From a virus: 25,814 bases of DNA. Of the stretch, positions 1 to 25,814 are shown in pieces. The DNA is taken from the IMG/VR virus record IMGVR_UViG_3300017786_000119, positions 1-25,814 of that record. One strand, 5' to 3'. The first letter of the stretch is position 1. The number at the start of each line of letters is the position of its first letter. The position numbers and the translations under genes were made by a program. The notes under the pieces are model-generated. The model was not told where the DNA came from. It worked only from the letters and a program-made list of their open reading frames with translations, and did not search any database.

Positions 1-1
1 T

Positions 2-490
2 AATAACAGATATGTATCTATACCAGCAGATTCTTTAATATTAAGATCTGTACAAGTTATTGATGGTTCAGGTAATAGAACTTTCATGGAAAAAAGAGAT
101 ACAAGTTATATATCAGAATTTAACGGCACAGGAGCTACAGGTACTCCTAAATATTACGCAAACTGGGATGATTTCAATATTCTAGTTGCACCAGTACCTG
201 CTACTGCTTTAGAAATACAAATAAATTATATAAAAGATCCACCAAATTTTACTTCTACTAATGAAACTTTTATAGCTAAATATCAAGAATCAATGTTACT
301 TCATGGTGTCTTAACTGAAGCATTTAGATTTTTAAAAGGTCCTATGGATATGTACAATCTTTACGAAAAGAAGTATAATGAGGAAGTACAGAATTTTGCC
401 CTACAACAAATGGGTAGAAGAAGACGAGCGGAGTATGATGATGGTGTACCTAGAGTACAAATACCTTCACCTACTCCAAACACAAATTAA
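2..490 (+). CDS. Head-tail adaptor protein, 5' end outside window
   Basis: The frame is open from base 2, so the gene starts before the window; the ATG at 86 is internal. The 163 visible residues have a beta-rich first part and a helical C-terminal half (from about PPNF, through LLHGVLTEAFRFLKGP, to LYEKKYNEEV) ending in a basic RRRR stretch. Phage adaptor proteins that join the portal ring to a short tail commonly show a helix of the form LLxxALxEAxxYLK followed by YxxxYxxxV, and I assign it on that basis. The virion genes downstream fit. The next gene follows after 15 bases with a clear ribosome site. The exact adaptor subfamily (SU10-type or T7 gp11-type) cannot be decided without a profile search. 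Confidence 0.65.
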   Translation, partial: NNRYVSIPADSLILRSVQVIDGSGNRTFMEKRDTSYISEFNGTGATGTPKYYANWDDFNILVAPVPATALEIQINYIKDPPNFTSTNETFIAKYQESMLLHGVLTEAFRFLKGPMDMYNLYEKKYNEEVQNFALQQMGRRRRAEYDDGVPRVQIPSPTPNTN

Positions 491-505
491 TTAAGGAGAA
501 TAATT

Positions 506-967
506 ATGGCAATAACAACAAATGCAATATGTGATACTTTTAAAAAAGAATTACTACAAGGAAGTCACGATTTTGATGCATCAACTGATACATACAAATT
601 AGCGATGTATACAAGTTCTGCAACTTTAGGAAAATCAACAGAAAACTACTCTACTAATCCAGGTGGTGGATCTAACACAGAGGTTACTTCAGCAAACTAC
701 ACAGCTGGTGGATCTGCTTTAGTAAACCAAGGTGTAAAAGTCTCATCTTCAGTAGCTATTACTGATTTTGCTGATTTAAGTTTTCAAAACGTAACTCTTA
801 CTGCAAGAGGTGCTTTAATTTATAACACAACTACAAACGGTGGTTCGAATACTACTGATGCAGTTGCTGTATTAGATTTTGGTGGTGACAAGACTGCAAC
901 TTCTGGAACATTTACTATTCAGTTCCCAGCTTTCACAACTTCGGCAGCTATATTAAGATTAGCATAA
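506..967 (+). CDS. Small virion structural protein of unknown role
   Basis: A protein of 153 residues, rich in Thr, Ser, Ala, Asn and Gly, with alternating beta-type patterns and no enzyme motif. It opens with a short helix (AICDTFKKELLQG) followed by DTYKLAMYTSSATLG, and its C-terminal half contains LTARGALIYNTTTNGG and VAVLDFGGDKTATSG. This looks like a family of roughly 150-residue proteins that recurs beside tail genes in marine phages. I believe it is structural (tail or head decoration), but no function is proven. A strong ribosome site (AAGGAGA) lies just upstream. It sits between the adaptor and the tail proteins. Confidence 0.6.
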   Translation: MAITTNAICDTFKKELLQGSHDFDASTDTYKLAMYTSSATLGKSTENYSTNPGGGSNTEVTSANYTAGGSALVNQGVKVSSSVAITDFADLSFQNVTLTARGALIYNTTTNGGSNTTDAVAVLDFGGDKTATSGTFTIQFPAFTTSAAILRLA

Positions 968-984
968 TTTGAGGTCCTGGAGCT

Positions 985-2346
985 ATGGCAGAGTATACTT
1001 ATACAGTAACCGTAGCTTCAGGTAACCTATACGGTGGTGGAACTGGTAACGTTTATTATTTAAACGGTGCTAGAAATGCAACTGGTCCTGGAACTGTAAA
1101 TTGGGTTCAAGGTGGAACCCTAAGATTTGAACAAAGTGCTGTATCAAATAACAATCACCCATTAATTTTTTCTACAACTACAAGTAGAGATCAATACCTT
1201 ACATCAGGGGTAACCTATTATTTAGATGGTGCCTCTAACTATGCAAGCTACGTAAACACAACAAGCTTTAATGCTGCTACTACTCGTTATGTAGAAATAA
1301 CACCATCTTCATCAACTGATTTTTATTATCTTTGTTATGTTCATGGTATTGGCATGGGTGGAATATTTGATATTGAATCAAATGTTTGGGGTGGACTATC
1401 TTGGGGTAATAGTGTTTGGGGAGACCAAGGACACATTGATGTATCAGTAACAGGAATATCATTAACATCAACTATTGGAAATGAAACTCACGTAATTGAT
1501 CATCAAGTAACTGCAGTTGGGCAACAACTAACTTCTACTATAGGTAGTGCAGCAGGAGGTACTTCAGCTTTAGTCTCAGTAACAGGAAGTTTAGAGTCTA
1601 TGGCAGTTGGACAAACTGTTGTAGGTATTGGTGCAATTACTTCTGGAATTTCAATGTCTTCTTCTATTGGAGCTACAACAGTAGATGAATCTATACTAAC
1701 TGGAGAAGGATGGGGTAGAGATGAATGGGGAAGTCTTGCTTGGGGTGTTAATTATTCAGTTGCGTTAACAGGACAAACTTTAACATCATCAATTGGAGAA
1801 GAAGCAGGATTTACTGATGTAACCGTCAGTGTTACAGGACAAACTTTAACATCTACACAAGGAATAATTTCATTAGTTGGAGATTTTGGAATAGTTGTTT
1901 TACCAGCAGAAGATCAATTAGATCTTACAATTGGTTCTGTAATTTTTGAAGCAGATGCAAATGTTACAGTAACAAGTGCAGGTTCTATGACTTCTCAAGT
2001 AGGAAATGCTGCAGGAGGTTTAAAAACACCTGTGGATGTAACTGGTATACAGATAACATCAACTTTAGGTACAATTGCCCTCGAACAAACTACTATTGAA
2101 ACAGTCACTGGACAACAGTTGACAATGTCTCTTGGCCAACATGCTGAAATTCCTGGTCAAATAATAGGTGTAGGAAGTTTACAATTAACAAGTTCCATAG
2201 GTTCTGTAACAACTTTTGGTACTGCAAATATAGACGTTACAGGCATACAAATGACTATATCTGCAGGAAGTGTTAATGTAACTCCATGGCAAGAAGTAAA
2301 TCCAGATGTAACTAATGTTTGGTCGGAGGTTGATCTAGCTGCTTAG
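985..2346 (+). CDS. Tail protein: cupredoxin-like N-terminus, then about ten VTG..LTSTIG repeats
   Basis: A protein of 453 residues in two parts. Residues 1-130 read as a beta-sandwich with the plastocyanin ligand order: H58 in NNNHPLIFS, then C117, H120 and M124 in LCYVHGIGMGG. In blue copper proteins His...Cys-x2-His-x2-4-Met binds one copper, so all four ligands appear present. Residues from about 145 to 425 hold about ten imperfect copies of a VTGxxLTSTIG unit every 20-35 residues, suggesting a repetitive beta fibre. Two Trp-Gly-rich stretches (133-147 and about 239-255) interrupt this pattern, and the end is Trp-rich (NVWSEVDLAA). A GGAG close to the ATG is the likely ribosome site. The tail-protein role is inferred from the repeats and from the fibre genes downstream. 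Copper binding is untested. Confidence 0.65.
   Translation: MAEYTYTVTVASGNLYGGGTGNVYYLNGARNATGPGTVNWVQGGTLRFEQSAVSNNNHPLIFSTTTSRDQYLTSGVTYYLDGASNYASYVNTTSFNAATTRYVEITPSSSTDFYYLCYVHGIGMGGIFDIESNVWGGLSWGNSVWGDQGHIDVSVTGISLTSTIGNETHVIDHQVTAVGQQLTSTIGSAAGGTSALVSVTGSLESMAVGQTVVGIGAITSGISMSSSIGATTVDESILTGEGWGRDEWGSLAWGVNYSVALTGQTLTSSIGEEAGFTDVTVSVTGQTLTSTQGIISLVGDFGIVVLPAEDQLDLTIGSVIFEADANVTVTSAGSMTSQVGNAAGGLKTPVDVTGIQITSTLGTIALEQTTIETVTGQQLTMSLGQHAEIPGQIIGVGSLQLTSSIGSVTTFGTANIDVTGIQMTISAGSVNVTPWQEVNPDVTNVWSEVDLAA
1768..1853 (+). repeat. Exact 20-base direct repeat within the tail-fibre repeat array
   Basis: Bases 1768-1787 and 1834-1853 are identical (beginning acaggacaaa and ending ttaacatc). 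They are 66 bases apart, so they are in frame, and both encode TGQTLTS. They are the least diverged pair of the roughly ten VTGxxLTSTIG protein repeats, which suggests recent unit duplication or recombination within the gene. Confidence 0.8.
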
Positions 2347-2384
2347 ATAAGTTAAAATAATAATCATTTAGGAGATAAAAAATT

Positions 2385-3398
2385 ATGGCATCAAGTTATT
2401 CGACAGATCTTAAACTAGAACTTATGGTTACTGGTGAAAATGCTGGTACATGGGGAGATAAAACAAACGCAAATTTAAATTTAGTACAACAAGCTATAGC
2501 AGGTTTTGAAGCTGTAACAGTAAATGGTACAGGTGCTACTGCATTAGCTATGACTGATGCAACTATTTCAAATGCAAGAAATGCAGTTGTAAAATTAACT
2601 GGTACAATAACCGGAAATATTGATGTAACAATTCCAAATTCAATTGAAAAAACATATGTAATTCAAAATGGAACAACAGGTGCTCACACAGTTACATTTA
2701 AAACTGTTGGTGGAACTGGATTTACTTTTTCAGCTACAGAAAAAAATATAGCTTTATGTTATTCAGATGGAACTAATATTGTAGAAATTTCTAATCAATT
2801 AACAGGACTTACAGTTGGGACGGATGTTCAAGCTTATGATGCTGGTCTTACAGATATTGCAGGATTAGCTACCACAGATTCAAACATAATTGTTGGAAGC
2901 GGATCTAATTGGGTTGCTGAAACAGGAGCTACTGCTAGAACTTCTTTAGGATTAGGAACTGCATCAGATGTTCAATTTGATTCTTTTGGTGTAGGTACAG
3001 CAGCCTCAGGAACAGCTGGTGAAATTAGAGCTACTAATGATGTTACTGCATTTTACTCTGATAGAAGATTAAAAAATATTTCTGGTAATATACCAAATTC
3101 TTTAGAAAAAATTTTAAGTTTGAATGGTGTTCATTATACAAATAATGAAGTTGCACACAAACATGGTTATTCAAATACTAACAGACAAGTAGGAGTAATA
3201 GCTCAAGAAGTAGAAAGTATTCTTCCTGAAATAGTTAAACCAGCTCCTTTTGATATAGGTCAAAAAGAAGATGGATCTGAATACTCAATTTCTGGAGAAA
3301 ACTACAAAACAGTTCAATACGAAAAGTTAGTTCCTTTATTAATTGAAGGCATAAAAGAACTAAACAAAAAAATAGAGGAGATGAAAAATAATGGATAA
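2385..3398 (+). CDS. Tail fibre with C-terminal S74 self-cleaving chaperone domain
   Basis: A protein of 337 residues. The N-terminus (TDLKLELMVTGENAGTWGDK) is a common phage fibre opening. The middle, residues 138-200, has the fibre-type sequence VQAYDAGLTDIAGL followed by ARTSLGLGTASD. The end, from about 222, is a Peptidase_S74 intramolecular chaperone. It shows the SDRRLK motif (S225, D226, K230), then QVGVIAQEVESILPE, YKTVQYEKLVPLLIEGIKEL and a terminal coiled coil. In characterised members the domain trimerises the fibre and then cuts itself off at the Ser-Asp bond using the Ser/Lys pair. Both residues are present, so cleavage here after S225 is likely, releasing about 112 residues. AGGAGA precedes the start. 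It overlaps the next gene by 8 bases. Confidence 0.88.
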   Translation: MASSYSTDLKLELMVTGENAGTWGDKTNANLNLVQQAIAGFEAVTVNGTGATALAMTDATISNARNAVVKLTGTITGNIDVTIPNSIEKTYVIQNGTTGAHTVTFKTVGGTGFTFSATEKNIALCYSDGTNIVEISNQLTGLTVGTDVQAYDAGLTDIAGLATTDSNIIVGSGSNWVAETGATARTSLGLGTASDVQFDSFGVGTAASGTAGEIRATNDVTAFYSDRRLKNISGNIPNSLEKILSLNGVHYTNNEVAHKHGYSNTNRQVGVIAQEVESILPEIVKPAPFDIGQKEDGSEYSISGENYKTVQYEKLVPLLIEGIKELNKKIEEMKNNG

Positions 3399-4407
3399 TC
3401 ACACATGGGAAATTCTTTCTCTTTATACTATTCCAAGTAAAGACGGTTTAACAAATATTGTTGATAAAATTAATTGGAGATTTCAAATTACAGAAGATAA
3501 ATACTATGGTGATGTGTATGGTCACACAAAACTTCCAGCACCTACAGGTGGTTCTTTTACAGCTTATGATGATTTAACAGAAGAAACAATTATTAATTGG
3601 GTTAAAGAACATGAAGATGGTGATGCAATTATTGCTCAAGCTACAGCTAAATTGGAAAAAAATAAAGCTCCATCAATGGTAGAAAAAAATCCACCTTGGA
3701 CATATCCTATAACTACAGATGGTACAGAAGAGTATATGGTTGTTATAGATAATTTACCAAATGACTTACAAAAAATATATGGCCCTTTAAGATGGAACTC
3801 AGTAAAAATAAATGAAGGTTTAAAACTAAGAGGTTTTGATGATTTATCTGTTCCAGATACTATGATTGCTTTTAGAAAAGGTTTAATACCTTCAGACGAA
3901 CCGTTAGTTCTTAAAGATAATGTTAAGATTTATAAAGTTCAAGAACAAGCACAACCTACTTTTGATGAGCTGACTCAAATTAGAGAAAATTTAACTTATG
4001 ATACTTCATCTGGAATATGTGTAGGAACTTACAATATAGTTAATAAATCTTTGGATGAAGTTAAAGCATCGGTTAAAGAAAGAGCTAAAGAAGAAAGAAT
4101 AGGTTTATCTTTTCAAACACATACAATGTCTTTAAACGGAACTGATCATAAAGTTAACATAGAAGAACAAAGCAATATTACTACTAATAATAGAGCTAGT
4201 GTAATGAGTGATTCAGATACGGTCAATTGGAAACTAGAAGATTCTTGGATTGTTGCAACTAAAGCTGATTTAATGTCTATTAATAATTTTGTAATGTCCA
4301 AAAGACAAGAAATTTTTGATGGAGAACACACTAGAAGTCAAGAGATTGATGCGTGTACTACAACAGATGAATTAAAAACTATTTATAACTCAATTACGGT
4401 ATTATAA
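3391..4407 (+). CDS. Tail-fibre-associated protein with DUF4376-like C-terminus
   Basis: A protein of 338 residues. The first about 90 residues (MDNHTWEILSLYTIP, then LTEETIINWVKEH) resemble a small domain often found at the start of short marine-phage virion proteins. The C-terminal third, from about residue 215 to 333, fits the DUF4376 pattern of many phage fibre and fibre-assembly proteins. It shows NTTNNRASVMSDSD-like spacing, then NWKLEDSWIVA, a helix with MSKRQEIFDGEHTRSQEID, and ACTTTDELKTI. The start overlaps the end of the S74 fibre gene, which suggests coupled translation and a role with that fibre. No enzyme motif was seen. The function (baseplate or fibre component, or assembly factor) is inferred. 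Confidence 0.55.
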   Translation: MDNHTWEILSLYTIPSKDGLTNIVDKINWRFQITEDKYYGDVYGHTKLPAPTGGSFTAYDDLTEETIINWVKEHEDGDAIIAQATAKLEKNKAPSMVEKNPPWTYPITTDGTEEYMVVIDNLPNDLQKIYGPLRWNSVKINEGLKLRGFDDLSVPDTMIAFRKGLIPSDEPLVLKDNVKIYKVQEQAQPTFDELTQIRENLTYDTSSGICVGTYNIVNKSLDEVKASVKERAKEERIGLSFQTHTMSLNGTDHKVNIEEQSNITTNNRASVMSDSDTVNWKLEDSWIVATKADLMSINNFVMSKRQEIFDGEHTRSQEIDACTTTDELKTIYNSITVL

Positions 4408-4408
4408 T

Positions 4409-5071
4409 ATGACACTTCCAGCTTCAGGACCAATAACATTTGGCAATGTTAACACTGAATTAGGAAACAGTGCAACAGCTGCTCTTAATTTAGGCTCGGC
4501 TTCAGTTAGATCTTTATTCGGTGTAGCTTCAGGAGCTATTAAATTAACAGACGGTTATGGATGCGCTAGTATTCCCGCACCAGGTGCATCAGACTTAGGC
4601 GTCTATTGTTCTGATTGGGGAGGATATTATACAGGAGTTTCTCAAGGATATTATCTTTACACAGATACAACAACAGTAGGTTGTCAATACAAAGTTAATT
4701 TATCAAGTAGTCCTTGTGCAGCTAGTTTTACTGACGGTTACTCCAACACCTACAATGGTGGATACAATTCAGATTCAGATCATCCAGCCATGTGTTACGC
4801 AGGTAGTTTAAGTCGTGCTGGATTTACAGATTGGTATAATGCATCAGGTGCTCTTTCAGCAGGTGAAGAGTTACAAAATCAATGGCTTAATAGAAGTTGT
4901 GGAAGTATACCCGCTTACGGAAGTGGAGGTTATTGGTCTTCTGCGCAAATTTCAAATGGCTATAGAGGATGGGGAGTATGTTTTGCAACTGGTTCAGTGA
5001 GTGATTGTGCTAGTCCAAGAAAAACATGTACTTGTTGTGTTAGAGCAATAAGAAGACAATCAGGAGCTTAA
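4409..5071 (+). CDS. Cys-rich tail protein with C-type-lectin-like (DUF1566/Lcl) domain, candidate receptor binder
   Basis: A protein of 220 residues. The N-terminal 50 residues (LPASGPITFGNVNTELG, ASVRSLFGVASGAIKL) match a short module that begins many marine phage tail proteins and probably anchors to the tail. The rest fits the DUF1566/Lcl_C type of C-type-lectin fold: GFTDWYNASGALSAGEEL (138-155), GGYWSSAQ (173-180), WGVCFATG (188-195) and the closing VRAIRR (211-216). There are eleven cysteines (52, 67, 92, 103, 129, 164, 191, 200, 207, 209, 210), far more than in neighbouring proteins. It begins two bases after the previous stop and is the last gene before the enzyme cassette. Receptor binding is inferred from the fold and position. 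Confidence 0.6.
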   Translation: MTLPASGPITFGNVNTELGNSATAALNLGSASVRSLFGVASGAIKLTDGYGCASIPAPGASDLGVYCSDWGGYYTGVSQGYYLYTDTTTVGCQYKVNLSSSPCAASFTDGYSNTYNGGYNSDSDHPAMCYAGSLSRAGFTDWYNASGALSAGEELQNQWLNRSCGSIPAYGSGGYWSSAQISNGYRGWGVCFATGSVSDCASPRKTCTCCVRAIRRQSGA

Positions 5072-5082
5072 TAATACATTTG

Positions 5083-5110
5083 TTGCGAAACTAAGATAAA
5101 GTGGTATAAA
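5083..5110 (+). promoter_or_regulatory. Possible sigma70-type promoter for the enzyme cassette
   Basis: TTGCGA (5083-5088) and TATAAA (5105-5110) are separated by 16 bases, matching the -35 and -10 consensus at 4 of 6 and 5 of 6 positions. It lies in the 49-base gap after the lectin-like gene, the largest gap before the cassette. Transcription would begin near 5117, about four bases before the ATG at 5121, giving a nearly leaderless message. This agrees with a run of T and no ribosome site before that ATG. In AT-rich DNA such matches arise by chance. Confidence 0.35.
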
Positions 5111-5120
5111 GTATTTTTTT

Positions 5121-6059
5121 ATGAATACTACTTTTATTCTTACGGGAGGAGCGGGAAGAACTGTTTGCGCTATTCCAGCTTTAGAAAAATATGCAAGATT
5201 AAATCCTAACGATGATTTTAAAATAATAACACACGGGTGGGATGTATTTTTTTGGAGCAATCCAATCTTACAACAAAAAACATTTAATCAAAATCAAAAA
5301 GGTTTATTCGACATTATAATTAAAAACAGTAAAGTTAACATGGTAGAGCCTTACCATGTTCATGAGTTTTTTAATGAAAAGATATCTTTAATAGAAGCTT
5401 TTGATGTGTGTATTAATAATACACATGATCATTCTGATCTAAAAGATAAGGGCTATCTCTATCTTTCTGAGTATGAAAAAAAATCAGCTAAACAGTATGT
5501 TAAAGAAGAAAAATTAAAAAAAAGAAAAAAGTATGTTGTAATGACACAACCTTACGGTTCGGGAGTTGAGATACTAGATGGTGCTCCACATGATGATACA
5601 AGTAGAAGTTTAGAGCATGATCATTACCATGAACTTCTTAATTATTTAAAAGATGATTCTGTAGTGTTATATGCAAGCCACGACAAATTTAAAAGAACAG
5701 GAGACGACTCGGTTTCTTTTGAAAACATACATCCTTTACTTCCTTATTTAAGAATTATGATGGCTTTAATTTCTGAATGCGATTATTTTATTGGTTGCGA
5801 TTCTTTAGGACAACATATTGCAAAAGCATTTGGTAAAAAGGGGTTAATAATTATGGGTGCTACAGGAGATGTTTGTTTTAGTTATCCAAAAGATTTCACT
5901 ATATATAGAAAAGCAATTCCAAAATTTTTTCCTTGGAGACTAGCAGACCCTGACGCAATGTTTGCTGCTAGATTAAATGATAATATGATGCAATTTAATC
6001 AAGAACAGAAAAAAGAAATAAATAATATTATTGATAAAGAATTAAGACATAAATTTTAA
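5121..6059 (+). CDS. GT9-like (heptosyltransferase-type, GT-B) glycosyltransferase
   Basis: A protein of 312 residues. The N-terminus has a Gly-rich loop after the first strand (ILTGGAGRTVCAIPALEKYA), and the C-terminal half has the pattern ISECDYFIGCDSLGQHIAKAFG followed by LIIMGATGD. GT9 enzymes (ADP-heptose:LPS heptosyltransferases) show the same arrangement: a GD/GG loop with a downstream PAL helix, and later a D-S-x-x-x-H-x-A-x-A donor-site motif before a VxLFG strand. The donor sugar and acceptor cannot be read from the sequence. There is no Shine-Dalgarno sequence; a possible promoter lies directly upstream. It is the first gene of a six-gene cassette and its TAA overlaps the ATG of the next gene. 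Confidence 0.65.
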   Translation: MNTTFILTGGAGRTVCAIPALEKYARLNPNDDFKIITHGWDVFFWSNPILQQKTFNQNQKGLFDIIIKNSKVNMVEPYHVHEFFNEKISLIEAFDVCINNTHDHSDLKDKGYLYLSEYEKKSAKQYVKEEKLKKRKKYVVMTQPYGSGVEILDGAPHDDTSRSLEHDHYHELLNYLKDDSVVLYASHDKFKRTGDDSVSFENIHPLLPYLRIMMALISECDYFIGCDSLGQHIAKAFGKKGLIIMGATGDVCFSYPKDFTIYRKAIPKFFPWRLADPDAMFAARLNDNMMQFNQEQKKEINNIIDKELRHKF

Positions 6060-6598
6060 TGAAAACAGTTGTATTGGATAATCTTATTTCAGAAAAAGAA
6101 TTATTTTTTATGTACAATGAAATTATAAACACCCCTAATTGGAGAGTTAATAACGCATCTACTGAGCAACGTGGTTTTCTAACAGGTCCAATACTAGTAG
6201 TTAAAAAAACAGAAAATTCAATGGTAGAACATTATCCTTTTTTAATTTGGGGACAAGTTTTAGTTCTTAGAATCGCTAAATTACTTGAAGAAAAAAATAT
6301 AGGAATACCAACTGAGTTAAATAGGATGTGGTTTAACACTACATACAACGGAAAGAAAACTCAACATTGGCTTCATAATGATGGTCATGGAGATGCAGAA
6401 ACAAAATCAATTGTTGTATTCATGACACCTGTTTGGCAGCCAGATTGGAGGGGGTCTTTTTATATTGATGGTGAAGAACATAAGTATAAACCAGGTAGTG
6501 CTATTATATTTGATTCAAAAGAATTTCATCGAGGTGAATCTCCTGAGTCAGAAACATATAACTGGCAAAGAATGGTGTGTAATATTTTAGTTAAATGA
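6059..6598 (+). CDS. 2OG-Fe(II) oxygenase, prolyl-4-hydroxylase-like
   Basis: A protein of 179 residues with the double-stranded beta-helix signature. The iron ligands are H106 and D108 (WLHNDGHG) and distal H157 (EFHRGE), with R171 (WQRMVCNIL) as the 2-oxoglutarate carboxylate-binding residue. GSAIIFDS before the distal His is typical. Such enzymes hydroxylate a carbon on a peptide, sugar or small molecule, using O2 and 2-oxoglutarate. They are frequent in marine phage genomes and their substrates are mostly unknown. The start uses the TAATG overlap with the glycosyltransferase gene, and the end overlaps the sulfotransferase start as ATGA, so the three are probably translated together. Confidence 0.85.
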   Translation: MKTVVLDNLISEKELFFMYNEIINTPNWRVNNASTEQRGFLTGPILVVKKTENSMVEHYPFLIWGQVLVLRIAKLLEEKNIGIPTELNRMWFNTTYNGKKTQHWLHNDGHGDAETKSIVVFMTPVWQPDWRGSFYIDGEEHKYKPGSAIIFDSKEFHRGESPESETYNWQRMVCNILVK

Positions 6599-7371
6599 AA
6601 AAACATTATTTTATATCAGGGTTACCTAGATCAGGGTCAACTTTATTAACAGCTATTTTAAATCAAAACCCAAACTTTTATTCTGATATAGCATCTCCGT
6701 TACAAGATATGTTAGAAAATACTATTACATATATGTCGGAAACAGATTATTCTATAAATATAAATTCAGAACAACGTGAAAATGTTTTAAAACATATTGT
6801 TGAGGGGTATTATAAAGATACTGTAAATGAAACAATATTTGATTCATCAAGAGCATGGACAGGAAATACTTCGTTACTTAAATCATTATTTCCATATACT
6901 AAAATTATTTGCTGTGTACGAGATATAAATTGGATACTTGATTCTTTTGAAAAAGTTTTTAATAAAAATATTTATTACAAAAATTTCTTTTTTGGTAAGG
7001 AGGCAGAACCTTCTGTTGTAACCAGATGTAAATCTTTAATGGATGTAGAAAAAGAAGGACAAGTAATAAAACCTTGGCTATGGTTAAAGGAAGGTCTTTG
7101 TTTAAATAAAGATATGATTCATTTAATAGAATACAACGATCTTTGTTTGGAACCTGAAAAAACAATTAAAGGTGTTTATGATTTTATTGGTTACCCATAT
7201 TTTTATCATGATTTTAATAATGTAGAATATTCAAATAATTTATTTGATCTACATATTAACACACCTAATTTACATAAAGTAACAGGAAAAGTAGAATATA
7301 AACCTAGAGAAATTTTACTACCCTATGAGGTTACTCAAACATATAAAGGAATGGAATTTTGGAGAAAGTAA
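6595..7371 (+). CDS. PAPS-dependent sulfotransferase
   Basis: A protein of 258 residues. The 5'-phosphosulfate-binding loop is clear at the N-terminus: FISGLPRSGSTLL (residues 7-18, PRSGST at 11-16). The 3'-phosphate-binding element follows as CCVRDINWILDSF, with R109 and S117 spaced R-x7-S as in known sulfotransferases. Family members transfer the sulfuryl group from PAPS to a hydroxyl or amine on sugars, proteins or small molecules. Both PAPS sites are intact, so activity is plausible; the acceptor is unknown. The next gene begins with a kinase domain of the type that makes PAPS. Its start overlaps the upstream oxygenase (ATGA), and its stop directly abuts the next ATG. Confidence 0.85.
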   Translation: MKKHYFISGLPRSGSTLLTAILNQNPNFYSDIASPLQDMLENTITYMSETDYSININSEQRENVLKHIVEGYYKDTVNETIFDSSRAWTGNTSLLKSLFPYTKIICCVRDINWILDSFEKVFNKNIYYKNFFFGKEAEPSVVTRCKSLMDVEKEGQVIKPWLWLKEGLCLNKDMIHLIEYNDLCLEPEKTIKGVYDFIGYPYFYHDFNNVEYSNNLFDLHINTPNLHKVTGKVEYKPREILLPYEVTQTYKGMEFWRK

Positions 7372-8310
7372 ATGAAAATTATTTTAATAATGGGATTACC
7401 GGGATCTGGCAAAACTACTTTAGCAAATAAGCTAGGCCCGATGCTTAATGCAAAAATATTAAACGCAGACGAAGTAAGAAAAAAATTTGATGATTGGGAT
7501 TTTTCTCACGAAGGTAGAGTAAGACAAGCCAAAAGGATGGCAACTTTAGCAAATAAATTTAAAAATCGAGGAGAGTATGTTGTGGCAGATTTTATTTGCC
7601 CCACACTAGAGACAAGAGAATTGTTTCCTGCTGATTATATAGTTTGGGTAAATACAATAAAAGAAGGACGTTTTGAAGATACTAATAAGATGTTTGTAAA
7701 GCCTGAAGTATTTGATCTTCAAGTAACAACACAAGATGTTGAAAAATGGGTATTAGAAATAACATCCAATATAAATAAAAATTATAAAATTTACAAAAAC
7801 TTTGTAAGTATTGAAGAGTGTAATATTTTATCTAATTGGATTATAGAAAATAAGGACGATACTTTTTTTAAGGATGCTAAAATGAAAGGTAAAAGATTAA
7901 CTACTAGATACTCTGATAACTTTGTATTTCCTAAACTTGCTTATGGAATACAAAATAAAATTATTAAAAAATTAAATTTAAAAAATTATTATTTAGCTAA
8001 TTTTAAAGATGGTATGGTTGCTAGTTATGCAGAGCCTGGAGATACCTGTTATATACATAAAGACCCAGTTTGGGTAGAAGATACTATAACACTTCATTGT
8101 AATATAAAATTATCAGATCATATGGGAGGTAGTCCTATCATTGAAGGTAAAGAAATAAATTTAAACAAAGGAGATATGTGGCTTTATCCTGTATCTGATG
8201 TTAATCACGGATCTAATATAGTTAAGGGAATTAGTCCAAGAACATTATGGATATTTGGTTTTTCTATACTCAAACAAAATATAAAAGAAGTTATGAATAA
8301 TGATTGTTGA
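7372..8310 (+). CDS. Fusion: APS-kinase-like P-loop kinase plus 2OG-Fe(II) oxygenase
   Basis: A protein of 312 residues in two domains. Residues 1 to about 130 are a P-loop kinase: Walker A GLPGSGKTT (8-16), NADEVR (31-36), DWDFSHEGRVRQAKRM (41-56), VVADFICPT (70-78) and FEDTNKMF (101-108). These align in order with CysC, which has DGDNVR, FS..DR..N.RR., and an AFISP strand, though the first motif is NADEVR, not DGDN. APS kinase makes PAPS from APS and ATP. Residues from about 138 are a 2OG-Fe(II) oxygenase with H229/D231 (YIHKDP), distal H279 (VNHGSN) and R290 (SPRTLW). The stretch between domains is short and the frame is continuous, so this is a true fusion. Kinase substrate identity is uncertain; gene order beside a sulfotransferase favours APS. 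The 3' end overlaps the next gene by 11 bases. Confidence 0.8.
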   Translation: MKIILIMGLPGSGKTTLANKLGPMLNAKILNADEVRKKFDDWDFSHEGRVRQAKRMATLANKFKNRGEYVVADFICPTLETRELFPADYIVWVNTIKEGRFEDTNKMFVKPEVFDLQVTTQDVEKWVLEITSNINKNYKIYKNFVSIEECNILSNWIIENKDDTFFKDAKMKGKRLTTRYSDNFVFPKLAYGIQNKIIKKLNLKNYYLANFKDGMVASYAEPGDTCYIHKDPVWVEDTITLHCNIKLSDHMGGSPIIEGKEINLNKGDMWLYPVSDVNHGSNIVKGISPRTLWIFGFSILKQNIKEVMNNDC

Positions 8311-9127
8311 TAAAAATAATTATAATTTAGATGTATTTACAAGTTCTAAAACTGTTGGTAACTATTGGAAAGATTGTGAAAAAGAATGTAAATTTTTAGA
8401 ACTATTTAAAGATTGTTCTATTGATAGTGTTAACTGTTTTTTTGATGAGGCTCGAGGTAATGTTTTAACTTTAATATCAAAAGAAAATACTGAGGAAGAT
8501 AATTTAAGAGCAACAATTAATTTTAATCAAGACATATCTTTTTTTGTAAATAATTCTTGGGAAGATTATCAAAGAGAGTGCATGCTTTTAGAGTCAATTA
8601 AAAATTGTTCTATTGAAGGTGTTGTTTGTGAGTTTGGTGTATTAAAAGGTAAAACATTAAATTTAATAGCAAAAAACTTTCTTAACCAAAAAGTTTATGG
8701 CTTTGATAGTTTTGAAGGATTACCTGAGGATTGGCATCTTACAGATGAAAACGTATTTGAAAAAGGTAGAATGAAAATAAATAGTTTACCTAAAGTTAAT
8801 TCTAATGTGGAGCTGGTGGTGGGGTGGTATCATAAAACGATACCCGAGTGGAAGAAAACATTTAAAGATAATATTAAATTTATTCATATTGATTGCGATT
8901 TGTACAGTAGTACGTCAACAATTTTTGAACAGTTAAACAATCAAATAGTAAATGGTACTGTAATTCAGTTTGATGATTTTTATAATTGGAAAAATTTATC
9001 TAATTATACAAAATGGAGACAGGGTATATATAAAGCATTACTAGAGTGGACAGAAAAATTTAATAGAAAATTTACTGTCGTTGGAAGAAGCAATCATGTT
9101 CAAACTACAATAAAAATAATTCACTAA
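8300..9127 (+). CDS. TylF-like SAM-dependent methyltransferase with duplicated N-terminal region
   Basis: A protein of 275 residues. The class I methyltransferase core is at 105-275: motif I VVCEFGVLKGKTL (108-120), the acidic ribose-binding strand VYGFDSFEGLPEDW (132-145, D136), FIHIDCDLY (194-202) and VIQFDDFYNW (221-230, D225/D226). This is the layout of macrocin O-methyltransferase (TylF) relatives, which methylate sugar hydroxyls. Residues 21-61 are a second, degraded copy of 85-125 (19 of 41 identical), in which the SAM loop has become FFDEARGN. There is one unbroken frame. The ATG at 8300 lies within the previous gene; there is no clear ribosome site. The sugar substrate is inferred from the family and from the neighbouring glycosyltransferase. 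Confidence 0.78.
   Translation: MIVDKNNYNLDVFTSSKTVGNYWKDCEKECKFLELFKDCSIDSVNCFFDEARGNVLTLISKENTEEDNLRATINFNQDISFFVNNSWEDYQRECMLLESIKNCSIEGVVCEFGVLKGKTLNLIAKNFLNQKVYGFDSFEGLPEDWHLTDENVFEKGRMKINSLPKVNSNVELVVGWYHKTIPEWKKTFKDNIKFIHIDCDLYSSTSTIFEQLNNQIVNGTVIQFDDFYNWKNLSNYTKWRQGIYKALLEWTEKFNRKFTVVGRSNHVQTTIKIIH
8360..8674 (+). repeat. Imperfect direct duplication inside the methyltransferase gene
   Basis: The segment encoding residues 21-61 (8360-8482) is repeated at residues 85-125 (8552-8674), 192 bases on. Protein identity is 19 of 41 by eye, with all positions aligned and no gaps. Shared features include W/D/EC spacing, KxCSI and VxCxF...G...L.LI.K. DNA identity is clearest at attgttctattga. 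The second copy keeps the SAM-binding loop; the first has lost it. Confidence 0.8.
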
Positions 9128-9756
9128 TGAGAAACGATATTTGGCCCTTATTCTCTAAAACAATGTATGTAACTGATGTAATACTTAATCAGGATGAGGA
9201 AAGTAAATTAAATAAAATCTATGACAATATAGAGTTTAGCAAAGCTAGGAGAAATGCAGAACATAATAAAAGTTGTGAAATATCTAAAGAGTTAAGGTTG
9301 TTTCAATGCCATCCCTTAACTTTTCTAGAAGAAAAAATAATGGAAAGATTCCATAACTTTTCTAAAAATATTATGCATTATGATAATAATTTTATAATAA
9401 CTAATTCTTGGTTTACAAAAACACATAAAGGTCAGGAAAGTATGTTACATGCACATAAAAACCATATGTACAGTATGGTGTATTATTGGGGTAACGAAGA
9501 AACTGAAGATAATAAGATTGAATTTAAAAATTACAATTCGGCAACAAGTTTTAATTTAAGCACTAAAGAAAAAAACATATATAATTCTGATGAATATGGG
9601 TTTAAGGTAAATAACGGTATGTTAATTGTTTTTCCAACAGAAGTACATCATATGATCTTAGAAAATAAAAATAACAGCATTAGAAAATCAATGGCTATGA
9701 ATCTATTACCTACTGGTACTATTGGTACGGGTGATAGTGCAGTAGAACTTAGGTAA
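9127..9756 (+). CDS. Putative 2OG-Fe(II) oxygenase, TIGR02466-like, unusual HxH site
   Basis: A protein of 209 residues. Typical family elements are SWFTKTHKGQ (94-103), HAHKNHMYSMVYYW (108-121), GMLIVFPTEVHHMI (164-177), R186 (SIRKSMAMNL) and the closing LLPTGTIGTGDS. The distal His is H174 or H175 and the 2-oxoglutarate Arg is probably R186. At the first iron site the sequence is H108-A-H110, followed by N112 and H113, where many oxygenases have HxD. Whether H110 or H113 is the second ligand cannot be settled by eye. It starts by TAATG overlap with the methyltransferase gene and is the last gene of the cassette. It is likely a hydroxylase of a protein or glycan, but an inactive or altered-metal form is possible. 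Confidence 0.65.
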   Translation: MRNDIWPLFSKTMYVTDVILNQDEESKLNKIYDNIEFSKARRNAEHNKSCEISKELRLFQCHPLTFLEEKIMERFHNFSKNIMHYDNNFIITNSWFTKTHKGQESMLHAHKNHMYSMVYYWGNEETEDNKIEFKNYNSATSFNLSTKEKNIYNSDEYGFKVNNGMLIVFPTEVHHMILENKNNSIRKSMAMNLLPTGTIGTGDSAVELR

Positions 9757-9777
9757 ATTTTAAGGTAAAATGTCTTT

Positions 9778-11934
9778 ATGCCTCTAACAAAAGTACAAAT
9801 AGCACCCGGATTTAACAAACAAGTAACCGCAACAGGCGCAGAAGGTAAGTGGACTGACGGAGACTTTGTAAGGTTTAGATATGGATTACCTGAAAAAATA
9901 GGTGGTTGGGAGCAACTTGTTAACGCATCTTTAGTAGGTGCAGCAAGAGAACAGTTTATTTGGGCTGATTTAGACGGCAGAAGATATGCTGCAATAGGCA
10001 CAAACAAAATTTTAATTATTTATTATGAAAGTGCTTTTTACGACATAACACCTTTAGGCACAGCTATTACCGGTTGTACATTCGACACTGTAAATACTTC
10101 GGCTACCGTTACTATCAACAAAGCAGCACACACATTACAACCTGGAGATCTTTTCACATTTACTTCAGTGACACCTCCAACAGGTGCTGGATACAGTTCT
10201 TCAGATTTTGAAACAAATACTTTTCAAGTAGTCACTGTTCCCGATAGTGATTCTTTTACTATTACAATGGCTAGCGCAGCAGGGACAACGGTAAACGGAA
10301 GTGGATCTGCAACAATCAATCCGTACATTAGTGCAGGTGCTTTAGGATTTACTTACGGTTTTGGTTGGGGAACAGGATTATGGGCCGGAGGACAACAAGT
10401 ATTTGGAACTCTTAACGGAAATTTATTAGATGACACAGCAGGTACTGGAGGATCTGGGACTTCGATTACACTTGCATCAACAACTGGTTTTCCAACATCA
10501 GGAACAATTAAAGTTGGAACAGAATTTATATCTTATACAGGCATATCAACAAATGATCTAACAGGGATTACCAGAGGTGCTGGAGGCACTAGATCTGCTC
10601 ATACGTCTGGGTCTGGTGTTGAATATTACACTGGTTGGGGAGAAGCTTCTTTATCTTCAAGTTTAACAATAGATCCTGCATCTTGGTCTTTAGATAATTT
10701 TGGAGAAAAATTAATAGCTACTATTAAAAATGGTAAAACATTTGAATGGAATCCAATCAACTCAAACCCTAATGCCTTAAGTACAAGAGCAACTATTGTA
10801 AGTAGTTCACCAACAGCATCTGTGATGTCTTTAGTATCGGATAGAGATAGACATTTATTAATGTTAGGTACAGAAACAACTATTGGAGATGAATCTACTC
10901 AAGACAAGATGTTTATAAGATTTAGTGACCAAGAAAATATAAGTGACTACTCACCAACTTCAGTAAACACTGCAGGTACCTTTAGAATAGATGCTGGTAC
11001 AAAAATAGTAGGAGCTGTAAAAGGAAAAGATTATACTTTTGTTTTAACTGATAACTCAGCTTACGTAATTCAATTTGTAGGACCTCCGTTTACTTTCTCA
11101 ATAAGACAAGTAGGTTCTAACTGTGGAGCAATTGGACAGCATTCTATTAAATATGTTAATGGTGCTGTTTATTGGATGGGAGAATCTGGTGGATTCTTTA
11201 CTTACGATGGTACTGTTAAATCTTTACCATGCCAAGTCGAAGACTTTGTATTCACAAATAAGGGAGATAACCTTGGAGTTAATTATCAAAACGGTGAATC
11301 AGTATATGTAGGTCTTAATCATTTATATGAAGAACTTACTTGGTTTTATCCAAAATCAGGTTCATCATTTAATGATAGATGTGTTACTTATAATTATCAA
11401 AGCGCAACTTGGACAACGGGATCCTTATCAAGGACTACTTGGACAGATGCTAATTTATATGATGTTCCTTATGCAACTGAATTTAACTCAACAACAACAC
11501 CAACCTTTCCTTTAATACAGGGTGTAACAAATATAAACGGTGGAAGTATTTATTACGCTCACGAAGTTGGAACAGATCAAGTAGATACCGCAGGTGCGAA
11601 GACTATAATCCCAGCATTTATAGAATCTGGGGACTTTAGTTTAAACCCTGACGGAACTAATGCAGAATTTTTCATGAGTATGAGAAGATTTGTACCAGAT
11701 TTTAAATTACTTCAAGGTAATGCACAAGTTACTATTCAATTAAGAGATTATCCAAGTGACGCCGAGGTATCCTCACCGCTAGGACCTTTTACAATAACAT
11801 CAACTACTGATAAGATAGACACGAGAGCTAGAGCAAGATTTGCTAGTTTAAAAATTGCAAACACTAGTACAGACGAAAATTGGAGATTTGGAACTTTTAG
11901 AGCTGATGTACAACTTGATGGTATGAGAGGATAA
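9778..11934 (+). CDS. Tail nozzle or DNA-stabilisation protein with two inserted beta domains
   Basis: A protein of 718 residues. The opening (VQIAPGFNKQVTATGAEGKW, then DGDFVRFRYGLPEKIGGWEQL and GRRYAAIGTNKIL) and later parts (VVGAVKGKD-like strands, FTYDGTVKSLPCQVEDFVF, a long beta-rich C-terminus) fit the large phage proteins that form a short-tail nozzle or close the DNA channel (P22 gp10 or T7 gp12 role). Two modules interrupt the core. Residues about 97-183 (NKAAHTLQPGDLFTF...FQVVTVPDSDSFTI) look like a small FCCH-type beta domain. Residues about 213-286 (ITLASTTGFPTSGTIKVG, LTGITRGAGGTRSAHTSG) match a module found in many unrelated phage tail proteins. An AAGG lies upstream of the ATG. 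It overlaps the next gene (TAATG). Confidence 0.6.
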   Translation: MPLTKVQIAPGFNKQVTATGAEGKWTDGDFVRFRYGLPEKIGGWEQLVNASLVGAAREQFIWADLDGRRYAAIGTNKILIIYYESAFYDITPLGTAITGCTFDTVNTSATVTINKAAHTLQPGDLFTFTSVTPPTGAGYSSSDFETNTFQVVTVPDSDSFTITMASAAGTTVNGSGSATINPYISAGALGFTYGFGWGTGLWAGGQQVFGTLNGNLLDDTAGTGGSGTSITLASTTGFPTSGTIKVGTEFISYTGISTNDLTGITRGAGGTRSAHTSGSGVEYYTGWGEASLSSSLTIDPASWSLDNFGEKLIATIKNGKTFEWNPINSNPNALSTRATIVSSSPTASVMSLVSDRDRHLLMLGTETTIGDESTQDKMFIRFSDQENISDYSPTSVNTAGTFRIDAGTKIVGAVKGKDYTFVLTDNSAYVIQFVGPPFTFSIRQVGSNCGAIGQHSIKYVNGAVYWMGESGGFFTYDGTVKSLPCQVEDFVFTNKGDNLGVNYQNGESVYVGLNHLYEELTWFYPKSGSSFNDRCVTYNYQSATWTTGSLSRTTWTDANLYDVPYATEFNSTTTPTFPLIQGVTNINGGSIYYAHEVGTDQVDTAGAKTIIPAFIESGDFSLNPDGTNAEFFMSMRRFVPDFKLLQGNAQVTIQLRDYPSDAEVSSPLGPFTITSTTDKIDTRARARFASLKIANTSTDENWRFGTFRADVQLDGMRG

Positions 11935-12518
11935 TGGAAGATTTTTTATTACAACAATATAACTCACAGTTAGCAGACACAGCAGCACAAGCTCAAGGAG
12001 CATATTTAAACAATGATGCGGGTATTGCTCAAGTAAATAACCAGATCTCTCCTCTAAGTTTTAATACCATGCAGGGACAAAATATAGGTATTCAACCTTT
12101 GCTTCCACCTGGAGTAAACCCAGTAGACATAAATGAACAACAAAATAATACAAAATTTGGTTTAAAAGATATATTTGATTTGTACAGACGTTTTAGCCCT
12201 GTAGGCGCTGCTTTTAGAGGAGCTAAAGCATTACATACAGGATTACAAAATTCTGATTTTGGTAGATCAAGCAGTTTAGCGGATTATTTAAATGCTAGAC
12301 AATTTGGTGGAATTGATGCTAGACAAAGAGCTGCTGAACAAAACATGAGAGAAGCTAGAGCTATTCAAAAACAAATAGATATGAGACCTTCAAATATTCA
12401 GACAAATCAAGAAAGAGGTAGAAATCCTACAAATAACCCAGGGCCATCTAAAGCTGCTCAAAGAGCTACTAGTTACAGAGATTCTTCTAGTTTTGGTTCT
12501 ACTTTTCATGGTAAATAA
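11934..12518 (+). CDS. Q/N-rich phage protein of unknown function
   Basis: A protein of 194 residues with no recognised domain. The first 60 residues are rich in Gln, Asn and Ala (LLQQYNSQLADTAAQAQG). The middle has IFDLYRRFSPVGAAFRGAKAL, a likely amphipathic helix with Gly/Ala contacts, and the last 60 residues are charged and low in order (NQERGRNPTNNPGPSK). Position and composition suggest a minor virion protein. It is coupled on both sides by stop-start overlaps: TAATG with the nozzle gene upstream and TAATG with the 54-residue gene downstream. Confidence 0.6.
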   Translation: MEDFLLQQYNSQLADTAAQAQGAYLNNDAGIAQVNNQISPLSFNTMQGQNIGIQPLLPPGVNPVDINEQQNNTKFGLKDIFDLYRRFSPVGAAFRGAKALHTGLQNSDFGRSSSLADYLNARQFGGIDARQRAAEQNMREARAIQKQIDMRPSNIQTNQERGRNPTNNPGPSKAAQRATSYRDSSSFGSTFHGK

Positions 12519-12682
12519 TGGCTAGAGTAGATATAGTAATTCCTGAACCGACACCTAAATATACAGAGGAAAATCAAAGACAAGTAACTCAGTCTTTACG
12601 AACGATGCAAGATAAGTTAAACACTTCTTATCAACAAGAATTTAAAAATGAACAAGATACATTTACCTGGTTTATCTCATGA
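12518..12682 (+). CDS. 54-residue protein of unknown function
   Basis: The frame starts at the ATG overlapping the previous TAA (TAATG) and stops at a TGA overlapping the next ATG (ATGA). It encodes 54 residues: a Pro-rich opening (MARVDIVIPEPTPKY), a predicted helix (EENQRQVTQSLRTMQDKL) and an aromatic end (DTFTWFIS). Both overlaps together make it very unlikely to be accidental, and codon use matches the neighbours. The helix and its position among small structural genes suggest a minor virion or assembly protein; nothing more can be said. Confidence 0.75.
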   Translation: MARVDIVIPEPTPKYTEENQRQVTQSLRTMQDKLNTSYQQEFKNEQDTFTWFIS

Positions 12683-13014
12683 CGATTAGATACAAAAGCG
12701 ATACATTTAATTTAACTACAACAAACGTTACTACAGTTTTAACGTGCCCAGCAGATGCAACTTTACTTGTTAAAAGCTTACAAGCAGTTCATGATACAGC
12801 AAGTAATGTTGATACTCACGCTTTGTTAACAAAGTCGGGTGGCTCAGCTATAAAAATAGGTTACAAAGAACTTAATAAAGCTCAAGCTAACATGGTAGAA
12901 GAAACTTTAGCTATGGAAGCAAGTGATGTTTTATCAATGCAAGCAGGCACCGCCAATGAAATTACAGGTGTTGTAAGTTACGCTCTCATAGACCGATCAC
13001 AGGAAAATGGCTAG
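12679..13014 (+). CDS. Small beta-rich virion-type protein
   Basis: A protein of 111 residues predicted almost all beta: IRYKSDTFNLTTTNVTTVLTCP, then TLLVKSLQAVHDTASNV, ALLTKSGGSAIKIGYK and EASDVLSMQAG. It has no enzyme motif. The pattern of a short beta-sandwich with a repeated V-x-S or L-x-V-L rhythm is common in tail-tip, decoration or fibre-collar proteins of marine phages. It starts in an ATGA overlap, and its stop codon lies within the start of the next small gene. Confidence 0.6.
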   Translation: MTIRYKSDTFNLTTTNVTTVLTCPADATLLVKSLQAVHDTASNVDTHALLTKSGGSAIKIGYKELNKAQANMVEETLAMEASDVLSMQAGTANEITGVVSYALIDRSQENG

Positions 13015-13141
13015 AAAATTTAAGGATTTTGTTGAAAGAGATCAACCTAGGAAAAGGCCTAGAAGACATTGTAAGAGTCTTAATAAAAAAAAGAAGTTGC
13101 AGCACAATAAAAAATATAATAGACAAGGACGTAGACAATGA
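13007..13141 (+). CDS. 44-residue, highly basic protein
   Basis: The frame begins at ATG 13007, inside the previous gene's last codons, and ends at a TGA overlapping the next ATG (ATGA at 13138). It encodes 44 residues, of which 19 are Lys or Arg, with two His and a single Cys (C22). Clusters are PRKRPRRH (14-21) and NKKKK (26-30), and the end is NRQGRRQ. There is no membrane segment. Such charge suggests binding to DNA, RNA or an acidic protein surface. I recall similar short basic proteins in marine phages, but no function is known to me. The double overlap with neighbours supports a real gene. Confidence 0.75.
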   Translation: MARKFKDFVERDQPRKRPRRHCKSLNKKKKLQHNKKYNRQGRRQ

Positions 13142-13338
13142 GTGATTTAATTAAAATACCCGCAGAAGCAAAAGAAATTATTAAACATAAAAGAACAGGT
13201 AAAGTATATGCTAGTAAAGCTGATTTTGATAATGATGTTGCTGATGCCAATACTGATACTACTGTGGATGACTTTAGACAAGACCTTGAAATTAAAGTTA
13301 CAAAAGCTGGTGAAATTGGAGCTTTAACTAAAAAATAA
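13138..13338 (+). CDS. 66-residue protein of unknown function
   Basis: The protein has a Lys-rich N-terminal half (IPAEAKEIIKHKRTGKVYAS) that reads as helix-turn-strand, then an Asp/Thr-rich acidic stretch (DFDNDVADANTDTTVDD) and a short amphipathic end (LEIKVTKAGEIGALTKK). The HKRTGKVYASKADFDNDV pattern may be a small metal- or nucleic-acid-contacting domain, but I do not recognise it. It is linked by ATGA to the basic protein upstream and by TAATG to the glycosyltransferase downstream. Its partner may be the basic 44-residue protein, since the two are opposite in overall charge pattern; that is a guess. Confidence 0.65.
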   Translation: MSDLIKIPAEAKEIIKHKRTGKVYASKADFDNDVADANTDTTVDDFRQDLEIKVTKAGEIGALTKK

Positions 13339-14273
13339 TGCAACCCCGAGGAGCTACTGAGCTACAGATGGAAATGCTTCAAAAGCATGTTTCAAAAGAG
13401 TTGTTAGACCAAGTTCAAATCTGTACCTCTATCCCTGGTAAAGTTTCATTAGATCCAAAAAAATTAAATATTCTCTGGCAAAAGAATTCTTGGGACCAAC
13501 CTAACCTACAAGAATTTTTTACTAATAAAGAAAGACATGGTGAATATGATTGGTATGTATTTAATAGTCATTGGAATTACGAAAAGTTTAGGTATGCTTT
13601 TGATATCCCTACTGAAAAATCTTTAGTTATTAAAAATGGTATTGATACTTTTCCTATAAGAAAAATTTATAAAAGAGGAACTCCAATAAAATTAATACGT
13701 CACTGCACTCCATGGAGAGGTTTAAATGTATTGTTACGTGCAATGCAGGAGATAGATAACCCTCATATAAAATTAGATGTATATAGTTCTTGTAAAGTCT
13801 ATGGATCTGAGTTTTCAGATAACACTGAAAAAGATTTTGAAGGATTATATAAACAGGCTGAGAAACTACCTAACGTAAATTATATTGGTTACAAACCTCA
13901 TGAATACATAAAAGAAATGATGCCTAATTATGATATGTTTGTGTACCCATCTATATTTGAAGAAACTTCTTGTGCATCAGCTTTAGAAGCTTTAGCATCT
14001 GGTGTACATGTAATAACTAATAATTTTGGAGCTTTATATGAGACTTGTGCAGAGTGGCCAGTATATATTAATTACTCAAAAAATTATGAACAGATGGCAC
14101 AAGATACAGGAGCGGCTATCAATGTTGCAGCATCTTATTTACATGAAAATTTTATGCAAGAACACCTACAACATCAACAAGACTTTTATAAGAGATTTTA
14201 TAACTGGGAAAAAAAGGGTATAGAATGGACAAACTTTTTGAAAGGAGCTTTAAATGAAAGAAACAGTAAATGA
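13338..14273 (+). CDS. GT4-type (GT-B) glycosyltransferase
   Basis: A protein of 311 residues. The C-terminal donor half is clear: IKLIRHCTPWRGLNVLLRAM (117-136), NYIGYKPHEYIKEMM (181-195), then YDMFVYPSIFEETSCASALEALASGVHVI (198-226). The last holds the EX7E motif E209...E217 that contacts the nucleotide sugar in retaining GT4 enzymes. The N-terminal half is short. The first residues (PRGATELQMEML) correspond to the loop after the first strand of most family members, so the first beta strand may be missing or the acceptor domain reduced. It starts by TAATG with the upstream gene and overlaps the next gene by 20 bases. The sugar is unknown. Confidence 0.8.
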   Translation: MQPRGATELQMEMLQKHVSKELLDQVQICTSIPGKVSLDPKKLNILWQKNSWDQPNLQEFFTNKERHGEYDWYVFNSHWNYEKFRYAFDIPTEKSLVIKNGIDTFPIRKIYKRGTPIKLIRHCTPWRGLNVLLRAMQEIDNPHIKLDVYSSCKVYGSEFSDNTEKDFEGLYKQAEKLPNVNYIGYKPHEYIKEMMPNYDMFVYPSIFEETSCASALEALASGVHVITNNFGALYETCAEWPVYINYSKNYEQMAQDTGAAINVAASYLHENFMQEHLQHQQDFYKRFYNWEKKGIEWTNFLKGALNERNSK

Positions 14274-15135
14274 AGACACTTATCAAACATTAAAAGAAGT
14301 TGAAGTAACACCATACGAAAAAGCTACTCTTCCTATGTGGAAACCGGACACCGGACAAAAAGAAGAAAAGAAAACAACTAAGTCCCCTTATAACATTATG
14401 ATTTGTACACCTTGTCATAGTGGTGTAACTATGCATTACACACAAGCACTTTTAGAATTACAACAACTTTGTATAAAAAAAGGAATAAGAATTACCTTTA
14501 CTTTATTAAAATCTTCTTTGGTTACTCAAGGAAGAAACTTATGTGTTTCAGCTTTTTTAGAATCTAACTGCACACATATGTTATTTGTAGACTCCGATAT
14601 ATATTTTAGAGCAGAATCTATTATTAAAATGCTGGATTTAGACAAAGAACTAATATCTATTCCCTATCCCCTTAAAACTATGATGTGGGATAAACTTTAT
14701 AAAAAATGGAATGATGGTGAAGTTAAAAACGCTGGAGATATACATAGATGGCTAAACACATACCCAATGAAAGTAGCAGACGTTAATAAGATAACTTTAG
14801 ACAGTGGTGTTATGGAAGTTACACATAGTCCTACAGGATGTATGTTAATTAAAAGATCAGTGTTTGACAAGATGATAGAAAAATATCCAGATAAAAACAT
14901 AGTTCAAAAGACAGTCATAAATGGTGAGTATGTGGACAGACCTCATTTATGGAACTTTTTTGATTGTATACATGACCCTGATACTAAGACATATTTAGGT
15001 GAAGATTTTTCTTTTTGTAAGCTTTGGAAAGATATCGGAGGAAAATGTTATGTCTTTGTGAATGACCCAATCATCCATGTTGGAGAACATCAATACGAAG
15101 GATGTTTTAGAGACGAGTTGAAATTAGCTGACTAA
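14254..15135 (+). CDS. GT-A-fold glycosyltransferase-like protein
   Basis: A protein of 293 residues. After a disordered charged first 45 residues, the core starts with NIMICTPCHSGVTMHYTQAL. It has THMLFVDSDIYF (107-118) with the DxD metal/nucleotide-sugar motif D113-S-D115, SPTGCMLIKRSVF, and YLGEDFSFCKLWKDIGG (247-263) with an acidic E250-D251 pair. IIHVGEHQYEG (273-283) supplies two His near the end. This matches the layout of GT2/GT-A transferases (DxD, then an ED base region, then a distal His). There are six Cys in or near the core. It is paired with the GT4 gene by a 20-base overlap. A ribosome site is visible as AAAGGAG inside the upstream gene (14240-14246). Confidence 0.7.
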   Translation: MKETVNEDTYQTLKEVEVTPYEKATLPMWKPDTGQKEEKKTTKSPYNIMICTPCHSGVTMHYTQALLELQQLCIKKGIRITFTLLKSSLVTQGRNLCVSAFLESNCTHMLFVDSDIYFRAESIIKMLDLDKELISIPYPLKTMMWDKLYKKWNDGEVKNAGDIHRWLNTYPMKVADVNKITLDSGVMEVTHSPTGCMLIKRSVFDKMIEKYPDKNIVQKTVINGEYVDRPHLWNFFDCIHDPDTKTYLGEDFSFCKLWKDIGGKCYVFVNDPIIHVGEHQYEGCFRDELKLAD

Positions 15136-15181
15136 AATGGTATTATTCAATACTTAGATCTTAAAAGGAGAATTTATTTAA

Positions 15182-16135
15182 ATGAACCCATTAGCATTAA
15201 TACCATACGTCTTAGGAGCTTACGGAGGTTACCAAGGATACAAAGGGGCAAGAGAGACTGGACAATCAGGATTACAAAGTATCTTAAGTGGTGTCGGAGG
15301 TGCTTACACTGGTTATACTTTAGGATCTGCCGGTATGAATCTTGCTGGACAAGACTTTACTAAATATTCTCAACTTGGTCAGAAATATCCAATGTTTCAA
15401 AATTTACCTGGACAACAAACTAAAATGCTAGCTAGTCCACAGATCATAGATGATCAAGTTCAAAATAAAGGTATTTTAGATATTTTAAGAAAAGGTGGAG
15501 AGTCCGGTGCTGACTTTTCTCCAGGAAGAGTTTCAACTGCAATCGCTGGAGGCGCTTATTTAAGCGGTGCTTTTGACAATCAACCCACAGATATTTTTAT
15601 GCCTGGTTATAATATGAGTTATTTAAACATGAAAGAAAATAGACCTGGCTATACTTATATAGATCCAACAACAGGAGAAGAAAAAGAATATAAAAAAGTT
15701 TATTCTCCAGAAGAACAAGGAAAAGGCGATAGACAAATGGGTCCGTACTCTATGGTACAACAAAGATTGAAAGTAGGTGGTATAGCAGAAATTAAAAAAT
15801 TTAATGAAGGTGGTGTAAACTATCTTCCATCAAAAGTTTCGCATGACGAAAACGATGCAAACAACTATGTAAGAGCATTAGGTTATGTAGAGGACGGAGC
15901 AGGCGTAGGAGATAAGGACGAGGATACAATGTTAGCTCAATTAGCAGACGGAGAGTTTGTAACAAGAGCAGATGGAGTATTAGGTGCTGGAATCATAGCT
16001 GGAGGAAATCCAAATAGCATGAAAGACATGAGAGAAAAAGGTGCCCAATATTTCTATGAACAACAAAAAAGATACAAACGTGTATTTGATTTATTAAAGG
16101 ATAGAAATGGCAACAGCGAACAAAAAACAAATTAA
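15182..16135 (+). CDS. Virion protein with DGEFV-type C-terminal motif
   Basis: A protein of 317 residues. The N-terminal 60 residues are rich in Gly, Ala and Tyr (LGAYGGYQGYKGARETG, LSGVGGAYTGYTLGS) and could cross or insert in a membrane. The C-terminus from about 205 contains KFNEGGVNYLPSK, EDGAGVGDKDEDTMLAQLADGEFV (DGEFV at 256-260) and a Tyr/Lys-rich end. The P/L-A-x-L-x-D/P-GEFV element recurs at the ends of various phage virion proteins, where its role is unknown. It starts a new gene block behind a strong AAGGAG (15165-15170). Being followed by three Q- or Ala-rich virion proteins, it is probably part of the internal core or ejection complex. Confidence 0.6.
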   Translation: MNPLALIPYVLGAYGGYQGYKGARETGQSGLQSILSGVGGAYTGYTLGSAGMNLAGQDFTKYSQLGQKYPMFQNLPGQQTKMLASPQIIDDQVQNKGILDILRKGGESGADFSPGRVSTAIAGGAYLSGAFDNQPTDIFMPGYNMSYLNMKENRPGYTYIDPTTGEEKEYKKVYSPEEQGKGDRQMGPYSMVQQRLKVGGIAEIKKFNEGGVNYLPSKVSHDENDANNYVRALGYVEDGAGVGDKDEDTMLAQLADGEFVTRADGVLGAGIIAGGNPNSMKDMREKGAQYFYEQQKRYKRVFDLLKDRNGNSEQKTN

Positions 16136-16568
16136 ACCATTAGTAAGTATTCTTCCCTTAGAACCTAAGGATATAGAAAGATTTTGGCCGTTAGCTGAAT
16201 TTATGGTGGCTGAGGCTTTAGCTTTTTCTGGTAAATATGCAGACTCTGCTTGGGTTATGGATGAACTTAAAAAGGATACTATGCAATGTTGGGTCCTGTT
16301 TGGTTCAGATGAATTTGAAGAAAATAAAGTTTTTGGTATTTGTGTTGGTAGAATTGGAATTATGCCAAATTACAATCAATACGAAATAATAATTTGCACT
16401 GGAAAAAGAAGAGAATTATGGGAAGACAATTTAATTAAAGCAGTCACAGATTTTGCTATTACTAACAAATGTAAAAGATTAAGTATAATGGCCAGACCCG
16501 GCTGGGAAAAAGTTTCCAAAAAATGGGGATGGAAAAAGAAACACGTACAACTAGAGAAATGGATATAA
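16107..16568 (+). CDS. GNAT-fold-like protein, T7 gp13-like position
   Basis: A protein of 153 residues whose order of elements fits a GNAT acyltransferase fold. A helix pair lies at 22-40, WVLFGSDEFEENKVFGICVGRIG gives two strands (about 62-84), YEIIICTGKRRELWEDNLIKAVTDF (92-116) spans the usual CoA site, and RPGWEKVSKKWGWKKKHVQLEKW (130-152) is the closing part. The R/Q-x-x-G-x-G/A loop for acetyl-CoA is absent; GKRREL stands in its place, so it may be structural. T7 gp13, also next to internal virion genes, is likewise GNAT-like. The ATG lies 29 bases inside the previous gene with AAGGA at 16097-16101. Confidence 0.55.
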   Translation: MATANKKQIKPLVSILPLEPKDIERFWPLAEFMVAEALAFSGKYADSAWVMDELKKDTMQCWVLFGSDEFEENKVFGICVGRIGIMPNYNQYEIIICTGKRRELWEDNLIKAVTDFAITNKCKRLSIMARPGWEKVSKKWGWKKKHVQLEKWI

Positions 16569-16569
16569 T

Positions 16570-17424
16570 ATGAGTTTTTTTGGAGGAGGATCTAGATCAG
16601 CACCACCCGCAACACCTTCCACACAAACATCGTTTGTAAGAGAAGCACCTGGTATTGAAGAACGAAAAATAGAGTTGATGGATATTGCGAGACAAGTCGC
16701 ACAACAACCTATTAATTTACCTGACTATCAAACAGCTGGATTAGGTGCCTTAGAGCAACAAGGTATGAATTTAGCCGGAACTACTGGCGTTGGTGCCGGT
16801 ACTATTCAACAAGGTATTAACCAAGTAACAGGTTCAGCAGCACCTATTGGTGCATCACAAATTCAACAATATTTAAATCCATATCAATCATACGTAACCG
16901 ATGAAATTGCAAGACAAGCGGGAATTCAAGGAAATCAAATATCAGCTAACGCAGTTAATGCAGGAGCTTTTGGTGGGGGTAGAGAAGGTGTTCAACAAGC
17001 AGAACTACAAGGAAGAGCTTTAAGTGCTATGGGACAAGCTCAACAACAAGGTTTTAATACTGCATTAGGCGCAGCTCAAAGACAACAGCAAGTTGGTCTT
17101 GCTGCAGGTCAGCAGTTAGGTCAATTAGGTTTAGGACAACAACAAATGGCTCAAGGAGATATTAATCAATTAATGGCAGCAGGTGGTGTTCAAAGACAAC
17201 TTGCACAACAAGCACTTGATGCAACAAGACAATCTACATTACAACAACAATATGAACCTTATCAAAGAGCTGAGTTTTTAGCTAACTTGTATGCTGCGGG
17301 ACCTAAGTCTTCTTCACAAGTTACAATGAAAACATCACCCTCAACCAGTCCGTTAGCTCAATCAATCGGTACTGGTATAGGAGCATTTGCTGCTTATCAA
17401 GGACAACAACCTCAAGGACAATAG
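16570..17424 (+). CDS. Q/A/G-rich internal virion protein, gp14-like
   Basis: A protein of 284 residues, strongly biased to Gln, Ala and Gly (stretches such as AAQRQQQVGLAAGQQLG and GLGQQQMAQG). The pattern NPYQSYVTDEIARQ (107-120) followed by NAVNAGAFGGGREGVQQAE (127-145) is a recurrent element in short-tailed marine phages. Predicted structure is long amphipathic helix with a Gly-rich loop. In T7-like phages the smallest ejection protein (gp14) sits in the outer membrane at infection. The same role is inferred here from order and composition, since direct similarity to T7 gp14 is weak. It starts two bases after the previous stop. Confidence 0.65.
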   Translation: MSFFGGGSRSAPPATPSTQTSFVREAPGIEERKIELMDIARQVAQQPINLPDYQTAGLGALEQQGMNLAGTTGVGAGTIQQGINQVTGSAAPIGASQIQQYLNPYQSYVTDEIARQAGIQGNQISANAVNAGAFGGGREGVQQAELQGRALSAMGQAQQQGFNTALGAAQRQQQVGLAAGQQLGQLGLGQQQMAQGDINQLMAAGGVQRQLAQQALDATRQSTLQQQYEPYQRAEFLANLYAAGPKSSSQVTMKTSPSTSPLAQSIGTGIGAFAAYQGQQPQGQ

Positions 17425-17432
17425 AGGTTTGA

Positions 17433-19637
17433 ATGTCTATTAACAAAATTTTAAACAGACCAATATTTAGAAACGTTGCATTAAAAAAAGGTCATTTAAA
17501 AACTATTAATGCAAATGAAGGTGTTATGGTTGGACCATCATACACAGCACCTGGCGTTCCAGCAATTAGAAAACCACCTACATTTATGGAAAGAATGAAA
17601 GTAAGTGGTCCAGTAAGATTAGGGAAAAATTTAGTTAGAGGTATAGCTAATATACCTGCAGCAGGTGGTTATTATGCAGGTGATAAAGTTGGAGAAGCTT
17701 TAGGTATTAAAAGTGACTTAGGCCGAATGCCTTTTGGATTAGCGGGAGCTTATTATGCATCTAAAGCAATGCCTGCTTTAGCATCTTTACCTGTTGCGAC
17801 TTCTGCAGCTCTTGCAGCAGGTCCCTTATATCTTGGTATTGCCGGTAAGATGGAATATGACAGAATTCAAAAAATGAGTGAAAAGGAAAGAGCAGCTCAT
17901 TACGAAAAATCAAAACAATTTGGAATGTCATATTTAAGTGATGAAGATTTTAATGACCAGTTTGGAAAGTTTGTATCAAAACCACCTAAAACAACCGAAC
18001 CAAGAAGTTCGGCTGCACCAAAAAGTGGGCCCGGTTCTGGAAGAGTTACCGGAAACAAATCAAAAGAGTTAAAAGCTGAAGGCGACCCACTGCTACAGGA
18101 CAACGTAGCTAATTCAGATGACATAGCTAATTTAGATTCAGTACAAGAGAACTCATTAGGTGCTGAAACTCCACCGCCTTCAGGCGAAGAAAGATGGGAA
18201 GATGGAATTACTAATTACGAAAGCACTTTATCTGAAGATAGAGAAAGAAGAGAAGCAGAAGCTTTATTAACTGATACAGAAAAGAAAGCACAAAAAGCAG
18301 AAAGCACTGCTCAAGGAAATAATGAAATTGCATTAGATGGACCTTCTAATGATGCTGAGTTTAATAAAACAATAAAACTTGCTAAAAAATATCAAGAAGA
18401 AGTATTTAAAGGTGAAGGATCACAAGCTAAATTAGTATTTTTAGCTAACCTTGCTTCAGCGTTATTAACAGGAACTACAGCTAAAGCGGGTATTGGCGGA
18501 GCCATGGAAGTATTTGGTCAAGCAATAGGACCTGCAGTAAATAATTATGCAACAATAAAATTAAAAGAAGGTGAGCTTAGAGCTCGAAATAGAGAAGCAT
18601 CACTAAATGCTGCAGTAGAACACATGAAATTTGTTAATGAAAATGCTGTAGAAGATAGACCGGATAGAACAGGTGGAATAATTCAAATTAGAGGAGCTGA
18701 TGGTAGATTAAGAAATTACAAAGGCTACAGTTTAAAAGATGGAACTAAACAAATAGCAGCAGGTATTGGCGCAGATGGTAGAGAAACATTCGTACCAGTA
18801 AACCAAGGAGGACCAATTGCTGATAGTGAAGGTAAAATCATTGGTCAATATGAAAATTTCTTAGAACAAAACAGTGTAGACAAAAGATTATTTGATATTC
18901 AAGACGTACTTGGAAACAGATACAATGCACTATCTGTTACAAGAGATGTATTAAAAACATTAAATCAAATTGATCAAGATGGTAATAAAGTTAAAGCCGG
19001 TGCTGGATTACAAATTGATCAATTTACTAGAAGATTAAGTGGTGTTGCAAAAGAAGTTTTTGGATTTGAAATATCTGGAATGTCTTTAGATGCACTAGAA
19101 CAAAAAGTTTCTGAACTTCAAGCTGATGAGTATGCTGCAATTGATAGAGATCCTGATTTAAGTGATGAAGGTAAAGAAGCAGCTAAGAAAAATTTAGATA
19201 GTAAAAATTTAATTAAACAAGCTAAAGCTAGATTAAAAAGCAGAGGAATGCTTTCTGGTTTATCTAGAGAAGAACAAGAAAAACTTGCCGTACAAGAAGT
19301 TACACTAACATACGCACTAGCAAACACATTTAAAGATCAAGATAGATTAACTCAAAGAGATGTTAACGCTGCTAAAGAAATTGTAAACATATTCTCATTA
19401 GGTAGATCTTCTAAAGACGTTAGAGCTTCTATTGAAGCTATTGGAAGACAGCTTGAATCTGATATTAGAAGACAAGAAAGTTTATACACAGTTGCGGGAG
19501 GATTAGAAAACACTCTTAAAGATTTAAGAAGACTTAAAAACTTTGAAGTATTTGAAGGAGAAGGTGGAGTTACTTCACAACTTTCTCAAGATTTAAGTCT
19601 TGATGAAATAAATAGTATTCTTGAAGGGATAGATTAA
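17433..19637 (+). CDS. Large internal virion (ejection) protein, gp15-like
   Basis: A protein of 734 residues. Residues about 65-145 are Ala/Gly-rich and hydrophobic (MPFGLAGAYYASKAM, LPVATSAALAAGPLYLGIAG), perhaps membrane-inserting. Residues about 170-310 are charged, low-complexity linker. From about 325 a helical region includes LVFLANLASALLTGTTAKAG and GGAMEVFGQAIGPAVNNYA. The end (from about 500) is nearly all charged helix, with a coiled-coil-like stretch near 545-620. No catalytic motif is visible. Gene order places it with the next, larger protein as the two main ejection proteins of a podovirus. AGAGG precedes its ATG at suitable spacing; the stop overlaps the next start (TAATG). 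Confidence 0.65.
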   Translation: MSINKILNRPIFRNVALKKGHLKTINANEGVMVGPSYTAPGVPAIRKPPTFMERMKVSGPVRLGKNLVRGIANIPAAGGYYAGDKVGEALGIKSDLGRMPFGLAGAYYASKAMPALASLPVATSAALAAGPLYLGIAGKMEYDRIQKMSEKERAAHYEKSKQFGMSYLSDEDFNDQFGKFVSKPPKTTEPRSSAAPKSGPGSGRVTGNKSKELKAEGDPLLQDNVANSDDIANLDSVQENSLGAETPPPSGEERWEDGITNYESTLSEDRERREAEALLTDTEKKAQKAESTAQGNNEIALDGPSNDAEFNKTIKLAKKYQEEVFKGEGSQAKLVFLANLASALLTGTTAKAGIGGAMEVFGQAIGPAVNNYATIKLKEGELRARNREASLNAAVEHMKFVNENAVEDRPDRTGGIIQIRGADGRLRNYKGYSLKDGTKQIAAGIGADGRETFVPVNQGGPIADSEGKIIGQYENFLEQNSVDKRLFDIQDVLGNRYNALSVTRDVLKTLNQIDQDGNKVKAGAGLQIDQFTRRLSGVAKEVFGFEISGMSLDALEQKVSELQADEYAAIDRDPDLSDEGKEAAKKNLDSKNLIKQAKARLKSRGMLSGLSREEQEKLAVQEVTLTYALANTFKDQDRLTQRDVNAAKEIVNIFSLGRSSKDVRASIEAIGRQLESDIRRQESLYTVAGGLENTLKDLRRLKNFEVFEGEGGVTSQLSQDLSLDEINSILEGID

Positions 19638-22600
19638 TGGCTACTATAAAAGAAATCCAAGAACAAATTAATAATAATACTTTTGATCCAAGTAAGTTAA
19701 ATAGAAAACAAACACAAGCCTTAAACGAAGCTATTAAAAGAGGGTTAATCACAAGTCCTTCAATGTCTGAATTGCAAACTGAAAGAGCTGGTGCAGCAAA
19801 AGATGCAGCAACAATGAATGAAGCAGTTAAAAATCCTATTGGTGTTAGATTACAACAACAAGGAAGCTCATTAGATGGTAGATCAGAAGCAGTCCTTGCT
19901 GGAGATCTTATAGGATCAATTACACCTTACGTTATGATGAGAAAAAAAATATTTAGTGCAGCTAAATCAAAAGTACCTGGAGATAAAAATACAGGTTTGT
20001 TTGCTAGAACTAAAATGTTTAGCAACTTTTCAGATAAGCTAACTGCAAAACTACCCGGAAGATTTAAATTATTAGGTGGCCTTACAAAGTTACTTGCTAA
20101 AGTAGCAGATCCAACTATCGGAAGAGTCATAGCTAGTCCTCTAGGTAAAGCAGAAATATATTCAGTATTAGGTGGTACTGGAGGAGCAGGTGCAGGTTCA
20201 ATTACTTATGACATGTTAAATGAAACTGTTGGAGTTGCTGCAATGGATGCAATAGCTTCTGACATGGAAAACATGAGTCCAAAAGAAGTTGATACAGATA
20301 TGATGGCTAACGCAGCAGACTCTATGTTTACAGCTTTAGCATGGAACGCTGGTGCTGCAGCACTGACACCGGTTATTACAAAAGGTTTAGGTAAAGTTGG
20401 AAGATTGATGATTGGTGCTAAATCAAAAGATGCAAAAGAATTAGTAAACATTGCAAGAGATAAGGGTTTACCACTTCCTATGGTAATGACGGCACAAGAA
20501 GGTACAGGTCTTCTTGGTGGTTTTGCTGCTAAGTATTTTAAGGTACTTGGTATTATGCCTTTTATTAATGGTATTGGTAAAGAAGCTTTACAAGGTGCTG
20601 AACAAGCAGCTGGCAGAAACTATTTAAACAATGATGTATTAAAATATGGTCCACTTGTTAAAACAGGAATGTTATCAGCTACTGTTTGGAAACAAGCTGA
20701 ACAAGCGTTTATACAAAATAGTAATTTAATTAATGCAAGCTACAAAGCTTTTGATACTTTAGCAGATACAATTGGTAATCCAAAAGTTATTCCTACAGGT
20801 CATGTAAAATTTATGGCTAAAAATTATGTGGATGAACTTTCTATGAAATATCCAGGAATAAGAGGTTACGCAGAAGATACTGTAGGTAATATTGACATGA
20901 AAGCTATAGAAAAATTAACAGGGACAGGAGATCCATTAGCTTTATTCTTTAGATACATGAACAAGATTGACGACTTTGTAACACCGAAACAATACAAAGG
21001 AATGATGGAAACATTAAACAGAGCCATAGGAGAAACAACTTATGACAATATAAGACCGACCCTATGGTCTATAAGAGAAGCTTTAGAAAATGATCTTAAC
21101 TCGTTTGGTTCAGCTATAACAAAAGAAACTTTTTTAAAAGATGATGCAGTAAAAGCTGCTTATGAAACACTAAAAAAAACAAATCCTGCTGCAGCAGAAG
21201 CAGACATGGCATTAAAAATTAAAGCATCAGAAGGTTTAAGAGATAAATTATATGGTGCAAATGACACTTTTTCTACATTAATGAACTTCTATCAAAGAGC
21301 AAATGCTACAAAAGTATTTAAAGAATACAGCGCAACTGCATTTACTAACAAAGCCTTAGCTGGAATTGGTTCGATGGAAAAGAAAAAAGCACAAAGATTT
21401 TTTAATGATTTAGCAAATGATGTATTTACACGTGGTGATTCAACAGCAATAAAACAATTTAGACAATTACTAGGTGCTGACAAAATAACATCTAAAAAAA
21501 CTGGTCAAGCAATAGGTGTTACAAAAGGTGGTGGAGAAGCCTTATACAATGCAGCAAAAGCTAGATGGATGTTTAATTCATTCTACAAAGGTTTTGATTC
21601 AGCTTCATCTCCTGCGGGTAGAACGATGATTGATGAAATCATGAATGATTCAACAGTTAGAGCAGGCATCAACGGAACAGTAGATGTTATGGAATCTATG
21701 GTTCAAAAAGGAGATGTCGTAGATTTTAGTATTGATAAAGTTAAGGGTGGAACTAATATATTTGATGCAACTAAAATAAGATTTAGTCCAAAAGACACAT
21801 CAAGTTTTAACATAAATAAATTTATGAGAGAGCTTGGGATTGGAGATGCTACCGATGATGTAGCTAAAGAAAAAATGATATCTATCCTTGGTGGTAGAGC
21901 TCAATCTAAAGAATTTGAAAAGTTTTTAACTTACATGAAAGCAATATCGGATACTCCTATTGCTGATACATCTACTTTTATGCAAAGAAGATTACAATTA
22001 GGTGGACTTAATTCATTCACAGGAGCTTTAGTTCTTGGAGGTTCTGCAGCTGTTAACCCATTTGCACCAGCACTATTTATATTACTTGGAAGACGTGCAG
22101 GTCAAATACTTACAGATCCTATAGCTATGAGAGCTTTTAATGATGCATTAAACCCTGATGAACAAATTAAATTATTAATGGGTCAAAAGGTTGGTAATGG
22201 TGTACCAGGAGTTCTAGGTATTGGAAGAAGATACTTTAAAGGTAGAGATATTCAAACAGCAGCTAATATTTTAAAAACACCGAGTGTTGTTGGCAGACTT
22301 GGCCTTACACAAAAAAGAGAAGCGTTTGCAAGATTAGTTAATTACTTAAACGAAGGTGATGTTGATATACCTAGAGTAGATCCTAAAACTGTAACACCAG
22401 AAGAAATTACTGAAAGAATGGGACAACTAGATGCAAAAGTCCCAGCACCTAACTATAACGAAGATACAATTCCTAAAAACAATTTTGAAGTAATGTTTGC
22501 ATCCGACTATTCAGGTACTTCAGGTAGCTTACAAACTGATACTAATGCAGTTGAAATGTTAGCTACAGCTACACAGAACGAAGCTATGGTTGATACTGAA

Positions 22601-22789
22601 GAAGCTCCAATCGAAGCTGAAGAAAAAATGATTATGAGTGACTTACAACTTGAAGACCCAATAGCTCAAGCGCCTATAGCACCAGCACCACCGAATACCG
22701 GACAAGTAAATGCACAAAATTTCCAAGCTTTGTTTCCTAACGATCCTACAGGAGCTGCAATAGCACAAAGAGGTATGAAGCGTGGCTAA
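19637..22789 (+). CDS. Largest internal virion (ejection) protein, gp16-like
   Basis: A protein of 1050 residues, the largest here. It is mostly helical, with hydrophobic Gly/Ala segments at about 170-200 (LGGTGGAGAGSITYDML) and 790-822 (FTGALVLGGSAAVNPF, APALFILLGRRAG) that may insert in membranes. I found no lysozyme or transglycosylase site. The C-terminus has two related short motifs, NFEVMFASDYSG (about 953-964) and NFQALFPNDPTGAAIAQRG; the latter type ends several large marine-phage virion proteins and could be a packaging or assembly tag. It starts by TAATG. The frame remains clean for 3.1 kb. The ejection role is inferred from size and order. Confidence 0.65.
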   Translation: MATIKEIQEQINNNTFDPSKLNRKQTQALNEAIKRGLITSPSMSELQTERAGAAKDAATMNEAVKNPIGVRLQQQGSSLDGRSEAVLAGDLIGSITPYVMMRKKIFSAAKSKVPGDKNTGLFARTKMFSNFSDKLTAKLPGRFKLLGGLTKLLAKVADPTIGRVIASPLGKAEIYSVLGGTGGAGAGSITYDMLNETVGVAAMDAIASDMENMSPKEVDTDMMANAADSMFTALAWNAGAAALTPVITKGLGKVGRLMIGAKSKDAKELVNIARDKGLPLPMVMTAQEGTGLLGGFAAKYFKVLGIMPFINGIGKEALQGAEQAAGRNYLNNDVLKYGPLVKTGMLSATVWKQAEQAFIQNSNLINASYKAFDTLADTIGNPKVIPTGHVKFMAKNYVDELSMKYPGIRGYAEDTVGNIDMKAIEKLTGTGDPLALFFRYMNKIDDFVTPKQYKGMMETLNRAIGETTYDNIRPTLWSIREALENDLNSFGSAITKETFLKDDAVKAAYETLKKTNPAAAEADMALKIKASEGLRDKLYGANDTFSTLMNFYQRANATKVFKEYSATAFTNKALAGIGSMEKKKAQRFFNDLANDVFTRGDSTAIKQFRQLLGADKITSKKTGQAIGVTKGGGEALYNAAKARWMFNSFYKGFDSASSPAGRTMIDEIMNDSTVRAGINGTVDVMESMVQKGDVVDFSIDKVKGGTNIFDATKIRFSPKDTSSFNINKFMRELGIGDATDDVAKEKMISILGGRAQSKEFEKFLTYMKAISDTPIADTSTFMQRRLQLGGLNSFTGALVLGGSAAVNPFAPALFILLGRRAGQILTDPIAMRAFNDALNPDEQIKLLMGQKVGNGVPGVLGIGRRYFKGRDIQTAANILKTPSVVGRLGLTQKREAFARLVNYLNEGDVDIPRVDPKTVTPEEITERMGQLDAKVPAPNYNEDTIPKNNFEVMFASDYSGTSGSLQTDTNAVEMLATATQNEAMVDTEEAPIEAEEKMIMSDLQLEDPIAQAPIAPAPPNTGQVNAQNFQALFPNDPTGAAIAQRGMKRG

Positions 22790-22958
22790 ACCATCTGCAA
22801 CATCTAGAATAGATCACCACGAAAAAATTTGTAGATTAATGCAAAAACAAACCTTCGACCAAATAAAAGAAATAAAAGATAGAATATTAAGATTAGAAAA
22901 AATGTTAATGGCAGCAGGCGGTGCGATTATTCTGGCGTTAATAGCAAATATGATGTAA
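22782..22958 (+). CDS. 58-residue coiled-coil plus membrane-segment protein (XhlA-like)
   Basis: The frame uses a GTG start eight bases before the end of the upstream gene, the tandem-overlap style of this genome. It encodes 58 residues: a basic start, a heptad-like charged helix (KICRLMQKQTFDQIKEIKDR, then RILRLEKML, about 16-42) and a short hydrophobic tail (AAGGAIILALIANMM, 44-58) fit for one membrane pass. Haemolysin XhlA-like phage proteins have this arrangement and often accompany holins. A holin-associated or spanin-like lysis role is possible, but there is no lysin gene in the window to support it. No Shine-Dalgarno sequence precedes the GTG; translational coupling is likely. Confidence 0.7.
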   Translation: MAKPSATSRIDHHEKICRLMQKQTFDQIKEIKDRILRLEKMLMAAGGAIILALIANMM

Positions 22959-22968
22959 CAAGTGTTAC

Positions 22969-23631
22969 ATGAAGTTAGTAAAGAAGTATCCTTACAAACA
23001 TTACAATAGATTCTCAGACACTACAGGACGTAAATATTTAGTAGATAACGTTAAAGTACCAAGCGTTACAACTATACTTGGAGCCACTAAAGATAAACGT
23101 TTTCTCGATAACTGGAGACGTAAAGTGGGAAACGCAGAAGCAGACAGAATTATGCAACAAGCATCTTCGATTGGAACAGAGATGCACCAGGTGCTTGAAT
23201 ATCATTTAACAGGACAAGGTTATTACAACGCTACTAAAGAAGGTACAAAACCTAGAATGATGGCTAAAACTATTTTAGATAATATTAAAATAGATGAAGT
23301 GTGGGGTAATGAAATAAGTTTAGAGTATGATAATAAATTTGCAGGAACAGCAGATTTATCTTGTGTTGCTTACGGAAAACCAAGCATAGTAGATTGGAAA
23401 CAATCTAACAGACCTAAAAAAGAAGAGTGGGTTGAAGATTATAAATATCAACTAGGAGCTTATTACTTAGCACATACTAAAAATTACGGGCCAATTGAAC
23501 AAGGTGTAATATCAATTTGCACCAGAGATCTCATGTATCAAGAATTTAAATTAAATGAATCTGATTTAAAAGAATATGGAGATAAATTTTTAGAAAGAGT
23601 AGAGCAGTTTAATAAATTATCACAGCAATAA
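22969..23631 (+). CDS. PD-(D/E)XK nuclease, Cas4/lambda-exonuclease type
   Basis: A protein of 220 residues. Expected core residues are in order: H73 (GTEMHQVLE), E115 (GNEISLE), D129 (FAGTADLSC), the D-x-K pair D142-W-K144 (SIVDWKQS) and Q161 (YKYQLGAYYLA). This is the layout of RecB-like single-domain nucleases that digest DNA from an end and, in phages, serve recombination, replication or host DNA breakdown. It is the first gene after the virion block and faces the minus-strand helicase. Some relatives act on primer or recombination intermediates; the exact role is unclear. It starts 10 bases after the previous stop and no strong ribosome site is apparent. Confidence 0.85.
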   Translation: MKLVKKYPYKHYNRFSDTTGRKYLVDNVKVPSVTTILGATKDKRFLDNWRRKVGNAEADRIMQQASSIGTEMHQVLEYHLTGQGYYNATKEGTKPRMMAKTILDNIKIDEVWGNEISLEYDNKFAGTADLSCVAYGKPSIVDWKQSNRPKKEEWVEDYKYQLGAYYLAHTKNYGPIEQGVISICTRDLMYQEFKLNESDLKEYGDKFLERVEQFNKLSQQ

Positions 23632-23706
23632 TTAAAATAATTACCACAACAACTATCTTAGTAACTCTTTTATTATGTTTGCGGTGTATTGGGTATCCAA
23701 AAATAA
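23632..23706. other. Convergent gap between nuclease and helicase genes
   Basis: This 75-base, AT-rich stretch separates two converging genes. I see no strong hairpin followed by a T-run on either strand; a weak palindrome (aacttttaagtt at about 23719) falls just inside the helicase 3' end. Head-on transcription would be expected here, and any termination signal must be weak or factor-dependent. Confidence 0.5.
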
Positions 23707-25134
23707 TCATAATAACCAACTTTTAAGTTCTTCTTCACCTAAAGTTTTAGCAGCAAGCTTCCCTTTACTGGTTAAAGACTTCATGATAGCTTCATCTAAT
23801 GTACCTCTGGCTACAATATCAATATAAACAACAGTACCTTTTTGGCCCATTCTATGAGCACGGTCTTCTGATTGCATTCGGACTTCTAAGTTATAGCTGT
23901 TGCTAAAATAGATAACAGTATTGCAAGCAGTAAGAGTAAGACCAAAACCACCGGTAGTGGGATTGCCAACCAAAAAACGACATTTGTCATCTGTTTGAAT
24001 ACGATCAACAGCATTTTTTCTATCTTCAACACTAATTTCTCCATAAATACTTACTGTAGATTCTGGGCCATACTTGTCTATTAGAAAGTTTTTAATTTCA
24101 TGAATGTTGTATAAATAATTAGCCCAGATAATAACTTTACCATCAGTTTCCTCTAATGTCTCTTCAAGTGCAGAAAGTTTAGATTTGTGTAACTGTAATA
24201 TTTTGCCATCATCATTTTTAGTAAAACCATTACATACCTGGTGAAGTTTAATAATTTCTGTAAGTTTGTTAGAAAAAGATATTGTGCTATCTTCTACAAC
24301 AGCGAGTGCATGAGTTCGAAGTCTTTCATATATTTTTTTACCCTCACCTTCTAATTCTATATATCTCTTAGACCTAACCTTAGGCTTAAGATCTAAACAT
24401 TGATCCTTACGTATTCTAGTAGCAAAACTCTTCATTTTTTCTTCTAATTCTTCTAATCTTTTGTAGTATTTTGGTACACTTACAAACCTTCCAGAACCTA
24501 CAGGGATATCTGTCATCTCAGCATATCTGTTTCTAAAGGCAAGGTAGCTATTAAAACCTAATAATTCTGGACTTAAGAATGCACATTGTGTAAATAGATC
24601 TAATGGAGATTTTGTTATTGGGGATCCTGTTAGTATACGCTTTATATGGGATAATTTTCCTAATCCTAAAATGTTTTTTGTTCTTTTTGCTGATCGGTTT
24701 TTTATTGTGGTTGATTCATCCAATGCTACAAAATTTAACTTATTTTTTTTAAGGTAATCAACACACGCCTCAAATCCCCTTCTAGTTGATAAAGCTTCTA
24801 CATTAATTAAAAATATTTTAAGATCGGGTGATTCGCTTAATTTAAAATAATCCTTAGGTTTATCTAAATTCCATTTATAAATTGTATATTTTAAAACATC
24901 TGGCATATGAGTTTCTATTTCAGATTGCCAATTTGTATAAACAGATTTAGGCGCAATAATTAAAACAGTATTAATTTTTCTTTGTAAATAAAGATAAGCA
25001 ATATTATCTATGGTTACTTTTGTTTTACCTGTACCCATTTCCATAAAATATGCCCATGAATTTTTTTCTGCTGATTCGGACAAAGCATTTCTCTGGTGCT
25101 CGTACGGCTTGGTCTTGTAGGGGTATTTCGACAT
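23707..25134 (-). CDS. SNF2-type DNA helicase/translocase on the opposite strand
   Basis: A protein of 475 residues, an SF2 ATPase with both RecA-like lobes. Walker A is MEMGTGKTKV (31-40), the DExx box VALDESTTIK (137-145; D139, E140), motif III LTGSP (168-172) and motif V GFGLTLTACN (396-405). Motif VI is QSEDRAHRMGQK (421-432), whose arginines R425 and R428 include the finger, and R-x-x-G-x-GQ-type endings are usual for SNF2 helicases. Length is short for bacterial SNF2 enzymes, with no accessory domain, as is common in phages. It is the only minus-strand gene in the window and is divergent from the next gene. Its role is likely in replication, recombination or DNA remodelling. A GTG or other start upstream is not needed. 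Confidence 0.9.
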   Translation of the reverse strand: MSKYPYKTKPYEHQRNALSESAEKNSWAYFMEMGTGKTKVTIDNIAYLYLQRKINTVLIIAPKSVYTNWQSEIETHMPDVLKYTIYKWNLDKPKDYFKLSESPDLKIFLINVEALSTRRGFEACVDYLKKNKLNFVALDESTTIKNRSAKRTKNILGLGKLSHIKRILTGSPITKSPLDLFTQCAFLSPELLGFNSYLAFRNRYAEMTDIPVGSGRFVSVPKYYKRLEELEEKMKSFATRIRKDQCLDLKPKVRSKRYIELEGEGKKIYERLRTHALAVVEDSTISFSNKLTEIIKLHQVCNGFTKNDDGKILQLHKSKLSALEETLEETDGKVIIWANYLYNIHEIKNFLIDKYGPESTVSIYGEISVEDRKNAVDRIQTDDKCRFLVGNPTTGGFGLTLTACNTVIYFSNSYNLEVRMQSEDRAHRMGQKGTVVYIDIVARGTLDEAIMKSLTSKGKLAAKTLGEEELKSWLL

Positions 25135-25205
25135 CTAAAAAGTTTTTATATTTTTTTCTTGCAAAGATCAAATGAATAATTTAAGAGACCTGCAGGAGGA
25201 AAAAT
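25135..25205. promoter_or_regulatory. Divergent promoter region with strong ribosome site for the rightward gene
   Basis: The 71 bases between the divergent helicase and the next gene should carry promoters for both. On the minus strand TTGATC and TATAAA are 15 bases apart, ending about 15 bases before the helicase ATG. No convincing plus-strand -10/-35 pair was found. AGGAGGA (25194-25200) lies five bases before the ATG at 25206 and is the strongest ribosome site in the window, suggesting high expression of that gene. Confidence 0.4.
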
Positions 25206-25745
25206 ATGGATATTGAAAAAATGTCAAACATTGACATTAGTCAAGATAGTGTAAAATCTATTACTGACAAATGCAATTCTTTAAATACGTTACGAAAACA
25301 AATAGAAAAAGATGAAGAAAGTCTTTCACTTCTTAAGCATAAAGCTAGAGATATGGAAGAGAGAATAATTCCAGAGATGATGCAGGAAGCAGGTGTATCT
25401 TTGTTGAAATTAAGTGATGGTTCTACTGTAGAAGTTAAACCATTCTATGCAGCAAAAATTCCTGAATCACGTGTAGAGGAAGCCTTCAGTTGGTTAAGAG
25501 GTAAGGGGTTCGAAGATATAATTAAGAACACCGTAACCGCTTCATTTAATAGAGGTCAAGACAACGAAGTCTCTGAATTAATAAAAGTCTGTGAAGACCA
25601 TGGATTCAACTATAATAAAAAAGAAAAAGTTGAACCTATGACTCTTAAGGCTTTTGTTAAAGAGCAAGTTGAAGGTGGTAAAGAGCTACCTTTTGATTTG
25701 TTCGGTGTATACATCGCAAATAAAACGAAAATAACTAACAAATAA
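25206..25745 (+). CDS. Conserved phage protein with N-terminal coiled coil
   Basis: A protein of 179 residues. Residues about 15-55 form a charged coiled coil (CNSLNTLRKQIEKDEESL, HKARDMEERIIPEMMQ). The second half has VSLLKLSDGSTVEVKPFYAAKIP (63-85), FSWLRGKGFEDIIKNTV (93-109) and MTLKAFVKEQVEGG (143-156). I recognise the pattern as one shared by marine phage proteins of unknown function lying near replication genes, but I have no name for it. No catalytic or nucleic-acid-binding motif is evident. It has a perfect AGGAGGA ribosome site, so it is probably abundant; a structural partner of the replication complex or a DNA-binding protein is a guess. Confidence 0.65.
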   Translation: MDIEKMSNIDISQDSVKSITDKCNSLNTLRKQIEKDEESLSLLKHKARDMEERIIPEMMQEAGVSLLKLSDGSTVEVKPFYAAKIPESRVEEAFSWLRGKGFEDIIKNTVTASFNRGQDNEVSELIKVCEDHGFNYNKKEKVEPMTLKAFVKEQVEGGKELPFDLFGVYIANKTKITNK

Positions 25746-25756
25746 TAGGAAATAAC

Positions 25757-25814
25757 ATGAAGATAAAAGACGAAAAATCGAACGAAGTATCGATTAAAAA
25801 AGAGGCCGGTGCAA
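25757..25814 (+). CDS. Start of a further gene, 3' end outside window
   Basis: An ATG 11 bases after the previous stop, behind a modest AGGAAA (25747-25752), opens a frame that continues to the window end without a stop: about 19 codons (MKIKDEKSNEVSIKKEAGA). The N-terminus is charged and probably disordered. The product cannot be named from this length. Confidence 0.5.
   Translation, partial: MKIKDEKSNEVSIKKEAGA

Follow-up and report, generated by a model that had tools for sequence, protein, structure and literature searches.

The window analysed here, a 25.8-kb virus record (25,814 nucleotides), carries on its + strand an open reading frame of 453 amino acids (985..2346, ATG start). Its N-terminal portion, residues 1–132 (985..1380, + strand), is a predicted cupredoxin (type 1 copper-like) domain, assigned through an AlphaFold2 model, matches in the PDB and a family profile. 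This domain, present in one copy in the window, is fused to a 321-aa repeat region, in which a W/G-rich linker and variable VTG-type repeats (VTGxxLTSxxG) extend over positions 1381..2343 of the same strand. Full-length relatives of the protein were gathered in a 23-sequence alignment. Mean identity among relatives is 0.86 over residues 1–132, compared with 0.59–0.77, depending on the region, further downstream. No signal peptide is evident by eye at the start of the sequence.

The putative copper ligands 1 to 4, all encoded on the + strand, are His58 (1156..1158, CAC), Cys117 (1333..1335, TGT), His120 (1342..1344, CAT) and Met124, the axial one (1354..1356, ATG). Reading of the sequence locates all four at the places given in the original prediction, and C117 is the single cysteine among the 453 residues of the protein.

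The frame is preceded by a gene for a phrog_644 family protein of unknown function (506..967, +) and followed by one for a tail-fibre-like protein whose C-terminal domain is Peptidase_S74, an intramolecular chaperone (2385..3398, +). The first residues of the latter protein resemble gp69 of HTVC023P, annotated as a putative tail protein. The gene neighbourhood of the window resembles that of HTVC023P, with synteny to pelagiphage tail genes, and a 718-aa protein (9778–11934) is 50–61% identical to proteins of 023Pt_psg01, HTVC027P and HTVC023P, the latter two being Pelagibacter phages. The window comes from an ocean phage related to HTVC023P-type pelagiphages, which infect SAR11.

The corresponding gene place in the cultured pelagiphage HTVC023P is occupied by gp68, immediately upstream of gp69. 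This protein shares part of the linker and repeat region of the window protein and comprises VTG-type repeats only; a cupredoxin domain was not found anywhere in the HTVC023P or HTVC027P genomes. The same kind of gene thus exists without the domain, which makes the domain a module that such genes may carry or lack. The repeat region itself is not informed by modelling, since the full-length AlphaFold2 model of the 453-aa protein (23 sequences) reaches a pLDDT of 28.

The window domain follows the canonical H...C...H...M order, with the C-x2-H-xn-M element near its C-terminal end. Its loop is C-x2-H-x3-M. The plastocyanin loop is one residue longer (C-x2-H-x4-M) and that of amicyanin one residue shorter (C-x2-H-x2-M). 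A chance origin of this pattern is unlikely, because H-x30-80-C-x2-H-x2-4-M arose in 30 out of 200,000 shuffles of the window domain and in one of 73 six-frame segments of the window.

The conservation of the ligands across the family, together with their invariance in the alignment described below, settles the question of chance. H, C, H and M are all present in 220 of the 225 family domains from the sampled loci. The five exceptions (YDYR, YDFG, KDH- twice and -SNM) have lost three or four ligands together, so that the four residues act as one unit. In an alignment of 101 sequences, 26–90% identical to the window domain, these four positions are the only invariant columns. As copies without ligands had been left out of that alignment beforehand, 220/225 is the fairer figure for conservation. 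The survey of homologues that the original prediction had proposed thereby shows the ligands to be conserved, the departures from the site being joint losses. The existence of a few family domains without the site indicates that the fold can serve without metal.

The spacing between Cys and Met varies among the 220 domains with the complete set, with C-x2-H-x2-M in 138 and C-x2-H-x3-M in 82. Each of these domains contains exactly one Cys, so its conservation does not stem from a disulfide within the domain. Furthermore, codon choice is free at the His and Cys positions, each of the two His and two Cys codons being in use (for the first His, CAT 111 and CAC 109); selection thus acts on the protein sequence, not on the DNA. 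In gp7 of P-HM2 (L081, frame residues 1249–1463), a baseplate protein, a ligand-less copy stands directly before an intact one, and the same holds for MED4-213 (L087). In one contig (L012, 2487–2843) a second copy, divergent and with the C-x2-H-x3-M spacing, sits in a frame of its own, upstream of the main one.

The AlphaFold2 model of residues 1–132, built from the 101-sequence alignment, is confident (pLDDT 89.6, pTM 0.85) and nearly all beta. H58 lies just before the strand at 60–63, C117 ends the strand at 113–117, and H120 and M124 are at the turn into the last strand, 121–131. The domain is thus predicted to be a Greek-key beta-sandwich with the Cys at a strand end and the His and Met in the next loop. 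A Foldseek search of the PDB returned 19 matches with E ≤ 0.001, and these as well as all of the best 50 have the cupredoxin fold, the best 50 being nitrite reductases, multicopper oxidases, AcoP, nitrosocyanin or factor VIII. The best 50 PDB matches by VIA-align are also cupredoxins throughout, headed by 2dv6 (Z 8.1, rmsd 2.8 over 102 residues, 16% identity) and followed by rusticyanin, small laccases and auracyanin. The structural scores are moderate (Z 7–8, TM 0.4–0.5); the weight lies in the uniform identity of the matches. The fold prediction suggested as a check in the original prediction therefore came out as a cupredoxin. In the comparison with viral models, marine phage proteins make up most of the best matches, and a giant-virus blue type 1 copper protein appears at rank 39.

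At the level of sequence, the link to copper-binding cupredoxins is indirect. The window domain matched no Pfam family, and searches against Pfam, PHROGs, NCBIfam and, as a single sequence, the PDB gave nothing decisive. Profile matches to antibodies and to ribosomal protein L31 were taken as chance and have no bearing on the ligand motif. However, isolated domains from two Woeseiaceae contigs (L198 and L203) score 23.1 and 22.6 bits against Pfam Copper-bind, whose cut-off is 21.2 bits; in its full-protein context, the first of them stays just under the cut-off at 20.4 bits. Two further bacterial proteins, from a Prochlorococcus genome (L219) and a Bacteroidetes genome (L220), match PF00127 at 33.1 and 31.8 bits and the phage-family profile at 42.1 and 36.5 bits, over its length and with the four ligands all aligned. 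Through this chain the phage domain is connected with the cupredoxins that bind copper. The link rests on the intermediates, because the profile–profile comparison with canonical cupredoxins alone is weak (probability 65%, E 5.9e-5, first His unaligned); once two intermediates are added, the probability rises to 94.6%. The profile comparison envisaged in the original prediction thus holds through bacterial relatives, whereas the direct comparison is weak and Pfam is silent on the window domain.

The domain does exist as described; that it is widespread, occurring in hundreds of marine phages, was not seen in the original prediction. A scan of viral contigs gave 215 relatives, the best 80 of which were kept (76–100% identical). 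Phage records with domains 30–44% identical include the baseplate wedge gp7 of the Prochlorococcus phages P-HM1 and P-HM2 and structural proteins of S-TIM5 and S-ShM2, among others. With further queries, 190, 207 and 349 phage records were found, nearly all named as Synechococcus or Prochlorococcus phages, with a few Pelagibacter and Methylophilales phages and a few other marine records. Cultured phages that have the domain include S-SCSM1, the Pelagibacter phage HTVC028P and a Melnitz methylophage. In the phage collection, the annotation of the matching records is hypothetical, tail-fibre, baseplate or structural protein, and the name 'cupredoxin' is absent among the matches listed.

Homologous domains occur in gp7, gp9, tail-fibre and virion structural proteins. 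In the complete frames of the sampled loci the domain lies near the N terminus in 90 cases, near the C terminus in 68 and internally in 24, and eight frames hold two copies. It is N-terminal in the window protein; in baseplate and tail-fibre proteins of cyanophages it is found internally or at the C terminus. The cupredoxin domain is a detachable, exchangeable module. In marine bacterial relatives it is found in cadherin-, Big_9- or DUF4214-containing proteins, although short contigs in metagenome bins among these relatives may be phage-derived. Tandem pairs of cupredoxin domains stand at the N terminus of one frame in four loci (L108, L128, L156 and L167). In SAR86 and Woeseiaceae contigs (L198, L199 and L202) the domain is part of cadherin/Big_9-type proteins, possibly cell-surface copper proteins.

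The placement of the domain on a phage tail protein, as originally proposed, is supported by the baseplate and tail-fibre homologues and by the position of the gene in a tail-gene cluster, and is putative for the frame at 985–2346. The nearest direct evidence for a virion location comes from cyanophage S-SCSM1, in which ORF231, annotated as 'long tail fiber proximal subunit (virion protein)', holds a domain with THPF and YYQCTNHGNMGG and all four ligands. Mass spectrometry detected 45 virion proteins in this phage (PMC9602691). The virion labels cover the enzymes ORF91, 213 and 214, which the mass-spectrometry study names among the detected proteins (PMC9602691), and are missing from certain obvious structural genes (211 and 245); for this reason, the labelling seems to reflect detection. 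In S-CREM2 a single weak match to the domain lies in gp130, which is without a virion-protein label. The homologues support the view that the window protein is a putative virion (tail/baseplate) protein.

Comparison with known systems indicates a known fold in an unexpected place, a cupredoxin on phage tail genes. The window domain has in common with the Copper-bind family of plastocyanin and azurin (PF00127) the predicted cupredoxin fold, the H...C-x2-H-xn-M order and an aromatic residue before the Cys, and the phage family is tied to it in sequence by the two pairs of bacterial relatives. It differs in being itself under detection, in its C-x2-H-x3-M loop, in having no evident signal peptide, in its fusion to a phage structural protein and in an insertion before the last strands in its subfamily. 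Soluble carriers such as plastocyanin and azurin are exported or periplasmic single-domain proteins, unlike the window domain, which is fused to repeats and encoded among tail genes. By predicted fold, ligands and sequence linkage, the phage domain is a member of the cupredoxins, and it is not a soluble carrier of the plastocyanin type. The closest structure by VIA-align is the N-terminal cupredoxin domain of Hyphomicrobium denitrificans nitrite reductase (2dv6, 6tfo), which is part of a periplasmic enzyme; identity is 16%, and the window protein lacks the enzyme domain. Marine phages also encode a blue-copper protein in the form of cyanophage petE plastocyanin. However, petE is a free-standing electron-carrier gene, whereas the tail domain is putatively a virion module.

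The reading we favour, with a probability of roughly 0.85, is that residues 1–132 form a cupredoxin fold with an intact type 1 (blue) copper site at H58, C117, H120 and M124. Computation provides its basis: homology traced via bacterial intermediates, the fold of the model, and ligands that are kept or lost as a set. A metal-free, generic beta-sandwich (Ig-like or carbohydrate-binding) used for adhesion, with the four residues kept for packing, is improbable. Eight of the 101 members do match CBM_4_9 weakly (best E 0.0078), bacterial relatives occur in cadherin- and Big_9-containing proteins and some copies are without ligands. This explanation is made less likely by the joint loss of the ligands, by the lone invariant Cys, by the Copper-bind matches of relatives above the cut-off, and by the best 50 PDB matches in Foldseek and VIA-align, which are all cupredoxin-fold with zero Ig or CBM among them.

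A larger, though still minor, share of the probability falls to a genuine cupredoxin fold whose H2CM site holds another metal (e.g., Zn) or is mostly empty, given folding in the cytoplasm and seawater copper that is scarce and complexed. Virion proteins are made in the cytoplasm, the window protein begins with no evident signal peptide, and type 1 sites accept Zn, Hg and Ag in vitro. However, H2CM is the copper-selective ligand set of the cupredoxin family, and copper better explains the strict conservation of the Met. Least likely, and very improbable, is a misread auxiliary electron carrier, a host-metabolism gene of the plastocyanin type fused by chance to a structural gene and working in the infected cell. 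Cyanophages such as S-SCSM1 do carry separate plastocyanin genes (petE), yet within that very genome the tail-borne domain is separate from petE and lies in a protein labelled as a virion protein. Moreover, fusions of the domain to tail and baseplate proteins take many forms, and its occurrence extends to phages of SAR11 and Methylophilales, hosts that are not phototrophs using plastocyanin.

For the favoured type 1 copper site, a mechanism can be proposed in which the domain would fold without metal in the host cytoplasm and would probably take up copper after lysis. Type 1 sites bind copper very tightly, so that the site could be filled at that stage. The bound metal might then lock a beta-sandwich displaying a surface that faces the host or the environment. 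Since hundreds of marine phages have the domain in their tail and baseplate proteins, the virions that bear it are predicted probably to carry copper. A displayed, metal-stabilised contact domain fits better than a soluble electron carrier, because the domain is an exchangeable unit on the attachment apparatus and on bacterial surface-type proteins. We think such a contact module the likeliest role, at a little under even odds, ahead of electron transfer and of docking to a host copper or redox protein, both of which seem unlikely and to an equal degree. The binding of trace metal, put forward in the original prediction, would be compatible with any of these roles.

If copper is bound, the virions of cyanophages, pelagiphages and methylophages would carry redox-active or structural copper on their attachment apparatus. 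This would bring a further metal into virion chemistry and offer a testable handle on the phage–host encounter, and marine viruses could then be a ligand pool for copper. More tentatively, and less likely than not, many of the most abundant ocean phages may bear type 1 sites loaded with copper on their tails and attach by means of them, their virions acting as a copper ligand in seawater and copper status affecting infectivity.

The closest known idea in phages is that of iron in tail-fibre HxH motifs. Such iron-binding motifs have been described in T4 gp37 and marine phage tail fibres and are proposed to contribute to host attachment and to the cycling of metals in the sea (PMC11705849). The two cases are alike in having metal in a phage tail protein (predicted for the cupredoxin domain) and differ in that the gp37-type motifs form octahedral iron sites in fibre trimers, with no cupredoxin fold, other ligands and a different metal from the one predicted here. 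If tail copper is used for attachment, it would parallel, with copper, the hypothesis that tail fibres bear iron. Among the open-access papers searched, none describing a cupredoxin domain in phage tails turned up, and the words copper, cupredoxin and plastocyanin are absent from a study of HTVC023P-type genomes. Automatic annotation elsewhere may already mark some members of the family.

Directly after the tail-fibre-like gene, positions 3391–4407 encode a protein with DUF7936 and a weak match to DUF4376. Further downstream, among tail genes, a cassette at 5121–9756 encodes a GT9-like glycosyltransferase, a cupin-like protein, a sulfotransferase (PF13469, 1.4e-16), an APS-kinase-like protein with a long C-terminal extension, a TylF-type methyltransferase and a 2OG-Fe(II) oxygenase. 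The kinase–sulfotransferase pair suggests the sulfation of a target on the virion or the host surface.

Follow-up and report, generated by a model that had tools for sequence, protein, structure and literature searches.

Why should a phage carry a block of enzymes for sulfation, hydroxylation and methylation among its tail genes, and what might they modify? In the window, by which we mean the whole stretch of 25,814 nucleotides analysed here, six enzyme genes occupy positions 5121–9756, all on the + strand, with neighbours abutting or overlapping according to the ORF coordinates (Table 1). The initial annotation had proposed a gapless set of these families between the fibre genes and the nozzle gene; ORF coordinates, Pfam, PHROG and homologues confirm the set, two of its oxygenases (OxyA and OxyB) as putative ones, and the two border genes confirm the placement. 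A second contig, IMGVR_UViG_3300017771_000075, has the whole cassette with 4632 of 4636 bases identical, so that it is no assembly accident. DNA modification was rejected as a role, as the cassette holds no DNA-modification enzyme; 'DNA endonuclease V', the name of PHROG 274, is a family label and not evidence. The phage is an HTVC023P-type pelagiphage by its nozzle gene, colinear downstream genes and a reverse-strand helicase. We infer that its host is SAR11, to which its SAR11-like kinase also points.

Table 1 Fibre genes, enzyme cassette and nozzle gene in the window.
Feature	Position	Strand	Evidence
Tail fibre with C-terminal Peptidase_S74 chaperone domain; upstream border	2385..3398	+	Pfam S74 1.6e-13; PHROG tail fibre families
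Fibre-associated protein, tail-fibre-assembly-like	3391..4407	+	Pfam DUF7936 2.7e-21, DUF4376 1.4e-4 (sub-threshold); PHROG tail fibre protein 1.3e-6
Short tail fibre, weak Lcl_C-like C-terminal domain	4409..5071	+	N-terminus resembles phage tail fibres
GT9-like (heptosyltransferase-type) glycosyltransferase	5121..6059	+	Pfam Glyco_transf_9 3.9e-5; PHROG 8954 1.1e-65
OxyA, 2OG-Fe(II)-type oxygenase (double-stranded beta-helix)	6059..6598	+	PHROG 274 5.9e-11; sub-threshold Cupin_2 only; HxD...H...R (by eye)
ST, PAPS-dependent-type sulfotransferase (Sulfotransfer_3)	6595..7371	+	Pfam 1.4e-16; PAPS motifs; structure model
KIN-OxyB fusion	7372..8310	+	Pfam APS_kinase 1.4e-10; free-standing OxyB homologues
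TylF-like O-methyltransferase	8300..9127	+	Pfam TylF 1.7e-13
OxyC, 2OG-Fe(II) oxygenase, PF13759 type (2OG-FeII_Oxy_5)	9127..9756	+	Pfam 8.5e-11; PHROG 81 1.3e-28
Virion structural protein (tail nozzle-like); downstream border	9778..11934	+	PHROG 3287 6e-87; 61% identical to HTVC023P gp72

The third gene of the cassette (ST) scores 61.9 bits against the Sulfotransfer_3 profile (Pfam cut-off 27), and both PAPS sites noted at first annotation are present, the 5'-PSB loop as GLPRSGST and the 3'-PB as R109...S117. In an alignment of 52 sequences these motifs are invariant or nearly so, with R12, G14, T16, R109 and S117 conserved throughout. The structure model of ST (pLDDT 91.6) has PAP-bound sulfotransferases among its fold matches, and its top 13 matches in the PDB are tyrosylprotein sulfotransferases (best 8e-10). 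The best of these aligns with a TM of about 0.58 at 16% identity, with an E of 0.04 by sequence, and, by eye, ST has no glutamate at the place equivalent to the tyrosylprotein sulfotransferases' catalytic one, after the 5'-PSB loop. Profile, motifs and predicted fold identify ST as a sulfotransferase of the PAPS-dependent type.

The next protein (312 aa) is a fusion, with an APS-kinase-like P-loop kinase (KIN) at residues ~1–134 and a 2OG-type oxygenase (OxyB) at ~135–312. KIN passes the Pfam APS_kinase profile (41.9 bits, cut-off 21.1) and fails NCBIfam apsK (TIGR00455; 34.6 bits, cut-off 138.7), both matches being confined to residues 3–83. The APS-kinase lid KGxYxxAR...FTGIDxPYExP is absent, replaced throughout the family by GR(F/Y)xDTNxxFxxP. 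Residues D33, R36, F44 and R49, which we take to align with the APS-contacting positions of APS kinases, are invariant in the family alignment. APS kinases are also the best sequence matches of the family, and a model of the homologue from locus L288, standing for the family, has APS kinases or PAPS synthetases as its top 37 PDB matches. In 77 of 80 SAR11 loci and 68 of 86 viral ones, the partner of the KIN relative is a nucleotidyltransferase whose sequence is like that of NMN adenylyltransferases; most viral KINs have it as a domain. The window protein lacks this domain, for which reason a NadR-like NAD salvage enzyme (kinase plus NMN adenylyltransferase) was rejected as its identity. KIN likely forms PAPS. 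Of the PAPS-forming step proposed in the initial annotation, the ST–KIN unit behind the fibres therefore stands, while phosphorylation of APS by KIN is left in doubt by the replaced lid and the nucleotidyltransferase partner.

The initial annotation had also suggested a search for co-occurrence of sulfotransferase and kinase genes, with scattered genes as the refuting outcome; the two do co-occur. We compared 80 viral loci fetched with ST regardless of KIN, 87 fetched with KIN, and 159 control loci fetched with tail genes. KIN is present in 55 of the 80 ST loci and in none of the 159 controls; conversely, ST is found in 19/87 KIN loci versus 3/159 controls, and no other family neighbours viral KINs as often. 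The direct ST–KIN pairs (n=53) come mostly from related phages, with 11 ST clusters at 90% identity, and 42 of the 53 share a 4-bp overlap; 25 have no nucleotidyltransferase. On the KIN tree, pairing with ST needs 10 changes, of which at least 4 gains or losses are forced. Within this tree, the kinase of the window clusters with those of SAR11 hosts (97/83), the chromosomal kinases being 75% identical to it, so the ST–KIN pair was probably assembled separately here. An unrelated example on a Rhodoferax plasmid has the order tail fibre assembly gene, ST and KIN, again with a 4-bp overlap and with chaperone and ST domains found. This genomic evidence supports ST and KIN forming one unit. KIN must have other roles or uses as well, because most large KIN-bearing phage contigs are without ST (n=22; ST over the cut-off in 5, none in 15). 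The other frequent partner of ST is GT9, found in 22/80 ST loci versus 0/159 controls, and fused to ST as a GT9-like domain in loci L300, L309 and L326 (by eye).

The location of the pair is equally recurrent. An Lcl_C-type fibre precedes nearly all ST–KIN pairs (49/51), usually with one small gene between, and a nozzle homologue follows 22/53. Such fibres were counted in 49/51 ST-selected loci, 0/68 KIN-only loci and 0/80 nozzle loci; isolated Pseudomonas phages with such fibres and without ST rule out an exclusive partnership. In the window, the structural gene closest to the cassette is the short fibre at 4409..5071, which has no Pfam match and aligns with a profile of the Lcl_C fibres from ST loci at 7.1e-7, as two weak pieces; a search with it as query found only its own copy. 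It ranks as the best candidate substrate. In 87 relatives, the stretch between the fibre and nozzle genes is an island of changing enzyme content, with many 2OG oxygenases alongside halogenases, carbamoyltransferases and other sulfotransferases. The six genes are no conserved system: found together only in the window and the near-identical contig, they are one composition of a variable island whose parts recur elsewhere. Our conclusion is that these genes form a tail-associated modification island centred on sulfation.

The remaining enzymes differ in how firmly they are assigned. GT9 exceeds the Glyco_transf_9 cut-off marginally (23.5 bits, cut-off 22), with its C-terminal half only, and has homologues in ST loci L011, L347 and L401. 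OxyC passes its Pfam cut-off (42.6 bits, cut-off 27), whereas OxyA and OxyB pass no 2OG profile; the facial triad HxD/E...H...R of the cassette oxygenases was assigned by eye. OxyB, which has the HxD/H/R motifs and no match in Pfam, is identified by free-standing homologues in L005 and L004 that begin at the fusion point and are 70–76% identical. The TylF methyltransferase (50.9 bits, cut-off 23, profile positions 83–238) distantly matches the sugar O-methyltransferase CalS11 in the PDB, and loci L004 and L027 retain it next to their nozzle gene.

Parts of this arrangement have counterparts in known systems. In phage seroconversion and virion-glycosylation modules, sugar-modifying enzymes adjoin tail or fibre genes, as in the cassette, but these enzymes are glycosyl- or acetyltransferases. 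PAPS synthetase, or CysC with a sulfotransferase, likewise sets an APS-kinase-fold P-loop kinase beside a PAPS user, and in many KIN phages a single chain joins kinase and nucleotidyltransferase, ordered as in animal PAPS synthetase; unlike those systems, KIN has a short lid without FTGIDxPYE, the nucleotidyltransferase is NMN-adenylyltransferase-like and there is no canonical ATP sulfurylase. HTVC023P (MN698239) and HTVC027P (MN698241) (Wittmers et al. 2022, PMC9599517) share the structural gene order and nozzle gene, and in HTVC023P-type pelagiphages the fibre–nozzle site or its surroundings also contain several genes for 2OG-Fe(II) oxygenases. A word search of PMC9599517 for sulfotransferase, adenylyl kinase, cysC and methyltransferase found none of these terms, and the regions examined in both genomes have no ST, KIN or GT9 homologue. 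The sulfotransferases of phages S-SKS1, S-SRM01 and S-SCSM1 and of OM43 phages, the function of the latter of which 'remains unclear' (PMC10580990), are of the Sulfotransfer_3 type and 30–34% identical to ST; their records yielded no KIN relative except an oxygenase-domain match in S-SCSM1. No description of a phage sulfation unit was found in the literature searched.

Our preferred reading, to which we give roughly even chances, is that the cassette represents one variant of a SAR11-phage fibre–nozzle island, with a sulfation core for which KIN supplies the PAPS. KIN, probably using cellular ATP and APS, would make PAPS beside ST. Together with GT9, the TylF-type methyltransferase and the 2OG oxygenases, ST would transfer sulfate to a hydroxyl of a fibre-associated substrate, most likely the fibre protein or a sugar attached to it; PAPS production, the sequence of the reactions and what they act on we infer. 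A somewhat unlikely alternative is receptor editing: late in infection, the host surface glycan to which the fibre binds would be sulfated, methylated and hydroxylated by these enzymes, which would keep released virions off debris and exclude other phages. It predicts the fibre linkage equally well, since enzymes and fibres would have to suit each other and their genes would move together, as they do in seroconversion modules. Lipopolysaccharide sugars are the normal substrates of GT9-type transferases; the linkage of GT9 to ST, fusions included, counts for this alternative, as do the sulfotransferases over the cut-off in 33 of 98 SAR11 genomes. Yet the cassette sits within the late structural block and has no membrane flippase, polymerase or acceptor-sugar pathway, and the protein-tyrosine specificity of the nearest solved sulfotransferases is a weak pointer away from glycans. 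We consider it improbable that the six genes are plain metabolic cargo, auxiliary to some small-molecule or cell-wall pathway, which settled at a permissive late-gene site and has nothing to do with the tail: the variable content of the site and the low G+C of the cassette (28.3%, versus 33.4% for the window), as for recent cargo, would fit, but the same enzyme classes adjoin fibres in unrelated podoviruses, in the myovirus-like neck-gene contig L347 and in the plasmid-borne tail region, where the flanking genes differ.

A further alternative, unlikely in our view, concerns the kinase only and is compatible with either target: KIN would phosphorylate another nucleoside or small molecule, for example by joining its nucleotidyltransferase partner in a step of the nicotinamide-riboside type, and ST would use host PAPS. 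The NMN-adenylyltransferase-like partner in SAR11 and most phages, the missing APS-kinase lid, the absence of ST from most large KIN phages and a NADAR-domain gene adjoining KIN in Stenotrophomonas phage Bhz60 all favour it. Against it stand the APS kinases as best sequence and fold matches and the repeated tight pairing with ST, even where there is no nucleotidyltransferase. Ready-made host PAPS is, moreover, not assured, as ATP sulfurylase is recognisable in only 3 of 22 ST-bearing SAR11 genomes. KIN is found in 15/22 SAR11 genomes with ST versus 23/76 without (p 0.002), a correlation that lends only weak support to the ST–KIN link, because genome size and kinship confound it; it vanishes in the largest genomes, and none of the 80 SAR11 loci has ST near KIN.

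Taken more broadly, and quite unlikely to hold in full, diverse phages would carry a self-contained sulfation unit for their own fibres or fibre glycans, while in SAR11 the kinase–nucleotidyltransferase pair would supply PAPS without a canonical ATP sulfurylase. The parts of such a unit would be ST and a non-canonical, short-lid PAPS-forming kinase, often fused to the nucleotidyltransferase, maybe a minimal ATP sulfurylase.

The recurrence of ST and KIN beside tail genes hints at sulfation, by phages, of their own tails or of the surface that the tails bind. Phage sulfotransferases have been reported repeatedly with unclear function, and the tight and recurrently gained link to KIN and fibres makes the claim of tail or receptor sulfation testable. 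It also raises the question of how PAPS reaches the sulfotransferases of SAR11 cells in which no ATP sulfurylase is recognisable. If the claim is true, phages of SAR11, the ocean's commonest bacteria, would be using a new chemistry, sulfation, in recognising receptors and in competing with one another.

The six genes proposed in the initial annotation, encoding a GT9-like glycosyltransferase, OxyA, ST (a PAPS-dependent-type sulfotransferase), the KIN-OxyB fusion (an APS-kinase-like domain joined to an oxygenase), a TylF-like methyltransferase and OxyC, all lie on the plus strand, with starts that abut or overlap the preceding stops. Domain searches bore out the proposed families for GT9 (marginally), the sulfotransferase, the APS-kinase-like domain, TylF and OxyC, but gave no Pfam 2OG match for OxyA or OxyB, whose assignment as 2OG-type oxygenases comes from homologues and motifs read by eye, with a PHROG match in addition for OxyA. 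A contig from a different sample repeats the whole cassette, differing at 4 of 4636 bases, and OxyB occurs in two compared loci (L004, L005) as a free-standing protein that starts at the fusion point, so the fusion is real. Near the nozzle gene, L004 carries a partial cassette of OxyB and methyltransferase, and L027 has the methyltransferase alone. Both the cassette and its ST-KIN gene pair are real; what is new is the coupling of ST with KIN and their location among tail genes.

Positions of features in the window and in compared loci (L-numbers)
Locus	Position	Feature	Remark
Window	4409-5071	Fibre gene adjoining cassette	Weak match to Lcl_C-type fibre (7e-7, in two pieces)
Window	5121-9756	Six-gene cassette	Plus strand
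Window	6595-7371	ST	
Window	7372-8310	KIN-OxyB fusion	
Window	9778-11934	Nozzle gene	
Window	13338-15135	Two more sugar-type genes (GT1 group; PHROG 1574)	Downstream of nozzle
L011	1-8426	Enzyme run	259-kb contig
L111	8869-10116	Tryptophan-halogenase-like	
L139	6047-7519	Tryptophan-halogenase-like	
L152	5783-7258	Tryptophan-halogenase-like	
L174	10295-10915	Labelled putative ferrochelatase	HTVC023P gp67
L176	12051-12707	Labelled putative ferrochelatase	
L300	6364-8217	Long sulfotransferase	
L309	4921-6693	Long sulfotransferase	
L326	5994-7835	Long sulfotransferase	
L311	9049-9999	Oxygenase-KIN fusion	
L321	9099-9992	Oxygenase-KIN fusion	

The source record, a virus contig of 25.8 kb in IMG/VR, encodes a nozzle-like protein that shares 61% identity with Pelagibacter phage HTVC023P and 56% with HTVC027P, and gene order downstream of the nozzle, as far as the reverse-strand helicase, is common to the window and these phages; we infer that its host is SAR11. 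The GT1-group and PHROG 1574 genes occupy the same position in HTVC023P, and their relatives adjoin ST in L011. Across 87 related loci, each with both fibre and nozzle gene, the stretch between the two ranges in length from 0 to 8.2 kb, with between 0 and 14 genes, and its proteins form 284 clusters at 60% identity; the cassette is therefore one occupant of an enzyme island whose content varies. Among 128 representative site proteins, 40 matched 2OG-FeII_Oxy_3 and 17 2OG-FeII_Oxy_5 (some possibly both), alongside three tryptophan-halogenase-like proteins, two carbamoyltransferases, two sulfotransferases, and tail chaperone, collar and glycine-rich fibre domains. Co-located 2OG oxygenases are already known from the HTVC023P-type group (PMC9599517); a word search of that paper returned no mention of ST, KIN or the methyltransferase. 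The halogenase-like genes (Pfam 8e-83 to 6e-110) sit among 2OG oxygenase genes in the islands of related phages. The ferrochelatase labels of two other genes are unsupported here, because neither matched a Pfam family at E 0.01.

The expected co-occurrence of sulfotransferase and kinase held: KIN is present in 55 of 80 viral loci fetched by ST, compared with 0/159 control loci fetched by nozzle or fibre, of which 3 carry ST; conversely, ST is present in 19 of 87 loci fetched by KIN. Direct pairs number 53, with an exact 4-bp overlap in 42. Clustering of their STs leaves 36 groups at 95% identity, 11 at 90% and 5 at 80%, so many pairs are kin. A tree of 108 KIN domains requires 10 changes of pair label, at least four of them forced by well-supported branches, albeit with few columns and a rough bootstrap. 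The KIN of the window falls among kinases from SAR11 chromosomes (support 97/83; identity up to 75-77%), whereas the window ST has its nearest relatives in other viral STs (57-60%); the pair was thus probably assembled from two sources. A Rhodoferax plasmid carries a tail fibre assembly gene, ST and KIN consecutively, again with a 4-bp ST-KIN overlap, and on Rhizobium sp. 007 and Cupriavidus plasmids the two lie within about 6 kb. In L311 and L321, ST and an intact KIN-nucleotidyltransferase directly flank a gene that joins an N-terminal oxygenase-like domain to a degenerate KIN domain, an independent fusion with domain order opposite to that of KIN-OxyB.

ST retains both PAPS-site motifs, and its confident model has tyrosylprotein sulfotransferases as its 13 best PDB matches, with heparan-type enzymes next in rank; TM-scores of about 0.58 do not settle its substrate. 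For KIN, the model of a relative (L288, rather than the window protein) most resembles APS kinases and PAPS synthetases, and D33, R36, F44 and R49 are invariant in the family alignment. Against this fold match, the lid motif differs from that of APS kinase, equivalog cut-offs are missed, ST is absent from many large KIN phages, and the partner of KIN in SAR11 and most phages, either fused or adjacent, is a nucleotidyltransferase, nearest by sequence to NMN adenylyltransferases and absent from the window. KIN is therefore best called APS-kinase-like; where ST adjoins it, PAPS formation is likely.

GT9 is present in 22 of 80 ST loci (0/159 controls), 15 of these being among the 25 without KIN. 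ST and a GT9-like C-terminal part, read by eye, share one protein in L300, L309 and L326; these sulfotransferases of 590-617 aa, whose C-terminal part reads like a GT9/TPR glycosyltransferase, are flanked by RCC1-like or other fibre genes. In L347, fibres and an OxyC-like gene come first, then several glycosyltransferase-like genes and GT9 (9e-87), and last a 2OG oxygenase and ST, immediately upstream of neck-like genes; in L401, fibre-like genes are followed by 2OG_5, ST, GT9 and a carbamoyltransferase. The 8-kb run of L011 holds two STs, GT9, a carbamoyltransferase, GT1, more glycosyltransferase-like genes and KIN. With respect to tail genes, a fibre whose C-terminal domain is of the Lcl_C type lies upstream of the pair in 49 of the 51 cases that could be tested, and one 140-aa gene usually separates the two; within the available flanking DNA, a nozzle-family gene lies downstream in 22 of 53 pairs and an adaptor-type gene upstream in 19. 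This fibre type was found in 0/159 relatives fetched by tail genes, using a profile built from ST loci. Because of that origin, the kinship of most pairs, and isolated Pseudomonas phages that carry Lcl_C-type fibres without ST, the tie between fibre and pair is only suggestive.

Among 98 SAR11-family genomes, which are draft assemblies in which genome size and kinship confound the ST-KIN correlation, 33 (about a third) have a sulfotransferase over cut-off, strong by our reading in 22; of these 22, 15 have KIN and only three carry one of the two known types of ATP sulfurylase. PF01747 or CysD ATP sulfurylase occurs in only about a tenth of the 98. On SAR11 chromosomes (L186-L265), a 124-aa HxGH nucleotidyltransferase gene accompanies KIN in 77 of 80 loci, and Rieske oxygenase and glycine-cleavage-T-like genes lie in the neighbourhood. 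The pair of KIN and nucleotidyltransferase might account for where SAR11 sulfotransferases obtain their PAPS.
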